Of a stretch of 64,000 nt of DNA, positions 1 through 64,000 are shown piece after piece. Each line of letters begins with the position of its first letter. Position 1 is the stretch's first letter. The notes beneath the pieces were generated by a model, which was not told the origin of the DNA, did not search any database, and was given only the letters and a program-made list of their open reading frames with translations. The position numbers and the translations under genes are program-made. The stretch is from NCBI RefSeq assembly GCF_011064825.1, contig NZ_CP048751.1, forward strand, positions 248,001 through 312,000, written 5' to 3'. The DNA is from Brevundimonas mediterranea. GTDB taxonomy: Bacteria; Pseudomonadota; Alphaproteobacteria; Caulobacterales; Caulobacteraceae.

Positions 1-1
1 G

Positions 2-1198
2 TTCAAGGGCTATGAGCCGCGCTATCCCGAGCGGGTCCGCGACAACGGCGGCGACATCTTCGCCGCCATCCGCGAGAAGGACATGCTGATCCACCACCCG
101 TTCGAGAGCTTCGACGTGGTGGTGCAGTTCCTGCGTCAGGCGGCGCGGGACCCGAACGTCATCGCCATCAAACAGACCCTGTATCGCACCTCCAAGGACA
201 GCCCCATCGTCGCCGCCCTGATCGAGGCGGCCGAGAACGGCAAGAACGTCACCGCCCTGGTCGAGCTGAAGGCCCGGTTCGACGAAGAGGCCAATCTGCG
301 CTGGGCCCGGGCGATGGAACGGGCGGGGGTCCACGTCGTCTTCGGCTTCGTCGAATACAAGACCCACGCCAAGCTCAGCGTCGTGGTGCGGCGTGAGGGC
401 GAGGCCTTGCGCACCTACTGCCACTTCGGCACCGGCAACTATCACCCGGTCACGGCCAAGATTTACACCGACCTGTCCCTGTTCTCGTGCGACCCGGTCC
501 TGGGCCGCGACGCCAGCCGGGTGTTCAACTACATCACCGGCTACGCCACGCCGGACGAGCTTGAAGCCCTGGTGGTCTCGCCGCTGAACATGAAGTCCAC
601 CCTGATCGAACTGATCGGCAAGGAGATGTCGGCCGCCGCCATGGGCAAGCCCGCCGCCATCTGGGTCAAGCTGAACTCGCTCGTCGACCCCGAGATCATC
701 GACGCCCTGTACCGGGCCAGCCAGTGGGGCGTGCGCATCGATCTGGTCGTGCGCGGCATCTGCTGCCTGCGGCCGGGCGTCACGGGCCTGTCCGAGAACA
801 TCCGCGTCAAGTCCATCGTCGGCCGCTTCCTGGAGCACAGCCGCATCGTCTGTTTCGCCAACGGCAAGGACCTGCCGCACGACAAGGCCAAGGTCTTCAT
901 CTCCTCGGCCGACTGGATGACGCGCAACCTGGACCGCCGGGTCGAGTTGATGACCCCGATCCGCAACGCCACCGTCCATGACCAGGTGCTGGACCAGATC
1001 ATGGTCGCCAATCTGAAGGACGACGCACAAAGCTGGGTGCTGGACGCCGAAGGGCGCTATACCCGCCTCATCCCCGCCGATCCGGAGCGGCCCTTCTCGG
1101 CCCACAAATATTTCATGACCAATCCCAGCCTGTCGGGCCGTGGGCGCAAGGTGAAGACCCTGCCGTCCGTTCTCAGCTACGAGCGTCCCGGCCGCTGA
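2..1198 (+). CDS. ppk1: Polyphosphate kinase 1, C-terminal part (5' end outside window)
   Basis: The gene enters from the left edge; 398 C-terminal residues are visible, read in frame from base 2. PPK1 reversibly polymerises the gamma-phosphate of ATP into polyphosphate. The visible part holds the two phospholipase-D-like catalytic halves: [18 protein letters not shown] near base 419 with the family's catalytic His region, and [17 protein letters not shown] near base 878 with the second conserved His. Its TGA stop shares one base with the ATG of ppx (TGATG), so synthesis and degradation enzymes are translationally coupled, a common ppk-ppx arrangement. No truncation is seen apart from the window edge. 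Confidence 0.96.
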
Positions 1199-2700
1199 TG
1201 CCGGATCTGGCGCTTACCGGCCGCGACGTCGCGGCCATCGACATCGGGTCCAACTCGGTCCGTCTGGTTCTCTACCGGCTGGAAGGTCGGGCGATCTGGA
1301 CCGTGTTCAACGAAAAGGTCCTGGCCGGTCTGGGCCGCGACCTGCCGACCACCGGCAAGCTGTCGCCCGAGGGGGTGGTCATGGCCATGACGGCCCTGCG
1401 CCGTTTCGCCGCCGTGCTGGAGGGGGTTCGCCCCGACGCCACCCTGATCGCCGCCACCGCGGCCGTGCGCGAAGCCAGGGACGGCCCTGAGTTCTGCCAG
1501 CGCGTCGCCGCCGAGACGGGCTTGCAGATCCGTGTCCTGTCCGGCGAGGAAGAGGCGAAATACGCCGCCATGGGGGTGCTGGCCGGCGCACCCGACGCGC
1601 AAGGCGTCTCGGCCGACATGGGCGGCGCCAGTCTGGAGCTGACTCGTCTGGACGGCGCGCCTGGCGCGGCGCGCAGCGTCGAACAGGGGCTGACCCTGCC
1701 GCTGGGCCCCTTCGCCCTGGCCGAGGGCAAGGGATTCGACGCCGACCGGATCAAGGCCCGCATCGACCAGAGGCTGAAACCCGTCGCGGCCCAGTTCCAG
1801 ACCGACCGCCTCTACGCCGTCGGCGGCGCCTGGCGCACCCTGGCCCAAGTCCATATGGCGCTGAAATCCTATCCGCTGAAGGTCGTGCACCAGTACGAGA
1901 TCACGGCGGACGAGGCGCTGGAGACCGCGCGTCTGGTCGCGCAACAGTCGGCCGCCAGCCTGGCGAAACTGCCCAGCGTGTCCAAGAAGCGGGCCGAAAC
2001 CCTGCCCTACGCCGGCCTGGTGCTGGAAGGTCTGATCAAGCACCTGAACCTGAAGCGGATCGAGATGTCCGCCTGGGGGGTGCGCGAAGGCCTGTTGTTC
2101 GAAACCCTGGACGAGGCGACCCAGGCGGCCGATCCGCTGCTGGCCGGGTGCGCGGCTCTGGGCGGACGGCAGGGGATCGACCCCGCCCTGCCCGGCGCCC
2201 TGAACGGCTGGATTTCCGACGTCGTCTCGGCCCTGCCGTCGGCCTTCGGCGCCGCGCGCGACGGCGTCCTGTCCGCCGCCGCCTGCCGCCTGTCGGACCT
2301 GGGCGCCCGCCTGCATCCGGACCACCGTCTGGAACTGGTCTTCGACCAGGTTCTGCGTGCGCCCGTGGCGGGCGTCAGCCATGCGGAGCGCGCCTTCCTC
2401 GCCTGCGCCATGAACGCCCGCTACGGCGGCGGTCCGGCCACGCCCCAGCCGGACATCATCAGCCGCCTGTTGAACGAGGACGCCGCCAAGCGCGCCCGCG
2501 CCCTGGGCCTGGCCATCCGCCTGGCCTGCGATCTGTCGGGTCGGTCGTCGCAACTGCTCGCCAACGCCACCGCCACGGTCGGCAAGACCGAACTGAAGCT
2601 GACAGCCACTGAAGGCTACGCCGACGTCCTGCTGGGCGAACAGACGAAAAAGCGCGCCAAGGCCCTGGCCGAGGCGATGGGACTGGGCCTGAAAATCTAG
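1198..2700 (+). CDS. ppx: Exopolyphosphatase, Ppx/GppA family
   Basis: A 500-residue protein of the Ppx/GppA family, which removes terminal phosphates from polyphosphate (some members act on pppGpp). The ASKHA-fold phosphate-binding motif DIGSNSVRLVLY lies at residues 16-27 and the second glycine-rich loop SADMGGASLEL at about 139-149. The C-terminal third (TLPYAGLVLEGLI onward) matches the family's helical HD-like region, and the length is normal. The start ATG overlaps the ppk1 stop by one base. A perfect 11-bp hairpin follows the stop. The exact preference (polyphosphate or pppGpp) cannot be read from sequence; the ppk1 neighbour favours polyphosphate. Confidence 0.94.
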   Translation: MPDLALTGRDVAAIDIGSNSVRLVLYRLEGRAIWTVFNEKVLAGLGRDLPTTGKLSPEGVVMAMTALRRFAAVLEGVRPDATLIAATAAVREARDGPEFCQRVAAETGLQIRVLSGEEEAKYAAMGVLAGAPDAQGVSADMGGASLELTRLDGAPGAARSVEQGLTLPLGPFALAEGKGFDADRIKARIDQRLKPVAAQFQTDRLYAVGGAWRTLAQVHMALKSYPLKVVHQYEITADEALETARLVAQQSAASLAKLPSVSKKRAETLPYAGLVLEGLIKHLNLKRIEMSAWGVREGLLFETLDEATQAADPLLAGCAALGGRQGIDPALPGALNGWISDVVSALPSAFGAARDGVLSAAACRLSDLGARLHPDHRLELVFDQVLRAPVAGVSHAERAFLACAMNARYGGGPATPQPDIISRLLNEDAAKRARALGLAIRLACDLSGRSSQLLANATATVGKTELKLTATEGYADVLLGEQTKKRAKALAEAMGLGLKI

Positions 2701-2710
2701 GAAGAAGAAG

Positions 2711-2739
2711 GTCTCCTCCCCCCGCAGCGGGGAGGAGAC
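2711..2739. terminator. Hairpin between convergent ppx and rnd
   Basis: GTCTCCTCCCC (2711-2721) pairs perfectly with GGGGAGGAGAC (2729-2739) around a 7-base loop. It sits between two convergent stop codons. There is no long T-run on either side, so termination is inferred from position and stem strength. Confidence 0.6.
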
Positions 2740-2746
2740 AGGAAAT

Positions 2747-3898
2747 CTACCCCTCGATCTCGACGACCTCGACCCGCGATCCGCTCAGCACCAGGGCGAT
2801 CTCGCCCCGCTTCAGCTTCAGCGCGTCCTCCCCGAAGATCTCGCGCCGCCAGCCCTTCAACGCATCCACATCGGCGTCGTCGGTGACGGCGATCTTTTCC
2901 AGATCCGACACGGTGGCGATCAGCTTGGACGCCACCCCGGCGTTGTCGCTCTTGGCCTTCAGCAGCACCTTCAGCAGCTCCACCACCGACGGCGGCGCTG
3001 GCTGGCGATGGGCCGGCCGCTCCATCTCGGGCGCATGGGATTCGGGATCGGCCAGGACGCGCTTCAGCTCCTCGGCCAGCTCCAGGCCCAGGCGCGATCC
3101 GCCGAAGCCCTTGGGCACCGAACGCAGACGGTTGAAGGCCTCGGGATCGGTGGGGGTCTGTTGCGCGACCTCGTCGATGCCCTCGTCCTTCAGGATGCGG
3201 CCGCGCGGCTGGTCACGCTCCTGGGCCGCACGCTCGCGCCAGACTGCCACGGCCTTGAAGGCCGCCAGGTATTTGGCCGAGAATTTCTTGGGCTTCAGCC
3301 GCTTCCAGGCGTTCTCGGGATTGGTGTCGTACAGGGCCGGATCGATCAGGCTCTCCATCTCCGACATCACCCAGTCCAGCCGTCCCTCCTTCTTCAGCCG
3401 GTCGCGCAGCTTGGGATACAGGGCCGCCAGATGGGTCACGTCGCCCAGCGCGTAGACCAGCTGGCTGTCCGACAGCGGGCGTCGCGCCCAGTCGGTGAAG
3501 CGGCTGCCCTTGTCCAGTTCGACGCGCAGCATCTGCCGCACCAGCGAATCATAGGCGACCTGTTCGCCGAACCCGGCCGCCATGGCCGCCACCTGGGTGT
3601 CGAACATCGGCCTGGGCATGGCGCCCAGTCGCACGAAGATTTCGACGTCCTGGCGGCAGGCGTGGAAGACCTTGATGATCTTCGGATCGCGCAACAGGTC
3701 CAGGAAAGGCTCCAGGTCCAGGCCTTCCGCCATGGGATCGATGATCCCGGCGTGATCGGCGGACGCGGCCTGGATCAGGCACAGCCTGGGCCAGTAGGTC
3801 GTTTCCCGCATGAACTCGGTGTCGACCGTGATGAACGGGGCGGTGGCGAGGCGGGCGCAAAAATCGGCCAGCGCCTCATTGGTGGTGATCGGCGTCAT
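2747..3898 (-). CDS. rnd: Ribonuclease D
   Basis: A 383-residue DEDD 3'-5' exoribonuclease that trims tRNA and other stable RNA 3' ends. The N-terminal exonuclease domain shows VDTEFMRE (catalytic D26 and E28) and HACRQDVEIF. The tract RPLSDSQLVYALGDV carries the later catalytic Tyr/Asp region. An HRDC-type helical region follows from about residue 200 (LKPKKFSAKYLAAFKAVAVWRE). I chose the ATG at 3898, giving MTPITTNEALADF; a longer frame to 3988 has no family similarity and would overlap the purM start. A promoter-like CTATAG lies only a few bases upstream, so the mRNA may be nearly leaderless. The gene is divergent from purM. Confidence 0.93.
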   Translation of the reverse strand: MTPITTNEALADFCARLATAPFITVDTEFMRETTYWPRLCLIQAASADHAGIIDPMAEGLDLEPFLDLLRDPKIIKVFHACRQDVEIFVRLGAMPRPMFDTQVAAMAAGFGEQVAYDSLVRQMLRVELDKGSRFTDWARRPLSDSQLVYALGDVTHLAALYPKLRDRLKKEGRLDWVMSEMESLIDPALYDTNPENAWKRLKPKKFSAKYLAAFKAVAVWRERAAQERDQPRGRILKDEGIDEVAQQTPTDPEAFNRLRSVPKGFGGSRLGLELAEELKRVLADPESHAPEMERPAHRQPAPPSVVELLKVLLKAKSDNAGVASKLIATVSDLEKIAVTDDADVDALKGWRREIFGEDALKLKRGEIALVLSGSRVEVVEIEG

Positions 3899-3904
3899 TC
3901 CGAT

Positions 3905-3935
3905 GCTATAGCCCCCCGCAACCCACCTGTGGCAA
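3905..3935 (-). promoter_or_regulatory. Candidate rnd promoter with very short leader
   Basis: Reading the minus strand, TTGCCA (3930-3935, five of six bases of TTGACA) is followed after 18 bases by CTATAG (3906-3911). The rnd ATG is at 3898, so transcription would begin at or within a few bases of the start codon. No Shine-Dalgarno sequence is visible. Assignment is by motif only. Confidence 0.4.
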
Positions 3936-3977
3936 GAGCCGCGCTGCATTTCCGCCCCGATTCCAGGCCCGAACACC

Positions 3978-5015
<1,038 letters not shown>

Positions 5016-5046
5016 TCCTTCGACGCGCCGGTTTCGCATGAAACAA

Positions 5047-5078
5047 GGGCCGGAGGCGGCGACGCCTCCGGCCCTCTT
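5047..5078. terminator. Rho-independent-type terminator between purM and S10 peptidase gene
   Basis: GGGCCGGAGGC (5047-5057), six-base loop, GCCTCCGGCCC (5064-5074), followed by TCTT. The 11-bp perfect stem separates convergent genes and probably serves both. Confidence 0.8.
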
Positions 5079-5083
5079 GCGTA

Positions 5084-6685
5084 TCAGCGCGCCCCGCCGT
5101 TCGCCGTTTCGCTGTAGAAGCGCGACAGGTCGGCGTGCAGCTTCACCAGGGCGTCGTGGCTCAGGTACATCATGTGCCCGCCCTCATAATAGGTGAACTC
5201 CAGGTTCGGCCTCAGGCTGGGCTCCAGCATCATCTGGGCCAGGTCGAACTCGGTCGAGAAGAAGGGGGTGGCGGCGTCGTAATAGCCGTTCAGCGCCATC
5301 ACCTTCAGATACGGATTGCGCCGCATCGCCGTGGCCAGATCGACCGCCGTATTCGGTGTCGTCTGCGGCCCGCCGACCGGCGGACGGTGGTTCCAGTTCC
5401 AGTTGAAGCCCGGCAGGCCCCGCGCCGACATCCGGTATTCGACGTCGGTGTCGTACTTCAGCTCATTGGCCACATAGTCGCGGAAGATGCCGAAATAGGC
5501 CCCCGTCACGGCCGAGCTGGAGGGATCGTCCTCGGGCGAATCCCCAGAGGCGTCGTCGTCCAGACCCAGATAGCGGGTGTCCAGTCGCCCGATGGTCTGG
5601 CGCCGGTCACGCAGCAGTTCCTTGCGGAAGCTGCTCAGCTCGACCCGCAGATTGGCGTTGTCGATGAAATTGGGCGACAGGCCGGTCAGTTCGCTCATCT
5701 GACGCACGATGTCGGCGCGCTCGGCGTCCGAGATCATATGCCCCTTGGCCAGGGCCGAGGCGTAGGGTCCGAGCGCGAAGTCGCGCGCCCGCTGCACCTG
5801 TTCCTCCACCGTCGCCGCCGGATGGGCCAGCTTGCGGTGATACCAGGCCGTCGCCGCATAGGTCGGCAGCAGGGTGACGAAATTCTGCGGATAGCCCGGC
5901 TGACGCACACCGTAGTTCATGATCGAGGACAGCAGCACCACCCCATTCAGCGACATGCCCCGGTCTTCCAGCTGGAAGGCCACGGCGCCGGTGCGCAGGG
6001 TGCCGTAGGATTCGCCGATGATGTATTTCGGGCTGGACCAGCGGCTGAACTTGGTCGTGTAGCGCATGATGGCGCGGGCGAAGGCGTCGGCGTCCTGATC
6101 CACGCCCCAGAAGGCCGAACCCGCCGTCTCGCCCAGCGGCCGCGAGAAGCCCGCCCCCACCATGTCGATGAAGACCAGATCCGTCTGGTCCAGCAGGGTC
6201 ATATCGTTGGGACCAAAGGCGAAGGGCGCGGGCCGCACCACCGTCGGCTCGTCGGTCTGGACCCGCATCGGCCCGAACGAGCCCATGTGCAGCCACACCG
6301 TCGGCGAGCCCGGCCCGCCGTTGTACAGATAGGTCACCGGCCGCGTCCCCACCGGCTGACCGTCCAGCGTATAGGCGGTATAGAACAGGCTGGCCGTCGG
6401 CATGCCCGCGTCGTCGCGGATCGTCAGCGTCCCCGCCGTCGCGTGATACCGCAGGGTCTTGCCATGGGCGTTGACCGAATGGGCCGTCGTGACCTCGGCC
6501 TCCTTGACCGGCGCGCGCGCCCAGTCCTTTTCGATGGCGTCGGCGTTGGCGTTGCGGAACCGGTCGGTCGCCGAGCGCATCGCGCCGCCGCTGGCGCCGC
6601 TGTTCGAACCGCTCTCCTGAGCGAAGGACGCTGCGGGCGCGCCCAGCATCGCAGCCATGGCCGCGAGGCAGATCAGTCTCTTCAT
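5084..6685 (-). CDS. Secreted S10 family serine carboxypeptidase-like protein
   Basis: A 533-residue protein with a clear signal peptide (MKRLICLAAMAAMLGAPAASFA then QESG), so it is periplasmic or secreted. It has the alpha/beta-hydrolase layout of peptidase family S10: oxyanion region NGGPGSPTVWLHMG, nucleophile serine in GESYGTLRTGAVAF, Asp in NGYYDAATPFF and His in YEGGHMMYLSHD. Family members release C-terminal amino acids; the physiological substrate here is unknown. The gene ends beside the purM terminator and starts in a divergent region shared with purN that contains a 19-bp palindrome. Confidence 0.88.
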   Translation of the reverse strand: MKRLICLAAMAAMLGAPAASFAQESGSNSGASGGAMRSATDRFRNANADAIEKDWARAPVKEAEVTTAHSVNAHGKTLRYHATAGTLTIRDDAGMPTASLFYTAYTLDGQPVGTRPVTYLYNGGPGSPTVWLHMGSFGPMRVQTDEPTVVRPAPFAFGPNDMTLLDQTDLVFIDMVGAGFSRPLGETAGSAFWGVDQDADAFARAIMRYTTKFSRWSSPKYIIGESYGTLRTGAVAFQLEDRGMSLNGVVLLSSIMNYGVRQPGYPQNFVTLLPTYAATAWYHRKLAHPAATVEEQVQRARDFALGPYASALAKGHMISDAERADIVRQMSELTGLSPNFIDNANLRVELSSFRKELLRDRRQTIGRLDTRYLGLDDDASGDSPEDDPSSSAVTGAYFGIFRDYVANELKYDTDVEYRMSARGLPGFNWNWNHRPPVGGPQTTPNTAVDLATAMRRNPYLKVMALNGYYDAATPFFSTEFDLAQMMLEPSLRPNLEFTYYEGGHMMYLSHDALVKLHADLSRFYSETANGGAR

Positions 6686-6735
6686 GCGATAATCCCCTGT
6701 ACCCGCCGCCCCTCAGGACCCCTCGTCGGATGGGC

Positions 6736-6754
6736 GACGTTACACGGTAACGTC
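6736..6754. promoter_or_regulatory. Perfect palindrome in the S10 peptidase/purN divergent region
   Basis: GACGTTAC (6736-6743), ACG, GTAACGTC (6747-6754): 8-bp perfect arms with a 3-base centre. The size suits a TetR- or GntR-type operator. The half GGTAACGTC recurs upstream of the RND adaptor gene at 62058-62066. The binding protein is unknown. Confidence 0.45.
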
Positions 6755-6829
6755 CGAACACGGCGGACAACAAGAGCGGATCGCGTTTGATCCTTGCCAA
6801 GCGTCGCCCGCCCCGCCATGGGGGCGGCC

Positions 6830-7432
6830 ATGTCGTCCCGAGCCGTTTCTCCCGTCCGCGTCGCCGTCCTGATCTCCGGGACCGGCTCCAACATGGCCGC
6901 CCTGATCGACGCCGGTCAGGCCGCCGACAGCGGCTATGAGGTCGCCCTGGTCCTGTCCAACATCGAAGACGCGGGCGGCCTGGCCATCGCCTCGGCCAAG
7001 GGCGTCGCGACCGTCTCCATCCCCCACAAGCCGTTCGGCAAGGACCGCGAGGCCCATGAGCGGGCGGTTGACGAGGCCCTGCGCGCGACCGGCGTCGAGG
7101 TGGTCGCCCTGGCCGGCTATATGCGGATCCTGACGCCGTGGCTGGTGCGCGCATGGGAGGGCCGGATGCTGAACATCCACCCCAGCCTGCTGCCCCTCTA
7201 TCCCGGCCTCGACACTCACGCCCGCGCCATCGCCGCCGGCGACGCCGAGGCCGGCTGCACCATTCATCTGGTCACCGAAGGCGTGGACGAAGGTCCGATC
7301 CTGGGCCAGGCCCGTGTGCCGATCCTGGGCGACGACACGCCCGCCGCCTTGGCCGAGCGGGTGAAGACGGGGGAACATGGGTTGTATCCGCAGGTGCTGA
7401 CGAGCTTCTGCAAGGGTTTGGCGCGGGCCTGA
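6830..7432 (+). CDS. purN: Phosphoribosylglycinamide formyltransferase (GART)
   Basis: A 200-residue formyltransferase that converts GAR to FGAR with 10-formyl-THF. Family motifs are VAVLISGTGSNMAALIDA near the N terminus, LAGYMRILTPWLV, NIHPSLLPLYPGLDTH with the catalytic Asn and His, and VDEGPILGQARVPI. I chose ATG 6830 because it places the beta strand VRVAVLISG at the usual distance; ATG 6818 and TTG 6794 are in-frame alternatives. It is separated from purM by the S10 peptidase gene on the other strand. Confidence 0.94.
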   Translation: MSSRAVSPVRVAVLISGTGSNMAALIDAGQAADSGYEVALVLSNIEDAGGLAIASAKGVATVSIPHKPFGKDREAHERAVDEALRATGVEVVALAGYMRILTPWLVRAWEGRMLNIHPSLLPLYPGLDTHARAIAAGDAEAGCTIHLVTEGVDEGPILGQARVPILGDDTPAALAERVKTGEHGLYPQVLTSFCKGLARA

Positions 7433-7451
7433 ACCTCTCCATGCTGCGCCG

Positions 7452-8117
7452 TCAGGCCCGGTCCGAAGGCGCATAATCCGGCGTCAGGTACCGGGTCAGC
7501 ATCAGGGCGGTTTCCTCGATAAGCCGCGCGCGTTTGTCAGGCGTCAGAGCGCAGGCCTGAACCACCAGGGCATGCGCCGCCTCGACCACTGTGGTGGCGT
7601 GCCATTCGCGGTCCTGGGGCAGGACATGCCGTGCGCGGAGCGCCAGCAAGCGATCGACGACGACCCGGGTGTGATCGAGCAATGCGATGCTTTCCGGACT
7701 GCTGGAGCCGCGCACGGCCCGATAGACGTGTTGATAGGCGGGATGGGCCTGATGAAAGTCCGTCAGCGCATGCAGGACCCATTCGACCGCCTGACGCAGG
7801 GGCCAAACCGCAATGCCCGCCTGCTCCTGACGGCTCAGAATCTGTTCCGTCTCGTGCACATAGCGCATCGCCAGCATCTCGATGATCGCGCGCTTGTGGG
7901 GGAAGAAGCGATAGAGCACCCCGACCGACGTACTGGCCCGCGCAGCGATCATATTGGTCGTGGCGTTGTCCACGCCCATTTCGCCGATCACTTCGGCGGC
8001 GGCGTCGAGGATCTGCTCAACCCGCCGACGGCCGCGATCCTGGACCGGCGGCCGCCGCACAGGCCCGCTTCCGGTGGGCCCGGGACCGTCCTGAGCATCC
8101 GTCGGGTTGGCGGCCAT
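7452..8117 (-). CDS. TetR/AcrR family transcriptional regulator
   Basis: A 221-residue regulator. The N-terminal helix-turn-helix reads RVEQILDAAAEVIGEMGV followed by TTNMIAARASTSVGVLYRFF, the classic TetR recognition helix ending near F-x-x-K. The C-terminal ligand domain is unassigned. Start ATG 8117 (MAANPTDAQDG) is preferred over upstream frame extension to 8210, which would run into the control region. It is divergent from a short-chain dehydrogenase gene, which is its most likely target, and a TACTC-N8-GAGTA repeat lies between them. Confidence 0.88.
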   Translation of the reverse strand: MAANPTDAQDGPGPTGSGPVRRPPVQDRGRRRVEQILDAAAEVIGEMGVDNATTNMIAARASTSVGVLYRFFPHKRAIIEMLAMRYVHETEQILSRQEQAGIAVWPLRQAVEWVLHALTDFHQAHPAYQHVYRAVRGSSSPESIALLDHTRVVVDRLLALRARHVLPQDREWHATTVVEAAHALVVQACALTPDKRARLIEETALMLTRYLTPDYAPSDRA

Positions 8118-8211
8118 GGGTCTCCCTGTGACTTGGACTTCGCCCGGCCTCATTCGGCGACGACGGAGCGAAGGGCTTCCTCGACTACCAGTCTTGTCAA
8201 ATGAGAGCAAA

Positions 8212-8229
8212 TACTCCAGTTCTTGAGTA
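8212..8229. promoter_or_regulatory. Candidate operator between tetR-type gene and SDR gene
   Basis: TACTC (8212-8216) and GAGTA (8225-8229) form an inverted repeat with an 8-base spacer, 23 bases before the SDR start. The position in a TetR/target divergent region is typical for an operator, but the arms are short. Confidence 0.35.
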
Positions 8230-8251
8230 CTGCGGACACGGATGGACTCTC

Positions 8252-9061
8252 ATGAGCAGGATTGGCGGCAAGACGGTTCTGATCACCGGCGGGGCGTCCG
8301 GGATCGGCGCGCTGATGGCGCGGAGGTTCGTCGCTGAGGGCGCCGCGCATCTGGTCCTCTGGGATATCCAGGCGGAGGCCATGGAGCGACTGGCCCACGA
8401 CTTGGCCGGGGACGGCGTCGCCGTGTCGACCTATCTGGTCGATCTGGCCGACCCCGAACGTATCCGCGCCACGGTTCAAGAGATGAACGAGGCCGCGATC
8501 AAAGTGGACATACTGGTGAACAACGCCGGCGTGGTGACCGGTCGGCCCTTCGTCGCCCACAGCCCCGACGACATCGCGCGAACCATGGATGTGAACGCGC
8601 TGGCGCCGATGTATGTGGCGCACGCCGTCCTGCCCGGCATGATCGCCCGGGGCGGCGGCCATATCGTCAACATCGCCTCCGCAGCCGGCCTGGTTTCCAA
8701 CCCCAAAATGTCGGTCTACTGCGCCAGCAAATGGGCCGTGATCGGCTGGTCCGATTCCCTGCGCATCGAAATGGAGCAAGAGGCGACCGGCGTGAAGGTC
8801 ACGACCGTCATGCCCTATTACATCGACACCGGCATGTTCCAGGGCGTGCGTTCGCCCGTCATCCCCATCCTCAGACCCGACAAGGTCGTCGATCGGATCG
8901 TCGCGGCGATCAAGACGGACAGGATCGTTCTGCGACTGCCGTGGATTGTGAACCTTTTGCCCCTGGTCCGCGGTCTTCTGCCGGTACGATGGTTCGACCT
9001 GATCGGCGGGCGCTGGCTGGGCGTCTATCATTCGATGGACGACTTCCAGGGAAGGCGATGA
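8252..9061 (+). CDS. Short-chain dehydrogenase/reductase (SDR) family protein
   Basis: A 269-residue classical-type SDR. The Rossmann cofactor motif GGASGIGALMARRF is near the N terminus, followed by NNAGVV, the serine region IVNIASAAGLVSNPK and the catalytic YCASKWAVIG (Tyr and Lys). The C-terminal extension (IVLRLPWIVNLLPLVRGLLP) is hydrophobic and resembles membrane-associated retinol/fatty-alcohol-type SDRs. ATG 8252 gives MSRIGGKTVLITGG; an upstream ATG at 8201 falls inside the putative operator. The substrate is unknown. Likely controlled by the divergent TetR-type regulator. Confidence 0.88.
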   Translation: MSRIGGKTVLITGGASGIGALMARRFVAEGAAHLVLWDIQAEAMERLAHDLAGDGVAVSTYLVDLADPERIRATVQEMNEAAIKVDILVNNAGVVTGRPFVAHSPDDIARTMDVNALAPMYVAHAVLPGMIARGGGHIVNIASAAGLVSNPKMSVYCASKWAVIGWSDSLRIEMEQEATGVKVTTVMPYYIDTGMFQGVRSPVIPILRPDKVVDRIVAAIKTDRIVLRLPWIVNLLPLVRGLLPVRWFDLIGGRWLGVYHSMDDFQGRR

Positions 9062-9188
9062 GGTTCAGGCGTGGGCCGCTGACCGCATCCACCGAGAACC
9101 ACCTCTCGCCGGATTACGAAAACTTCATGCGACAGGCCGCCGCACCGGCGCAAAGGTGCGGCCGACAAAAATCGGGACCCTATCCTTC

Positions 9189-11240
9189 ATGAATCGTATT
9201 CGCCTTATGGCCGCCTGCTCGGCCTGTATCGTCGTCGCCCTGACCGGCGGCGCCTCGGCCCAGGACCATTCGCACGACGCGCACGGCGCCCCCGCCCCCT
9301 TCGGCGCCTGGGGCTTTGACCTCGCCGGCCGCGACACCAGCGTCAAGCCGGGCGACGACTTCAACGAATACGCCAACGGAACCTATCTCCGCACCACCGA
9401 GATCCCCGCCGACAAGGCCCGGTTCGGTCCCTTCGACGTCCTCTATGAGAACGCCCAGGCCCAGCTCCGCTCGATCATCGAGGCCAGCGCCGCCAATCCG
9501 GTCAACGCCAACGCCCAGAAGGTCGGCGCCCTCTACGCCAGCTTCATGGACGAGGCCCGCGTCGAACAGCTGGGCGCCGCGCCCATGGCCGCCGACCTCG
9601 CCGCCGTGAAGGCCGTGACCGACCACGCCGCCATGGCCCGCCTGATGGGCGCCAGCCATTCCGGCTTCGGCGGCTCCCTGTTCGGCGTCGCGGTCTTCGA
9701 GGACCTTCAGAACCCGAACATCAACTCGGCCTATCTGGCCCAGGGCGGGCTCGGTCTCCCCGACCGCGACTATTATCTGAAGCCGGACTTCGCCGCCCAG
9801 CGCGAGGCCTATCTGGCCTATCTGACCCAGACCCTGACGGCCATCGGCTGGACCAATCCGGCCCAGAGCGCCGCCGACATCCTGGCCTTCGAGACCAAGG
9901 TCGCCGAGAAACACTGGACCACGGTCGAGCGTCGCCAGATCGACAAGCTCTACAACCCCACCAAAGTCGCTGACTTGGCGACGTTCGCTCCCGGCTTCGA
10001 TTGGACGGCCTTCCTCGACGGCGCTCAGGTGGGGAACCTCGACACCCTGGTGCTGATGGAGAACACGGCCTTCCCGGGCATCGCCCAGGTCTTCGCCGAA
10101 ACCCCGATCGAGACCCTGAAGGCGTGGGAGGCGACCCAGATCGTCGATCAGGCCAGCCCCTATCTGTCCAAGGCCTTCGTCGACGCCCGCTTCGACTTCC
10201 GCGGCAAGACCCTGCGCGGCCAGCCCGAGAACCGTCCCCGCTGGAACCGCGGCGTGGCCCTGGTCGACGGCCAGTTGGGCGAAGTCCTGGCCCAGGAATA
10301 TGTCCGCCTGCACTTCCCCGCCTCGTCCAAGGCCCAGATGGAGACCCTGGTCGACAATATCCGCGCGGCCATGACCGAACGGCTGAAGACGCTCGACTGG
10401 ATGAGCGAGGCGACCCGCGAACAGGCCCTCTACAAGATGTCCAAGTTCGGGGTGAAGATCGGCTATCCGGACAAGTGGCGGTCGTATGACGGTCTCGAAC
10501 TGACCGCCGGCGACCTGTACGGCAATGTCGAACGCTCCTCGGCGTTCGAATGGGCGTATCAGCGCGGCAAGATCGGCAAGCCGGTCGATCCGCTGGAATG
10601 GGGTATGACGCCCCAGACGGTGAACGCCTACTACAACCCGCCGCGCAACGAGATCGTCTTCCCGGCCGCCATCCTGCAGGCGCCCTTCTTCGATCCGAAC
10701 GCGGACCCGGCCGTCAACTACGGCGGCATCGGCGCGGTCATCGGCCACGAGATCACCCACGGCTTTGACGACCAGGGCCGCAAGTCCGACGGCGACGGCG
10801 TGCTGCGCGACTGGTGGACGCCGGAAGACGCCGCCCGTTTCGAGGCGCGGGCCAAGGTTCTGGGCGACATCTACAACAGCCTGGAGCCCCTGCCCGGCGT
10901 TCACGTCAACGGCGACCTGACCATGGGCGAGAACATCGCCGACCTGGGCGGCCTGCTGCTAGCGCTGGACGCCTACCACAAGTCGCTGAACGGCCAGCCG
11001 GCTCCGGTGATCGACGGCCTGTCGGGCGACCAGCGCGTCTTCCTGGGCTGGGCCCAGGTCTGGCGCGAGAAGTCGCGCGAGGCGGCGCTGAAGGAACAGC
11101 TGACCACCGATCCGCACTCGCCGGGCTCGGTCCGCGCCGCCACCTCGCCGCGCAACATCGACGCCTGGTACGCCGCCTTCGGCGTCTCGCCCGACCAGAA
11201 GGCCTACATCGCCCCCGAGGCCCGCGCCCGCATCTGGTAA
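9189..11240 (+). CDS. Secreted M13 family zinc metallopeptidase
   Basis: A 683-residue neprilysin/PepO-type endopeptidase. ATG 9189 gives a signal peptide (MNRIRLMAACSACIVVALTGGASA then QDHSHD). The zinc site is in IGHEITHGFDDQGRKSD (HExxH), with the third ligand Glu in MGENIADLGG; NAYYNPPRNEIVFPA is the family substrate-binding segment and the protein ends RARIW, close to the M13 C-terminal CxVW region but lacking the Cys. Length is typical. A strong terminator follows at 11263. Acts in the periplasm or outside the cell on peptides. Confidence 0.94.
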   Translation: MNRIRLMAACSACIVVALTGGASAQDHSHDAHGAPAPFGAWGFDLAGRDTSVKPGDDFNEYANGTYLRTTEIPADKARFGPFDVLYENAQAQLRSIIEASAANPVNANAQKVGALYASFMDEARVEQLGAAPMAADLAAVKAVTDHAAMARLMGASHSGFGGSLFGVAVFEDLQNPNINSAYLAQGGLGLPDRDYYLKPDFAAQREAYLAYLTQTLTAIGWTNPAQSAADILAFETKVAEKHWTTVERRQIDKLYNPTKVADLATFAPGFDWTAFLDGAQVGNLDTLVLMENTAFPGIAQVFAETPIETLKAWEATQIVDQASPYLSKAFVDARFDFRGKTLRGQPENRPRWNRGVALVDGQLGEVLAQEYVRLHFPASSKAQMETLVDNIRAAMTERLKTLDWMSEATREQALYKMSKFGVKIGYPDKWRSYDGLELTAGDLYGNVERSSAFEWAYQRGKIGKPVDPLEWGMTPQTVNAYYNPPRNEIVFPAAILQAPFFDPNADPAVNYGGIGAVIGHEITHGFDDQGRKSDGDGVLRDWWTPEDAARFEARAKVLGDIYNSLEPLPGVHVNGDLTMGENIADLGGLLLALDAYHKSLNGQPAPVIDGLSGDQRVFLGWAQVWREKSREAALKEQLTTDPHSPGSVRAATSPRNIDAWYAAFGVSPDQKAYIAPEARARIW

Positions 11241-11262
11241 GCGGTCACGCAGCCCGAACGGA

Positions 11263-11291
11263 AAAGGCCCGGAGCATCGCTCCGGGCCTTT
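11263..11291 (+). terminator. Terminator after M13 peptidase gene
   Basis: AAAGGCCCGGAGC (11263-11275), ATC loop, GCTCCGGGCCTTT (11279-11291), followed by CTTTTTC. A 13-bp perfect stem with a T-rich tail on the plus strand; the A-rich 5' flank could also serve the opposite-strand small gene. Confidence 0.9.
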
Positions 11292-11333
11292 CTTTTTCAG
11301 CCGTTGGGCTTTTTCAGCACAGGGCTGAAGGTC

Positions 11334-11534
11334 TTACTTCGGCGTGGTCGCTGCACCGGCGACAGCGCCGATCGCGGCGCCCGCCACGGTCGAACCGGTG
11401 TTGCCGCCAACGACCTGGCCGGCGACAGCGCCACCCAGGGCGCCGGTGGCGGCGCGTTGTTCCATGGTCTGGCCACAGGCGGCCAGTAAGGCCACGGCGC
11501 CGATGACGGGGGTCAGTTTCAGCAGGGTTTTCAT
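11334..11534 (-). CDS. Small glycine-zipper lipoprotein
   Basis: A 66-residue protein with a lipoprotein signal (MKTLLKLTPVIGAVALLAAC, Cys20 in the lipobox LLAAC). The mature part is almost all Gly/Ala repeats (GALGGAVAGQVVGG, GAAIGAVAGAA), the glycine-zipper pattern of small membrane or envelope-stress lipoproteins. It is predicted to be anchored to the inner or outer membrane. Function is not known. It stands alone between two terminators, so it is a monocistronic unit. Confidence 0.8.
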   Translation of the reverse strand: MKTLLKLTPVIGAVALLAACGQTMEQRAATGALGGAVAGQVVGGNTGSTVAGAAIGAVAGAATTPK

Positions 11535-11576
11535 AAGGCTACTCCGGGGGGACTGAGACGAGACTGACCCAACGAA

Positions 11577-11608
11577 AAGGCCCGCGTCCGGTTCCGGACG
11601 CGGGCCTT
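11577..11608 (-). terminator. Terminator downstream of ndk
   Basis: AAGGCCCGCGTCCGG (11577-11591) pairs with CCGGACGCGGGCCTT (11594-11608). Read on the minus strand the stem is followed by TTTTCG, so it fits ndk, whose stop is about 90 bases upstream. Confidence 0.85.
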
Positions 11609-11699
11609 AATGTCTCAGTCGCTGTTGCGAGCTGCGGAACGCGACTTGAGCGCCGACTTTGCGCTAGGTCGGGACGCGGTCCCTCGCGACTTGAGCGCC

Positions 11700-12119
11700 T
11701 TAGCCGACGATCTGGTCGTCGGTGAAGAACTGGGCGATCTCGATCTTGGCGTTGTCCTGGCTGTCCGAACCGTGGACCGAATTCTCGCCGATCGACAGGG
11801 CGAACAGTTTGCGGATCGTGCCTTCGGCGGCCTGTTCCGGGTTGGTGGCGCCCATGATTTCACGATAGGCGGCGACGGCGTTCTCGCCTTCCAGCACCTG
11901 GACGACGACCGGCTCGGCGGTCATTTGCTCGACCAGTTCGCCGTAGAACGGACGCTCGGCGTGGACTTCGTAGAACTTCTTGGCCTGGTCGGTCGACAGC
12001 TTGACGCGACGCTGGGCCACGATGCGCAGGCCGGCGCCTTCGATCACGGCGTTGATCGCGCCGGTCAGGTTGCGGCGGGTCGCGTCGGGCTTGATGATCG
12101 AGAAGGTGCGTTCGGTCAT
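11700..12119 (-). CDS. ndk: Nucleoside diphosphate kinase
   Basis: A 139-residue enzyme that transfers the gamma-phosphate of ATP to NDPs through a phospho-histidine. Seen: [17 protein letters not shown] at the N terminus, [12 protein letters not shown], and the active-site histidine in NSVHGSDS. The length equals that of most bacterial Ndk proteins, and the product is complete. A 14-bp direct repeat and a basic reading frame in another register follow the stop (see findings). A promoter-like pair lies at 12159-12187. Confidence 0.97.
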
Positions 12120-12158
12120 GGGAATTGACTTCTTGTTAGGGAGACTAAGGGTCGCGGG

Positions 12159-12187
12159 CTTATAGCGACGCCCCGCCCCCGCGCCAA
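12159..12187 (-). promoter_or_regulatory. Candidate ndk promoter
   Basis: On the minus strand TTGGCG (12182-12187), a 17-base spacer and TATAAG (12159-12164) precede ndk by about 40 bases. This is a good sigma-70-type match for a GC-rich genome. Confidence 0.5.
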
Positions 12188-12197
12188 GCCTGTCTTA

Positions 12198-12686
12198 TCA
12201 GCAGGCGATGGCGCGCACGTGACCGGCGGCGGCATAGTCGAGGATGGCGCGGTCGCGGGTGATCAACGGTACGTCAAGTTCGCGAGCGATAGCGATCATC
12301 AGTCGATCCGCTGGATCGCCGTGGATCGGCTCCGGGAGGTTCCACGCGGCAAACGCAATCTGGTGGTTCATCGGAGCCATCCAGACGCCCGGCGCGCTCA
12401 GGACATTGTCGAACCATGTCGCGGCGTCGGGTTGAAACAGTCGTCCCGTCGGGCTTTGCCGATTTCGCGCAAGCAGACCGATCTCCCAAGCGGAGACCAC
12501 CGACACGAGGATTCCGTCTTCGGCCTGCGCGGCCTGTATCGCGGCACGGGCCTCAGGTCGCAAATCGCGATCCAGTTGCGCCCGAATGATCGCGTTGGTG
12601 TCCAACAGTATCGCCGCTTTGGACTGCCCCGCCTTGGACAGAGCCCCCAGCCCTCGCCCCACGGCCCTTGTCGGCTTCAAGCTCAA
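12198..12686 (-). CDS. PIN-domain ribonuclease toxin (VapC-like)
   Basis: A PIN-domain protein of up to 162 residues; PIN toxins cut RNA with a Mg2+ site made of acidic residues. Seen: ILLDTNAIIRA (first Asp), VSVVSAWEIGLLA (second acidic residue) and GDPADRLMIAIARELDVPLITRDRAIL (later Asp residues, region 12240-12330). Its TTG start overlaps the antitoxin stop (TTGA). An in-frame GTG at 12662, preceded by ACAAGGGCC, is a better ribosome-binding context and would remove a 8-residue leader. It is downstream of a Phd-type antitoxin, the standard toxin-antitoxin order. Confidence 0.87.
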   Translation of the reverse strand: MSLKPTRAVGRGLGALSKAGQSKAAILLDTNAIIRAQLDRDLRPEARAAIQAAQAEDGILVSVVSAWEIGLLARNRQSPTGRLFQPDAATWFDNVLSAPGVWMAPMNHQIAFAAWNLPEPIHGDPADRLMIAIARELDVPLITRDRAILDYAAAGHVRAIAC

Positions 12687-12973
12687 CGCAGACCGCTCAT
12701 CGGATCACAGACGCCATCCACTTCGGGGTCATAGATTGGACCATCGATGTCCAGATCGTCCGGCAGATCGACGCTTCCAGCCTGCCAGCCGATGAAGTCG
12801 CCTCTATCCTCTGGCGCAGCGGAACCGGCGACCACCGCCACCTCCTTGCCGCGCTTGGTGATGCGAACCCTGCGGATCTCGCCCGAGTTCACGCGATCCA
12901 GCAGGTCCAGGCACTTGGCCTTGAACTCCGTGGCCGTTATGACGACCTCGCCGCTTACAAGATCATACGTCAT
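12683..12973 (-). CDS. Type II antitoxin, Phd/YefM-like
   Basis: A 96-residue protein whose N-terminal half matches the Phd/YefM DNA-binding fold: VVITATEFKAKCLDLLDRV, then RVRITKRGKEVAVV. The acidic C-terminal half (DLPDDLDIDGPIYDPEVDG) would wrap the toxin. Such antitoxins neutralise the toxin and repress their own promoter. The ATG at 12973 overlaps the first half of a duplicated palindrome (TGACTGGTCA/TGACCGGTCA), which supports autoregulation. The toxin gene follows with a 4-base overlap. Confidence 0.88.
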   Translation of the reverse strand: MTYDLVSGEVVITATEFKAKCLDLLDRVNSGEIRRVRITKRGKEVAVVAGSAAPEDRGDFIGWQAGSVDLPDDLDIDGPIYDPEVDGVCDPMSGLR

Positions 12974-13009
12974 GACTGGTCATATAGAGATGACCGGTCA
13001 GAAAGTCCA
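12973..13009 (-). promoter_or_regulatory. Antitoxin promoter with duplicated palindromic operator
   Basis: TGACTGGTCA (12973-12982) and TGACCGGTCA (12991-13000) are two near-identical palindromes 18 bases apart; with flanking bases they also make an 11-bp inverted repeat with one mismatch. On the minus strand a -35 TGGACT (13004-13009), 17-base spacer and -10 TATATG (12981-12986) overlay them. The second palindrome lies between -35 and -10 and the first covers the expected start site and the ATG, so the transcript would be leaderless or nearly so. Confidence 0.65.
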
Positions 13010-13020
13010 TTGCGCCTCCC

Positions 13021-14910
13021 ATGCTCCAGATCACCGACCTGACCTTCAACGCCTGGGGCCGCAAATTCCTCGTGGACGCCTCCGTCAGCCTGCCGCCGGG
13101 CGCCAAGGTCGGCCTGGTGGGCCGCAACGGCATCGGCAAGTCCACCCTGTTCAAGCTGATCCTGGGCGAGTTGAACGCCAACGGCGACGAGATCAGCCTG
13201 CCCAAGACCGCCCGCATCGGCTCGGTCGACCAGGAGCACCCGGCCACACCCGTCAGCGTCATCGACACCATCCTTGAGGCCGACGTCGAACGCCACACCC
13301 TGCTGGGCCGGCTGGAGACCGCCGAGCCGGAAGAGATGGGCGAGATCTGGTCGCGCCTGATCGAGATCGACGCCGACGCCGCCCCCGCGCGCGCCGCCGA
13401 AATCCTGGTCGGCCTGGGCTTCGACCAGGAGAACCAGGCCCGGCCCATGTCCGAGTTCTCGGGCGGCTGGCGGATGCGCGTCGCCCTGGCCGCCGCCCTG
13501 TTCGCCGAGCCGGACATGCTGCTGCTCGACGAACCGACCAACTACCTCGACCTGGAAGGCGCCCTGTGGCTTGAGGCGCGGCTGAAGAAATATCCGCACA
13601 CGGCCCTGATCATCTCCCACGACCGCGAGATGCTGAACGAGGTCTGCACCCATATCCTGCACCTCGCGAACCACACCCTGACCCTCTACACCGGGAACTA
13701 CGACGCCTTCGAAAAGGCTCGCGCCGAAAAGGCCCGGCTGCAGTTGTCGGCCAAGGCCAAGCAGGACGCCGAACGCGCCCACCTCCAGGCCTTCGTCGAC
13801 CGGTTCAAGGCCAAGGCCTCCAAGGCCGCCCAGGCCCAGTCGCGGATGAAGCGGCTGGAGAAGATGCAGCCCGTGGCCACCACCATCGAGGAACGGGTCG
13901 CCCCCTTCACCCTGCCCTCGCCGCCGCGCCCACTGGCCCCGCCGCTGATCCGGCTGGAGCGAGCCAATGTCGGCTATGACGTGGGCAAGCCGATCCTGCG
14001 CAATCTGAACCTGAGGATGGATCTGGACGACCGTATCGGTCTGCTGGGCGTCAACGGCGCGGGCAAGTCCACCTTCGCCAAGATGATCGCCGGCGCCCTG
14101 GACGTGTCCGAGGGCGAACTGCACCGCGACCGCAAGATGCGCGTGGGCTGGTTCCACCAGCACCAGATCGAGGCGATGGACCCGACCGACACGCCGCTGG
14201 AGATCATCCGCCGCGCCATGCCGGACGCCCCCGAAAGCGCCCGCCGCTCCAAACTGGCCCAGTTCGGCTTGGGCTATGAGAAGCAGGAGACCACGGTCGA
14301 CAGCCTGTCGGGCGGCGAGCGCGCCCGACTGCTGCTGAACATGGTGGCCATGGACGCGCCCCACGTCCTGATCCTCGACGAACCGACCAACCACCTGGAC
14401 ATCGACAGCCGCCGCGCCCTGCTCGACGCCCTGAACGACTATTCCGGCGCCGTCATCCTGATCACCCACGACCGTTCGCTGATGGAGATGGTGGCCGACC
14501 GGCTGTGGCTGGCCGCCGACGGCACGGTCAAGCCGTTCGACGGCGACATGGACGACTACGCCAGGTTCGTTCTGGACCGCGCCAAACAGGCCATCGCCAA
14601 GCCCAGCCAGATCAAGAAGGAAGAGGCCGCCGCCGCTCCCGCCGCCCAGAACAACAAGGGCAAGAAGAACGACCGCAAATCAGGCCCTTCGCCCTCGACC
14701 CTGCGTCACGCGGTCAAGAAGGCGGAGGAGACCATGGCCCGCCTGACCGCCGAGATCGCCCGCATCGACGACGACATGGCCAACGCCGCCGTCAACAACC
14801 CCAAGGCCCTGGAAGGCCTGACCCGCGCCCGCGCGAAGACCCAGGCCGACCTGGACGCCGCCGAGGTCGCCTGGGTCGCGGCGGAAGAGGCGCTCGCCGA
14901 GGTGGCGTGA
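13021..14910 (+). CDS. ABC-F family ATPase (YheS-like)
   Basis: A 629-residue soluble protein with two ATP-binding cassettes and no membrane segment, as in ABC-F translation factors that act at the ribosomal E site. First cassette: VGRNGIGKST, FSGGWRMRVALA, LLLDEPTNYLD. Linker with many Lys/Ala from about 225. Second cassette: GVNGAGKST, SLSGGERARLLL, LILDEPTNHLD. A charged coiled-coil tail occupies the last 90 residues. The order and the N-terminal sequence resemble YheS more than EttA or Uup. The upstream region is shared with the divergent toxin-antitoxin promoter. Its stop overlaps the next gene by one base (TGATG). Confidence 0.9.
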   Translation: MLQITDLTFNAWGRKFLVDASVSLPPGAKVGLVGRNGIGKSTLFKLILGELNANGDEISLPKTARIGSVDQEHPATPVSVIDTILEADVERHTLLGRLETAEPEEMGEIWSRLIEIDADAAPARAAEILVGLGFDQENQARPMSEFSGGWRMRVALAAALFAEPDMLLLDEPTNYLDLEGALWLEARLKKYPHTALIISHDREMLNEVCTHILHLANHTLTLYTGNYDAFEKARAEKARLQLSAKAKQDAERAHLQAFVDRFKAKASKAAQAQSRMKRLEKMQPVATTIEERVAPFTLPSPPRPLAPPLIRLERANVGYDVGKPILRNLNLRMDLDDRIGLLGVNGAGKSTFAKMIAGALDVSEGELHRDRKMRVGWFHQHQIEAMDPTDTPLEIIRRAMPDAPESARRSKLAQFGLGYEKQETTVDSLSGGERARLLLNMVAMDAPHVLILDEPTNHLDIDSRRALLDALNDYSGAVILITHDRSLMEMVADRLWLAADGTVKPFDGDMDDYARFVLDRAKQAIAKPSQIKKEEAAAAPAAQNNKGKKNDRKSGPSPSTLRHAVKKAEETMARLTAEIARIDDDMANAAVNNPKALEGLTRARAKTQADLDAAEVAWVAAEEALAEVA

Positions 14911-15152
14911 TGAAGCCGATCAAGTTCAGTCGGGAGGAAACCGCCGCGATAGCGGCGAAGCTGCGACCCTATTTTCGGGACGAACTGGACGTCGAACTGC
15001 GCGACCTTCAGGCCCAGATGCTGATCGACTTTCTCAGTTCCGAGATCGGGCCCTTCTTCTACAACCGCGCCCTCTACGACGCTCAGGCGGTGCTGAAGAA
15101 AAGGGCCGACGACATCTCTGAGGCTATCGCCGGGCTGGAACGCAGCGAGTGA
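14910..15152 (+). CDS. DUF2164 family small protein
   Basis: An 80-residue protein starting at ATG 14910, coupled to the ABC-F gene through TGATG. The sequence IKFSREETAAIAAKLRPYF, followed by LRDLQAQMLIDFLSSEIGP and YNRALYDAQAVLKKR, matches the DUF2164 pattern (a helical protein ending in a YNxAxxDAQ helix). It has no signal peptide and no membrane segment. Function is unknown; coupling to ABC-F suggests co-expression only. Confidence 0.85.
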   Translation: MKPIKFSREETAAIAAKLRPYFRDELDVELRDLQAQMLIDFLSSEIGPFFYNRALYDAQAVLKKRADDISEAIAGLERSE

Positions 15153-15385
15153 CCGCGTCCCCTCTCGGTTTAGGACGGGAAAGACACCCTGGCCTTCGTC
15201 GCCGAGGCGGGGTGAGGCGGCGGGTCGCCGTCGTTCGGAAATATCGGTTCTCGCAGAAGAGTTTACTTCTTCCCTCCTGATCACCGGCTTCAGACGAAAG
15301 CTTGACCATTGCTGGTCGCACCAGCCCATTGCCACGGGTCGAGCGACTATCTACGGTCATGCGCCCGTCGGAAGCAGATTTGGTC

Positions 15386-16744
15386 ATGAATAAATCTATC
15401 GGTGTGACCAGCGAGCGCCTCGGGCGCATCGTCGAAGAAGCTGCGAGCGAAGTCTATATATTCGGCGAGCCCGACTTCTACTTTCGACTCGTCAACAGGG
15501 GCGCCCGCGACAATCTCGGCTATAATTCCGAAGAACTCTCACGGCTGACACCCTGGGATCTGAAGCCGAACATCAGTCGTGCCGATTTCCTGAGACTGAT
15601 CAAACCCCTCCAATCTGGCGAGGTCGACAGACTTGACTTCGACACCCTCCACCAACGCAAGGACGGCAGCACATACAATGTGTCCGTCAAGCTTCAACTC
15701 TTTGACGACGGCGATGACGCGGTCTTCTATGCCGCCATCAAGGATACGACGGATTATCGGCGGGTTGAGGCCGCGCTGCGAGAAACAGCCACCCGACTTG
15801 ATGTCATATTGAGCAACACGACCATGGCCGTCTTCCTCATGGACGAACGACAGCACTGTGTATTCATGAACAGGGCGGCGGAGAAACTCACGGGCTATGC
15901 TTTCGCGGAAACGACCGGACGTCCCCTCCATGACGTGATTCATCACACCTATCCGGACGGCTCGCCCTTCCCTCTCTCGGAGTGCGCCATCGACCGCGCG
16001 TTTCCGGAACAGGCCGGGACGCAGGGCGAGGAGGTCTTTGTTCATAAGGACGGCTCCTTCTACCCTGTCGCCTTCACGGCCAGCCCGATCTACGACAGCG
16101 AGGCGAAGGTCATCGGCACCGTCATCGAAGCGCGCGACATCAGTGAGGAGAAGCGCAACGAGGAGGCCCGCCAGCTGCTGATGAACGAGGTCGATCACAG
16201 GGCGCGCAATGTTCTCTCGATCGTCCAGTCGCTCACGCGACTGACCCGCGCCGACGACGTCGCGACCTACAGGGACGTCCTCGCCGGGCGGATCGGCGCC
16301 CTCGCGCGCGCGCAGACCTCCCTGGCCAGTCGGCGTTGGGAGGGCGGCCGGCTGGAGGATGTGGTCAGGGAAGAGCTGGAAGCCCTTTGCCCCAGGGACA
16401 CCGTGGACACCCACGGCCCCGAGATCGGGCTTTCGCCCGAACAGGTCCAGCCCCTCAGCATGCTGCTCCACGAACTGGCGACCAACGCCAACAAATACGG
16501 AGCCTGCAGCAATGGCGGCGGCCGTGTCTCGGTGACCTGGACGCTGAAGGAGGGTCAGGTGACGCTCCAGTGGCGCGAAACGGGCGGCCCCACGGTTGTT
16601 CCGCCGACCCGGGAAGGCTTCGGATCCTCCCTGAAGGCCAGCGTGGTCCGTCAGCTGGGCGGCGCCCTGACCCGCCAGTGGGCGACCGACGGGCTGATCG
16701 TCGAAGTCGCCTTCCCGCTCGACCCGCTGCAAACGCCGGCCTGA
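15386..16744 (+). CDS. PAS-PAS HWE-family sensor histidine kinase
   Basis: About 452 residues, with no membrane segments, so a cytoplasmic sensor. Two PAS domains (about 20-130 and 135-255; the second reads VFLMDERQHCVFMNRAAEKLTGY) precede the kinase core. The phospho-acceptor His is in NEVDHRARNVLSIVQS (about residue 271) and RWEGGRLEDVVREEL is the HWE-type signature. The ATP site has LHELATNANKYGA and a Gly-rich C end. I chose ATG 15386 (preceded by GGAAG); ATG 15359 and TTG 15302 are also in frame. No response regulator gene lies beside it. HWE kinases often act in general stress or light signalling; the ligand here is unknown. Confidence 0.87.
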   Translation: MNKSIGVTSERLGRIVEEAASEVYIFGEPDFYFRLVNRGARDNLGYNSEELSRLTPWDLKPNISRADFLRLIKPLQSGEVDRLDFDTLHQRKDGSTYNVSVKLQLFDDGDDAVFYAAIKDTTDYRRVEAALRETATRLDVILSNTTMAVFLMDERQHCVFMNRAAEKLTGYAFAETTGRPLHDVIHHTYPDGSPFPLSECAIDRAFPEQAGTQGEEVFVHKDGSFYPVAFTASPIYDSEAKVIGTVIEARDISEEKRNEEARQLLMNEVDHRARNVLSIVQSLTRLTRADDVATYRDVLAGRIGALARAQTSLASRRWEGGRLEDVVREELEALCPRDTVDTHGPEIGLSPEQVQPLSMLLHELATNANKYGACSNGGGRVSVTWTLKEGQVTLQWRETGGPTVVPPTREGFGSSLKASVVRQLGGALTRQWATDGLIVEVAFPLDPLQTPA

Positions 16745-16892
16745 ACGCAAGCCTTCCGGTCGCGAGCGGAGGCGCTCGGGGGCCCTCCTCGACGAATACA
16801 GGCCTGGCGAACCCCTGTCCGCTTTCCGGACCGCACCCCAGGTCACAGTTCGACCCATTGCGGACGTTGGCGGATTGAACCTAGGAGAGCTG

Positions 16893-17285
16893 ATGATCAT
16901 CGCCACGATGTTGTTCGCTGTTTATCAATCGGAACCGCCTACCGCAGCGCGGCCTGAACCTGCCGTCTGTGAACTATCCGAGCGTGACCTAACGACAGGA
17001 TCTCGGCTTTGGTGCCCTGCCGAGCTCCGGAGGCAAGTGCCGCAAAGCCTAATGACGACGATGCCCATCGATGGGATCGGCAAGGGATGGGCGCTGTTGA
17101 AATGCGACCTCGGTGAAGGTGGCGTGACGACGGCGTGCAGTCTTGTCGCCGAGTCGGAACCGGGTTCTTCGTTCGGCGCATGGGCAACACGCGTTCAGCT
17201 CAGGGCGACCGCGCAGGGCACCGATGGTAGTTTTCCCCCGGCTGGCGATAGCTACTACGCCTTTGCTCGATGGGAAGTTCGCTAG
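16893..17285 (+). CDS. Secreted TonB C-terminal-like protein
   Basis: A 130-residue protein. ATG 16893 is preceded by AGGAGAG, a very good ribosome-binding site, and opens a hydrophobic leader (MIIATMLFAVYQS). The rest, especially GWALLKCDLGEGGVTTACSLVAESEPGSSFGAWATRV, follows the TonB C-terminal-like repeat pattern common in Caulobacterales periplasmic proteins, with a Cys pair. It lacks the proline-rich spacer of a true energy transducer. The stop codon lies inside a 9-bp-arm hairpin (17269-17300) next to the insertion element, and codon use is less GC-biased than in neighbours. Function is not established. Confidence 0.6.
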   Translation: MIIATMLFAVYQSEPPTAARPEPAVCELSERDLTTGSRLWCPAELRRQVPQSLMTTMPIDGIGKGWALLKCDLGEGGVTTACSLVAESEPGSSFGAWATRVQLRATAQGTDGSFPPAGDSYYAFARWEVR

Positions 17286-17313
17286 CGTCTGCTTCCCATC
17301 TGTGGACGCCCCC

Positions 17314-17559
17314 TTCAGCGCAAGAGTGATTTTCGGGAATTTCTGACACGTAGTCGGATGCTGCCATCTGTCCGGCCTGTTGATGCGGTCGCTCAAAGAC
17401 CGCTGGCCTGTATGGGAGTTCGCGGATCCGGTCCAAATCACCCACGGCGTGCTCGAAGCACAGTGGAAAGCCCTGGTTTTCCTGATCCCGTCTCGCCGAC
17501 TGTTGCGCCATACGCTCCTTCGCTCATCCCTACGCTTCGACGTCTCGCGGTCGTGCTGG
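17314..17559 (-). ncRNA. Candidate guide (bridge/seek) RNA region of the IS1111-type element
   Basis: This 246-base non-coding end lies 3' of the transposase, where IS1111-group elements encode their target-guiding RNA. Two hairpins are visible: GCGGTC-GCTCAAA-GACCGC (17385-17403) and GTGCT-CGA-AGCAC (17449-17461). Reading frames across it on the minus strand have no family similarity. The exact RNA ends and guide loops cannot be fixed by eye. Confidence 0.45.
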
Positions 17560-18584
17560 CTAGGCCGACACGACCGGAGCTCGGTAGACATCGCCCTTGG
17601 CCAAGAGCGCCCAGACTATGCGGGCGTTCTTGTTCGCCAAGGCGACGATGACCAACATCTTGGGCTTTCTCTCCAGCATCTGGCTCAGCCAGGAACCTGC
17701 TGGCGCGCCCCGAATGACGGCCTGTTTGATCACCGCGCTGGCCCCGATGGTCAGCAGCCGTCGAAGCGTTCGCTCGCCCATCTTGGTGATCGCGCCGAGC
17801 TTCTGCTGACCGCCGGTGGATCGTTGTCGCGGCGTCAGTCCCAGCCAGGCGGCGAAGTGCCGACCGCTCTTGAAGGCTTCGGGTGACGGGGCCAGTGCGA
17901 CCAAGGCTGTAGCTGTGATGGGACCGATCCCGGAATGGTCATCAGTCGACGCGCAACCGGATCGTTCTTGGCCCGGGAAGCAATCTCCGCATCGAGCACG
18001 GCGATCTGCTGGTCCAGCGATCGGAGGGTCGAGACCAGGACGAGAAGAATCGTCCGCGCGGCGGTTGGAAGCGCCTCTGCCGGATCTTCGACGCGCGCGA
18101 TCAACCTATCGACGTGCGGAACGCCCTTGGGAACAATCCAGCCGTATTCGGCCAGGTGACCGCGCAGGGCGTTGATCGTCTGGGTTCGCTGCCGGACCAG
18201 AAGGTCGCGGGCCCGAAAGACCACGCTGCTGGCCTGCTGCTCCTCCTCCTTCAGCGGCACGAACCTCATACTGGGGCGCTGCGCCGCCTCACAGATGGCT
18301 TCGGCATCGGCCGCATCGTTCTTCTGACGCTTCACGAACGGCTTTACATAGATGGGCGGGATCAATCGGATCGTATGACCCTGGCGGGCCAGCTCACGCC
18401 CCCAGTAATGGGCGCCGGCGCAGGCCTCCATCGCCACCACGCAGGGCGACAGGCCAGCGAAGAACGCCAGCAATCGGCCTCGACCCAACTTCTTGCGAAA
18501 CACCACCTCGCCCGAGGCATCAGCGCCATGCGCTTGAAAGATGTTCTTGGCGAGATCCAGACCGACAGTGCTAACTTGTTCCAC
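17560..18584 (-). pseudogene. IS110 family transposase, frameshifted
   Basis: The N-terminal part (from 18584) reads TVGLDLAKNIFQAHGADASG with the DEDD RuvC-like acidic start, VVAMEACAGAHYWGREL, and KPFVKRQKNDAADAEAICEA. The C-terminal part (to 17560) reads FAAWLGLTPRQRSTGGQQKLG and TKMGERTLRRLLTIGA, the Tnp-20 domain with its serine region. The two are in different frames: after MTIPG the expected IGPITATALVAL appears only after shifting one base, at a shortened G-run (CCC on the plus strand at 17929-17931). One base lost there explains everything; otherwise the gene is full length at about 341 codons. Programmed frameshifting is not usual in this family. Confidence 0.85.
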
Positions 18585-18656
18585 GGACGCCTCCTTCGAG
18601 TGCTGTTCAACACCTCACTCTGGCACATAGATGCCGTCGGGGGGCGTCCACCCCAT

Positions 18657-18693
18657 CACCCTAAGCGGAAGCTCAGCGCTTCCGCTTAGGGTG
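18657..18693. repeat. 16-bp perfect palindrome between IS element and GH3 gene
   Basis: CACCCTAAGCGGAAGC (18657-18672), TCAGC loop, GCTTCCGCTTAGGGTG (18678-18693). It lies 12 bases after the GH3 stop, so it may be that gene's terminator, though no T-run follows on the minus strand. Extragenic palindromes of this kind are also known landing sites for IS110/IS1111 elements, and the element ends beside it. Confidence 0.7.
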
Positions 18694-18704
18694 TTCATAG
18701 CCCC

Positions 18705-21194
18705 TTATGCCGGGCAGCGCGTCTCGGTCTGGCTGGAGTCCAGCTTGATCTCGGACACCGACACCGTCAGCGTCCCGCTGGTCGCCATGTGGAATGGAAC
18801 CTCGACCTTCGACAGGTCCCCGCCGTCGGTGCGGAAACAGGTCAGGGGGATGCGGGCCTCGCGCCACTGGCCCACCGGGGCCGAGCGCAGCAGGCCGGTC
18901 AGGTCGATGGCTCCGCCGCCCAGCTTGAAGGCCACAGGCGCGCTCGGCGCAGCGTCCACCCGGTAGCGGAAGCCCAGGGCCACGGCCCCATTGGCCTGAC
19001 GCGTCAGATCAACGGGCGTGCCCCAGATCTCGACACTGGCCGCTCCCGTTCCCGCAAAGGCGAACTGCTGGCCGCTTTCCTGGGCCAGGTCGTCGACCGG
19101 GCGCGAGGCGACGCCGGCGCGCGGGCTGGACGCCGTCTTGGCCGTGCCGGGCCGGGTCTGTCCCCCGGCGTCGTTCAGCAGCAGGCTCCACGGCGAGACG
19201 AACCGGCCGTCGACGAAATAGCGGTCCAGATTGGTCGCCTGGGCCGAGACCCCGCTCTCCTCCGACAGCATCCCAACCGTCGCCGGCGCGGCGTAGCTGA
19301 GGCCATAGCCATAGGCGAACTGGGGATCATAGCCCGGCTGGCCGTGGTTCAGCGGCGTCCCCGTCGCATCCTTGGGCCAGCTGAAGGACAGCTTGCCGTG
19401 GAAGTCGTTGCGCGGCTTGCCGTCGGCGCCGCCCACCAGAATGTCGGCGACCCCGCCGCCCTCGGTCCCAGGCAGCCAGGCGGCCACGAAGGCGTCCGAG
19501 GCGTTGATCTCAGGGTTGGTCCACATCGGCCGCCCCGACAGGAAGACCGACACGGTTGGAATGCCCGCCGCCTTCAGCCGCTTCAGCGTCTCCAGCGGCG
19601 CGCTGGGCACGTAATCCAGATTGTCCACGTCGCCCTGGAACTCGGCATAGGGGGTCTCGCCGAAGACGACGATGGCCACGTCCGGTTTCTGGGTGAAGCT
19701 CCCGTCCGCGCTCAGGGTCGCGCTCCCGCCCCCCGCCTTCACGGCCTCTTCGATCCCGCCCCAGATCGACTGGCCCTGGGGGAAGTCGGCGTTGGAATTG
19801 CCCGTCCCCTGCCAGCTCAGGGTCCAGCCGCCGGAGGCCTGGCCGATGTCGTCGGCCGCCGTCCCCGCCACCAGCACCCGCGCATTGGCGCGGACCGGCA
19901 GGACGCCGTCGTTCTTCAGCAGCACCAGCGACTTGCGCACCGCCTCGCGCGCCAGGGCCCGGTGCGCCGGCGAGGCCAGTTCCTCGAACCGGCCCTCGAC
20001 CGGCCGCGTCGGTTCGAACAGGCCGGTCTTGACCTTGGCGATCAGGATGCGGCGCACCGCTTCGTCCACCCGCGTCGCCGGGATCTCGCCCGACCTGGCC
20101 TGGGCCAGGGTCGAGGCGTACAGCGGCTTCCAGCTGTCGGGCGCCATCAGCATGTCGATGCCGGCGTTGACGGCCAGGGCGCAGCTCTCATTGGTGCAGC
20201 CCGGCAGTTGCCCATGGGCGTTCCAGTCGGACACCACGAAGCCCTTGAACCCCAGGGGCCCGCGCAGCACGTCGGTCAGCAATGTCGGGTTGCCCGAGTG
20301 CTTGTAGCCGTTCCAGCCCGAGAAGCTGGCCATGATCGACAGCACGCCCGCGTCGATCGCCTGGACATAGCCGCCCAGGTGGACGTCGATCAGCTCCTGC
20401 TCCGCGCCCCGGAAGTCGCCCTGGTCCTCGCCCTCGAAGGTGCCGCCGTCGGCCAGGAAGTGTTTCGCCGATCCGGCGATATGGCCGGGCGCCAGCGGCC
20501 GCCCCGGCTGCAGCTCGCCCTGGAGCCCCAGGGTCATCGGCCCGGCGTAGGACCGCTGGACCTCCGGGTCCTCGGCATAGCCCTCGTAGGACCGGCCCCA
20601 GCGGTCGTCGCGCGGCACGGCCAGGGTCGGGCCGAAGGTCCACTCCGCCCCCGTCACCGCAACTTCCAGCGCCGTCGCCGCGCCGATCCGCCGGATCAGG
20701 TCCGGATCACGCGCCGCGCCCAGGCCGATATTGTGCGGGAAGATGGTCGCGCCGGGGACGTTGTTGTGCCCATGCACCGCGTCGATGCCGTAGATCAGCG
20801 GGATGGTCGTGCCGCCGCGCGCTTCGTTGGCGGCGCGGTAGGCGCGGGCCAGGTCCAGCCATTTCTGCGCCGTCGCCCTGTCGTCGCCCCACGGACCGGA
20901 GCTGCCGCCCGCCAGGATCGAGCCCAGCGGATAGGTCTTCAGATCGTCCGGCGTGATCGAGGCGATGTCGGCCTGGATCAGCTGCCCGACCTTCTCCTCC
21001 AACGTCATCTTCGCCATCAGTTCGGTGACGAAGGCCTCAGTCCGCGCGTCGCTGATCGCCGCCGGGGTCGCCGCATGGGGCCACAGGGCCGGATGGGCCC
21101 GCGAGGCCTCGGGAACCGCAGCCGTCTGGGCAAAGGCTGGGGCGCCGCCGCCTACGGCCAGGGCCAGAACCATCAGGGACACAGTCGTGCGCAT
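18705..21194 (-). CDS. Secreted GH3 beta-glucosidase (exo-1,3/1,4-beta-glucan glucohydrolase type)
   Basis: An 829-residue glycoside hydrolase of family 3. ATG 21194 is preceded by AGGAAAA and opens a signal peptide (MRTTVSLMVLALAVGGGAPAFA). The GH3 N domain has LTLEEKVGQLIQAD-like sequence, IPLIYGIDAVHGHNN, the KHFLADG segment, and the nucleophile Asp in FVVSDWNAHGQL. The C domain (KSLVLLKNDGVLPV) and a further beta-sandwich tail of about 170 residues (carbohydrate-binding ExoP-like) follow. It splits beta-glucosides in the periplasm or outside. A perfect LacI-type palindrome lies about 180 bases upstream. Confidence 0.93.
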   Translation of the reverse strand: MRTTVSLMVLALAVGGGAPAFAQTAAVPEASRAHPALWPHAATPAAISDARTEAFVTELMAKMTLEEKVGQLIQADIASITPDDLKTYPLGSILAGGSSGPWGDDRATAQKWLDLARAYRAANEARGGTTIPLIYGIDAVHGHNNVPGATIFPHNIGLGAARDPDLIRRIGAATALEVAVTGAEWTFGPTLAVPRDDRWGRSYEGYAEDPEVQRSYAGPMTLGLQGELQPGRPLAPGHIAGSAKHFLADGGTFEGEDQGDFRGAEQELIDVHLGGYVQAIDAGVLSIMASFSGWNGYKHSGNPTLLTDVLRGPLGFKGFVVSDWNAHGQLPGCTNESCALAVNAGIDMLMAPDSWKPLYASTLAQARSGEIPATRVDEAVRRILIAKVKTGLFEPTRPVEGRFEELASPAHRALAREAVRKSLVLLKNDGVLPVRANARVLVAGTAADDIGQASGGWTLSWQGTGNSNADFPQGQSIWGGIEEAVKAGGGSATLSADGSFTQKPDVAIVVFGETPYAEFQGDVDNLDYVPSAPLETLKRLKAAGIPTVSVFLSGRPMWTNPEINASDAFVAAWLPGTEGGGVADILVGGADGKPRNDFHGKLSFSWPKDATGTPLNHGQPGYDPQFAYGYGLSYAAPATVGMLSEESGVSAQATNLDRYFVDGRFVSPWSLLLNDAGGQTRPGTAKTASSPRAGVASRPVDDLAQESGQQFAFAGTGAASVEIWGTPVDLTRQANGAVALGFRYRVDAAPSAPVAFKLGGGAIDLTGLLRSAPVGQWREARIPLTCFRTDGGDLSKVEVPFHMATSGTLTVSVSEIKLDSSQTETRCPA

Positions 21195-21265
21195 CGGATT
21201 TTCCTCGCAGGATGAACCAGGAGGCGTGCGTCTGACGGATCGGAAGACAGGCGGACAGGCGCGGC

Positions 21266-21281
21266 GGAACGACAACGTTCC
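21266..21281. promoter_or_regulatory. Inverted repeat upstream of GH3 gene
   Basis: GGAACG (21266-21271), ACAA, CGTTCC (21276-21281), about 70 bases before the GH3 ATG. It shares the GAACG/CGTTC core with the 21376 palindrome and may be a second, weaker site for the same regulator. Confidence 0.35.
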
Positions 21282-21375
21282 GACCCTTCACCCCGTGCGT
21301 CTGCTCCCGAGCGATCGATCCGCCGCCCTTCGGCGCGGATTAAGGAACGGGACGCGGCGAACCGTCAAGCCATTT

Positions 21376-21391
21376 TTGAGAACGTTCTCAA
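21376..21391. promoter_or_regulatory. LacI/GalR-type operator upstream of GH3 gene
   Basis: TTGAGAACGTTCTCAA is a perfect 16-bp palindrome with the central CG typical of LacI-family operators. It lies between the GH3 start (21194) and the stop of the next gene (21436), so it most probably controls the glucosidase in response to a sugar. No LacI-family gene is in the window. Confidence 0.65.
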
Positions 21392-21435
21392 GATCACCCC
21401 GCGCACGATGTCGCAGGGCGACCGTGAACCACGTT

Positions 21436-22800
21436 TCATGGCCTGGGCGTCGCCAGCAGACGTCCGTCGCCATAAACGCCGCCCAACCGCCCCGTCCGCG
21501 CCCAATCCAGCACAGCCTGGTAGTAGCCGGGGGCGTAGCCGATCGCGGTGCGCTTGCCGTCCGCCGTCGTCTCGAACCGGACGATGCCGTGGTCGGTGTC
21601 CGGGTATTCCAGCAGGGTGACCGGTCGCCCCTGGGCCGCTAGGTCGATCAGCCGTTGTCGTGTGGCTTCGGGCGGCGCGCCGGTGTCGTCCTCCGCCTGG
21701 ATCCACAGCATGGGCGCGTCCAGACGGCTCAGCACCGGCAGCGGATCATAGTCCCACGAGGTTCCGACATCGAGCACCGGGGCCATGGCGACGATCTGGT
21801 CGTTCGGCGTGTTCAGCAACAGGCCGGTGAACTCGCCCTTGATATCGGCGAACCAGGGCTGGGCCCGATACTTGGCTCGAACGGCCTCCAGACCGTCGAA
21901 TCCGACCGCGCCGCGCGAGGCGATGAAGGCGCCGGTCACATCGGTGATCTCACGCGCCTGTTCCAGCACATCGGCGCCCCAGCCCTTGGCCTTCAGATCG
22001 AGCATCACCTGGTCGCTGTCCTCCGCCAGCGCGCCATAGGCCAGGCCGAAGCCGACGGTGACGAAGTCCACCCGCGTCAGGCTGGCGGCCAGCGGCGCGA
22101 TCCAGCCGCCCTGGCTGGCGCCGTGCAGGCCGACTCGGCCCGCCCGATCTCCGGCCAGCCGACGGGCCTCGACCACGGCGGCGGCGGCGTCCGCGGCCAG
22201 AACATGGAAGTCCTGAGTATAGCCCCCCTCCGATCCGCCAGAGCCGCGCTTGGCGTAGACGAAGACCCCGACGCCCGAGGCCGGGGCGAACCGTTGGAAG
22301 GCGTTGAAGTCCAGCGCATTGGCGCCTTCCGATCCGTGAACCTCGACCATGATGGGGACCGGCCCGTCGCCCGGCGGCAGGATCAGCCGCCCCTTGAGCC
22401 GCGTCCCGCCCTGCCCGACGAAAGTCGTCTCCCGCACGTCCAGAACCAGACGGCGCCCAGTCTGGCCCTCAAAAGCAATCCGTCCCTCTTCGCAGGACCC
22501 AAGCTGCGGCTGCGGACCTTCGACGCGGGCGGTGAACCCCAGCGTACTGACCCATTGGCCTCGGGCGTCCAGCATCATCCTGCCCGTGGACCCGTCGAGC
22601 CGACGCCACCGCAGCCCCTCGTCCGCCAGCGGCGCGACGTCCACCCAACTGCCGTCGTCCAGCCGATAGACCCCAACATGACAGGCCACGGCCGGATCAG
22701 GCCGCGCATCGACGTCGGCTCCCGGCGCCTGGGCCAGAGCGGGAACGGCGACAGCGGAAACGACGAGGGTCAGGGCGGCGATGAGCCAGGATTGCGACAT
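21436..22800 (-). CDS. Secreted alpha/beta-hydrolase family protein
   Basis: A 454-residue protein; ATG 22800 (preceded by GGAACACCC) gives a signal peptide (MSQSWLIAALTLVVSAVAVPALA). The first 130 residues are a separate beta-rich part; the second part is an alpha/beta-hydrolase: IMVEVHGSEGAN (oxyanion), RVGLHGASQGGWIAPLAAS (nucleophile Ser in GASQGG), MLWIQAEDDTGAPPEA (Asp) and YPDTDHGI (His). It resembles S9/dienelactone-hydrolase-like esterases or peptidases. Substrate unknown. It lies upstream of, and on the same strand as, the GH3 gene but the long spacer suggests separate transcription. Confidence 0.82.
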   Translation of the reverse strand: MSQSWLIAALTLVVSAVAVPALAQAPGADVDARPDPAVACHVGVYRLDDGSWVDVAPLADEGLRWRRLDGSTGRMMLDARGQWVSTLGFTARVEGPQPQLGSCEEGRIAFEGQTGRRLVLDVRETTFVGQGGTRLKGRLILPPGDGPVPIMVEVHGSEGANALDFNAFQRFAPASGVGVFVYAKRGSGGSEGGYTQDFHVLAADAAAAVVEARRLAGDRAGRVGLHGASQGGWIAPLAASLTRVDFVTVGFGLAYGALAEDSDQVMLDLKAKGWGADVLEQAREITDVTGAFIASRGAVGFDGLEAVRAKYRAQPWFADIKGEFTGLLLNTPNDQIVAMAPVLDVGTSWDYDPLPVLSRLDAPMLWIQAEDDTGAPPEATRQRLIDLAAQGRPVTLLEYPDTDHGIVRFETTADGKRTAIGYAPGYYQAVLDWARTGRLGGVYGDGRLLATPRP

Positions 22801-22908
22801 GGGTGTTCCGATCAGGGTTGGGTTCTCGCCCAACGCCATTGCCGCGCCGCCGCCGGCTCGCTAGGCCCGACTTCGCGAACGGCGCCGTAGGTGCGCGAAC
22901 GGGACGGC

Positions 22909-23682
22909 ATGGGCCACAGGGCGAAGACCATCATCGGAGCGAAGTCCGCGCGACGCTGGGCCGTCGACGCCGTCATGCTCGCCGCCATGGGGCTGTTGCT
23001 GGGATTTCTAGGGCCCTTCGATTCGGACAATGCGCCCCTCGCGAGCCGCTATGCCTATTGGATGGTCTGCATGCTGGGCGGCGGATTGATCGCCGTCGCC
23101 GTGGACGAGAGCCTGGGCCGGCGCCTGCCCGTCCTATGGCGACGGGTTGTCGTCACCTCGGCGCTCGCCACCCCGCTGGTGACCCTGTTCGTCGTCGTGA
23201 CCCAGCACCTGATGTTCGCAGAGCAGCGCTGGTCGATCTATCTGCCGCTGCTCTGGCAGGTCTGGCCCATCATGCTGGCGGCCATGGCGGTCCGCGCCCT
23301 CGTCTGGCGTCGGCTTCCCACGCGGGTCGAGACCCGCACCCTCGTCGTCCCGCCCCTGCCCGAGGCCGAGGCGGTCTTCCGCCGCAGACTGTCGGCCAAA
23401 CGCCGCAGCGCCCGACTGATCGCCATCGAGGCGCACGACCATTATCTGCGGGTCCATACCGATGCGGGCGCGGAGTTGATCACCCTGCGGTTCGCCGACG
23501 CGCTGGATGAACTGTCACGCGCGCACGGATGGCGCGTTCACCGCTCATGGTGGGTGGCGGCCGATGCGGTGCAAGAGGTGCGCTGGCGGCGCGGTGTCGG
23601 CGAGATCCGCCTCGTCGGCGACCTGACGGCCCCGGTCAGCCGGACCCATGGCCCCGTGCTGAAAGCGGCGGGCTGGCTCTAG
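22909..23682 (+). CDS. Membrane-anchored LytTR DNA-binding regulator
   Basis: About 257 residues. The N-terminal half has four hydrophobic segments (for example DAVMLAAMGLLLGFLG and VVVTSALATPLVTLFVVV); the C-terminal 100 residues are a LytTR domain: LIAIEAHDHYLRVHTDAGAE, then LDELSRAHGWRVHRSWWV and VRWRRGVGEIRLV. LytTR proteins bind direct repeats in promoters. ATG 22909 is preceded by GGGACGG; a GTG at 22891 is an alternative. It is divergent from the hydrolase gene and may control it. The inducing signal is unknown. Confidence 0.85.
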   Translation: MGHRAKTIIGAKSARRWAVDAVMLAAMGLLLGFLGPFDSDNAPLASRYAYWMVCMLGGGLIAVAVDESLGRRLPVLWRRVVVTSALATPLVTLFVVVTQHLMFAEQRWSIYLPLLWQVWPIMLAAMAVRALVWRRLPTRVETRTLVVPPLPEAEAVFRRRLSAKRRSARLIAIEAHDHYLRVHTDAGAELITLRFADALDELSRAHGWRVHRSWWVAADAVQEVRWRRGVGEIRLVGDLTAPVSRTHGPVLKAAGWL

Positions 23683-23702
23683 CGGCCCGCCCGCCGGTCG
23701 TG

Positions 23703-23734
23703 CGTGATCGCCCGGTCTGGGCCGGACGATCACG
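23703..23734. terminator. Hairpin between convergent LytTR and DUF3126 genes
   Basis: CGTGATCG (23703-23710) pairs with CGATCACG (23727-23734), with an inner CCGG/CCGG pair. It lies between convergent stops. No T-run follows, so a terminator role is tentative. Confidence 0.4.
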
Positions 23735-23748
23735 ACGTAGAACGAAAA

Positions 23749-23970
23749 CTATTCAGGCAGGTCTTCGGCCAGGATCGCCATTTCGAACATGAACGAGCCT
23801 TCCTCGTCCTCGTCCTCGAAGACGATGCCGATGAACTCGTCGCCGACATAGACTTCGGCCGAGTCGTTCTGCTTGGGACGGGCCTTCACGATGATGCCGC
23901 CGGTGTTGAAGGTGCGCTTGAGGTGGGCCTCGATGCGCTTCAGGTCGGTGTCTTTCACGGGGGGCCTCAT
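23749..23970 (-). CDS. DUF3126 family protein
   Basis: A 73-residue protein: KDTDLKRIEAHLKRTFN, then IIVKARPKQNDSAEVYVGDEF and GIVFEDEDEEGSFMFEMAIL. This is the DUF3126 pattern, a short alpha-beta protein found beside cysE in many alphaproteobacteria. It is acidic and soluble. It is the last of three same-strand genes (NUDIX, cysE, DUF3126), 52 bases after cysE. Role unknown; a GTG start five codons in is possible. Confidence 0.87.
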   Translation of the reverse strand: MRPPVKDTDLKRIEAHLKRTFNTGGIIVKARPKQNDSAEVYVGDEFIGIVFEDEDEEGSFMFEMAILAEDLPE

Positions 23971-24022
23971 GGTCTTGGGTTGGCGGCGGACCCTAGAGAA
24001 GTCGGGCGTTGAGGGAAACCCG

Positions 24023-24844
24023 TCAGATCACGAAGTCGTACACCACGTCCGCCAGCGTATGGTCCATGGTCCGCGCCGGCTCGGCCCCGGTGGGGCAGTT
24101 GACCAGCCGCGCCGGCACCCCGGCCACGGTGCAGCCCGACGGCACATCCTTCAGCACCACCGAGCCCGAGGCCACCTTGGCGTAGTCGCCGACGTGGATA
24201 TTGCCCAGCACCTTGGCCCCGGCGCCCAGCAGCACCCCCTTGCCGATCTTGGGATGGCGGTCGCCGCGTTCGGCCCCCGTGCCGCCCAGGGTGACATTGT
24301 GCAGCATGGACACATCGTCGCCGACCACCGCCGTCTCGCCGATGACGATGCCGGTGCCGTGGTCCAGGAACAGCCCCTTGCCCAGCCGCGCGGCCGGATG
24401 GATGTCCAGCTGGAACAGTTCGGAGATTCGGCTCTGGAAATGGAAGGCCAGGGTCTCGCGCCCCTGCCCCCACAGCCAATGGGCCACGCGCCACCCCTGC
24501 AGCGCCTGGAAGCCTTTGAAATACAGGAAGGGCTGCAACAGGTTGCGGATCGCCGGGTCGCGCTCGGCCACCGCCTGCAGATCGGCTTCCGCCGCCGCGA
24601 CCATGGCCGGATCGGCGACGAAGGCCGACAGGCAGACCTCGCGCACCGACATGGCGCTCATTTCCCCGTCGGCCAGCTTGCGCGCGATCTGGAAGCTGAG
24701 CGCGCCGGCCAGGTCGTCGTGCGACAGGATGACCGCATTCATCTGCGAGCCCAGCTGGGGCTCCTCGCGCGCGGCGGCCTCGGCCGAGGCGCGCAGCTGG
24801 CGCCACACGCTGTCGGTTTCCGCAACGACTTCAAGCTTGGCCAT
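24023..24844 (-). CDS. cysE: Serine O-acetyltransferase
   Basis: A 273-residue CysE, which makes O-acetyl-L-serine from serine and acetyl-CoA, the first step of cysteine synthesis. Seen: the helical N domain (NAVILSHDDLAGALSFQIARKL), FQSRISELFQLDIHPAARLGKG, DHGTGIVIGETAVVGDDV (catalytic His) and left-handed beta-helix hexapeptide repeats through VLGNIHVGDYAKVASGSVVL. ATG 24844 has AAGGAG seven bases upstream. It ends with the variable tail, which is usually the CysK contact, ending DFVI (Ile as in complex-forming CysE). Neighbours: NUDIX gene 20 bases upstream. Confidence 0.96.
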   Translation of the reverse strand: MAKLEVVAETDSVWRQLRASAEAAAREEPQLGSQMNAVILSHDDLAGALSFQIARKLADGEMSAMSVREVCLSAFVADPAMVAAAEADLQAVAERDPAIRNLLQPFLYFKGFQALQGWRVAHWLWGQGRETLAFHFQSRISELFQLDIHPAARLGKGLFLDHGTGIVIGETAVVGDDVSMLHNVTLGGTGAERGDRHPKIGKGVLLGAGAKVLGNIHVGDYAKVASGSVVLKDVPSGCTVAGVPARLVNCPTGAEPARTMDHTLADVVYDFVI

Positions 24845-24864
24845 GCCGGGCTCCTTCGGCGACA

Positions 24865-25491
24865 TCATACCCGCCCCAGCATGGCCTGCGCCAGCGCCGG
24901 AGGCAGGGCTCCATTCTGCGCCATATGATAGGCCTTGTACGCCGTCGCCACCGTCAGACTGTCGCGCACCGTCCCGCGCCCGATCTCGTCGAGCAGATCC
25001 AGGAAGGGCACGCGCACGACGGCGATGATCTCCGTCGGGTCCGGCGCGACCGGCGCAGGGCTCAGGCCCCAGGCGATCCAGGTCTTGCCGATCTCGTCGG
25101 TGATGGAGTTGGACATCTCGACCGTCAGGGCCGGCGCCCAGTGCGCGGCCTCCAGCCCCGCCTCCTCGGCCAGTTCGCGCCGGACCCCGTCGAACGGATC
25201 CTCGTCCAGGGGCGCCCCGCCCTCGGGCATTTCCCAGGAATAGTTGGCCAGGGCGAACCGCTGCTGGCCCACCAGCACCACCGTCCCGTCGTCATGCACC
25301 GGCAGCACGCCGGTCCCGACGTTCTTGAACCGCACGACGGCGTAGTCGGCTGCATGCCCCGTCGGCGCCGTCGCCGGATGTCGGGTCAGGCTCAGCCACG
25401 GGCTGTCGAACAGAACCTCGGTTCCGTCGCTGCGCCACGCCGGCGGCTTGACCAGTCCCTCGGCCCATTTCGGTTCGTCGGAATTGCTCAT
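24865..25491 (-). CDS. NUDIX hydrolase (ADP-ribose pyrophosphatase-like)
   Basis: A 208-residue protein with a full NUDIX box in GAPLDEDPFDGVRRELAEEA (residues about 90-110) continuing to GLEA, the G-x5-E-x7-REUxEExGU pattern that binds the metal and the diphosphate substrate. The surrounding VGQQRFALANYSWEMPEGG fits ADP-ribose/sugar-nucleotide hydrolases. It is soluble, first gene of a probable three-gene unit with cysE and DUF3126. Exact substrate is not readable. Confidence 0.88.
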   Translation of the reverse strand: MSNSDEPKWAEGLVKPPAWRSDGTEVLFDSPWLSLTRHPATAPTGHAADYAVVRFKNVGTGVLPVHDDGTVVLVGQQRFALANYSWEMPEGGAPLDEDPFDGVRRELAEEAGLEAAHWAPALTVEMSNSITDEIGKTWIAWGLSPAPVAPDPTEIIAVVRVPFLDLLDEIGRGTVRDSLTVATAYKAYHMAQNGALPPALAQAMLGRV

Positions 25492-25536
25492 GGCTCACCT
25501 ATGGCGAAGGCGGGGAGGAAAGCCTAGCTAGACCGC

Positions 25537-26145
25537 ATGACCGAGTTGCCCCTTATCCCCCTGAACGCTCCCCTGCCCGCCCCGGTCCCCTCGCAGGACC
25601 TGCGCGACCGGCTGGCCACGCGCCGCTCCGCCCCGGCCCAGGCCCTGACCGCCCCCGGCCCGACCGAGGCCGAGCTGGACCAGATCCTGACCCTGGGCGC
25701 CCGCACCCCCGATCACGGCAAGCTCTTCCCCTGGCGGTTCGTGGTCCTGGGCCCGCTCAGCCGCGCCCGGATCGCCGAACAACTGGCCGTCCTGGCCGAG
25801 ACCCGCGACAAGCCGGCCAAGGACCAGGCGGTCCTGGCCAAGCTGACCGCCGCCCCCCTCACCATCCTGGTCGTCTCGACGCCCGTCCCCGCCGCCAAGC
25901 CGGTCTGGGAGCAACAGCTGTCGGCCGGCGCCGTCTGCATGAACCTGGAACACGCGGCCGGCGCCTTCGGCTATTCGTCCAGCTGGATCACCGACTGGTA
26001 CAGTTACGACCCCCAGGCTGTGGCCCTGTTCGGCCTGACCGAGGGCGAAACCGTCGCCGGCTTCATCCACATCGGAACCCTGACCGAACCCGCCCTGGAA
26101 CGCCCCCGCCCGGACATGGCCGCCAGGGTCACGCGCCTGCCGTGA
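25537..26145 (+). CDS. Nitroreductase family protein
   Basis: A 202-residue flavoprotein fold: LATRRSAPAQALTAPGPTEA, then LTLGARTPDHGKLFPWRFVV (the FMN-binding S/H-G-K-x-x-PW motif) and the C-terminal GETVAGFIHIGT. It would reduce nitro-compounds or quinones with NAD(P)H. The length is at the short end for the family, like YdjA-type members. Its 3' end overlaps a small opposite-strand ORF at 26129. It is divergent from the NUDIX gene. Confidence 0.88.
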   Translation: MTELPLIPLNAPLPAPVPSQDLRDRLATRRSAPAQALTAPGPTEAELDQILTLGARTPDHGKLFPWRFVVLGPLSRARIAEQLAVLAETRDKPAKDQAVLAKLTAAPLTILVVSTPVPAAKPVWEQQLSAGAVCMNLEHAAGAFGYSSSWITDWYSYDPQAVALFGLTEGETVAGFIHIGTLTEPALERPRPDMAARVTRLP

Positions 26146-26233
26146 CTTCCTCCTCCGGCCGGTGCACCAGCGACCCCAGCACCACCGAAATGATCATCAG
26201 CAGGAGCCATGCTTCGAGGAAACGATCGCTCAC
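26129..26233 (-). CDS. Putative 34-residue single-pass membrane peptide
   Basis: GTG 26233 is preceded by AGAGGAGATA, one of the best ribosome-binding sites in the region. The peptide is polar at both ends with a hydrophobic core of about 16 residues (AWLLLMIISVVLGSLV) and an acidic tail HRPEEEVTAGA. It overlaps the 3' end of the nitroreductase gene on the other strand by 17 bases and lies about 95 bases after the HNH-type gene on the same strand. No homology was recognised. The combination of start site, frame and membrane helix argues for a real small gene, but a chance ORF cannot be excluded. Confidence 0.5.
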   Translation of the reverse strand: MSDRFLEAWLLLMIISVVLGSLVHRPEEEVTAGA

Positions 26234-26329
26234 TATCTCCTCTCCCTGCCAGAGAAGGTGGCGGCCGAAGGCCGACGACGCATGAGGGATCACACGAACC
26301 TCGACGCTCTCAGGACTGGCTACATTGCT

Positions 26330-27109
26330 TCAGATTCCGTCCTTGATGGCTCGATATGGTTTCCAGTTGCTGTGGAGTTTTTCGTCCTGGGGCACACCAG
26401 CGCCGCCCCAAAAGCAAATAGACGTTGAAAATTGTACAGTGTAGCTAAAAACTTCGGGCATGGCTCCAGCAGCAATTTTTATTGAGAGCTGATCACCAAA
26501 GTCCAAATTCGGCCGCTGTCCAACAAACTTGTGACTCCAAGCCGGGTCGAGGGCCTTAATAATGCTATTGGCCGATCCATCCTGACTTTGAAACCAACGC
26601 CCCATTACAATATGCTTGGTCGTCAGAATTTGCCCTGATTGTTTGTAGAATAGGGCGGCCGCCAATTTTCGATTGAAAAAATCCATATGTGAGCCAACAG
26701 TGGCCGGAACCTTCACAACCGGCTCATCGAACAAAAGCTCTCCCGGTTGGCGCCTTATACCTAAGCGAGCCAGCATCTCTCGTTTCTCGTTCGCCGAAGG
26801 AAACAAATCTGGAAATGCCTCTGGATTATTGTTTTTAACTCCACTCATGAGACGCTGAACATCCGCATCGCGAAAGTTCTCGTCAGTAAAATCCGACACC
26901 CGGATGTAGAATGCAACGACTTGCTCAGCACGACTGATAGCCGCGTTGCACGATCTACAAGCTGGAAAACTCCAAGCCTCTGGCCCTATTCTATCTCGAA
27001 AACATATTCGGGCGGGGCAATGGTCTTCCGTCTCCGCAGTATCTCCACAATAACAGCACGCCGGATGATCGATCAAAAAGCGACGCAAGCGGCTCAATTT
27101 TTCTCCCAC
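26330..27109 (-). CDS. HNH-type zinc-finger protein of low GC content, probably acquired
   Basis: A 259-residue protein with GTG start (preceded by GGAAG). The N-terminal CCYCGDTAETEDHCPARICF followed by FPACRSCNAAISRAEQ is an HNH-like CxxC-DH-CxxCN module used by many nucleases. The rest (about 60-259) has no recognised domain. Base composition is visibly lower in GC and richer in rare codons than all neighbours, suggesting horizontal gain. It lies 43 bases behind queF on the same strand. It could be a restriction or defence nuclease, but no methylase or partner gene is adjacent. Confidence 0.72.
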   Translation of the reverse strand: MGEKLSRLRRFLIDHPACCYCGDTAETEDHCPARICFRDRIGPEAWSFPACRSCNAAISRAEQVVAFYIRVSDFTDENFRDADVQRLMSGVKNNNPEAFPDLFPSANEKREMLARLGIRRQPGELLFDEPVVKVPATVGSHMDFFNRKLAAALFYKQSGQILTTKHIVMGRWFQSQDGSANSIIKALDPAWSHKFVGQRPNLDFGDQLSIKIAAGAMPEVFSYTVQFSTSICFWGGAGVPQDEKLHSNWKPYRAIKDGI

Positions 27110-27152
27110 CGTTTCGCTTCCCTACATAACTCGGCAGACCTCCAGTACGCCC

Positions 27153-27614
27153 TCACCCCCGCCCGCGATACGTCGGCACGCCCTGGTCCGGCAGCCACAG
27201 CCCCTCCGGCGCCACCCCCGTCTGCCAGAAGACGTCGATCGGAATCCCGCCGCGCGGATACCAGTACCCCCCGATCCTCAGCCATTTCGGCGCCAGCAGG
27301 TCCGCCAGGCGCCGGCCGATGGCGACGGTGCAGTCCTCGTGGAAGGCGCCGTGGTTGCGGAAACTGGTCAGGTACAGTTTCAGGCTCTTGGACTCGACCA
27401 GCCAGTCGCCCGGCGCATAGTCGATGACGATATGGGCGAAGTCCGGCTGGCCCGTCACCGGGCACAGGCTGGTGAACTCGGGCGCCGTGAACCGGGCCAG
27501 ATACAGCGTATCCGCATGCGGGTTCGGCACCCGCTCCAGCACGGCCGTCTCGGGGCTGGTCGGGGCGGCGGTCTGGGCGCCGAGTTGGCTGAGGTTGTCG
27601 GTGTAGTGGGTCAT
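27153..27614 (-). CDS. queF: NADPH-dependent 7-cyano-7-deazaguanine reductase
   Basis: A 153-residue short-form QueF, which reduces preQ0 to preQ1 in queuosine synthesis. Seen: [20 protein letters not shown] with the catalytic Cys, [20 protein letters not shown] (the QueF signature), and [18 protein letters not shown] 27614 gives [12 protein letters not shown]; a further ATG three codons upstream is possible. No other queuosine genes are near. The HNH-type gene is downstream on the same strand. Confidence 0.95.
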
Positions 27615-27693
27615 GCCGCGCATTTAGGCGTTTGCGGCGCGTAAGAAAATCCTCCGGGCGAACCGCCCCATTCCAGACCCCATCCGCGTCCGG

Positions 27694-27819
27694 CCCCCTC
27701 CACCGCGAAGACGCGGTCCCCCTCCCCCAGACGGGGGAGGACTACGAAGCCGACGACCGAAATCCTCCCCCATTGGGGGAGGGGGACCGCCGCGCCTCTT
27801 CGCGCGGTGGTGGAGGGGG
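27694..27819. repeat. Extragenic clustered-hairpin palindrome
   Basis: A roughly symmetrical 126-base block. It has two CCTCCCCC/GGGGGAGG hairpins (27721-27740 and 27764-27782), outer CCGCG/CGCGG-type hairpins and outer arms CCCCCTCCACC and GGTGGAGGGGG. It is non-coding and looks like the interspersed palindromic units of high-GC alphaproteobacteria. No second copy was seen in the window. Confidence 0.7.
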
Positions 27820-27973
27820 CGCGCCGCGCACGAGGCTTGTGGCGTTCAACGCCCCTAGTTCCGCAGATTTTTCCTCAGCCTTTCAACGCTCTGACGTCAA
27901 AAAACCCTGCTCAACCCGCCATGCCTTGAAATCCGGCTATAATCACCCCCATCGGATGGGAGGGCCGAAATTG

Positions 27974-28079
27974 GACTCATTAGACTCATTAGACTGTGTT
28001 TTCACCGTCCAGCTTCGCCGCCGATTTCAGACGATTCATACGATTCAGACTCTGTTTTTTCGTCGGCGAGTCTGAAATC
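27974..28079. repeat. Tandem 9-bp repeats and hairpin before the nitronate monooxygenase gene
   Basis: GACTCATTA occurs twice in tandem (27974-27991) followed by GACTG. GATTTCAGAC, GATTCATAC and GATTCAGAC follow one another at 28023-28050. GATTTCAGAC (28023-28032) pairs with GTCTGAAATC (28070-28079) and TTCAGACTC (28044-28052) with GAGTCTGAA (28068-28076), with a T6 run between. Mutually exclusive pairings are possible. The function is unknown. The remaining bases of 27615-28158 show no gene; TATAAT at 27938 has no matching -35. Confidence 0.6.
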
Positions 28080-28158
28080 CCGTCGCCCGAATTCTCCCCG
28101 ATTGCCTTCCCCCGCGACAGCCCGCTAAGCGTAGCGAAACGAAACCCAGGAGACGCCC

Positions 28159-29091
28159 GTGGCCATTCCCGCTTCGCTTCAAAAAGGCCTGACCCTGCCG
28201 ATCATCTCGGCGCCCATGTTCCTGGTCTCCGGCCCGGACCTGGTGGTCGAGGCCTGCAACGCCGGGATCATCGGCACCTTCCCGTCGCTGAACCAGCGCA
28301 CGGCCGAGGGCTATCGCGACTGGATTCACGAGATCAAGGGCCGGCTGAAGCCCGGGGCCGCCGCCTTTGGCGTCAACCACATCGTCCACCCGACCAACCC
28401 CCGGCTGATGGCCGACATGACGGTGTCGGTCGAGGAGAAGGTGCCGCTGATCATCACCTCGCTGGGCGCCGTGCGCGACGTGGTGGATGCGGTCCACGGC
28501 TACGGCGGCGTGGTCTTCCACGACATCGCCAACATCCGCCATGCGCGCAAGGCGGCCGAGGCGGGCGTCGACGGCCTGATCCTGGTCGCCAACGGCGCGG
28601 GCGGCCACGCCGGGATCATCAACCCCTTCGCCCTGGTCAACGAGGTGCGCAGCTTCTTCGACGGGACCATCATCCTGTCCGGCGCGATTTCGACCGGTCA
28701 GGACGTGGCAGCGGCCCTGATGCTGGGCGCCGACTTCGCCTATATGGGCACCCGGTTCATCAACACGACCGAGGCCATGGCGGCCGACGCCTACAAGCAG
28801 ATGATCATCGACAGCGGCTCGACCGACATCGTCCACACCCCGGCCGTGTCCGGCATCCCGGCCAACTTCATGTCCAAGTCACTGATCGAGAACGGGATCG
28901 ACCCCAAACACCTGCCCGAGCACAAGCTGGACATGGGCGACGAGGCCAAGGCCTGGAAGACGGTCTGGTCCGCCGGCCAGGGCGCGGGCGCCATCCACGA
29001 CGTCCTGCCGACCACCGAACTGGTCGGCCGCCTGCGACAAGAGTTCGCTCAGGCCACGGAACAGTTTTCAGCCAGGACCGCAAACCTGTAA
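28159..29091 (+). CDS. Nitronate monooxygenase-like FMN enzyme
   Basis: A 310-residue TIM-barrel protein of the 2-nitropropane dioxygenase/nitronate monooxygenase family. Seen: LPIISAPMFLVSGPDLVVEAC at the N terminus (split here: LPIISAPMFLVSG), FHDIANIRHARKAAEAGVDG, LVANGAGGHAGIINPF (FMN phosphate and His) and GADFAYMGTRFINT. The start is GTG 28159, chosen because AGGAGA lies about eight bases upstream. It is cytoplasmic, and its substrate may be propionate-3-nitronate or another nitronate. It is followed by a barrel-protein gene after 34 bases. Confidence 0.88.
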   Translation: MAIPASLQKGLTLPIISAPMFLVSGPDLVVEACNAGIIGTFPSLNQRTAEGYRDWIHEIKGRLKPGAAAFGVNHIVHPTNPRLMADMTVSVEEKVPLIITSLGAVRDVVDAVHGYGGVVFHDIANIRHARKAAEAGVDGLILVANGAGGHAGIINPFALVNEVRSFFDGTIILSGAISTGQDVAAALMLGADFAYMGTRFINTTEAMAADAYKQMIIDSGSTDIVHTPAVSGIPANFMSKSLIENGIDPKHLPEHKLDMGDEAKAWKTVWSAGQGAGAIHDVLPTTELVGRLRQEFAQATEQFSARTANL

Positions 29092-29125
29092 GGCTCCTTC
29101 GCGCATCCCGCGCGTTGGAGCCCGC

Positions 29126-29836
29126 ATGATCCGAATCCCCTCGCTCGTTCCCTCCGCCCTGCTGGGTTCCCTGCTGGTCCTGACCGCCGTCGTCCCCGCC
29201 CAGGCCCAGACGTCTCCCGGCCGCGGCGTCTGGGGCTTCGAGGTCGAGGCGGGGACGGACAACCGCTCCAAGGCCGCCTCCAAGTCGGGCAACGACGCCT
29301 ATGTCTCCGCCTACGCCGCCTGGGAGAGCGACGACGGCCGGATCTATGTCTCCCCCGGCTTCCAGACCATCCAGGCGGGCGGCTCGAACATCGAGACCGA
29401 CTGGATCGTCGGCTACCGGCCCGAGGCCTTCGGCTACGCCTTCGACCTCAACCTCGCCTACAAGCGCCGCCTGGACGTCGATCCCGGCTACGACGCCGAC
29501 GGCCTGGAGCTGAGCGCCGAGGTCAGCCGCGCCGTCGGTCCCGCCCAGGCGGCCCTGCTGGTCCAGTACGCCCCCGACGCCCCCGGCCTGACCCGTTCCT
29601 ACGTCTGGGTCGAGGCCGAACTGGGCTGGACCTTCTCGCCCCGCCTCGACGGCTCGGCCGCCATCGGCCGACGCGAACAGGACGGCGGCCCCGACTACAC
29701 CGGCTGGAACGCGGGCGTGACCTACGCCCTGACCGACGCCCTCGCCCTCGACCTGCGCTACTACGACACCGACGCCGCCGCGTTGGACGAGCAGTACGAG
29801 GACGCCGTCGTCGCCCGGCTCGCCTACGCCTTCTGA
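29126..29836 (+). CDS. TorF family putative outer-membrane porin-like protein
   Basis: A 236-residue protein with a signal peptide ([27 protein letters not shown]) and alternating aromatic/polar strands: [53 protein letters not shown], and a C-terminal LRYYDT plus VVARLAYAF, with the final Phe expected for Bam-dependent barrels. The overall pattern fits the TorF/Gcw-chp putative-porin family. It would be an outer-membrane beta-barrel of unknown cargo, probably co-transcribed with the monooxygenase gene. Confidence 0.75.
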
Positions 29837-30011
29837 CGCCCTGCCCTTGCGCCCCGGGCCAAGGCCGCCCATATGGGGAGGGTCGATCTCTCTGCGTAAC
29901 GCCGCTGCTCCCTTTGCATCACGCACCGAGGTCCAAACGCCGATCCCATTCAGACCCGACAGGCCGACCAGGGATCCCTCCCTGCGGCCAACGCCAGACG
30001 GAGGTCTCCAA

Positions 30012-30224
30012 ATGGCTACCGGCACTGTTAAATGGTACAACCCCACCAAAGGCTACGGCTTTATCGCTCCCGATGACGGCGGCAAGGACGTCTTCGTCCA
30101 CGCCTCGGCTGTCGAAACCTCGAGCGTCGGCTCGCTGAACGAAGGCCAGAAGATCTCCTACGAGATCGAGCGCGACTCGCGCTCCGGCAAGGAATCCGCC
30201 GGTCGCCTTACGGCGGCTGAGTAG
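30012..30224 (+). CDS. cspA: Cold-shock protein, CspA family
   Basis: A 70-residue OB-fold RNA chaperone with the RNP1 motif KGYGFIAP and RNP2 [12 protein letters not shown] 30012 has GGAGG seven bases upstream. A leader of about 175 bases separates it from the upstream gene; such long leaders in cspA mRNAs act as thermosensors, but no structure was verified here. The stop is TAG (30222-30224), and the same reading frame continues without another stop for 69 codons into an IF-1-like segment. Confidence 0.95.
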
Positions 30225-30434
30225 GACACGCTTCGGAACACCATCGCCTTCGACGGCGAGGTGACCAAGCTCCTGCCGCTGGGCGGCCGCAAGGTCCGCC
30301 TGGACAACGGCCACGTCGTAACGGTTCTGCCCACGCTCGGTACGCCTCAGGGCGTCTCCGGGCTGGGTGATCCGGTCGTGGTCGAGATCGCCTTCAATCA
30401 GCTGAAGGGCTGGCGCCTCGCGCGCCGGCCCTGA
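30225..30434 (+). CDS. IF-1-like OB-fold segment in frame after cspA stop; start unresolved
   Basis: After the cspA amber stop the frame stays open for 69 codons with strong high-GC third positions. The translation contains IAFDGEVTKLLPLGGRKVRL, then DNGHVVTVLP and GDPVVVEIAFNQLKGWRL. These line up with bacterial initiation factor IF-1 (its QGTVLETLPN, ENGHVVTA, GDKVTVELTPYDLSKGR). There is no ATG, GTG or TTG before the first strand: the only usual start is GTG 30261, which removes beta strand 1. Possible routes are stop-codon readthrough as a CspA-IF1-like fusion, a rare start codon near the TAG or ATC at 30243, or a decayed gene. Confidence 0.5.
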   Translation, partial: DTLRNTIAFDGEVTKLLPLGGRKVRLDNGHVVTVLPTLGTPQGVSGLGDPVVVEIAFNQLKGWRLARRP

Positions 30435-30459
30435 TGCCTATTCCGTACAGGACGCCCGC

Positions 30460-30717
30460 ATGACCCCGCTCGCCGACATGATCCCCTCGATGACCGACGC
30501 CGATCTGGTGACCCTGCGCGCCAACGCCGCCCGTCTGGTCGAACACGGCGCCTCGACCCAGGTCATGGCCGCCAGCGACATCCTGCCGGTCATCGACGCC
30601 GAAGTCGCGCGCCGCGCCGCCCTGCCCAAGGCCGCCAAGGCCCCGGTCAAGCGCGCCGCCCCCAAGAAGAAGCTGCCCCCCGTCACCGGCCACCAGACCG
30701 CCCTTCCCTCCAGCTGA
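30460..30717 (+). CDS. Small conserved-looking basic-tailed protein, function unknown
   Basis: An 85-residue protein with ATG 30460 preceded by AGGAC. The N half is helical (LADMIPSMTDADLVTLRANA, then ILPVIDAEVARRAALP), and the C third is Lys/Ala/Pro-rich (AAKAPVKRAAPKKKLPP), like a nucleic-acid-binding tail. There is no signal or membrane segment. It follows the IF-1-like segment by 25 bases, so it may be expressed with cspA. Its function is not known. Confidence 0.65.
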   Translation: MTPLADMIPSMTDADLVTLRANAARLVEHGASTQVMAASDILPVIDAEVARRAALPKAAKAPVKRAAPKKKLPPVTGHQTALPSS

Positions 30718-30719
30718 GA

Positions 30720-31883
30720 TCAGCCCAGGGCCTGATCCAGATCCGCGATCAGGTCCTCGACGTTCTCGACCCCGACCGACAGCCGGATCAGGCTGTCGGT
30801 GACGCCGCCCTTCTCGCGGATGTCCTTGGGCACGCTGGCGTGGGTCATGATCGCCGGGTGGTTCACCAGGCTCTCGACCCCGCCCAGCGACTCCGCCAGC
30901 GTAAAGACCTGCACCCGTTCCAGCACCCGCTTGGTCCGCTCAAGGTCGCCTTCCAGCACCACCGTCACCATGCCGCCGAAGCCCCCGTGCATCTGGCGCG
31001 CGGCCAGTTCGTGCTGCGGATGGGCGATCAGGCCGGGATAGATGACCTTGGCCACGCCCTTCCGGGTCTCCAGCCAACGGGCCACGGTCAGGGCGTTCTC
31101 GCAGTGCGCCTTCATCCGCAGCGCCAGGGTCTTCAGCCCCCGGTTGGCCAGGAAGGCGTCGAACGGCCCCATGATCCCGCCGACCGAGTTCTGCAGGAAC
31201 TTGATCCGCGTCGCCAGGTCGGGATCGGCCGTCACCAGCACCCCGCCGATGATGTCCGAATGGCCGTTCAGGTATTTGGTCGCCGAGTGCATGACCACAT
31301 CCGCCCCCAGGCTCAGCGGCTGCTGGCAGAAGGGGGTGGCGAAGGTGTTGTCCACGATCAGCAGCAGGCCGTGCGCCTTGGCCACCTTCGACAGGGCGGC
31401 GATGTCGGCCAGCTTCATCAAGGGATTGGTCGGGGTCTCGACCCACAGCATCCTGGTCTTGGGCGTGATCGCGGCCTCGACCGCGGCGATGTCGCTCAGG
31501 TCCACATAGGCGAAGTCCAGCCCCATGGTCCGCCGACGCACCCGCTCGAACAGCCGCCACGATCCGCCGTACAGGTCGTCGCCGGTCACGATATGATCGC
31601 CCGCGTCCAGCAGCTCCAGCGCCGTCGAGGTCGCCGCCATGCCCGAGCCGAAGCCGAACCCGTGCGTCCCGCCCTCCAGGTCCGCGATACAGGCCTCAAA
31701 CGCCTCGCGCGTCGGGTTCTTGCCCCGCGCATACTCGTAACCCTTGTTCACGCCCGGGCTTTCCTGGGCGTAGGTCGAGGTGGCGTAGATCGGCGTCATC
31801 ACAGCGCCCGTGGTCGGGTCGGGATGCTGCCCGGCATGGATGGCGCGGGTCGAGAAACCCTGGCTGTTTTTTGTGTCGGCCAT
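30720..31883 (-). CDS. PLP-dependent cystathionine gamma-lyase/gamma-synthase
   Basis: A 387-residue Cys/Met-metabolism PLP enzyme. Seen: ATSTYAQESPGVNKGYEYAR (Tyr and Arg at the active site), GSGMAATSTALELLDAGDH, VVMHSATKYLNGHSD with the PLP Lys, and SLGGVESLVNHPAIMTHAS at the C end. Family members make or cleave cystathionine. Because the gene is four bases after the cystathionine beta-synthase gene, gamma-lyase (reverse transsulfuration to cysteine) is more likely than gamma-synthase, but sequence alone does not settle this. Confidence 0.9.
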   Translation of the reverse strand: MADTKNSQGFSTRAIHAGQHPDPTTGAVMTPIYATSTYAQESPGVNKGYEYARGKNPTREAFEACIADLEGGTHGFGFGSGMAATSTALELLDAGDHIVTGDDLYGGSWRLFERVRRRTMGLDFAYVDLSDIAAVEAAITPKTRMLWVETPTNPLMKLADIAALSKVAKAHGLLLIVDNTFATPFCQQPLSLGADVVMHSATKYLNGHSDIIGGVLVTADPDLATRIKFLQNSVGGIMGPFDAFLANRGLKTLALRMKAHCENALTVARWLETRKGVAKVIYPGLIAHPQHELAARQMHGGFGGMVTVVLEGDLERTKRVLERVQVFTLAESLGGVESLVNHPAIMTHASVPKDIREKGGVTDSLIRLSVGVENVEDLIADLDQALG

Positions 31884-31887
31884 GGGA

Positions 31888-33288
31888 TTACCGGTTCAGG
31901 CTGAGGTGGTTGATCAGGTCGGTGCGGGTGATCAGACCCACGAACCGCTCGCCGTCCAGCACGATGGCCACCCGGTCGCGGTCGAAGACGGGGATCAGGG
32001 CGTCCAGCGGCTCCTTGACCTGAAGCGTGTCCAAGTCGCGCGTCATGGCCGAGGCCACCGGCTTGGCGAACCGTTCCTTGCGGGTGATCTCGTCGGTGTT
32101 CATCACCTGGATCAGGTCGCTCTCGTCCAAGATGCCGACCAGGCGGCCGTCTTCAATGATCGGCAATTGGGACACGTCGGCGCCCTTCATCCGCTTGAAG
32201 GCCGTGTCCAGGGTGTCGCCCGGACCGGCCACGACCACGTCGCCCTTCTCGTATTTGCGGTTGATCAGGTCCGACAGGTCGCCGTGCAGCTCGCGCTCGC
32301 CCAGACCCTGATCCGCCAGCCAGGCGTCGTTGTAGACCTTTGACAGATACTTGGCCCCGGTATCGCAGACGAAGGTGACGCAGGTCTTGGCTTCGGTCTG
32401 CTCGCGGCACCAGCGCAGGGCCGAGGCGATCAGCGTCCCCGAGGACGACCCCGCCAGGATGCCTTCCTTCAGCAGAAGCTCGCGCGCCGTGGCGATCGCC
32501 TCCGCGTCCGGGATCGAATAGGCCTTATCGATCAGGCTCATGTCCGCCGTATCGGGCACGAAGTTCTGACCGATGCCCTCGACCGTATAGCTGCCGTCCG
32601 GCCCCGGCACGCCCTCATTGACGATGCCGGCCAGGGTCGATCCGACCGGATCGGCCAGGACGATCTGAGCCTTGGAGCCGACGCTCTTCAGATAGCGCGC
32701 CACGCCGGTGATGGTGCCGCCCGAGCCGATGCCGGCGACGAAGGCGTCCATGTCGCCGCCCGTCTGCTCCCAGATCTCCGGTCCCGTCGTCTTCACATGG
32801 GCGTCGGCGTTCGACTGGTTGGCGAACTGGTTGACGTAATAGGCGCCGGGAATGGCCTGCGACAGGCGCTCGGCCATGTCGGTGTAATATTCCGGATGCC
32901 CGTGCGGCACGTCCGAACGGGTCAGGCGAACATCGGCGCCCATGGCCCGCAGATGCTGGATCTTTTCCTTCGACATCTTGTCCGGGATGACCAGCAGCAC
33001 CTTATATCCACGCGCCCGCCCGACCAGAGTCAGGGCCAGGCCCGTATTGCCCGCCGTCGCCTCGACGATCGTGCCCCCTTCCTTCAACCAGCCTTCCTTC
33101 TCAGCCGCATCCAGCATCTCGACCGCGATCCGATCCTTGATCGAACCGCCGGGGTTCTGGGACTCCAGTTTCAGCAGCAGCCGGCACTTGCCGGTGTCGA
33201 TCTTCGTCACCTCCACCATCGGCGTCTTGCCGATCAGATCCAGCGGCGACTTCACGGTCGCGCTCAGGGCGGGGGCGTTCAGGGACAT
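31888..33288 (-). CDS. Cystathionine beta-synthase with CBS domain pair
   Basis: A 466-residue protein. The PLP fold-type II catalytic part has LIGKTPMVEV, NPGGSIKDRIAVEML with the PLP Lys, EATAGNTGLALTLVGRARGY and the PLP-phosphate loop GIGSGGTITG. The last 130 residues are two CBS domains (GDTLDTAFKRMKGADVSQLP and DALIPVFDRDRVAIVLDG), which usually bind adenosyl ligands and set activity. It condenses serine and homocysteine to cystathionine. Upstream in an operon with the PLP lyase gene; divergent from rnr. Confidence 0.93.
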   Translation of the reverse strand: MSLNAPALSATVKSPLDLIGKTPMVEVTKIDTGKCRLLLKLESQNPGGSIKDRIAVEMLDAAEKEGWLKEGGTIVEATAGNTGLALTLVGRARGYKVLLVIPDKMSKEKIQHLRAMGADVRLTRSDVPHGHPEYYTDMAERLSQAIPGAYYVNQFANQSNADAHVKTTGPEIWEQTGGDMDAFVAGIGSGGTITGVARYLKSVGSKAQIVLADPVGSTLAGIVNEGVPGPDGSYTVEGIGQNFVPDTADMSLIDKAYSIPDAEAIATARELLLKEGILAGSSSGTLIASALRWCREQTEAKTCVTFVCDTGAKYLSKVYNDAWLADQGLGERELHGDLSDLINRKYEKGDVVVAGPGDTLDTAFKRMKGADVSQLPIIEDGRLVGILDESDLIQVMNTDEITRKERFAKPVASAMTRDLDTLQVKEPLDALIPVFDRDRVAIVLDGERFVGLITRTDLINHLSLNR

Positions 33289-33355
33289 CGAAGACTCCGG
33301 TTCAGGACGCAGAGAGGCTGAGGCCTCACATTCACATGGTCAACTCACGCAAGAT

Positions 33356-33384
33356 TTGACCCAAGGGCGCGGTTCCGCGCTACG
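33356..33384 (+). promoter_or_regulatory. Candidate rnr promoter with very short leader
   Basis: TTGACC (33356-33361), 17-base spacer, GCTACG (33379-33384). This resembles the alphaproteobacterial sigma-73 pattern. The rnr ATG is at 33394, so only a few leader bases are expected. The spacer contains a GCGCGG-TT-CCGCGC palindrome (33367-33380). Confidence 0.45.
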
Positions 33385-33393
33385 AAAGACGCA

Positions 33394-35709
33394 ATGACCA
33401 ATTCATCCAAAAGGCCGCCCGCCGGCCTTCCCGACAAAGACACCCTCCTCGCCTTCCTGCGCGAGGCCGGATCGGCCGAGAAGACCGATATCGCCCGCCA
33501 CTTCGGCCTGAAGGGCGGCGACCGCCGCGCCCTGCGCGAAATGATCCGCGAACTCGAAGAAGAAGGAAAACTGGGCAAGCGCGGCCGCAAGGGCTTCTCC
33601 GAAGCCGGCGCCCTGCCCCCTGTCGGCGTCGCCGACGTGATCGAACGCGACGGCGACGGCGAACTTTACGTCCGTCTGGTCGAGGCCGGCGCCGACGCTC
33701 CGCGCGCCATACTGATGCCCGACAAGGGCAAGCCCGGCCCCGCGCCCGGACTGGGCGACCGCCTGCTGGTCAAGTTCCAGCGCGGCGGCGACGGCTGGGA
33801 AGCCCGGCTGATCAAGAAGCTGGACGTCGGCACGAACCGCGTCCTGGGCGTGATCCGCAAGTCGGCGCGCGAGACCCGCGTCGAGCCGGTCGACCGCCGC
33901 TCCAAGGACGTGCTGCTGGTGCCCCAGGCCCAGTCGGGTGATTTGCGCGACGGCGACCTGGTCCTGGCCGCCATCGAAAAGGGCGAGCAGAGGTTCGGTC
34001 CCAAGCGCGGCAAGATCCTGGAGCATATCGGCAAGGAGGACGATCCCCGCGCCGCCTCCCTGATCGCCATCTACGCCCATGGCGTCCCGACCGGCTTCTC
34101 CGAGGCCGTCGAGCGTGAGGCCGAGGATCAGGCCCTGCCGACGCTGAAGGGCCGCGAGGACCTGCGCGAGGTCCCCTTCATCACCATCGACCCCGCCGAT
34201 GCGCGTGACCACGACGACGCCGTCTACGCCGCCCGCGACGAGGATCCCAAGAACCCGAACGGCTGGATCGTCTGGGTCGCTATCGCCGACGTCGCCGCCT
34301 ATGTGCGGCCCGGAACCCATCTGGACCGCGAGGCGCGGGACAAGGGCAACTCGACCTATTTCCCCGACCGCGTCGAGCCGATGCTGCCCGAGGTGCTGTC
34401 GAACGGCCTGTGCAGCCTGAAGGAAGGCGAAAACCGCGCCTGCCTGGCGGTACGGATGGTGTTCGACAAGGACGGCCGAAAGACCGGCCACAAGTTCGTG
34501 CGCGGCCTGATGCGGTCGCACGCCAAACTGTCCTACGAACAGGCCCAGGCGGCCATCGACGGGCAACCGGACGACGCCACCGGCCCGATCATGGAGGCCA
34601 TCCTCTATCCGCTGTGGAACGCCTATCACGCCATGCTCAAGGGCCGGCTGAAGCGCAGCCCGCTGCAGATCGAATCGGCCGAGCGCCGCATCCGCATGGC
34701 TCCAGACGGCGGCATCGCCTCAATCGAAAAGCGCGCCTCTCTCGAGGCGCACCGGCTGATCGAGGAGATGATGATCCAGGCCAATGTCTGCGCCGCCGAG
34801 ACGTTGGAGCAGAAGAAGACGCCCCTGATCTACCGCGTCCACGACGCGCCCAGCCAGGAGAAGATCTTCAACCTGGCCGACTTCCTCTCGACCATCGGCA
34901 AGCCGTGGAACAAGGGCGAGCCGGGCACCACCAAACGGTTCAACAAGCTGCTGGACGAGACCCGCGACGGCGAATACGCCGATGTGGTCAACGAAGTGGT
35001 TCTGCGCACCCAGATGCAGGCCATCTATTCGCCCGACAACGTCGGCCACTTCGGCCTGAACCTGGATCGCTACGCCCACTTCACCTCGCCGATCCGGCGC
35101 TATTCCGACCTGATCGTCCACCGCGGCCTGATCCGGGCGCTGGGCTTCGGCAAGGACGGGCTGACGGATCGCGAGATCGCCGAACTGCCCGCCATAGCCG
35201 AGGGCGTGACCATGACCGAGCGCCGGTCGATGGCCGCCGAACGCGACGCCATGGACCGCTATATCGCCGCCTTCCTGGAGGACCGCGTCGGGGCCACCTT
35301 CACCGGGCGGATCACCGGCGTCACCCGCTTCGGCCTGTTCATCCGCCTGGACGAGACGGGCGCCGACGGCCTGGTCCCCGTCTCGACCCTGGGCAGCGAA
35401 TATTTCGCCCACGACGACCGCGCCCACGCCCTGGTCGGCGAACGCACCGGCAAGCGGTTCACCCTGGGCCGCAAGGTCGAGGTCAAGCTGATGGAAGCCA
35501 CCCCCGTCACCGGCGGCCTGGTGTTCGAGATGCTCAGCGAGCCGGAACCCCGCGACCCCAATGCTCCCGCCCCGCGCTACGGCATCCGAGGACGGGGCGG
35601 CGACGGCCCACCGATGCGCGGAAAGGGCCGGCCGGGCGGTCCCAAACCTCGCAACGGCTCCAAGCCGGCGGGCGGACTGAAGGGCGTCAGGAAGGGCAAG
35701 CGGAGGTGA
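33394..35709 (+). CDS. rnr: Ribonuclease R
   Basis: A 771-residue RNB-family 3'-5' exoribonuclease that degrades structured RNA. Order: winged-helix start (TDIARHFGLKGGDRRALREMI), cold-shock domains, RNB catalytic core with ITIDPADARDHDDAVYA (catalytic Asps), TYFPDRVEPMLPEVLSNGLC and HFTSPIRRYSDLIVHRGL, then S1 domain (GATFTGRITGVTRFGLFIRL) and a basic Gly/Lys tail (KPAGGLKGVRKGKRR). It starts with ATG 33394, just downstream of a promoter-like pair. Its stop overlaps the next gene (GTGA). Confidence 0.96.
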   Translation: MTNSSKRPPAGLPDKDTLLAFLREAGSAEKTDIARHFGLKGGDRRALREMIRELEEEGKLGKRGRKGFSEAGALPPVGVADVIERDGDGELYVRLVEAGADAPRAILMPDKGKPGPAPGLGDRLLVKFQRGGDGWEARLIKKLDVGTNRVLGVIRKSARETRVEPVDRRSKDVLLVPQAQSGDLRDGDLVLAAIEKGEQRFGPKRGKILEHIGKEDDPRAASLIAIYAHGVPTGFSEAVEREAEDQALPTLKGREDLREVPFITIDPADARDHDDAVYAARDEDPKNPNGWIVWVAIADVAAYVRPGTHLDREARDKGNSTYFPDRVEPMLPEVLSNGLCSLKEGENRACLAVRMVFDKDGRKTGHKFVRGLMRSHAKLSYEQAQAAIDGQPDDATGPIMEAILYPLWNAYHAMLKGRLKRSPLQIESAERRIRMAPDGGIASIEKRASLEAHRLIEEMMIQANVCAAETLEQKKTPLIYRVHDAPSQEKIFNLADFLSTIGKPWNKGEPGTTKRFNKLLDETRDGEYADVVNEVVLRTQMQAIYSPDNVGHFGLNLDRYAHFTSPIRRYSDLIVHRGLIRALGFGKDGLTDREIAELPAIAEGVTMTERRSMAAERDAMDRYIAAFLEDRVGATFTGRITGVTRFGLFIRLDETGADGLVPVSTLGSEYFAHDDRAHALVGERTGKRFTLGRKVEVKLMEATPVTGGLVFEMLSEPEPRDPNAPAPRYGIRGRGGDGPPMRGKGRPGGPKPRNGSKPAGGLKGVRKGKRR

Positions 35710-36419
35710 CCCCCTTCGACGCCGCACAGGACCTGACCGACGCCCCGCGCATCGGCGGCGCCCAGCGGCCCAAGGACGCGGCGACCCTGATCCTGACGCG
35801 GGGCGGGTCGCGGCCCGAGGTGCTGATGGGAAGACGGGCGCCAGGGCATGTCTTCATGGCGTCGAAGTGGGTGTTTCCCGGCGGGCGGATCGACCGGGCG
35901 GATTTCACCGCCGCCGCAACGGGCGATCTGACCTCCGACGTCGCCCGCAGGCTGGAGGCCGAGGTTCCCGCCCGCCGCGCGCGCGCCCTGGCCCTGACGG
36001 CGGTGCGCGAGACATTCGAGGAGACCGGCTTGATCCTGGGCCGCCCCGCGCCGCCCGCCAACACAGCGGGGCCGTGGCGCGAATATCGACAGGCGGGCGC
36101 CCTGCCCGACCTGTCGGTCCTGTCCTACATCGCGCGGGCCGTCACACCGCCCGGCCGCACACGCCGGTTCGACGCCCGTTTCTTCATGGCGCCGTCCGAG
36201 GCGCTTATGACGCCGGAACCCACCGCCGGATCGGGCGAACTGGACGAGATCGCCTGGCTGCCGCTGGAAGACGCCCGCGCCCTGGACCTGCCCGCCATCA
36301 CCCGCTTCGTGCTGGGCGAACTGGCCGAGCGCCTGGCCCAGGACCGCGCCAATCCTGACCGCCCCCTGCCCTTCGTCCGCATGGTGCGCGGCCGCCACGT
36401 CGTCGATCACAGGGACTGA
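35706..36419 (+). CDS. NUDIX hydrolase, larger form
   Basis: A 237-residue NUDIX protein. GTG 35706 overlaps the rnr stop (GTGA), so the pair is translationally coupled. Seen: ATLILTRGGSRPEVLMGRR, the inserted loop ASKWVFPGGRIDRADF, and the NUDIX helix LTAVRETFEETGLILG with the metal-binding Glu residues. This form with a 30-residue insert before the NUDIX helix resembles bacterial acyl-CoA/NUDT19-type members. The substrate is not established. Confidence 0.87.
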   Translation: MTPFDAAQDLTDAPRIGGAQRPKDAATLILTRGGSRPEVLMGRRAPGHVFMASKWVFPGGRIDRADFTAAATGDLTSDVARRLEAEVPARRARALALTAVRETFEETGLILGRPAPPANTAGPWREYRQAGALPDLSVLSYIARAVTPPGRTRRFDARFFMAPSEALMTPEPTAGSGELDEIAWLPLEDARALDLPAITRFVLGELAERLAQDRANPDRPLPFVRMVRGRHVVDHRD

Positions 36420-36421
36420 CC

Positions 36422-36829
36422 ATGCCCAGCGCCATAACCCTGCGCCTGACCACAGCCGACCCGGTCCCAGGCGTCGCCTACAGCCTGCAGGACAAGGCCA
36501 ACGCGCCGGTCGATCCCCGTATCGCTGACGATGGTCCGATCAGTTTCGACGTCCCCGTCACCCTGTCCGACGACGGGCGGCTGACGGGCCCCTTCGTGCG
36601 ACGCGAAGGACCGTCGCGACGCTTCGTCTATATCGCCATCGGCACATCGGCGGGACAGCACGGCGAATGGAGCCGGCGCGCCAAGATCGACGTCCACGAC
36701 ATTCCCGCCGACCTTCTGGCCCTGGCGCGCGACGGGCGCGTGCTGGAAGTCATCCTGCCCGGCCGGGCCCGCGACCGCGGCCCGGCTTGCGCCACCGTGC
36801 GGCGGCTCCAGCCCTGGCGCGCCGTCTGA
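36422..36829 (+). CDS. DUF5990 family protein
   Basis: A 135-residue cytoplasmic protein starting two bases after the NUDIX stop. Seen: ITLRLTTADPVPGVAYSLQD, LTGPFVRREGPSRRFVYIAI, AGQHGEWSRRAKIDVHDI and RDRGPACATVRRL. These match the DUF5990 pattern. No signal, membrane or catalytic motif is apparent. It is probably the last gene of the rnr operon. Function unknown. Confidence 0.75.
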   Translation: MPSAITLRLTTADPVPGVAYSLQDKANAPVDPRIADDGPISFDVPVTLSDDGRLTGPFVRREGPSRRFVYIAIGTSAGQHGEWSRRAKIDVHDIPADLLALARDGRVLEVILPGRARDRGPACATVRRLQPWRAV

Positions 36830-36830
36830 C

Positions 36831-37397
36831 CTATTCGGCGACCGGCTTCGTCAGGTCGAACTCGACGCGGAAATGCCGGTTCGGACGCCGCAGCTCATAG
36901 GCGAACATCCGGTCCGGATGGACCTCCATCGCCCAGACATTGGTGGTCGAGACCGCCGCGTCGTTGGCGTTGAACAGGGCGATCGATTCGGCGTCGACGG
37001 GGAATTCCTGCCGCTCGGCCGTGCCCGCCTCCGTCGTATCCCCGCCGTACCAGTGCAGCACGTCGGCCGCGCCGTCCTCATGCCGGTGATCGTGTTTCAG
37101 CCGCAGGCCCGTGTCCGTCTTCGTCACCACCCAGGTCCGCGGCCGATCCTCGCCCACGGCGAAGGGAATACGCACCTCTTCCGCCGAACAGTCGCGGACA
37201 TGCATGATCAACCGTTGGCTGGCGAAGGCGGCGTCGGCTGCGTCGGTCGTGACGACCCGTCCTTCGAATCTCTGGCCGCACAGGGCGTTGAACCGCGCCA
37301 GGAAGGCGTCCTGCTCTGGCGTGGAAAAGGCGGACGCCGCGCCTGCGAAAGGCGCGGAAACAACAGCCAGGGCGGCGATGAAGGATGCGATTTTCAT
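36831..37397 (-). CDS. Secreted protein of unknown function
   Basis: A 188-residue protein with a signal peptide (MKIASFIAALAVVSAPFAGAASA then FSTPEQ). The mature part has one Cys pair (FNALCGQRFEGRV and HVRDCSAEEVRIP) and a conserved-looking HRHEDGAADVLHWYGGDTTEAG tract (length limited here). It is probably periplasmic. No family recognised. It is convergent with the DUF5990 gene and divergent from rpmG. Confidence 0.7.
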   Translation of the reverse strand: MKIASFIAALAVVSAPFAGAASAFSTPEQDAFLARFNALCGQRFEGRVVTTDAADAAFASQRLIMHVRDCSAEEVRIPFAVGEDRPRTWVVTKTDTGLRLKHDHRHEDGAADVLHWYGGDTTEAGTAERQEFPVDAESIALFNANDAAVSTTNVWAMEVHPDRMFAYELRRPNRHFRVEFDLTKPVAE

Positions 37398-37447
37398 GCG
37401 ACGACATTATATGTGCGCCGCGTCGCATCAACGTGGCATCGCGCCCG

Positions 37448-37475
37448 TTGACTTTGGGGCGCGGCTGAGTATGTT
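37448..37475 (+). promoter_or_regulatory. Candidate rpmG promoter
   Basis: TTGACT (37448-37453), 16-base spacer, TATGTT (37470-37475), about 50 bases before the rpmG ATG. A reasonable sigma-70-type pair. Confidence 0.5.
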
Positions 37476-37523
37476 CCGCGCCTCTTATTTTAAGCGGCTT
37501 TCGCCGTCGCAGAGGTAATTCCG

Positions 37524-37691
37524 ATGGCCAAACCGGCTTCCATCAAGATCCGCCTGAACTCCACGGCCGACACCGGCTTCTTCTACGTCACCAAGAAGAA
37601 CGCCCGCACCATGACCGAAAAAATGGTCGTCAAGAAGTACGACCCGGTCGTGCGCAAGCACGTCGACTTCAAGGAAGGCAAGATCAAGTAA
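37524..37691 (+). CDS. rpmG: 50S ribosomal protein L33
   Basis: A 55-residue ribosomal protein missed by length-filtered ORF searches. ATG 37524 is preceded by AGAGGTAA. Sequence: [20 protein letters not shown], then [21 protein letters not shown] and ending [11 protein letters not shown] (each shortened to key parts). It lacks the CxxC pairs of the zinc-binding C+ form, so it is the zinc-free paralogue type. A strong terminator follows at 37753. Confidence 0.96.
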
Positions 37692-37752
37692 GGGCTCAAG
37701 GCCCGGCGACCCTCGCACGATCCGAGGGCGCCTTGATCTGAGACTGAAAATG

Positions 37753-37783
37753 AAACGCCCGGCGGGTCATCCGCCGGGCGTTT
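37753..37783. terminator. Bidirectional terminator between rpmG and pleD
   Basis: AAACGCCCGGCGG (37753-37765), GTCAT loop, CCGCCGGGCGTTT (37771-37783), followed by T. It serves rpmG on the plus strand and, with its A-rich 5' side, pleD on the minus strand. A weaker CCCTCG/CGAGGG hairpin lies just upstream at 37710-37728. Confidence 0.88.
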
Positions 37784-37835
37784 TCAGTTGCTTGTCGTTC
37801 TTCTCGACATCGTCTGACAACGGAGACAAGCGACG

Positions 37836-39197
37836 TCAGGCCGCCTTGGCGATGACCTTGTTCCGGCCGCCCGCCTTGGCCTCATACACCCCTTCGTCGG
37901 CGCGTTTCAGCAGGGCTTCGGGCGTATCGCCGGCGCCGGTCGTGGCGGCGACCCCGATCGAGATGGTGATAGTCAGCAGTTCCTTGCCGCCCATGACCCG
38001 GAAGGGCGCGGAGGCGATGTCCCGGCGAATCCGTTCCGCAACGATCCGCGCGTCTTCCAGACTGGCGCCCGGCATGACCACCACGAATTCTTCGCCGCCC
38101 ATCCGGCACGGCACGTCCACGGCGCGGACATTGGTGGCCAGTCGCACGGCGAACTCGGCCAGAACCTCGTCGCCGGCGTCATGACCGAAGCCGTCGTTGA
38201 CGGATTTGAAGTGGTCGATGTCCAGCACCAGCACCGCCACCGTCGCGCCCCCATGCGCGGCCCGCCCGACCAGGGCCCGCAACTGCCCGGTCATGTAGCG
38301 ACGGTTATGCAGACCGGTCAGGGCGTCGGTGACGGCCATCTCCAGGCTGCTGTCCAGTTTCTGACGCAGGAAATCGGTGTAGCGTTTGCGGCGGATCTGG
38401 GTTCGCGCACGCGCCGAAAGCTCCTCGGGATCGATCGGGCGCGGCAGGATGTCGGTGGCGCCCAGTTCCAGCGCCTTGACCATGCGCGGCCGTTCCTTCG
38501 GCTCGACAATGGCCAGGATCGGAGCGCGACGCGCATCGCCCGACTTGGCCAGGGCCACGACCCGCAGCCCGTCGAAGCTTTCGGCGGAGACATTGACGAT
38601 GATCAGGTCCAGCGGACCCTTGGCGGTCGCCAAGGCGGCCTCCGGATCGGACTCTATGGAGACGCGGTGCTCGCGTCCCAGTTCGGCGGCGATCGTCTGG
38701 GCCTGGCTCGCATCGTCGTCGATGATCAGGACCCGGCCGCCCTCGCTGCGCAACCGCGCGGCCCCCTCGCCGTCCACGCCCATGCGCCGGCTGCTTTCCT
38801 CGCGCTCGCGCAGTTCGTCCATCACCTGCTTCAGCCGCGTCAGCGACTTGACGCGCGCGAACAGGACCACGTCGTCGATCGGCTTGGTCAGGAAGTCGTC
38901 GGCCCCCGCCTCAAGCCCTCGGATACGATCCTCGCGTCCGTCCAGCGCGGTCACCAGCACCACCGGTATGTGCCGCGTCTCGGCCCGCGCCTTCAGCCGC
39001 CGACAGGTCTCGAACCCGTCCATGCCGGGCATCATCACATCCAGCAGGATCATGTCCGGCTGATGCTCCGTCGCCAGATCCAGCGCGGTCGCCCCGTCGT
39101 TGCAGGTCAGGACGTCGTAATATTCGATGGTGAGCTTGGCCTCGAGCAGACGGACGTTCACGTCCACGTCGTCGACCACCAGAATCCGCGCGCTCAT
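37836..39197 (-). CDS. pleD: Response regulator PleD, diguanylate cyclase
   Basis: A 453-residue REC-REC-GGDEF protein, length as in Caulobacter PleD. First [22 protein letters not shown] and [14 protein letters not shown] (phospho-Asp). Second REC (about 155-275) lacks the full acidic pocket and acts as adaptor in PleD. GGDEF domain: [30 protein letters not shown] and active-site [12 protein letters not shown]. The inhibitory RxxD-type site is near RMGGEEF upstream residues (not verified). It makes cyclic di-GMP for stalk/swarmer development. Its ATG overlaps the divK stop. Confidence 0.95.
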
Positions 39198-39559
39198 CCC
39201 AGATGCTGCCGGATGGTTTCGAGGAAATGCATGACGGAGATCGGCTTGGAGATATAGGCCTCGCACCCGCCCTGGCGGATGCGTTCCTCGTCGCCCTTCA
39301 TGGCGAAGGCCGTAACGGCGATCACCGGGATATGGTTCAACTCCTCGTCGTCCTTCAGCCATTTGGTGACTTCGAGACCGGAGATTTCAGGCAGCTGAAT
39401 ATCCATCAGGATCAGGTCCGGATGATGCGCGCGCGCGAGAGCCAGAGCCTGCAGTCCCTCACGGGTCTGCAGGGTCTCGTAGCCCTGGGAATCGAGCAGA
39501 TCATGAAAAAGCTTCATGTTCAGCTCGTTATCCTCGACGATGAGGACTTTCTTGGACAT
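39194..39559 (-). CDS. divK: Single-domain response regulator DivK
   Basis: A 121-residue receiver domain with no output domain: [36 protein letters not shown] with the phospho-Asp, [15 protein letters not shown] (Thr/Ala switch) and [15 protein letters not shown] with the conserved Lys. Nearly identical in pattern to Caulobacter DivK, which relays PleC/DivJ signals to DivL-CckA. Start ATG 39559 is preceded by another ATG (39562). Its TGA overlaps the pleD ATG, reproducing the divK-pleD operon. Confidence 0.95.
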
Positions 39560-39671
39560 CATCACCTGACCTGCGGGGCCCCTCACAACGGGGCGCCTCG
39601 TGCGGTGGAATAGTGGGCGCCCAGTCTTAAGTTGGGGTGAAGCCAAGGTTACGGAGACCTTAAGCGTGGCC

Positions 39672-40934
39672 ATGAAGGCCGTCTGCCGCGACTGCCTGTG
39701 GACCGGCGCCGACCCCGCCGGACCGCCGGACCGACGCTGCCCGTCGTGCGGCTCCCGTCGCCTCGTCGCCGATCCGGAACTGAACCAGTTGTCCATCGCC
39801 CACATGGACTGCGACGCCTTCTACGCCTCGGTGGAGAAGCGTGATCGGCCCGAACTGCGCGACAAGCCGGTCATCGTCGGCGGGGGCAAGCGCGGCGTGG
39901 TGTCCACCGCCTGCTATGTCGCGCGCCAGTACGGCGTCGGCAGCGCCATGCCGATGTTCAAGGCGCTGAAGGCCTGTCCAGAGGCCGTGGTGATCAAGCC
40001 GAACTTCGCCAAATACGTCTTCGAATCGGAACGCATCCTCGGCGCCCTGGGCCGGCTGACGCCCCTGATCCAGCCGCTGTCGCTGGACGAGGCCTGGGTG
40101 GACCTTTCGGGGACCGAGCGGCTGAACGGCGGTCCGCCCGCCTTCCAGCTGATTCGCTTCCAGAAACAGATCGAGGAAGAAACCGGCCTGACGGTCTCCA
40201 TCGGCTTGGCCCCCAACCGCTTCCTGGCGAAGATGGCGTCGGAGATGGACAAGCCGCGGGGCTTCTCCGTCGTCGGCGCCGCCAACGCCCAGGCTCTTCT
40301 GGCGCCGCGCCCCGTCACCGCCCTGCCCGGCGTCGGCCCGGTGTTCGGCAAGGCGCTGCGCAGCGACGGCTACGCCACCATCGGCGACCTGGCGAAGGCG
40401 GACCTCCGTGACCTGGTCAAGCGCTACGGCGAATCGGGCCTACGCCTGCATGATCTGGCCCACGCCCGCGACGCCCGCGCCGTGAACCCCGAGCGCGACC
40501 GCAAGGGCATGAGCGCCGAAACGACCTTCAACGAAGACCTGAGCTCTCAGGAGGCGCTGGAGGCCGAGCTCTGGCCCCTGTGCGAGAAACTGGCGTCCAA
40601 GGCCCGGCGCGACGGCGTCGCCAGCCGCGTTCTGGTGCTGAAACTGCGGCGCAGCGATTTCAAGATCATCACCCGCCGCGTCAGCCTGGCCGACCCGATC
40701 CAGACCGCCCGCGCCCTGTTCGCCGCCGGCCGCGACCTGCTGAAGCCGGAACTGGGTCCGCCCTACCGGCTGATCGGCATCGGCATGGCCGACATCCAGG
40801 ACGCCGACGACGCCCCCGCCGGCCTGTTCCAGACCCCCGAGACCCGCGCCCTGAAAACGGAACGCGCCATCGACGCCCTGCGCGAAAAATTCGGCAAGGA
40901 CGCCGTGGTGGCGGGGCGGGCGTTGAAGCCCTAG
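39672..40934 (+). CDS. dinB: DNA polymerase IV (DinB) with N-terminal Cys4 finger
   Basis: A 420-residue Y-family polymerase for translesion synthesis. The N terminus has CRDC and CPSC, a Cys4 zinc-ribbon-like finger seen in Caulobacterales DinB. Palm/finger motifs: [19 protein letters not shown] (catalytic Asp), [13 protein letters not shown] (second Asp/Glu pair), and the little-finger region [12 protein letters not shown] 39672 is used; GTG 39666 two codons upstream has a better spacing to GGAGA. The stop is nine bases before pncB. Confidence 0.93.
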
Positions 40935-40942
40935 GAAGCGGC

Positions 40943-42238
40943 ATGGATCTCGCCAAACGCGCCTACGACCACGGCTTCCGCCTGGACCCCATCGTCCGCA
41001 GCCTGCTGGACACCGACTTCTACAAGCTGCTGATGCTGCAGATGATCTGGCGCGAGCATCGCGACACGCCGGTCGTCTTCCAGGTCATAAACCGCACCCG
41101 GTCCGTCCGCCTGGCCGACGAAATCGACATTGGCGCCCTGCGCGAACAACTGGATCACGCCCGCACCCTGGGCTTCACCAACAAGGAACTGGTCTGGCTG
41201 GCGGGCAACAGCTTCTATGGCGTGAAGCAAATCTTCTCGCCCGACTTCATCGGCTGGCTGACCGACTATCGCCTGCCCGACTACGACCTGTCGGTTCAGG
41301 ACGGCCAGTATGTCCTGACCTTCGCGGGCGCTTGGGCCGAGGTGACGCTGTGGGAGATTCCGGCCCTGGCGATCCTGAACGAACTGCGCTGCCGCGTTGG
41401 TCTGCGGCGGCTGGGCCGGTTCGAGATGGACGTCCTCTACTCCCGCGCCAAGACCCGGCTCTGGTCCAAGGTCGAGCGGTTGCGGCGCTTGCCCGATCTG
41501 GCCCTGTCCGACTTCGGCACCCGCCGTCGCCACGGTTTCCTGTGGCAGCGCTGGTGCATACAGGCGCTCAAGGAGGGGCTGGGCCAGGCCTTCATCGGCA
41601 CCTCCAATGTGCTTCACGCCATGGAGAACGATCTTGAGGCCATCGGCACGAACGGCCACGAACTGCCGATGGTCCTGGCCGCCCTGGCGCCCGACGACGC
41701 GGCCCTGGCCCGGACCCCCTATGCGGTGCTGGACGAGTGGCGCAGACATTACGGCGGCAATCTGCTGGTCGTCCTGCCCGACGCCTTCGGCACCGAGGCC
41801 TTTCTGGACCAGGCGCCCGACTGGGTCGCCGACTGGACCGGCTTCCGTCCCGATTCAGCCCCGCCCATCGCCGCGGGCGAACGGCTGATCGACTGGTGGC
41901 GCGCCCACGGCCGCGATCCGAAGGAGAAGCTGCTGATCTTCTCGGACGGCATGGACATCGACGGCATCGAAGCCGCCCACGCCCATTTCCACGGCCGCGT
42001 CCGCCTCAGCTTCGGCTGGGGCACCAATCTGACCAATGACTTCCGCGACTGTTCGCCGGCCTTCGCGCCCGAGCTGGAGCCCATCTCCCTGGTCTGCAAG
42101 GTGGCGGAGGCCGGCGGCCGGCCGGCGGTCAAACTGTCGGACAACCCGGAAAAGGCCGTCGGCGATCCGGCCGAGATCGAACGCTATCGCCGCGTCTTCG
42201 GCGTGCGCGGCCTGACGGCCCAGCCCGTCGTCGTCTGA
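40943..42238 (+). CDS. pncB: Nicotinate phosphoribosyltransferase
   Basis: A 431-residue NAD-salvage enzyme that joins nicotinate to PRPP. Seen: [16 protein letters not shown] at the N terminus, [25 protein letters not shown], the catalytic His/PRPP loop near GTNGHELPM, and [14 protein letters not shown] plus [12 protein letters not shown]. Length normal. ATG 40943 has GGAAG four bases upstream. It follows dinB by eight bases on the same strand. The enzyme sits in the cytoplasm. Confidence 0.95.
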
Positions 42239-42275
42239 AACCCGGCCTTAAGCCCCTTTCGGCCATAAGGGCGGG

Positions 42276-43016
42276 ATGAACGCCTTCATCGACAAGATGC
42301 GCCGCCGCGCCGGCCGTTACCTCGACGTCCGCGCGGAGATGATCCAGCCCGCGCGCGGCGTCCTCAGCCTGTCGTTCGACGACATCCCCGCCTCGGCCTG
42401 GCTCGAGGCCGGGCCGATCCTGGCCGAGCATGGCGTCAAGGCCACCTATTATGTCTGCGGCGGCCTGTCGGGCGGTCGCAATCTGGACCTGCCGCAGTTC
42501 GAGACCGAACACCTCCAGGCCCTGCACGAGGCCGGGCACGAGGTCGGCTGCCATACCTATGAACACGTCTCGACCCTGACCCTGTCGCCCGCCGAACTGG
42601 ACGCCAGCCTGGCCCGAAACGCCGCCTGGGTGTCGGAACGTCTGGACGACTATCAGATGCTCAGCTTCGCCTATCCGTTCGGCGATTGCGCCCTTGGGGC
42701 CAAGCCGGTGATCGACCGCCGCTTCCTTTGCGGCCGCGGCGTGCGCGACGGGATCAACGCCGGCCGCGTGGACCGCAATCTGTTGCAGGCTGTCGGGCTG
42801 GAGAGCCGCCGCCTGCCCGGCTATGATCTGGAACAGATGGTCGCAGACACGGCGGCGTCTAGGGGCTGGCTGATCGCCTACGGCCATGACGTCAGCGACG
42901 CTCCCACCCCCTACGGCTGCCGCCCTGAGGATATCGACCGGTTGATCCGCCTGGCCAAAGCGGCCGGTCTGGACATACAGCCGGTCGCGGCGGCGTGGGC
43001 GATGGCGGCCTATTAG
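42276..43016 (+). CDS. Polysaccharide deacetylase family (NodB-domain) protein
   Basis: A 246-residue NodB-fold protein without signal peptide. Seen: GVLSLSFDDIPASAWLEAGP (metal Asp region TFDD-like), the HEVGCHTYEHVSTLTLSPAE motif with the H-x3-H zinc pair, and SFAYPFGD followed by Arg/Cys-rich loops. It would remove N- or O-acetyl groups from a carbohydrate. The cytoplasmic location suggests an intracellular precursor as substrate, unlike secreted deacetylases. It starts 37 bases after pncB. Confidence 0.87.
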   Translation: MNAFIDKMRRRAGRYLDVRAEMIQPARGVLSLSFDDIPASAWLEAGPILAEHGVKATYYVCGGLSGGRNLDLPQFETEHLQALHEAGHEVGCHTYEHVSTLTLSPAELDASLARNAAWVSERLDDYQMLSFAYPFGDCALGAKPVIDRRFLCGRGVRDGINAGRVDRNLLQAVGLESRRLPGYDLEQMVADTAASRGWLIAYGHDVSDAPTPYGCRPEDIDRLIRLAKAAGLDIQPVAAAWAMAAY

Positions 43017-43035
43017 CCACCGCCGTCACTTGCGC

Positions 43036-43953
43036 CTACGCTTGATGAGAAGCGGCCTCTTCCATCTTCCGCCGATCCGCCCAGGCGATCAGCTCCTTCC
43101 TCGGCCAGACCATCAGCCACGACCGCGCGGTGTATTCACCGCTGTCGATCAAGGCCTTACGCGACGCCGAGGCCGTTCCGGCCCGCTCCGTATGGATCTC
43201 GCCCGGCCCCTGGTGAACCATGAAGGCGCCGCCCTTCAGCGGGTTGAGCCGCAGGTGCGCCAGGCGCGGGCTGATCTCGGTCAGGGGCGGATCATAGAAC
43301 CAGCTGGAGCCGATCATCCCCGCCAGCTCCGGCCGCGTCCGGCAGATTTCCGCCGCCGTGGCCCAGGCCTCGTTCCAGCCGTCCTCGTTGAAGCCGCGCA
43401 GCCAGCGGCTCTCGGTATGGACCTCCAGCCAGGGCTCGCGTTTCGCCCCCGCCGCCAGATAGCGGAACAGCGGGCCGAAGCCCCAGCCCTCGCGGACATG
43501 TTTGATGATCTGTCCCGGACCGACCGGTGAACTGAGGTCGATCACCTGGCTCTTGGCCCCCGGCACGCTGAGCGCCAGGGAAAAGCGCACATCCTTGGAC
43601 CAGTGATCGAAGTCGTAATCCCCCTCGGCCTTGCTCAGAAAGGCGGCGAGCTGGTCGATCCAATAAGGGTAGAGCGCCAGGACCTCGGCCGGCAGGGCCA
43701 TGGCCTTCACCCGGTCCGGCAGACCCAGGGCCCAGGCCGCGACCAGGCCGCGTCGCACGTCGTCCGACACGCTCGGCCCCAGCAGGCCGTCCACCGCCTT
43801 GGCCGGCATTTCGAAGTCCCAGTGGGGCGCAGCCTCGGCGGCTCTGACCGCCGCCGGCTCCAGAGCCGCGTCCACGCGCGCCCGATCCTCGGGCGACAGC
43901 CGCGCCAGAACGGCCTGGAAGGCGGAGACGTCGGGAGTCAGGTGCAGATCCAT
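43036..43953 (-). CDS. Protein of unknown function, 305 residues
   Basis: ATG 43953 opens MDLHLTPDVSAFQAVLARLS. The protein is soluble, Trp-rich (HWDFEMPAKAVDGLLG, ASSWFYDP-like IGSSWFYDPPLTEISPRL), with a conserved-looking tract LRLNPLKGGAFMVHQGPGEI then HTERAGTASASRKALIDSGE. No catalytic motif or membrane segment was recognised. An N-terminal frame extension to 43998 is possible. It is convergent with the deacetylase gene and divergent from the RidA gene. Confidence 0.7.
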   Translation of the reverse strand: MDLHLTPDVSAFQAVLARLSPEDRARVDAALEPAAVRAAEAAPHWDFEMPAKAVDGLLGPSVSDDVRRGLVAAWALGLPDRVKAMALPAEVLALYPYWIDQLAAFLSKAEGDYDFDHWSKDVRFSLALSVPGAKSQVIDLSSPVGPGQIIKHVREGWGFGPLFRYLAAGAKREPWLEVHTESRWLRGFNEDGWNEAWATAAEICRTRPELAGMIGSSWFYDPPLTEISPRLAHLRLNPLKGGAFMVHQGPGEIHTERAGTASASRKALIDSGEYTARSWLMVWPRKELIAWADRRKMEEAASHQA

Positions 43954-44057
43954 GGGCCACACCATGACACGGCCCGGTTGGCGAAGCTTTAAAGCCACGC
44001 GACCGGTGACGCCGCCCTTGCGCCGCGCTAAACCGCCAACCAGATCAAGGAGCCCCC

Positions 44058-44516
44058 ATGAGCATCGAAGCCCGCATCGCCGAACTCGGCATCACCCTGC
44101 CGGAACCCGCCAAGGCGGTGGCCAACTATGTGCCCTTTGTCCAGACGGGCGCCATGGTCCATGTGTCGGGCCAGCTGTCGAACGACGCCTCGGGCGGGGT
44201 CAAGGGCACGGTCGGCGTGGACGTGACGCCGGACCAGGCCAACGCCGCCGCCCGCCTGTGCGGGATCAACCTGCTGGCCCAGATCAAGGCCGCCTGCGAC
44301 GGCGACCTGAACCGGGTGGTGCGGATCGTGAAACTGGGCGGCTTCGTCCAGGCCGGTCCGGAGTTCGAGGCCATTCCCGCCGTCATCAACGGCTGCTCGG
44401 ACCTGATGGTCGAGGTGTTCGGCGACGCCGGCCGCCACGCCCGCTCGGCCGTGGGCGTCTACAAGTTGCCTCTCGGATTCGCGGTCGAGGTCGACGCCAT
44501 CGTGGAGATCCGTTGA
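44058..44516 (+). CDS. RidA family protein (YjgF/UK114)
   Basis: A 152-residue trimer-forming RidA-type protein, which removes reactive enamines/imines released by PLP enzymes. Seen: YVPFVQTGAMVHVSGQLSND, NLLAQIKAACDGDLNRVVRI and the C-terminal HARSAVGVYKLPLGFAVEVDA with the Arg/Tyr-type pocket. Slightly longer than the archetype. Its TGA overlaps a TTG start of the next gene (TTGA). Confidence 0.9.
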   Translation: MSIEARIAELGITLPEPAKAVANYVPFVQTGAMVHVSGQLSNDASGGVKGTVGVDVTPDQANAAARLCGINLLAQIKAACDGDLNRVVRIVKLGGFVQAGPEFEAIPAVINGCSDLMVEVFGDAGRHARSAVGVYKLPLGFAVEVDAIVEIR

Positions 44517-45661
44517 CCTTCACCCTCACGGTCCACGAGGGGATCGCCGACATCGGCCGCGAGGCCTGGGACGCCTGCGCGCGTCCCACCGGCGATCCCT
44601 TCGTCTCCTACGACTTTCTGCACGCCTGCGAGGCCTCCGGCAGCGCGGCCCCGCCGGAAGGCTGGGCGGCGCGCCACCTAGCCCTGCGTGACGAGGACAA
44701 CGCCGTCCTCGGCGTCATGCCCCTCTATCTGAAGGGCCACAGCCAGGGCGAATACGTCTTCGACCACAGTTGGGCCGACGCCTATGAGCGCGCCGGCGGC
44801 CGCTATTATCCCAAGCTGCTCGGCGCCGTGCCCTTCACCCCGGCGACCGGGCCGCGTTTCCTCAATCATCCCGACACAGACGCCGCGACGGTGCGGCAGG
44901 CCCTGCTCCAGGGCGCCCTGACCCTGGTGGAGCGGATGGGGGTGTCGTCCCTGCACGTCAATTTTCCGACCGAGGTCGAGTGGACGGACATGGCCCAGGC
45001 CGGCCTGCTGCCGCGCCAGGACATCCAGTTCATCTGGCGCAACGACGGCTATCAGACCTTCGACGACTTCCTGGCCGCCCTGTCGGCCAACCGGCGCAAG
45101 ACCATCCGCCGCGAACGCCGCGACGCCCAGGCCGATCTCGACATCCGCGTCCTGACCGGCGCCGAAATCACCGAGGCCCATTGGGACGCCTTCTTCGCCT
45201 TCTACATGGACACGGGCGACCGCAAATGGGGCCGGCCTTATCTGACGCGGGACTTCTTCACCCGGGTCGGTGAGACGATGGCGGACCGCATCGCCCTGGT
45301 CATGGCCTTCCGCGACGAAACGCCCATCGCCGGCGCCCTGAACTTCATCGGCCGCAACGCCCTGTACGGCCGCCAGTGGGGCACGCTGGAAGAGGTGCCC
45401 TTCCTGCATTTCGAGCTCTGCTATTATCAGGCCATCGAGTTCGCCATTGCGCGCGGCCTGTCCCGCGTCGAGGCCGGCGCCCAGGGTGAGCACAAGATCG
45501 CGCGCGGCTATCTGCCCTCGCCGGTCTATTCCGCCCACTTCATCGCCGACCCCGCGCTGCGCGGTCCGGTGGCCGACTATCTCCGGCGTGAAGGTCCTGC
45601 CGTCGAGGCGCAAAGGCTGGAGATGACCGCGGAACTGTCGCCGTTCAAAGGAAATGGCTGA
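44513..45661 (+). CDS. DUF482/peptidogalycan-type GNAT-like acyltransferase
   Basis: A 382-residue protein with TTG 44513 overlapping the RidA stop; GGAG lies six bases before it. Seen: DPFVSYDFLHACEASGSA, GVMPLYLKGHSQGEYVFDHS, FADAYERAGGRYYPKLLGAV-like (DAYERAGGRYYPKLL), LSANRRKTIRRERRDAQ and HFELCYYQAIEFAIARGLSR. This matches the DUF482 family, annotated as peptidoglycan-recognition/biosynthesis-like with a FemAB/GNAT fold. Function is inferred from fold only. Co-translation with RidA is likely. Confidence 0.82.
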   Translation: MTFTLTVHEGIADIGREAWDACARPTGDPFVSYDFLHACEASGSAAPPEGWAARHLALRDEDNAVLGVMPLYLKGHSQGEYVFDHSWADAYERAGGRYYPKLLGAVPFTPATGPRFLNHPDTDAATVRQALLQGALTLVERMGVSSLHVNFPTEVEWTDMAQAGLLPRQDIQFIWRNDGYQTFDDFLAALSANRRKTIRRERRDAQADLDIRVLTGAEITEAHWDAFFAFYMDTGDRKWGRPYLTRDFFTRVGETMADRIALVMAFRDETPIAGALNFIGRNALYGRQWGTLEEVPFLHFELCYYQAIEFAIARGLSRVEAGAQGEHKIARGYLPSPVYSAHFIADPALRGPVADYLRREGPAVEAQRLEMTAELSPFKGNG

Positions 45662-45702
45662 TTCCCGCCCCCTGCGCGGATTCGACGCCCCGGCGTCGGA
45701 AC

Positions 45703-46113
45703 TCAGTCCAATCGCGCCAGCACCGGGTCGAGCGAAGCGAGAAAATGCGCCCATCCTGTCTTTGCGCCCTGATAGAATTGGTCTTGGCCGTCCTGAAAGC
45801 CCGAATGCTCCATTCGCAAACTCGCGCCCGTAGCCGAAGGCGCAAGCGTCCAGGTCACCACGCTTTCAAGGCCATGGGCGGACCAGCTGTAGGTCAGGGT
45901 TCTGTTCGGTTCGATTTCCAGAACCTTGCAGGATACCGCCCCCCAATCTCCGCGAAACTCGAAGGCGTGGCCGAGCTCGGCCTGAAAATCGTTCTTCATC
46001 AGCCACTCTGCGATCAGGTGGGGCTGCGTCAGTGCGCGCCAGATCTTCTCCGGCGGATAGGGAAACTCCCTCTCGATGACGACAGAGCGAATTTGGGTTG
46101 CAACCTCGGTCAT
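45703..46113 (-). CDS. SRPBCC (AHSA1-like) domain protein
   Basis: A 136-residue START/AHSA1-fold protein: VVIEREFPYPPEKIWRALTQ, LIAEWLMKNDF, PNRTLTYSWSAHGLESVVTW and GWAHFLASLDPVL. The fold binds hydrophobic ligands. It is coupled to the ArsR-type gene upstream by an ATGA overlap, a widespread regulator/ligand-binding pair in proteobacteria. The ligand is unknown. Confidence 0.9.
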   Translation of the reverse strand: MTEVATQIRSVVIEREFPYPPEKIWRALTQPHLIAEWLMKNDFQAELGHAFEFRGDWGAVSCKVLEIEPNRTLTYSWSAHGLESVVTWTLAPSATGASLRMEHSGFQDGQDQFYQGAKTGWAHFLASLDPVLARLD

Positions 46114-46433
46114 TGGTCCATCCTCTGGAGTAGATTATCGAGCTCGTCGAACCGACCTCGCCAGAAGTCGGTCATTCTCCCTGTCCAGTCGTTCAGCGGC
46201 GCAAGGGCGTCGGCGCGCGCGCTGTAATGGGTTTCTCGTCCTTGGCGACGATCGCGCACCAGGCCTGCCTGCTTGAGGACGCCGAGGTGTTTTGAGACTG
46301 CAGGTTGGGAAACGCCGGACTGTGCAGTAAGCGCGTGCACCGTCTGCTCTCCCTCACGACACAGGCTTTCGAAAAGTCCGCGTCTGGTCGGATCAGCCAA
46401 GGTCGTGAAAAGCAGTTCGTGCGAGGCAGACAT
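46110..46433 (-). CDS. ArsR family transcriptional regulator
   Basis: A 107-residue winged-helix repressor: ASHELLFTTLADPTRRGLFE, then VHALTAQSGVSQPAVSKHLG (recognition helix) and LKQAGLVRDRRQGRETHYSA. It has no metal-binding Cys pairs, so it is not an arsenic/metal sensor type. ATG 46433 (MSASHELL) is used; ATG 46442 is possible. It is first in the operon with the SRPBCC gene and has an ATAAC-N6-GTTAT site in its own promoter, so self-repression is probable. Confidence 0.92.
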   Translation of the reverse strand: MSASHELLFTTLADPTRRGLFESLCREGEQTVHALTAQSGVSQPAVSKHLGVLKQAGLVRDRRQGRETHYSARADALAPLNDWTGRMTDFWRGRFDELDNLLQRMDQ

Positions 46434-46464
46434 GAAACCCATAACGCGACAGTGATGAGTTAAC

Positions 46465-46492
46465 CGATAACTTCAAGGTTATGGTTTGTCAA
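46465..46492 (-). promoter_or_regulatory. arsR-type promoter with operator in the spacer
   Basis: On the minus strand a perfect -35 TTGACA (46487-46492), 16-base spacer, and -10 TTATCG (46465-46470). The inverted repeat ATAAC-N6-GTTAT (46467-46482) fills the spacer, as expected for ArsR autorepression. The promoter overlaps the 3' end of the upstream methyltransferase gene. Confidence 0.65.
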
Positions 46493-48174
46493 TGCGCGCC
46501 GCCTGCCTGGGCCCAGACTTGGTACATGCCATGGAAAAGAGTGGGGCGTCGCGCCTCGAGCGTGTCCCACAAGCTCAGATCCAGAGGGTCGGCCGCCCCA
46601 AACGCCGAGTTGAAGGCAGCCCTCGCCTCAGGTGAAGCTTCGAAACCCACCAACCGCAGCCCTGCCCCAGCGATCAGCCTGCCCAGTTCCGGCGGCGTGT
46701 AGCGATGCTCCTGAACATGGAAGACCAGGTCGCGACAGCCGCTGAGGCTGTAGAAGTCGGCGCTCTCCTTCAGCGCGGCCAAGGGCTCCCCGTCGGGCAG
46801 GGCCAGAACATGGGCGCGAAACGCCCGGATGTCCGCCTCGACCGGCGTCCAGCCCCGCGCCCGGATCAGCTGATGTGCCGCCCGCACCACCGCCCGCGCC
46901 CGCTCGCTGTAGAGGCCCAGCCGCACCACGCCACCGGGCCGCAAGACGCCCGCCAGCCGCGCCAGCCCGTCCTCGGGCCGCGCCATATGGTGGAGTACGC
47001 CCGTGCTGGTGACGACGTCGAACCGCGCTCGCACCTTGTCCAACGCCAGGATGTCGCCCTGGACGAACTGAACCCGCGTCAGCCCGAGGTCTTCCGCCAC
47101 CCGCATGCCGTGGGCCAGGCTGGCGCGGCTCAGGTCCATGGCGGTGATCGCCAGCGAAGGGTCCATCCGCGCCATGTCGATAGGCTCGAACCCTGTGCCG
47201 CACCCCGCGACCAGCACTGTCTCCGCACGACCGGCGAAGGCCTTGCCATCAAGCCCCGGCAGGGCCGCGATCGCATCTGAGAGTCTTCGCGGCGTGGGCG
47301 CGGGGGGCGCTGACCAGCGCGGATAGGGGTTGGCCTCGTACTGATCCTTGACCGCTTCGGAAATGGCGTCGGCGCCGTCGGGCGTCAAGGCTGGCACGGA
47401 CTGGGCCAGAGTACGCTCCCGCGCGGGCTCGTCGATGGCGCGGCGGATCAGTTGCGCCTTGAGTTCGCCCTCCCCCAAGGCCGTCGCTTCTGACAGGGTG
47501 GGCGACCGGGACAGCATGGCGACCGCGCCATCAGTTGCCCGTACCTGTGCAACATATTCGGATGCGAAGCCGCTGATCCCCAGGGCGGCGACCAGGTCTC
47601 CGATGGGAGTATCGCGTGCGTCCCCCGCCCCTGTTCCCGCCTCGACCACCGCCGTCCGCACCGCATTGAGCCGCATCTCCATGGCGGCGCTGACGTTCAC
47701 ACAGCGCGACAGGAAGGCTAGCCACAAGGGGTCGCGCCCCATGGCATCCAGCGTCGCCGCCGTTCCGTCGAACCGGGCCTGTTTCAACAACAGGGTCTCC
47801 GCCGTGACGCGCGCCAGGGTCTGCGGATCTACGGTGGGCGAGCACAGACAAACGAGCAGATCGCGGTCCAGCGCCGGATCCCAGGCGCTGGGCTTTAGCC
47901 CTTCCAGCAGGCGCGCGAACGCCGGCGCGACCCGCAACCGCACCGCCGCATCCCCCTCCGCCATCGCCTGGCTCAACAGTTGGGCCGCCGTTCCGGGATC
48001 GCCGTGCTCGGCCAGGAACAGACCCATGCCCGCAAGTCCGGGCGCAAAATTGGGCGCCGCCTTCAGGCACGCCTTGTAGGCCGCAAAGGCGCCGTGCAGG
48101 TCCCCGTCCGCCAGCCGCCCCTCCGCCTGGGCGAGCAAAGCCCCCGCCTCTTCAATCTGTTCAACCTGCCCCAT
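46489..48174 (-). CDS. TPR-containing class I methyltransferase
   Basis: A 561-residue protein: TPR-like helices at the N terminus (GDLHGAFAAYKACLKAAPNF, ALAGMGLFLAEHGDP-like), a central helical part, then a SAM methyltransferase from about residue 300: ETVLVAGCGTGFEPIDMAR (SAM motif I), ITAMDLSRASLAHG, VQFVQGDILAL and TGVLHHMARPEDGLARL. Similar TPR-methyltransferases modify proteins or lipids, but the target is unknown. ATG 48174 gives MGQVEQIEE; an upstream frame extension reaches into a terminator. Confidence 0.87.
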   Translation of the reverse strand: MGQVEQIEEAGALLAQAEGRLADGDLHGAFAAYKACLKAAPNFAPGLAGMGLFLAEHGDPGTAAQLLSQAMAEGDAAVRLRVAPAFARLLEGLKPSAWDPALDRDLLVCLCSPTVDPQTLARVTAETLLLKQARFDGTAATLDAMGRDPLWLAFLSRCVNVSAAMEMRLNAVRTAVVEAGTGAGDARDTPIGDLVAALGISGFASEYVAQVRATDGAVAMLSRSPTLSEATALGEGELKAQLIRRAIDEPARERTLAQSVPALTPDGADAISEAVKDQYEANPYPRWSAPPAPTPRRLSDAIAALPGLDGKAFAGRAETVLVAGCGTGFEPIDMARMDPSLAITAMDLSRASLAHGMRVAEDLGLTRVQFVQGDILALDKVRARFDVVTSTGVLHHMARPEDGLARLAGVLRPGGVVRLGLYSERARAVVRAAHQLIRARGWTPVEADIRAFRAHVLALPDGEPLAALKESADFYSLSGCRDLVFHVQEHRYTPPELGRLIAGAGLRLVGFEASPEARAAFNSAFGAADPLDLSLWDTLEARRPTLFHGMYQVWAQAGGAH

Positions 48175-48210
48175 CGGCCCAGTATGCCGCCGCCGTGCGC
48201 TCCGCGCATG

Positions 48211-48241
48211 AAAAAAGGCCCGGGCGTCTCCGCCCGGACCT
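48211..48241 (-). terminator. Terminator after clpA
   Basis: On the minus strand: AGGTCCGGGCG, GAGA loop, CGCCCGGGCCT, then TTTTTT (bases 48211-48216). One internal mismatch. It ends the clpS-clpA unit. Confidence 0.9.
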
Positions 48242-48266
48242 CCCATTCGTCGTCGATCAGGCCCGA

Positions 48267-50570
48267 TCAGGCCGTCTCTTCTTCCTCCGACTTCACCGCC
48301 ACGCCGCCGGCGCTCTTGATGTCGAAGTCGATCTTGCCGTCCTTCAACTGGACCTTGACGTGCCCGCCGCGCGTCAGACGCCCGAACAGGATGTCGTCGG
48401 CCAGCGGCTTCTTGATCGAGTCCTGGATGACCCGCGCCAGCGGACGCGCGCCGTACAGTTCGTCGAAGCCGTTCTTGGCCAGCCAGTCGGCCGCCTCGTC
48501 GGTCAGTTCGATGGTGATGTTCCGGTCCGCCAGCTGGGCTTCCAGCTGAAGGATGAACTTGGTCACCACCGAGCGGATCGTGTCGGCCTGCAGCGGCTTG
48601 AAGGCCACGATGGCGTCCAGGCGGTTCCTGAACTCCGGCGCGAACAGGCGCTGGATGGCCTTGTCGTCCTCGCCCTCGACCTTGCCGCGGCCGAAGCCGA
48701 TCGAGGCCCGTGCGTTGTCGGCGGCGCCGGCGTTGGTGGTCATGATCAGGATGACGTTCCTGAAATCGACCTTCTTGCCGACCGCATCGGTCAGCATGCC
48801 GTTGTCCATCACCTGCAACAGGATGTTGTAGACATCCGGGTGCGCCTTCTCGATCTCGTCCAGCAGCACCACCGAATGCGGATGCTGATCGACGGCGTCG
48901 GTCAGCAGACCGCCCTGGTCATGGCCGACATAACCGGGAGGCGCCCCGATCAGACGGCTGACCGTATGGCGCTCCATGTACTCCGACATGTCGAACCTCT
49001 GCATCTCGATGCCCAGGGTCGAAGCCAGCTGTTTGGCCACCTCGGTCTTGCCGACGCCGGTCGGACCGCTGAACAGGAAGCTGCCGATCGGCTTGTTCGG
49101 GTCGCGCAGACCCGCCCGCGCCAGCTTCATCGCCGCCGAAACCTGTTCGATGGCCTGTTCCTGACCGAAGACGGCCCGTTTCAGATCGACCTCCAGTTCG
49201 CGCAGGCTTTCGGTGTCGGATTTGGACACCGACTTGGCCGGGATCCGGGCCATCTTGGCGATGACGGCCTCGATCTCCTTTTGACCGATGACCTTCTTGC
49301 GCTTGGATTCGACCACCAGCATCTGCGACGCCCCGGCCTCATCGATCACGTCGATCGCCTTGTCCGGCAGCTTGCGGTCGGTCATGTAGCGGGCCGACAG
49401 ATCCACCGCGGTGCGGATGGCGCTGTCGGTGTAGCGGACCTTGTGGTGCTGCTCGTAATAGGTCTTCAGACCCTTCAGGATCTTCACCGTGTCCTCGACC
49501 GTCGGCTCGTTGACGTCGATCTTCTGGAAGCGACGCACCAGGGCGCGGTCCTTCTCGAAGTGCTGGCGATATTCCTTGTAGGTCGTCGACCCCATGCACC
49601 GCAGCGACCCCGAGGCCAGGGCCGGCTTCAGCAGGTTGGAGGCGTCCATGGCCCCGCCCGACGTCGCGCCGGCGCCGATCACCGTGTGGATCTCGTCGAT
49701 GAAGAGCACGGCGTTGTCGTGGCTTTCCAGCTCCTTGACCACCTGCTTCAGCCGCTCCTCGAAGTCGCCGCGATAGCGAGTGCCGGCCAGCAGGGCGCCC
49801 ATGTCCAGCGAATAGATGGTGGCGTCCTTCAGGACGTCAGGCACCTCGCCGTTGACGATCTTGCGGGCCAGGCCTTCGGCGATGGCGGTCTTGCCGACGC
49901 CGGGGTCGCCGACCAGCAGCGGGTTGTTCTTGGTGCGGCGGCACAGGATCTGGATCGAGCGTTCGACCTCGGCCTGGCGCCCGATCAGCGGATCGACCTT
50001 GCCCTGGCGCGACTTCTCGTTGAGGTCGACGCAATAGGCCTGCAGCGCCTCGCCGCCGGATTTGACGGCCGACTGGTCCTCCGCCTCTTCGGGTGAAGAG
50101 CCCTTGGCCGGACGGGTCTCGCTGGCGCCCGCCTTCTTGGCGATGCCGTGGGCGATGAAGTTGACCGCGTCATACCGCGTCATGTCCTGCTCCTGCAGGA
50201 AATAGGCGGCGTGGCTCTCGCGCTCGGAGAAGATGGCGACCAGCACGTTTGCGCCGGACACTTCCTCGCGCCCGGACGACTGGACGTGAATCACGGCGCG
50301 CTGGATCACGCGCTGGAAACCGGCGGTCGGCTTGGCTTCCTCCCCATCGGACGTGGCGAGGGCGGCGAGATCATTATCGACATAGAGCGTCAGCGCGGCC
50401 TTGAGCGCGGTCAGATCGACATTGCAGGCGCTCATGACCGCGGTCGCGTCGGGATCGTCGATCAGCGCGAGCAGCAGGTGCTCGAGCGTCGCATACTCGT
50501 GCCTGCGCGCATTGGCGTAGCCGACTGCGCGATGCAGGGTTTCTTCGAGAGGACGGGAAAATGAAGGCAT
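48267..50570 (-). CDS. clpA: ATP-dependent Clp protease ATP-binding subunit ClpA
   Basis: A 767-residue AAA+ unfoldase that feeds substrates to ClpP. N domain ([37 protein letters not shown]) binds ClpS. First ATPase: [20 protein letters not shown] and Walker B near [15 protein letters not shown]. Second ATPase: [20 protein letters not shown] and [16 protein letters not shown]. ClpP loop IGF-type near [17 protein letters not shown] 50570 is preceded by AGGAG. clpS is 13 bases upstream. Terminator at 48211. Confidence 0.97.
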
Positions 50571-50583
50571 AGGGAGGCTCCTC

Positions 50584-50913
50584 TCAGTCCTTTTCCATCG
50601 TGCATTGCAGAGGGTGCTGGTGGCGGCGCGCGGTCTCGATGACCTGCGCGACCTTGGTCTCGGCGACCTCGTAGGTGAAGACGCCGCAAACGCCCACGCC
50701 ATGCTGATGCACATGCAGCATGATGCGGGTGGCTTCTTCCCGGCTCTTCTGGAAGAACCGCTCCAGCACATAGACGACGAATTCCATCGGCGAATAATCG
50801 TCGTTCAGGATCAGCACTCGATAGAGCGAGGGCTTCTGAAGCTTCGGCTTTGTTTCGGTGACGGTGGCGGCGCCTGCGCCTCCCCCGTTTTCACCGGGCC
50901 TTTGTATGGGCAT
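50584..50913 (-). CDS. clpS: ATP-dependent Clp protease adaptor ClpS
   Basis: A 109-residue N-end-rule adaptor: [20 protein letters not shown] (the NDDYTPMEFV pocket), [20 protein letters not shown] and [17 protein letters not shown]. The ClpS fold delivers substrates with bulky N-terminal residues to ClpA, whose gene follows directly. The N-terminal extension is Gly-rich and flexible. No other features in 50914-51025 beyond a CTATC-A-GATAG motif that could overlap its promoter. Confidence 0.96.
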
Positions 50914-51025
50914 TCGTGTTCCGTAATCGGGGAGTCGTCTTCTCTATCAGATAGGGAATGATGGCCTGAATTGAAGCGGCGTCCAGTCACAGGTTTCGTG
51001 AAGCGCAAACCACGGTCCCAGAACG

Positions 51026-51051
51026 AAAAAACCCCGGGGCGAACCCCGGGG
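51026..51051 (-). terminator. Terminator after phasin gene
   Basis: On the minus strand: CCCCGGGG, TTCG tetraloop, CCCCGGGG, then TTTTTT (stem 51032-51039/51044-51051, T-run 51026-51031). A UUCG-loop terminator of very high stability. Confidence 0.93.
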
Positions 51052-51082
51052 CCTTTCGAATCCGTTCAGGATCGCCGCGAAA

Positions 51083-51553
51083 TCAGCGGGCGGCCTGGAA
51101 GGTCTCGACCGAGGCGGTGACGCGCTCGTTGATCGGCTTGAGGCTGTCCTTGACCGTTGCGGTGACGATCTCGTTCGTCCGGGTCATTTCAGACATGTAG
51201 CGTTCCATGGACTTCTTGGCCCAGTTGGTCTGAAGCTCGAAGAACTCCTGCACCGAACGGGCGGTCGACAGTTCCTTGCTGGCGGCGACGCCGTCTTCCC
51301 AGGCGGACTTGGCGAAGCCGAGCGCCTGTTGCGACAGGGCTTCGGCGCCCTTCTGGGCCACCGTGGCCGACTCGACCATGGCGTCGAGGTTCTTCTTGCT
51401 GTGAGCGTTCAGTTCGCCCAGCGAAGCCACCGACTTCTCGATGCCTTCACGGAAGGCGTTGGCGCCGGCGGCCTGGAACTCGGCGGCCTGGGCCTTCGCC
51501 TTGGCGGCGGTTTGTTCGACGGTCTTCTTCACGGTTTCGGCGCTGTCAGCCAT
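51083..51553 (-). CDS. Phasin family protein
   Basis: A 156-residue alanine-rich helical protein (VKKTVEQTAAKAKAQAAEFQ, then KGAEALSQQALGFAKSAWED and TARSVQEFFELQTNWAKKSM, FQAAR at the end). Phasins coat polyhydroxyalkanoate granules and control their size. The pattern is typical of alphaproteobacterial phasins. The promoter region at 51631-51681 contains an inverted repeat with TGCAACGCA. No PHA synthase gene is in the window, so regulation is inferred. Confidence 0.9.
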   Translation of the reverse strand: MADSAETVKKTVEQTAAKAKAQAAEFQAAGANAFREGIEKSVASLGELNAHSKKNLDAMVESATVAQKGAEALSQQALGFAKSAWEDGVAASKELSTARSVQEFFELQTNWAKKSMERYMSEMTRTNEIVTATVKDSLKPINERVTASVETFQAAR

Positions 51554-51630
51554 GATCGTGTCTCCAGAGGAAGGAAGAGGGGGAAATAGGCACGGCGAAA
51601 TCGGGGCGTCGGATGAACTGGCCCGCGACC

Positions 51631-51681
51631 GTTATGCTGCAAGTGCGAAGGCGATTCAAGATTTTTGTGCAACGCAGCATA
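51631..51681 (-). promoter_or_regulatory. Phasin promoter with flanking inverted repeat
   Basis: Minus strand -35 TTGAAT (51654-51659), 17-base spacer, -10 CATAAC (51631-51636). The 8-bp arms TATGCTGC (51633-51640) and GCAGCATA (51674-51681) bracket it, and TGC-AAC-GCA (51668-51676) resembles the CTGC/GCAG sites bound by PhaR in related bacteria. Confidence 0.5.
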
Positions 51682-51826
51682 TGAACGGCGATAACCTGGT
51701 TCGACACTTCAAATTCGCGTTGACGGCCGGTTAACCACCATGAAACCCCCAGTTCCTATGCTAGTCCTTTAATCGCGTCGGCCGGGGGGCCTGTCGCACC
51801 CTGCTCACCGAGGGTCGTAACCGCCC

Positions 51827-53308
51827 ATGATCGCCTTTCTCCGTCGTGGCCTTTTCGCCGTTCTCGCGCTTTCGCTCGTCCTTGGGGCGAACGTCAGGCC
51901 TATCGAGGCCCAGTCGCAGGAAAACAGTCGCTACGCCGCCATCGTCATCGACGCCGCGTCGGGCGAGGTGCTGTTCTCGCGCCACGCCGACAGCCGCCGA
52001 TATCCGGCGTCCCTGACCAAGATGATGACGCTGTACCTGACGTTCGAGGCCCTGTCTCAGGGCAAGGTCCATGCCGACGACGTCCTCACGGTCTCGCAGC
52101 AAGCAGCGGCGCAACCCCCGTCGAAACTCGGGCTGGGCGCAGGCCAGACCATCACCCTGGACGACGCCATGCGGGCCACTGCGGTGCGTTCGGCCAACGA
52201 TATGGCCGTGGCCATCGCCGAGCATATCGGCGGCTCGGAATCGCGCTTCGCCACCCTGATGACCGCAAAGGCGCAACAGCTGGGCATGACCCAGACGCGC
52301 TATTTCACCGCCAACGGCCTGCCCGACGCACGCCAGACGACCTCGGCCCGCGACCAGGCGATCCTGGCTCGCGCCATCATGCGTGATTTCCCACAGTATT
52401 ATAAATACTTCGGGCTGCACGACTGGGCCTACAACGGTCGCAGCTATCGCAACACCAACGGCCTGCTGCCGACCGGAAACGGCTACGACGGCATGAAGAC
52501 CGGCTACACCAACGCCTCGGGCTATAATCTGGCCGCCTCGGCGGTGCGCGACGGCCGTCGGCTGATCACCGTCGTCCTGGGCGGCCGCTCCAGCGCCAGC
52601 CGCAACGCCCACGTCGCCGAACTGATGGACACCGGCTTCGAGGTCGAGCGTCGTCGCAGCCAGGGCGAAAACATCCAGATCGCCCAGGCCTTCTTCGAAC
52701 AACGCGGCTTCGGCGTCGGCGGCGAGTCCCTGTCGCCCAGCGCGCCCGTCGCCTATGCCTCCATCGGCAATGACGAAGACGGCATCGGGGCCGAGTCGAG
52801 CGCCGTCGCCTACACGGCGGCTCCGGCGCCCGCCGCTCTGCCGACCCGGATCACGCCCTCGCCATCGGAACGCAGCGCCGCCGCCAGTCAGCGCGCCGCC
52901 GCCCAGGCCCAGGCTCAAGCCCAGCCGACCGTCCCGACCCGTCGCGCGCCCGCCAATGTCACCGCCGCCCTGAACGGCGCGCCGTCCGGGGCCGCCGTCG
53001 CGCCCTCGACCACGCCGCGCCGCGCCGCGCCCCCGCCCGCCCGCGAACCGGCTCGCGCCGCCGCTCGCCCGTCCGGCCGCTGGGCGGTGCAGGTCGGCGC
53101 CTTCCGCGACGAGAAGGTCGCGACCGACTGGCTGGCCGAGGTCAACCGCCGTTTCCGCGCCCAGTTCGCCAGCGCCGAGCGTAATGTTCAGACGGCCGGC
53201 GACTGGTACCGTTCACGCTTCACAGGCCTGACCGAAGACACCGCCAAGGCCGCGTGCGACGCCCTGTCGGAACGGCGCGTCACCTGCATGGTCATCCGTC
53301 CCGACTGA
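51827..53308 (+). CDS. D-alanyl-D-alanine carboxypeptidase with C-terminal SPOR domain
   Basis: A 493-residue penicillin-binding protein of the DacF/PBP5 type with signal peptide (MIAFLRRGLFAVLALSLVLGAN). Active-site SxxK at S62-K65 (ASLTKMM), SxN at S122-N124 (RSANDMA), and KTG in YDGMKTGYT. A Pro/Ala linker (about 330-415) leads to a SPOR domain (GRWAVQVGAFRDEKVATDWL, RFTGLTEDTAKAAC) that binds denuded septal peptidoglycan. It trims pentapeptides during division. A SPOR-fused carboxypeptidase is common in Caulobacterales. Confidence 0.93.
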   Translation: MIAFLRRGLFAVLALSLVLGANVRPIEAQSQENSRYAAIVIDAASGEVLFSRHADSRRYPASLTKMMTLYLTFEALSQGKVHADDVLTVSQQAAAQPPSKLGLGAGQTITLDDAMRATAVRSANDMAVAIAEHIGGSESRFATLMTAKAQQLGMTQTRYFTANGLPDARQTTSARDQAILARAIMRDFPQYYKYFGLHDWAYNGRSYRNTNGLLPTGNGYDGMKTGYTNASGYNLAASAVRDGRRLITVVLGGRSSASRNAHVAELMDTGFEVERRRSQGENIQIAQAFFEQRGFGVGGESLSPSAPVAYASIGNDEDGIGAESSAVAYTAAPAPAALPTRITPSPSERSAAASQRAAAQAQAQAQPTVPTRRAPANVTAALNGAPSGAAVAPSTTPRRAAPPPAREPARAAARPSGRWAVQVGAFRDEKVATDWLAEVNRRFRAQFASAERNVQTAGDWYRSRFTGLTEDTAKAACDALSERRVTCMVIRPD

Positions 53309-53373
53309 AATGCGACGAGATCGCCGTCTGCGCTGGTCTTTCCGGCGAGGTTCCAATACCCTGAACTGTCTTA

Positions 53374-53384
53374 GAACGACGTTC
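53374..53384. promoter_or_regulatory. Inverted repeat upstream of TetR-type gene
   Basis: GAACG-A-CGTTC (53374-53384), 75 bases before the TetR-type ATG. It has the half-site length of a TetR-family operator and could mediate autorepression. Assignment by position only. Confidence 0.35.
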
Positions 53385-53459
53385 ATTCTTCTTATCTGAG
53401 CGAATCTCGCGGGTCATACCTCCGCGCACGACCCCGTTCAGTTTCCGACCATCGAGGAC

Positions 53460-54086
53460 ATGGCCGACACGACCAACAAGCTGGGGCACAAGATCGGCGC
53501 GCGGGGCGGTCGCACGCGCCAGGCGATCCTCGACGCGACCCGCGCCCTGCTGAACGAGCGGCACTATGGCGAAATCCGCGTGGCGGACCTCGCCTCGGCC
53601 GCCGGGGTGTCCCCGTCCAACTTCTACACCTATTTCAAGACGGTCGAAGAGCCGGTCCTGGCCCTGTGCGAGGCGGCGGCGACGGATTTCCAGGGCCTGG
53701 CCGCCTATTTCCAGGCGGATTGGCCGGGCGAAAAGGCCTTCGCCATCGGCCGGGCCTTCATACTGGACGTCATGGCCATCTGGCGCGATCACGGTCAGGT
53801 GCTGCGGGTCGAGCACATGCTGGCCGACAACGGCGAGGCCGCCTTCGTCGAGAGCCGGGTGCGTCGCCTGCGCCGCCTGCACCTGGCGATCGAACGCCGC
53901 GTCGCCCAGGCCCATGCCGCAGGCTTGCATCCCAAGGATTACAGCCCGCGCCTGGCCTCGTACCAGATCGCCTCCATCGCCGAATCGACCGCCGCCAGCT
54001 TCGACCTGCTGCGCCGGGCCGATACGCCTGAGGCCATTCTGGACACGGCGGCCATCATCATCGTCAAGCTGACGACCGGGCGCTAG
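53460..54086 (+). CDS. TetR family transcriptional regulator
   Basis: A 208-residue regulator: RQAILDATRALLNERHYGEI, then VADLASAAGVSPSNFYTYFK (helix-turn-helix). The C-terminal domain resembles lipid-responsive TetR types, but the ligand is unknown. ATG 53460 has GAGGAC upstream. The stop overlaps the stop of the convergent prepilin peptidase gene (CTAG). No divergent target gene is adjacent. Confidence 0.9.
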   Translation: MADTTNKLGHKIGARGGRTRQAILDATRALLNERHYGEIRVADLASAAGVSPSNFYTYFKTVEEPVLALCEAAATDFQGLAAYFQADWPGEKAFAIGRAFILDVMAIWRDHGQVLRVEHMLADNGEAAFVESRVRRLRRLHLAIERRVAQAHAAGLHPKDYSPRLASYQIASIAESTAASFDLLRRADTPEAILDTAAIIIVKLTTGR

Positions 54087-54835
54087 AACCCGAGCGGCCC
54101 GTACAGCCAGGTCAGCCAGATCCCGACGGCCAGGAAGACGCCGAACGGCAGTTTCTGCGTTGCGCTGACCGAACGGCGCACCACCAGCATGCCGAACACC
54201 AGGCTGAGACCGACGGCCGAGGCCCACAGCAGCACGCTGGGCAGGCCCAACCAACCGATCCAGGCGCCCGCGCCCGCGAACAGGAAGGGGTCGCCGCCGC
54301 CCAGGCCGTCGCGCTTGCGGACCGCCTTGTACAGCCAGCCGACCAGCCAAAGACCGCCAAACCCGACCGCCGCCCCGATCAGGTGCGTCAGGACCGAATC
54401 CCGGTCGATCAGGGCCGCGGCGATCAGGCCTGTGGCCGCCAACGGCCAGGTCAGGACATCGGGCAGCCAGAAATTCTCGGCGTCGATAATGGCGATCAAC
54501 AGCAGTTGCCAGCCCAGGACGGCGGTCGCGGCGACCATCAGCCACGACGACCCGCTGAAGCCCGCCCAGACGCCGATCCCGGCGGCCCCCAGCTCGATCA
54601 GCGGATAGCGCGGCGAGATGGCCGCGTCGCACCGCGCGCACCGCCCACGCAGTACAAGCCAGCTGAACAGGGGAACCAGTTCCCACGGCCGCAGGGTCTG
54701 GTCACAGCCCATGCAGCGCGACCGCGCGGCCACGATATCCTCGTCACGCGGAAGGCGCACGCTGACCGCCGCCAGGAAGCTGCCGATGATCAGGCCCAGC
54801 AGGCCCAGGACGACGGCGGCGACGGCAGGGCTCAT
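54083..54835 (-). CDS. Prepilin peptidase/N-methyltransferase
   Basis: A 250-residue inner-membrane aspartyl protease with about seven hydrophobic segments. Seen: GSFLAAVSVRLPRDEDI near the N terminus, the cytoplasmic zinc loop SRCMGCDQTLRPWELVPLFS with a second CARC pair, the first Asp in IAIIDAENFWLPD, and the second in GLGGGDPFLFAG (GxGD motif). It cuts leader peptides from type IV pilins or T2SS pseudopilins and methylates them. No pilin or secretion genes are close. It lies 33 bases before feoB's stop on the same strand. Confidence 0.9.
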   Translation of the reverse strand: MSPAVAAVVLGLLGLIIGSFLAAVSVRLPRDEDIVAARSRCMGCDQTLRPWELVPLFSWLVLRGRCARCDAAISPRYPLIELGAAGIGVWAGFSGSSWLMVAATAVLGWQLLLIAIIDAENFWLPDVLTWPLAATGLIAAALIDRDSVLTHLIGAAVGFGGLWLVGWLYKAVRKRDGLGGGDPFLFAGAGAWIGWLGLPSVLLWASAVGLSLVFGMLVVRRSVSATQKLPFGVFLAVGIWLTWLYGPLGF

Positions 54836-54868
54836 CTCGGGGTCCAGTCGGTTAGGAACCGCCCCCGC

Positions 54869-56737
54869 TTAGCCGCCCCCGAGCGCCACCGCCACATGAT
54901 AGGTCACGAAGGACGCCAGATAGGCCAGACCGAACATGTAGCCGATCATGATCCAGGTCCATTTCAGCGAATTGGTCTCGCGCTTCACCACGCCCAGGGT
55001 CGCCACGCACTGGGGCGCGAAGATGTACCAGGCCAGGAAGGACAGGGCCGTCGCCAGCGACCATTGCGACGACAGGGTCGAGGCCAGAAGCCCGGTCGCA
55101 TTCTCGGCGTCGGCGATGGCGTAGGTCGTGCCCAGGGCCGCCACCGCCACCTCGCGCGCCGCCATGCCGGGGATCAGGGCCACGACCATCTGCCAGTTGA
55201 AGCCGATGGGCGCGAAGATCGGCTCCAGCGCCCGCCCGATCATGCCGGCGAACGAATAGTCGATGTCCGGCATGGTCGCGTTCTCGGGCGGATAGGGGAA
55301 GGTCGCCAGAACCCACAGGATGATCACCAGCGGCAGGATGATCCGGCCGGCGCGGTTGACGAAGATCTTGGCGCGAATCCAAAGGTTGAAGACGACGCTC
55401 TTGAAATCCGGAACCTTGTAGGTGGGCAGCTCCATCATGAAGGGCTCCACAGCCCCGCGCCAGAAGACCTTGCGGATCACCAGCGACACCAGCAGGGCGC
55501 TGACGATGCCCGCGGCGTAGAGGCCGAACATCACCAGGCCTTGCAGATTGACGAAGCCCCAGACGGTCTCGTTGGGAATGAAGGCCGCGATGATCAGGGT
55601 ATAGACCGGAATCCGCGCCGAACAGGTCATCAGCGGCGCGACCAGTATGGTGGTCAGGCGGTCGCGCTTCGAATCGATCACCCGCGCCGCCATGATGCCG
55701 GGAATGGCGCAGGCGAAGCTGGACAACAGCGGGATGAAGGCCCGGCCGTGCAGCCCCGCCCCGCCCATGATCTTGTCCATCAGGAAGGCGGCGCGCGCCA
55801 TATAGCCGAAGTCTTCCAGGGCGATGATGAACAGGAACAGGATCAGGATCTGCGGCAGGAAGACCAGCACGCTGCCGACCCCCGAGATGATCCCGTCGAC
55901 AATCAGACTTTGCAGCAGGCCGTCGGGAATGAGCGCGGCCACGCCGGCGCCCAGCCATCCGACGATCCCCTCGATCCCGTCCATCAGGGGCGCGGCCCAG
56001 CTGAACACGGCCTGGAACATGGCGAACAGGATGATCATCAGAATGATCATGCCGCCCAGCGGATGCAGCAGGACGCTGTCGATCCGCCCTGTGAGAGTGT
56101 CCGGCCGCTCGGGCGGGCGCACGCAGGCCTTCATGATCCGTTCCGCCTCGCGGGCGGCGGTGCGCAGCTCGGTCGCGTCGGGACTGCGCCACTGGTTCTC
56201 GCTGGCGGCGGCGACATCGACCTGGGTCTCGACGGCGGCGATCAGATCGTCGATGCCGCGCTTGCGCGTCGCGACCGTGGTGATGATCGGCACGCCCAGT
56301 TCGGCGCCCAGTTTTTCCAGATCAATCCGCAGGCCCTGACGCTGGGCGATGTCGTACATGTTCAAGGCCAGGACCATGGGCCGGCCGACGGCCTTCAGCT
56401 CCAGGACCAGGCGCAGGATCAGGCGCAGATTGGTGGCGTCGGCCACGCAGACCACCACATCCGGCGGGGTTTCACCGGCCAGGCGGCCCAGGACCGCGTC
56501 GCGGGTGACTTCCTCGTCGGGACTGCGGGCGCGCAGCGAATAGGTGCCGGGCAGGTCCAGCACCGACATGGTCCGGCCGGAGGCGGCGCGGATCAGCCCC
56601 TCCTTCCGCTCCACCGTGACCCCGGCGTAGTTGGCGACCTTCTGGTGGGCGCCGGTCAGGGCGTTGAACAGGGCCGTCTTGCCGCTGTTGGGATTGCCGA
56701 CCAGGGCGACGCGGGCGGTCTTCAGGGCCATGTCCAT
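54869..56737 (-). CDS. feoB: Ferrous iron transporter FeoB
   Basis: A 622-residue inner-membrane Fe2+ transporter with an N-terminal GTPase. G1 VGNPNSGKTALFNALTG (residues 14-21), G3 DLPGTYSLRARSPDE, G4 LALNMYDI. The membrane part has the two gate motifs, for example LLSSFACAIPGIMAAR and AGRIILPLVIILWVL. Length is on the short side but normal for alphaproteobacterial FeoB. One-base overlap with feoA (TGATG). Start could be ATG 56731 (MALKTARV). Confidence 0.95.
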   Translation of the reverse strand: MDMALKTARVALVGNPNSGKTALFNALTGAHQKVANYAGVTVERKEGLIRAASGRTMSVLDLPGTYSLRARSPDEEVTRDAVLGRLAGETPPDVVVCVADATNLRLILRLVLELKAVGRPMVLALNMYDIAQRQGLRIDLEKLGAELGVPIITTVATRKRGIDDLIAAVETQVDVAAASENQWRSPDATELRTAAREAERIMKACVRPPERPDTLTGRIDSVLLHPLGGMIILMIILFAMFQAVFSWAAPLMDGIEGIVGWLGAGVAALIPDGLLQSLIVDGIISGVGSVLVFLPQILILFLFIIALEDFGYMARAAFLMDKIMGGAGLHGRAFIPLLSSFACAIPGIMAARVIDSKRDRLTTILVAPLMTCSARIPVYTLIIAAFIPNETVWGFVNLQGLVMFGLYAAGIVSALLVSLVIRKVFWRGAVEPFMMELPTYKVPDFKSVVFNLWIRAKIFVNRAGRIILPLVIILWVLATFPYPPENATMPDIDYSFAGMIGRALEPIFAPIGFNWQMVVALIPGMAAREVAVAALGTTYAIADAENATGLLASTLSSQWSLATALSFLAWYIFAPQCVATLGVVKRETNSLKWTWIMIGYMFGLAYLASFVTYHVAVALGGG

Positions 56738-57003
56738 CAGGCGGCGTCCAGCCTGATCGTCAGACTGGCGGCCTCGTGGCGGCGCAGGGCCACGCGCATG
56801 TCATCCACCTTGATCGCGATGGGATCGCGACCGAACAGGCCTTCGTGCAGCAGTTCGACGTGCGCGCCCTCGACGAAGCCCAGTTCAAGCAGGCGGCGTT
56901 CCAGTTCAACCGCCTCGCCCTGGTGGTGACAATGGGCGCCCACCTGGGTGATCACGCCCTGATCGCCGCGGCGGGCCTGGCTCAGCTTTATGGTATCGGT
57001 CAA
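56737..57003 (-). CDS. feoA: FeoA family protein
   Basis: An 88-residue SH3-like protein that assists FeoB. TTG 57003 gives MTDTIKLSQARRGDQGVITQ; no ATG exists at the expected place and the frame continues upstream only into non-family sequence. Seen: EAVELERRLLELGFVEGAHV and FGRDPIAIKVDDMRVALRR, the FeoA pattern. It is the first gene of the feoAB operon. The promoter region holds CTGATTATCAG at 57059. Confidence 0.9.
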   Translation of the reverse strand: MTDTIKLSQARRGDQGVITQVGAHCHHQGEAVELERRLLELGFVEGAHVELLHEGLFGRDPIAIKVDDMRVALRRHEAASLTIRLDAA

Positions 57004-57058
57004 ATCTAGACTCGCACGGGCGGACGCCGCCCCCCGGCGACTCCGCGTTTCTTTGACA

Positions 57059-57069
57059 CTGATTATCAG
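57059..57069. promoter_or_regulatory. Candidate Fur-type half-site upstream of feoA
   Basis: CTGATTATCAG is an 11-bp palindrome containing GATAAT/ATCA on the minus strand, as in Fur-box hexamers. It lies about 60 bases upstream of feoA and about 90 bases before the cytochrome c gene. Iron control is inferred. Confidence 0.4.
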
Positions 57070-57156
57070 GTGCGCGCCCCATCCGTCCAGCAGGACAGCT
57101 TGACCAATTGCCGCGTCCGGAGTTTTCCCTATGTCGCGCAAAAACTGGAGCCCTTG

Positions 57157-57675
57157 ATGAGCCGTCTCACCCCCCTCGCCGTTCCCTTGATTCTGGCGCT
57201 TGCCGCCTGCGGCCCGGGCGATCAGCCCAGCAAGACGGGCGAGGAGGGCCGACCGGCCGCCAAGCCGGCGCGCGTCGCCACGGATGCCGAAAAGGCCAGT
57301 CTTCTGGCCGCCCTGCCCGCACCGTATAACGCCGGAGACCTGGCCAATGGTCGTCGCGTCTTCGCCCGCTGCCGCTCATGCCACACCGTCGGGCAGGACG
57401 GGCCGGATCTGGCGGGACCGAACCTGCACGGCGTGTTCGGGCGCAAGGCGGGGGATCGCCCGCGTTTCAACTATTCCAACGTCATGCGCACGGCTGAATT
57501 CACCTGGGACGCCGAAAAGCTGGACCACTGGCTGCAGAATCCGAAGACCTTCCTGCCGGGCAACAAGATGAACTATCCCGGTCTGCCCGATGCAACGGAC
57601 CGCCGCGACGTCATCGCCTTCCTGAAGGTGGAGACGGGCTATAAGCCCCCGAGCCCGGCGGCGCCCGCCTCCTGA
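57157..57675 (+). CDS. Lipoprotein c-type cytochrome
   Basis: A 172-residue protein with a lipoprotein signal (MSRLTPLAVPLILALAAC, Cys18) and one haem site CRSCHTVG near residue 78, with the distal Met expected in GNKMNYPGL. The fold matches class I cytochrome c (AGDLANGRRVFARCRSCHTV, PNLHGVFGRKAG). It is anchored in the membrane and works in periplasmic electron transfer. ATG 57157 has GGAG six bases upstream. It is divergent from feoA. Confidence 0.92.
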   Translation: MSRLTPLAVPLILALAACGPGDQPSKTGEEGRPAAKPARVATDAEKASLLAALPAPYNAGDLANGRRVFARCRSCHTVGQDGPDLAGPNLHGVFGRKAGDRPRFNYSNVMRTAEFTWDAEKLDHWLQNPKTFLPGNKMNYPGLPDATDRRDVIAFLKVETGYKPPSPAAPAS

Positions 57676-57679
57676 TCCT

Positions 57680-60600
57680 TCAGCCCTCTTCGATGGGTTT
57701 GGGGCCGCCCTCGCGCATTTCCTGGGCCTCCCACTCCGCGATCTTGCGGGCGGTCCATTCCGGCGACTTGGTGAAGCGCGCCAGCACGCCATAGATCACC
57801 GGCACGACGAACAGGGTCAGGACGGTGGCGAAGATGGCGCCGGTGAAGATCACCACGCCGATGGTCTGACGGCTGCCGGCGCCCGCGCCCTGCCACAGCA
57901 CCAGCGGCAGGGCGCCGAAGGCGGTGGCGATGGAGGTCATGATGATCGGCCGCAGGCGAAGCGACGCCGACTCGATGATCGCCTCGCGGATCGACCGGCC
58001 CTGGTCGCGCAGCTGGTTGGCGAATTCGACGATCAGGATGCCGTTCTTGGCCGCCACCCCGATCAGGATGATCAGGCCGATCTGGCTGTAGATGTTCAGG
58101 CTGGACCCCGCCATCAGCAGGCCGAACAGGCCGCCCGCCGCCGCCAGCGGCACCGTCAGCATGATGACCGCCGGAGTGATCCAGCTCTCGAACTGGGCCG
58201 CCAGCACCAGGAAGACCAGCAACAGCGCCAGGCCGAAGGCCGCCAGCACAGCGCCGCCCGCCTCCTGCTGATCGCGTGCGGCGCCGCCCCACTGGGTGAT
58301 CACCCCGCCCGTCGGCTGTTTGGCCGCCTCGGCGCTGAGGAACTGGATCGCATCGTCGATGGTCATGCCGGGGTTCAGATCGGCCTGAAGCGAGATGGCC
58401 CGCTGGCGATCCAGACGCCGGCGATCCGGCGTGTCGCCCGAGGTCTTGGTCGTCACCACCGCCGACAGAGGCACCAGCTGGCCCGCACCGGTCGCGACAT
58501 AGAGCGCTTCCAGATCCGCCACTTCGCGGCGGTTGTCCCGGTCGGTCTGCAGGATGACGTCATACTCCTGACCGCCCTTGATATAGGTGGTGGCGGTGCG
58601 CGACCCGAACATGGTCTCCAGCGTCCGCCCGATGGACTGGGACGAGACGCCCAGCGCCGCGGCCTTCTGCGGATCGACATCGACCAGCAGACGCGGCGAA
58701 TTGGGTTCGTAATTCAGGCGCGGACGCGAGAAACCGGGGTTGGCCTGGGCCGCCGCCAGCAGGGGCTGAAGCCAGTTGTAGATCTGCTGGTAGTCGGTCC
58801 CGGTGGCGATCAGTTCGACCGAGTTGGAGTTGCCGCCCCCCCGCTGGAAGGCGCCGGGGGTTGAGGCGTTGACCTGGGCGTCTGTCTGGCCGCGCAGCTT
58901 GCCGTTCAGTTCCTGGGCGATCTCGGCGGCGGTGCGGTCGCGCTTGGACCAGTCGGACAGGACCAGGACGCCATTACCCGTGTTGAAACTGCCGCCGCCG
59001 AAGCCGGGCGCCGACACCAGATAGGAATCCGCCTCGCCACTGTTCTTGTATTCGGCCAGCAGGGGTTCCAGCCCCATCATGATCTTGCGGGTATAGTCGA
59101 AGCCTGCGCCCTCCGGTCCGGCGACACGCACCGAGACCCTGCCTCGATCTTCATCCGGCACCAGCTCATTGGGCAGGACCAGGAAGATGCCCCCGGCTCC
59201 GGCCGCCACCAGGACGATCAGGGCGCCGACGCCGATGACGGCGATCCGCTTGCCCAGCAGCATGTCCAGCGACCGGCCATAGGAGGTCTTCAGTCGGTCC
59301 ATGCCCCAATCGACCCGGCGCGCGACCCAGCCGCCGCCATGCGCCGGCTTCAGGATCTTGGACGCCAGCATCGGCGACAGGCTCAGCGCCAGGAAGGCCG
59401 AGAAGGCCACCGCCGCCGCGATGGCGGCTGCAAGCTCGACGAACAGCCGTCCGACATAGCCCGGCAGGAACAGCAGGGGCGCGAACACCGACAACAGGAC
59501 GATGGTCGTGGCCACGACGGCGAAGAAGACCTGGCGCGCGCCCCGTTCGGCCGCGACCAGCGGCGGCTCGCCATGGTCCAGACGACGCTGGATGTTCTCG
59601 ACCACCACGATGGCGTCATCGACGACCAGGCCGATGGCCAGAACCAGGGCCAGCAGGGTCAGCAGGTTCAACGAGAAGCCCAGGGGCGCCAGGACGATGA
59701 AGGTCGCCAGCAGACAGATGGGCGCCACGATGGACGGGATCAGGGCGGCGCGCAGGCTGCCCAGGAAGATGAAGTTGACCAGGGCCACCAGGGCCATGGA
59801 GATGCCGATGGTGATCCAGACCTCGTCGATGGCGTGTGAGGTGAAGACGGAGTTGTCCGACCCGATCTCCAGCGTCACGCCCGGCGGCAGGCTGGGCCGG
59901 ATCTCGTCGATCATCTTGTGGACGCCGTCCGAGATGGCCAGGTCGTTCGACTGGGCCTGGCGGGTCACCGCCAGACCGATCTGGTCCATGCTGTTGCCGC
60001 GGAAGAGACGACGCGGCTCCTCGGGCGCCTCCTCGACCCGGGCGATGTCGCCCAGGCGGGTCACATAGGTCGGCTGACCCTGGATGATGGCGGAAGAGCC
60101 GCTGCCCGCGCCGGTCGCCACGGCGGCCGAGGCGGAGGCGGACCCCCGCGTGCCGATGGGCAGTTGGCGGAAATCGTCAGGCCGGGCGTAGGTGCGGGCC
60201 ACCCGGACGGTGTAGTCCTTGTCGGTCGATTCCAGCGAGCCGGCGGGCAGTTCGACGTTCTGGCTGGTCAGGGCCGTCTCGACGTCGTTGACCGTCAGAC
60301 CGCGCGCGGCCATGGCGGCGGAATCCAGCCAGATGCGCATCGAATAGCGTTGCTCGCCATAGATGTTGACCTGGGCCACGCCCGGCACCGTCGCCATCCG
60401 ATCCACCAGATAGCGGTCGGCGTAGTCGGTCAGCTGCAGCCGGTTCATCGTCGTCGAGCGCAGGAAGACGATGATGATGGGCTGGCTGTCGGAATCCGCC
60501 TTGGCCACTTCCGGCGGGTCGGCCTGATCCGGCAGGCGGCCCACGACGCGGCTGACCCGGTCGCGCACGTCATTGGCGGCGTCGTCGATATTGCGGTCCA

Positions 60601-60889
60601 GCGAGAACTCGATGTTCACGTTCGACCGGCCGTCGCGGCTGGTCGAGTTGATGCGTTCGACGCCCTGGATGCCGGCGATCTGCTGCTCGATCGGCTCGGT
60701 GATCCGGCTTTCGATCACCTCGGCCGAGGCGCCGGCGTAGCTGGTGTTGACCGAGACGATGGGCGGATCGACGTCCGGCAGTTCGCGCACGGGCAGGAAG
60801 AAGAAGGCGGCGGCCCCGATCACGCACAGGACGATGGCGGCGACCGCCGCGAAGACCGGACGCCGGACCGAGACATCGGAAAGCATCAT
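57680..60889 (-). CDS. RND efflux transporter permease (HAE-1/AcrB-like)
   Basis: A 1069-residue trimeric inner-membrane pump. N terminus SVRRPVFAAVAAIVLCVIGA starts TM1; docking and porter domains follow with SYAGASAEVIESRITEPIEQ and NIEFSLDRNIDDAANDV. Proton-relay acidic residues lie in TM4 near ALVLAIGLVVDDAIVVVENI. The last helices end near VIMLTVPLAAAGGLFGLLMA. It is a drug/solvent type by pattern, not a metal type. It overlaps the adaptor gene upstream by four bases (ATGA). Confidence 0.94.
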   Translation of the reverse strand: MMLSDVSVRRPVFAAVAAIVLCVIGAAAFFFLPVRELPDVDPPIVSVNTSYAGASAEVIESRITEPIEQQIAGIQGVERINSTSRDGRSNVNIEFSLDRNIDDAANDVRDRVSRVVGRLPDQADPPEVAKADSDSQPIIIVFLRSTTMNRLQLTDYADRYLVDRMATVPGVAQVNIYGEQRYSMRIWLDSAAMAARGLTVNDVETALTSQNVELPAGSLESTDKDYTVRVARTYARPDDFRQLPIGTRGSASASAAVATGAGSGSSAIIQGQPTYVTRLGDIARVEEAPEEPRRLFRGNSMDQIGLAVTRQAQSNDLAISDGVHKMIDEIRPSLPPGVTLEIGSDNSVFTSHAIDEVWITIGISMALVALVNFIFLGSLRAALIPSIVAPICLLATFIVLAPLGFSLNLLTLLALVLAIGLVVDDAIVVVENIQRRLDHGEPPLVAAERGARQVFFAVVATTIVLLSVFAPLLFLPGYVGRLFVELAAAIAAAVAFSAFLALSLSPMLASKILKPAHGGGWVARRVDWGMDRLKTSYGRSLDMLLGKRIAVIGVGALIVLVAAGAGGIFLVLPNELVPDEDRGRVSVRVAGPEGAGFDYTRKIMMGLEPLLAEYKNSGEADSYLVSAPGFGGGSFNTGNGVLVLSDWSKRDRTAAEIAQELNGKLRGQTDAQVNASTPGAFQRGGGNSNSVELIATGTDYQQIYNWLQPLLAAAQANPGFSRPRLNYEPNSPRLLVDVDPQKAAALGVSSQSIGRTLETMFGSRTATTYIKGGQEYDVILQTDRDNRREVADLEALYVATGAGQLVPLSAVVTTKTSGDTPDRRRLDRQRAISLQADLNPGMTIDDAIQFLSAEAAKQPTGGVITQWGGAARDQQEAGGAVLAAFGLALLLVFLVLAAQFESWITPAVIMLTVPLAAAGGLFGLLMAGSSLNIYSQIGLIILIGVAAKNGILIVEFANQLRDQGRSIREAIIESASLRLRPIIMTSIATAFGALPLVLWQGAGAGSRQTIGVVIFTGAIFATVLTLFVVPVIYGVLARFTKSPEWTARKIAEWEAQEMREGGPKPIEEG

Positions 60890-61986
60890 CGGGCGGCGGC
60901 CCGCTGGCCTTGGGCGCGGGGAACGCTGACGGGCGCCCCCGGCTGAATCCGGTTCAGGCCCGAACCGACGATCCGGTCGCCGACGTCCACGCCCGAAAGG
61001 ATCTCGACGAAGCCGTTCTCGACTGCGCCGGCCACGATCTCGACCCGCTGAGCGGTCGAGCCCTCGGCCCCGGCGGCGATGCGATAGACGAAGGCGCCCG
61101 CCCCTTCGTACTGGACGGCGGATTCGGGCGCGGCCGGCGCCTGGCGCTGGCCCTGCTGGACCACGACGCGCAGCAGCATGCCGGGGCGGATACGACCGCC
61201 GGGATTGGGAAACTCGGCGCGGGCCGTGGCGGCGCGGGTGGTCTCGTTCACGCGCGTGTCGATCAGGGCGATCCGCCCCTGGAACGGCGTTTCGCCATAG
61301 GCGTCGGCCGTCGCCGTGATCGGCGCTCCGGCTTTCAGCACATCCAGATACCGCTCAGGCAGAGGGAAGTCGACGCGGATGGTCGATGTGTCGTCCAGGG
61401 TCGCGATGACGGCGCCCGGATTGATCAGCGTGCCCGGCGTCACCGTGGTCAGGCCCAGGGTCCCGGCGAAGGGCGCGCGAATGACCCGGTCGCCGCGACG
61501 CGCCTGCGCCGCCTGCAACGAGGCGCGCGCCGTCTCCAGCGCCGTCTCAGCCTGTTCAAGCAGCACCTGAGGGGCGACCCCCCGATCCGCCAGGGCCTTG
61601 TAGCGGTCATACTCGCGTTGGGCCTGGGCGACGTTGGCGCGGGCCTCGATGATGTCCGCATCCTCTTCACGGGCCTGCAGTTCGACCAGGGGCGCGCCCG
61701 CCGACACCGTCTGGCCGTCGGTGAACAGGACGCGGGTGATCAGCTCCGTGGTGGACGAGGTGATGTTGACCGATCTCTGTCCCCGCGCCACGCCCAGGAC
61801 GCGGATCTGATCCGAGAACGACCGCTGGGACACCGTGGCTTCGGACACCTGCTGGCCTCCGCGCCGTCCCCCGCCTGGCGGGCCGCCCGCATCATCGTCT
61901 GCGAAAGCGACTTTCAGCACAGCGGCAAGCACCATCAGCCCCAGCAGAACCGCTGCGGCGATCAGGAAGAAGTGGCGTTTTATCAC
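60886..61986 (-). CDS. RND efflux periplasmic adaptor (membrane fusion protein)
   Basis: A 366-residue adaptor. GTG 61986 gives MIKRHFFLIAAAVLLGLMVL, an N-terminal anchor; TTG 62001 is also in frame. Seen: barrel-sandwich start VLFTDGQTVSAGAPLVELQA, hairpin helices (ARANVAQAQREYDRYKALAD), and DRVIRAPFAGTLGLTTVTPG. It joins the pump to an outer-membrane channel. Four-base overlap with the permease gene. A TTACC-N4-GGTAA palindrome lies upstream. No outer-membrane factor gene follows directly. Confidence 0.93.
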   Translation of the reverse strand: MIKRHFFLIAAAVLLGLMVLAAVLKVAFADDDAGGPPGGGRRGGQQVSEATVSQRSFSDQIRVLGVARGQRSVNITSSTTELITRVLFTDGQTVSAGAPLVELQAREEDADIIEARANVAQAQREYDRYKALADRGVAPQVLLEQAETALETARASLQAAQARRGDRVIRAPFAGTLGLTTVTPGTLINPGAVIATLDDTSTIRVDFPLPERYLDVLKAGAPITATADAYGETPFQGRIALIDTRVNETTRAATARAEFPNPGGRIRPGMLLRVVVQQGQRQAPAAPESAVQYEGAGAFVYRIAAGAEGSTAQRVEIVAGAVENGFVEILSGVDVGDRIVGSGLNRIQPGAPVSVPRAQGQRAAAR

Positions 61987-62048
61987 GCAACGGTCTTTCA
62001 ATTCAGAGGACGCGCACGCTTAGCGGCTTCTCTCCGCCATGCGCAACA

Positions 62049-62062
62049 TTACCTATTGGTAA
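62049..62062. promoter_or_regulatory. Candidate operator upstream of RND adaptor gene
   Basis: TTACC-TATT-GGTAA, imperfect 14-bp palindrome, continuing as GGTAACGTC (62058-62066), identical to half of the palindrome at 6736-6754. Typical position for a TetR-type efflux repressor; the regulator gene is not adjacent. Confidence 0.45.
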
Positions 62063-62098
62063 CGTCGCCTACGCTGAATTCCGTCGCCGGGATTACAT

Positions 62099-62890
62099 TC
62101 AAAACCTGCGCCAGATCGCCACAACCGGTCCATGGGCGATGGCCGTCTCCCGACCCGCGACCGTCTGGCGCCAACCGGCCTGGACGCTCCAGCCGCCCAT
62201 GTCGCGCACCACGGACGCCTCGAGCGACAACCAACGTGCGCCGCCGTCCGCCGCGCCGCCGAAAGCCTGGCCCATCACCAGCCACTGGCCCCCGATACGC
62301 CCGCCCAGCGTAGCGTCCACACGGGTTTCATCGGGCAGACCGTCGCGCAGCCGGCGGGCGACCTGCAGTTCGACGAAGGACTGATCCATGCCCCACCGGG
62401 CTCCGGCCCCGCCGAACGATCGACCCGCTGAAGCCCGCGCCTCCCAGTCGTATTCGCCGACGCCCGGCGAGGCGTAGCCTGCGTTGCGCCCCTCGCCTGC
62501 TTGAGCGTATCCGCCATAGAGACTGACGGCATTGTGATCGTCGCGCCAGACCTGCCAGGTCGCCCCGATCTCGACCGGCCCGCGCCCTTCATAGTCGACG
62601 AAGGCGTCTTCCCCCTGCTGCCAATCGGCCTTCAGTTGAAGGGTCAGACGATCTGTCAGCCCGTATTCGGCGAACAGACCCAGCGTCGTGTCGGTGCGGT
62701 CGGCCCCCAGCGGCTGCTCTTCGCCTGAGGGATCGAAGCCCGTTTCGGCGCGCATGTCCTCGTATTTGACGATCGCCTGTCCCCGGCCCCTGGGCTGGGT
62801 CCAGGCCCCGGCGAAGGCCTCCTCGGCCAGAAGACCTCCGCATAGGCCGACGACGGCCGCCAGGGCGCCGAACGCCCCGCCGGACTTCAG
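62099..62890 (-). CDS. Putative outer-membrane or envelope protein with possible CTG start
   Basis: A 263-residue protein if it starts at CTG 62890. A signal peptide follows at once (LKSGGAFGALAAVVGLCGGL then LAEEAFAG), and strands such as TTLGLFAEYGLTDRLTLQLK, GEYDWEARASAGRSFGG and GWRQTVAGRETAIAHG fit a beta-barrel. No ATG, GTG or TTG lies between the signal peptide and more than 40 codons upstream; the CTG overlaps the aldolase stop as CTGA, like the ATGA couplings seen elsewhere. Function unknown; convergence in pattern with phenol-degradation meta-pathway outer-membrane proteins is weak. Confidence 0.65.
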   Translation of the reverse strand: MKSGGAFGALAAVVGLCGGLLAEEAFAGAWTQPRGRGQAIVKYEDMRAETGFDPSGEEQPLGADRTDTTLGLFAEYGLTDRLTLQLKADWQQGEDAFVDYEGRGPVEIGATWQVWRDDHNAVSLYGGYAQAGEGRNAGYASPGVGEYDWEARASAGRSFGGAGARWGMDQSFVELQVARRLRDGLPDETRVDATLGGRIGGQWLVMGQAFGGAADGGARWLSLEASVVRDMGGWSVQAGWRQTVAGRETAIAHGPVVAIWRRF

Positions 62891-63651
62891 GCGTCGTAGC
62901 CGGGCGACTTCCGATCCAGCTGACGCAGGGCGCCCGGCCAGGCCAGGGACGAAACGAAGCTGATGCCCCGCCCCTGTTCCCTGGTTTCGGACTGGGCTTG
63001 ATCCGGCGCGATCAGCACGTGTTCGCGGCCGCCCGACAGGGCGGCCACCTGCTGTGCGCAGGCCCTCTCGAGGAAGAATATCCCGATCCATGCCTGCGCC
63101 GCCGTTTCCCCGACCGCCAAAGTGCCGTGATTTCTCAGCAGCATCAGTGACTTGTCCCCCAGGTCGGCCACCAGACGTTCGCGTTCGTCAAGATTCAGGG
63201 CCAGTCCCTCATACCCATGATACGCAACCTGATGCTGCAGTAAACACGCGTTCTGACTGATGGGCAGCAATCCATGCTGCTGGGCGGCCACTCCAACCCC
63301 GTTGACCGTATGCAGGTGGATGACGAATTTCGCATCCTCGCGCGCCGCATGGACCGCCGAATGGATGGTGAAGCCGGCCGGATTGATGAAGTCGGTCGTC
63401 TCCTGAACGACGTTCCCCTCCAGATCGACCTTCACCAGCGAGGAGGCGGTGATCTCGTCGAAATAATAGCCGTAGGGATTGATCAGGAAATGATGCTCGG
63501 GGCCGGGCACGCGGGCCGAGATGTGGGTGAAGATCATGTCGTCCCACCCGTTCAGCGCCACGAGGCGATAAAGGGCGGCCAGATTCACACGCACCTGCCA
63601 TTCGGCCTCGGACACGCGGGATTTCAATGCGGGATGGGCGCCGTCGGCCAT
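62887..63651 (-). CDS. Class II aldolase/adducin domain protein
   Basis: A 254-residue zinc-dependent fold: WDDMIFTHISARVPGPEHHF (first zinc His), INPAGFTIHSAVHAARED and FVIHLHTVNGVGVAAQQHG (further His residues), and LLRNHGTLAVGETAAQAWIG. The family includes fuculose- and ribulose-phosphate aldolases and epimerases; the true substrate is unknown. ATG 63651. It overlaps the next gene's CTG start. A palindrome-free intergenic region of 187 bases lies upstream. Confidence 0.9.
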   Translation of the reverse strand: MADGAHPALKSRVSEAEWQVRVNLAALYRLVALNGWDDMIFTHISARVPGPEHHFLINPYGYYFDEITASSLVKVDLEGNVVQETTDFINPAGFTIHSAVHAAREDAKFVIHLHTVNGVGVAAQQHGLLPISQNACLLQHQVAYHGYEGLALNLDERERLVADLGDKSLMLLRNHGTLAVGETAAQAWIGIFFLERACAQQVAALSGGREHVLIAPDQAQSETREQGRGISFVSSLAWPGALRQLDRKSPGYDA

Positions 63652-63838
63652 GGTTTCCTCCTGTATGGCAGGGCCTCTGCTGGGCTTTGCTTCAGCGTCT
63701 CCCTCCGTCGTCGATCCGTCAAGCGGCTGCAGGCCCAGTCCGCAGGGGGTTAACCGTCACGTTTCAGATTCCGTTAACCGCGTCTTCACGCCGCAGCCCC
63801 ATGATGATCGCGAGAGTTTGCTGCGTCCGGGAGTCGCC

Positions 63839-64000
63839 GTGTCCGCTGTCGTCCAACTGAGGACCTCGTCCAGAACGGCCAGAGATCTGTCGCCGCAGGA
63901 CCTTGTCGATCTAGCCCGCAGCAAGGCTCCAGACGATCGTCACCGCCTGTTGATGGGCGTCATCGCCCTGTGTGAAAGCGCCGCGCCGGCCACGCCCCTG
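63839..64000 (+). CDS. DUF2336 family protein, N-terminal part (3' end outside window)
   Basis: GTG 63839 (preceded by GGGAG at a good distance) opens a frame that runs to the window edge, 54 codons. The tract LSPQDLVDLARSKAPDDRHR followed by LLMGVIALCE matches the DUF2336 start, a helical repeat family of Caulobacterales of unknown function. Two GTTAACCG copies (63749-63756 and 63773-63780) lie upstream; half-sites of this form occur in CtrA-controlled promoters, but spacing here does not fit TTAA-N7-TTAA. Confidence 0.65.
   Translation, partial: MSAVVQLRTSSRTARDLSPQDLVDLARSKAPDDRHRLLMGVIALCESAAPATPL

Follow-up and report, generated by a model that had tools for sequence, protein, structure and literature searches.

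The forward strand of the window, that is, the whole stretch of 64,000 nucleotides of Brevundimonas mediterranea DNA analyzed here, encodes at 30012..30224 a cold-shock protein of 70 residues (csp; PF00313, 77.2 bits). The coding part of this gene (30012–30221) is followed by an amber stop codon (TAG, 30222–30224). Together with the last Glu codon and the next G, this stop spells GAGTAGG (30219..30225, forward strand), a Shine-Dalgarno-like sequence and putative ribosome site. Past the TAG, the csp frame stays open for 69 codons (30225–30431) and is closed by TGA (30432–30434), with the translation DTLRNT-IAFDGEVTKLLPLGGRKVRLDNGHVVTVLPTLGTPQGVSGLGDPVVVEIAFNQLKGWRLARRP. The first six of these codons (GAC ACG CTT CGG AAC ACC; 30225..30242, forward strand) form a linker without a canonical start. 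The remainder and the TGA (30243..30434, forward strand) specify a protein of 63 residues that we call IFL; its assignment as an IF-1-like OB protein draws on conservation, pN/pS, profile searches and a structure model.

An earlier note on this DNA had described the frame past the TAG as coding-like and devoid of ATG, GTG or TTG upstream of the first β-strand. Both statements proved accurate: the GC content by codon position over the 69 codons is 0.74/0.45/0.88, and the earliest in-frame ATG, GTG or TTG past the csp stop is a GTG at 30261, within strand 1. The length of the open frame had to be rejected as evidence for a gene, since 477 of the 2274 stop-to-stop intervals in the window also reach 69 codons. 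The signal that exceeds chance is conservation, not length.

A strong RNA hairpin covers the last IFL codons (30406..30432, forward strand; 11 pairs, GC, shuffle z −2.67), with no terminator-like run of T at this site. On visual inspection, a comparable inverted repeat rich in GC often follows csp in loci without IFL, so that conservation of the C-terminal residues GWRLARRP of IFL may in part reflect the RNA. Scanning the locus for promoters and terminators returned none, and Rfam gave nothing above gathering scores between 29830 and 30500. The csp leader (about 29885–30011, forward strand) is long, and on visual comparison it looks much like other Brevundimonas csp leaders; on this leader the Rfam model of the cspA thermoregulator reaches 13.8, with a cut-off of 78. 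On the 3' side of IFL lies a gene of 85 codons (30460–30717, forward strand; MTPLADMIP...), which has no Pfam or NCBIfam match at an E value of 10. It has a match in 75 of the 131 genomes of the genus and follows csp even in loci without IFL.

Conservation and loss of IFL in Brevundimonas

With the 69-residue translation as query, relatives were found in 41 of 131 genus genomes. All 44 listed places were examined and correspond to 42 loci (L002–L043). In 36 of them (L002–L037), IFL lies directly behind csp at a spacing of 18–69 nt to the conserved block; L043 is a diverged, csp-adjacent IFL, and L038–L042 are related genes without csp directly upstream. The named records matched by a profile of the family include those of B. 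mediterranea, B. intermedia, B. aurantiaca, B. vesicularis, B. nasdae, B. diminuta and B. abyssalis (27 loci). An alignment of 22 orthologues contains 23 invariant columns. Because the loci share ancestry, all raw locus counts given here overstate the number of independent observations.

The ten loci whose IFL sequences are most similar to that of the window (group A, L002–L011) all lack a canonical start. An IFL protein tree unites the four members that it includes (97/94), and the csp-based trees did not recover group A as one clade. Pooled pN/pS in group A is 0.21 for nine sequences (L003 is identical to L002 and was left out), compared to 0.105 for csp. Among the 12 of 36 sequence pairs listed, dS reaches 0.45, and none of the ten loci contains an internal stop. 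Other sets gave pN/pS values of 0.30 (L012–L018 with L021 and L027), 0.31 (L031, L032 and L035), 0.16 (L020, L023 and L024), 0.155 (L028–L030) and 0.185 (L033 and L034, on nine changes); the pair L029/L030 gave 0.73 on six changes. These comparisons indicate that IFL is a real, conserved, csp-linked gene under purifying selection, also where no ATG, GTG or TTG precedes strand 1.

Most of the genus lacks IFL or has it in decayed form. In 94 of the 131 genomes, incomplete ones included, no csp-linked IFL was detected at an E value of 1e-3. We examined 26 IFL-less loci, drawn from the 39 genomes that contain the 85-codon gene without a csp-linked IFL. In L148, L149 and L158, csp is followed by C-terminal remnants of IFL (E 2e-5 to 1e-3), as may also be the case in L145 (0.027) and L147; scores in the rest were insignificant. 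Two of the loci that retain IFL, L036 and L037, carry a frameshift inside the gene. L130, which is placed among the loci of group A, no longer has IFL, and the last codon of its csp is GAA. The suggestion of the earlier note that IFL may be a decayed infA paralogue thus fits the loci with a frameshift or remnants; for the start-less group, purifying selection speaks against it. One could still argue from the same losses, remnants, frameshift and the position of L130 that IFL is on its way out in the window's group as well, is no longer usefully translated there, and owes its conservation to a lag after recent start loss. The constraint in group A at the observed dS, combined with the absence of internal stops, would then require several recent and parallel losses of the start codon, and we consider this scenario unlikely.

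Relationship of IFL to IF-1

Searches with the single sequence remained below threshold (PF01176: 12.4 bits, cut-off 30.2; TIGR00008: 18.4 bits, cut-off 61.15), and therefore we used a profile of the family. This profile matches solved IF-1 structures (2n78, E 1.8e-7; 1ah9, E 3.5e-7), in a search in which designed repeat proteins rank above the IF-1s by adding up weak repeats. Each of the 22 sequences in the alignment has a PF01176 match when E values up to 1 are admitted, the best being 0.00028. An AlphaFold model of IFL (pLDDT 77.5, pTM 0.63) contains strands at residues 2–10, 16–20, 25–28 and 44–48, and the nine best Foldseek hits of this model are IF-1s (probability 1.00, query TM up to 0.69), with a best E value of 3e-3 and none at 1e-3. 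The cold-shock domain PF00313 does not match IFL at E values up to 10. The resemblance to IF-1 noticed in the translation by the earlier note is thus borne out by the family profile, though single-sequence matches are subthreshold. Taken together, profile and predicted fold indicate that IFL is an IF-1 homologue, which aligns with IF-1 (infA; PF01176, TIGR00008) over its full length and shares its OB fold.

Yet IFL is not IF-1 proper. A basic segment of the type TAGKMRKNxIR is absent from all 17 IFL rows of the alignment and present in the genome's own infA, encoded elsewhere (G000:C1:145342-145527), and in 19 rows of a second infA (infA2) from other Caulobacteraceae, which were chosen by a pattern that contains this segment. 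In addition, IFL scores fall below the IF-1 cut-offs, and the C-terminus of IF-1 reads KGRITYRFK where IFL has GWRLARRP. A tree separates IFL and its GWRL-ending relatives from infA and infA2 with support of 100/99. With the basic segment missing, IFL is more plausibly an OB protein that binds RNA or ribosomes as an accessory to Csp than a working IF-1; most likely, it would be a partner of Csp that is present at a low level and binds RNA or the ribosome.

IF-1-like proteins that end with GWRL or similar also occur at places that are not behind csp (L038, L039, L040, L041, L042 and L100). An upstream Met is visible in four of these six, L039 and L041 being the exceptions. These proteins form a family in Caulobacteraceae.

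In other Caulobacteraceae, infA2 often follows csp. Twenty places taken from the list of matches represent 19 loci, because L101 and L102 belong to one genome. The gap between csp and infA2 is −1 to 13 nt in eight of these loci, 93–116 nt in five and more than 600 nt in two, and no csp was found in the other four. Tight junctions read TAAATG, TGATG, TGATTG, TGACATG and so on. As judged from this gene order, coupling of infA to csp does exist outside Brevundimonas. Like IFL, infA2 is an OB protein encoded behind csp; unlike IFL, it starts with ATG, GTG or TTG and has a full IF-1 sequence. Descent of IFL from a csp-linked infA2 is suggested by synteny, but the 73-column tree, with the split described above, does not show it.

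Possible routes of IFL translation

An in-frame ATG, GTG or TTG between the csp stop and the conserved IAFDG motif at the beginning of IFL is present in 18 of the 36 csp-linked loci and missing from the other 18. Going back as far as the previous stop in the frame adds no start in 16 of the start-less loci; the other two, L022 and L028, have starts only within csp. All 18 nevertheless encode F at position 3 and G at position 5, with A or S at position 2 and D, E or N at position 4, while codons 2–5 vary at third positions. This pattern suggests that ribosomes read the stretch. The linker behaves similarly: across 28 unique linkers, the IFL frame contains no stop in 399 codons, compared to 15 stops in 751 codons of the other two frames. 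A codon-usage score for the linker ranks the IFL frame best in 33 of the 36 loci (exceptions are L009, L022 and L026, and L021 is a narrow case) and in 12 of 14 representatives, which are not all independent. In the 26 IFL-less loci the csp frame scores best in only five and contains 13 stops. An open, coding-like linker implies that translation probably enters near the csp stop.

One way to enter there would be amber readthrough, which the earlier note had proposed as the source of a Csp-IFL double-OB protein, and which would apply to species with IFL in the csp frame, that of the window included. IFL does share the frame of csp in 29 of the 36 loci, each of which has TAG at the end of csp and no second stop in the linker, and linker codon 3 specifies Leu in 24 of these 29 (TTG, CTT or CTC). 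Following the proposal in the same note to look for a true fusion in relatives, we found one: the metagenome protein P0098 is an uninterrupted in-frame csp-IFL fusion that has Glu in place of the stop, encoded on a single contig of 1112 bases that could be an error. However, the other seven loci have IFL out of frame (+1 in L020, L022, L023, L024 and L028; +2 in L033 and L034). A one-base difference right after the TAG shifts IFL off the csp frame in L028 relative to its sisters L029 and L030, and the linker reading GDIVxFRDxRI is kept across all three despite the change. TAG closes csp in 31 of the 36 loci with IFL, but also in 20 of the 26 without; retention of TAG was therefore rejected as evidence for readthrough. 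Given the out-of-frame loci and the frequency of TAG in the absence of IFL, readthrough is not the general mechanism, and we regard its operation in the frame-0 species as quite improbable.

Two further database proteins join csp and IFL sequences. P0097, an entry filed under the fungus Friedmanniomyces endolithicus, was rejected as a fusion because, by its sequence, it looks like a eukaryotic gene model that skips the stop on contaminant DNA; this DNA is probably a Brevundimonas contaminant with a spliced gene model. In P0095, the frame of csp runs on into the C-terminal portion of IFL; a deletion appears to have taken out the end of csp and the beginning of IFL.

The end of csp itself may point to initiation of a separate gene. 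The duplex of the GAGTAGG segment was calculated at −4.6 kcal/mol in the window, and 18 of the 36 IFL-bearing loci reach −6.1 at this site. The csp gene ends with Glu in 27 of these 36 loci and in 20 of the 26 IFL-less loci; this codon is GAG in all 27 of the former and GAA in 19 of the latter 20. Elsewhere in csp of the loci with IFL, GAA outnumbers GAG by 116 to 68. The exact sequence GGAG occurs in 20 of 36 loci with IFL and in none of the 26 without, and the window has TGAG. A phylogenetic test of the GAG/GAA contrast found three independent pairs, all of which agree; with p = 0.25 these are too few. Readthrough would leave the terminal GAG of the out-of-frame locus L022 without a reason. 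The ribosome signal for IFL would be the last codon of csp together with its stop.

Several relatives have canonical starts close to this signal: TTG at +6 from the csp stop in L026, L031, L032 and L035, and ATG or GTG at +4 in L020, L023 and L024. These seven loci have a candidate start in the range from about −8 to +10 nt around the csp stop, which we took as typical of a termination-reinitiation pair. ATC codons are found at or near the stop in L022 (+1), L028 (+7) and L029/L030 (+6), 7 nt after a TGA in L043, and overlapping the stop (TAATC) in L033/L034. Other linkers have starts farther away, namely ATG at +45 (L012 and L013) or +51 (L027), TTG at +27 (L025) and GTG at +51 (L014–L018, L036 and L037).

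In the window, we consider three candidate starts on the forward strand: ACG at +3 (30228..30230), CTT at +6 (30231..30233), where L026, L031, L032 and L035 have TTG, and ATC at +18 (30243..30245), which encodes the first residue of IAFDG. Among the readings put forward in the earlier note, such a rare start is the best supported. No single near-cognate codon near the stop is conserved across the start-less frame-0 loci; AAG takes the place of ACG in L007, L009 and L019 (and also in L012, where ATG stands at +45), and at the position of CTT, L006 has CGC and L019 has CCT. The codon at 30243 is ATC in all 36 loci. We rejected this invariance as evidence for a start, because ATC is nearly the only Ile codon that these genes use elsewhere (73 of 74). 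According to the sections of PMC10666635 available to us, which cite Hecht 2017, ATT, a codon closely analogous to ATC, has about 0.3% of the efficiency of ATG. An in vitro study from 2023 reports, in the part available, that the first two codon bases tolerate only Watson–Crick pairs and that third-base mismatches are also poorly tolerated (PMC10158994). By these rules ACG and CTT would be disfavored more than ATC, and ATC should be weak too.

A standard gene finder would choose none of these codons, but the GTG at 30261..30263 (forward strand), which would yield a protein of 57 residues. GTG at this position, codon 7 of IFL, is found in 14 of the 18 start-less loci compared to 2 of the 18 with an upstream start (about three of six versus two of seven lineages by our own grouping), and 21 of 95 database proteins are 57 residues long, for example P0034, which begins at this residue. 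On the other hand, the codon is GTC, and thus no start, in the start-less loci L019, L021, L033 and L034. Furthermore, the shorter product would lose most of strand 1 (residues 2–10 in the model), the residues of codons 1–5 are largely kept in start-less loci, and the Shine-Dalgarno score for this GTG is weak (−1.1 to −1.5 in group A). A start at 30261 is thus a live alternative, with a small chance of being correct.

Proposed coupled initiation and its implications

Our preferred explanation, which we hold to be somewhat better than an even bet, is that IFL is a separate, conserved, csp-linked gene that is coupled to csp by termination-reinitiation and that uses a non-canonical start in the window's group. 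Initiation would take place a few bases downstream, by ribosomes that have completed csp or have bound to its Shine-Dalgarno-like end. Relatives would use TTG, ATG or GTG and possibly ATC; in the window's group the start would have shifted to one of the non-canonical codons ACG 30228, CTT 30231 or ATC 30243, and the yield of IFL would be low and linked to csp. A non-canonical start is the most probable one in this group of species. As in part of the IFL loci, the downstream start of known termination-reinitiation pairs lies a few bases from the upstream stop, according to the accessible portions of PMC6728339 and PMC10666635. Unlike such pairs, the window's group has no ATG, GTG or TTG before strand 1, and the linkers measure 18–69 nt.

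Several observations weigh against coupled reinitiation, among them the lack of a conserved near-cognate codon close to the stop, the small number of independent GAG/GAA pairs and the failure of the csp-based trees to recover group A. In addition, the accessible text of PMC10666635 states that coupling is nearly abolished by about 20 nt from the stop, and that in E. coli gene pairs it falls by 40–80% at 14 nt and is nearly lost at 38 nt; ATC 30243, at 18 nt, is close to this limit. The codon-7 GTG is more common in start-less than in start-bearing loci, and L130, placed among group A, lacks IFL.

A more specific version of coupled reinitiation can be put forward tentatively, as a possibility with the odds against it. 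A group of species would maintain IFL by purifying selection and initiate it only on codons other than AUG, GUG and UUG (AUC, ACG, even CUU) from the ribosome-binding site at the end of csp, with the yield set by the fidelity of reinitiation. If this is true, IFL levels would depend on this fidelity, and hence on initiation factors and on Csp themselves. The gene infC, which encodes an initiation factor, starts on AUU. With the case proposed here it shares a start other than AUG in a gene of the initiation-factor kind; it encodes a different factor, and the start of IFL is only a candidate. The dependence on reinitiation fidelity would amount to a cold-tuned feedback, analogous to the AUU of infC.

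No paper on this gene was found among titles and the starts of abstracts. If our interpretation is correct, IFL would be one of the rare conserved bacterial genes whose non-canonical initiation is indicated by comparative genomics alone, of a kind that gene finders truncate or miss. The comparisons also describe an IF-1-related family with a C-terminal GWRL and without the basic segment of IF-1, of which the window's member falls below Pfam and NCBIfam cut-offs. The locus offers a natural setting for testing start-codon discrimination in Alphaproteobacteria, and translational coupling would tie together two OB-fold proteins, Csp and a relative of IF-1.
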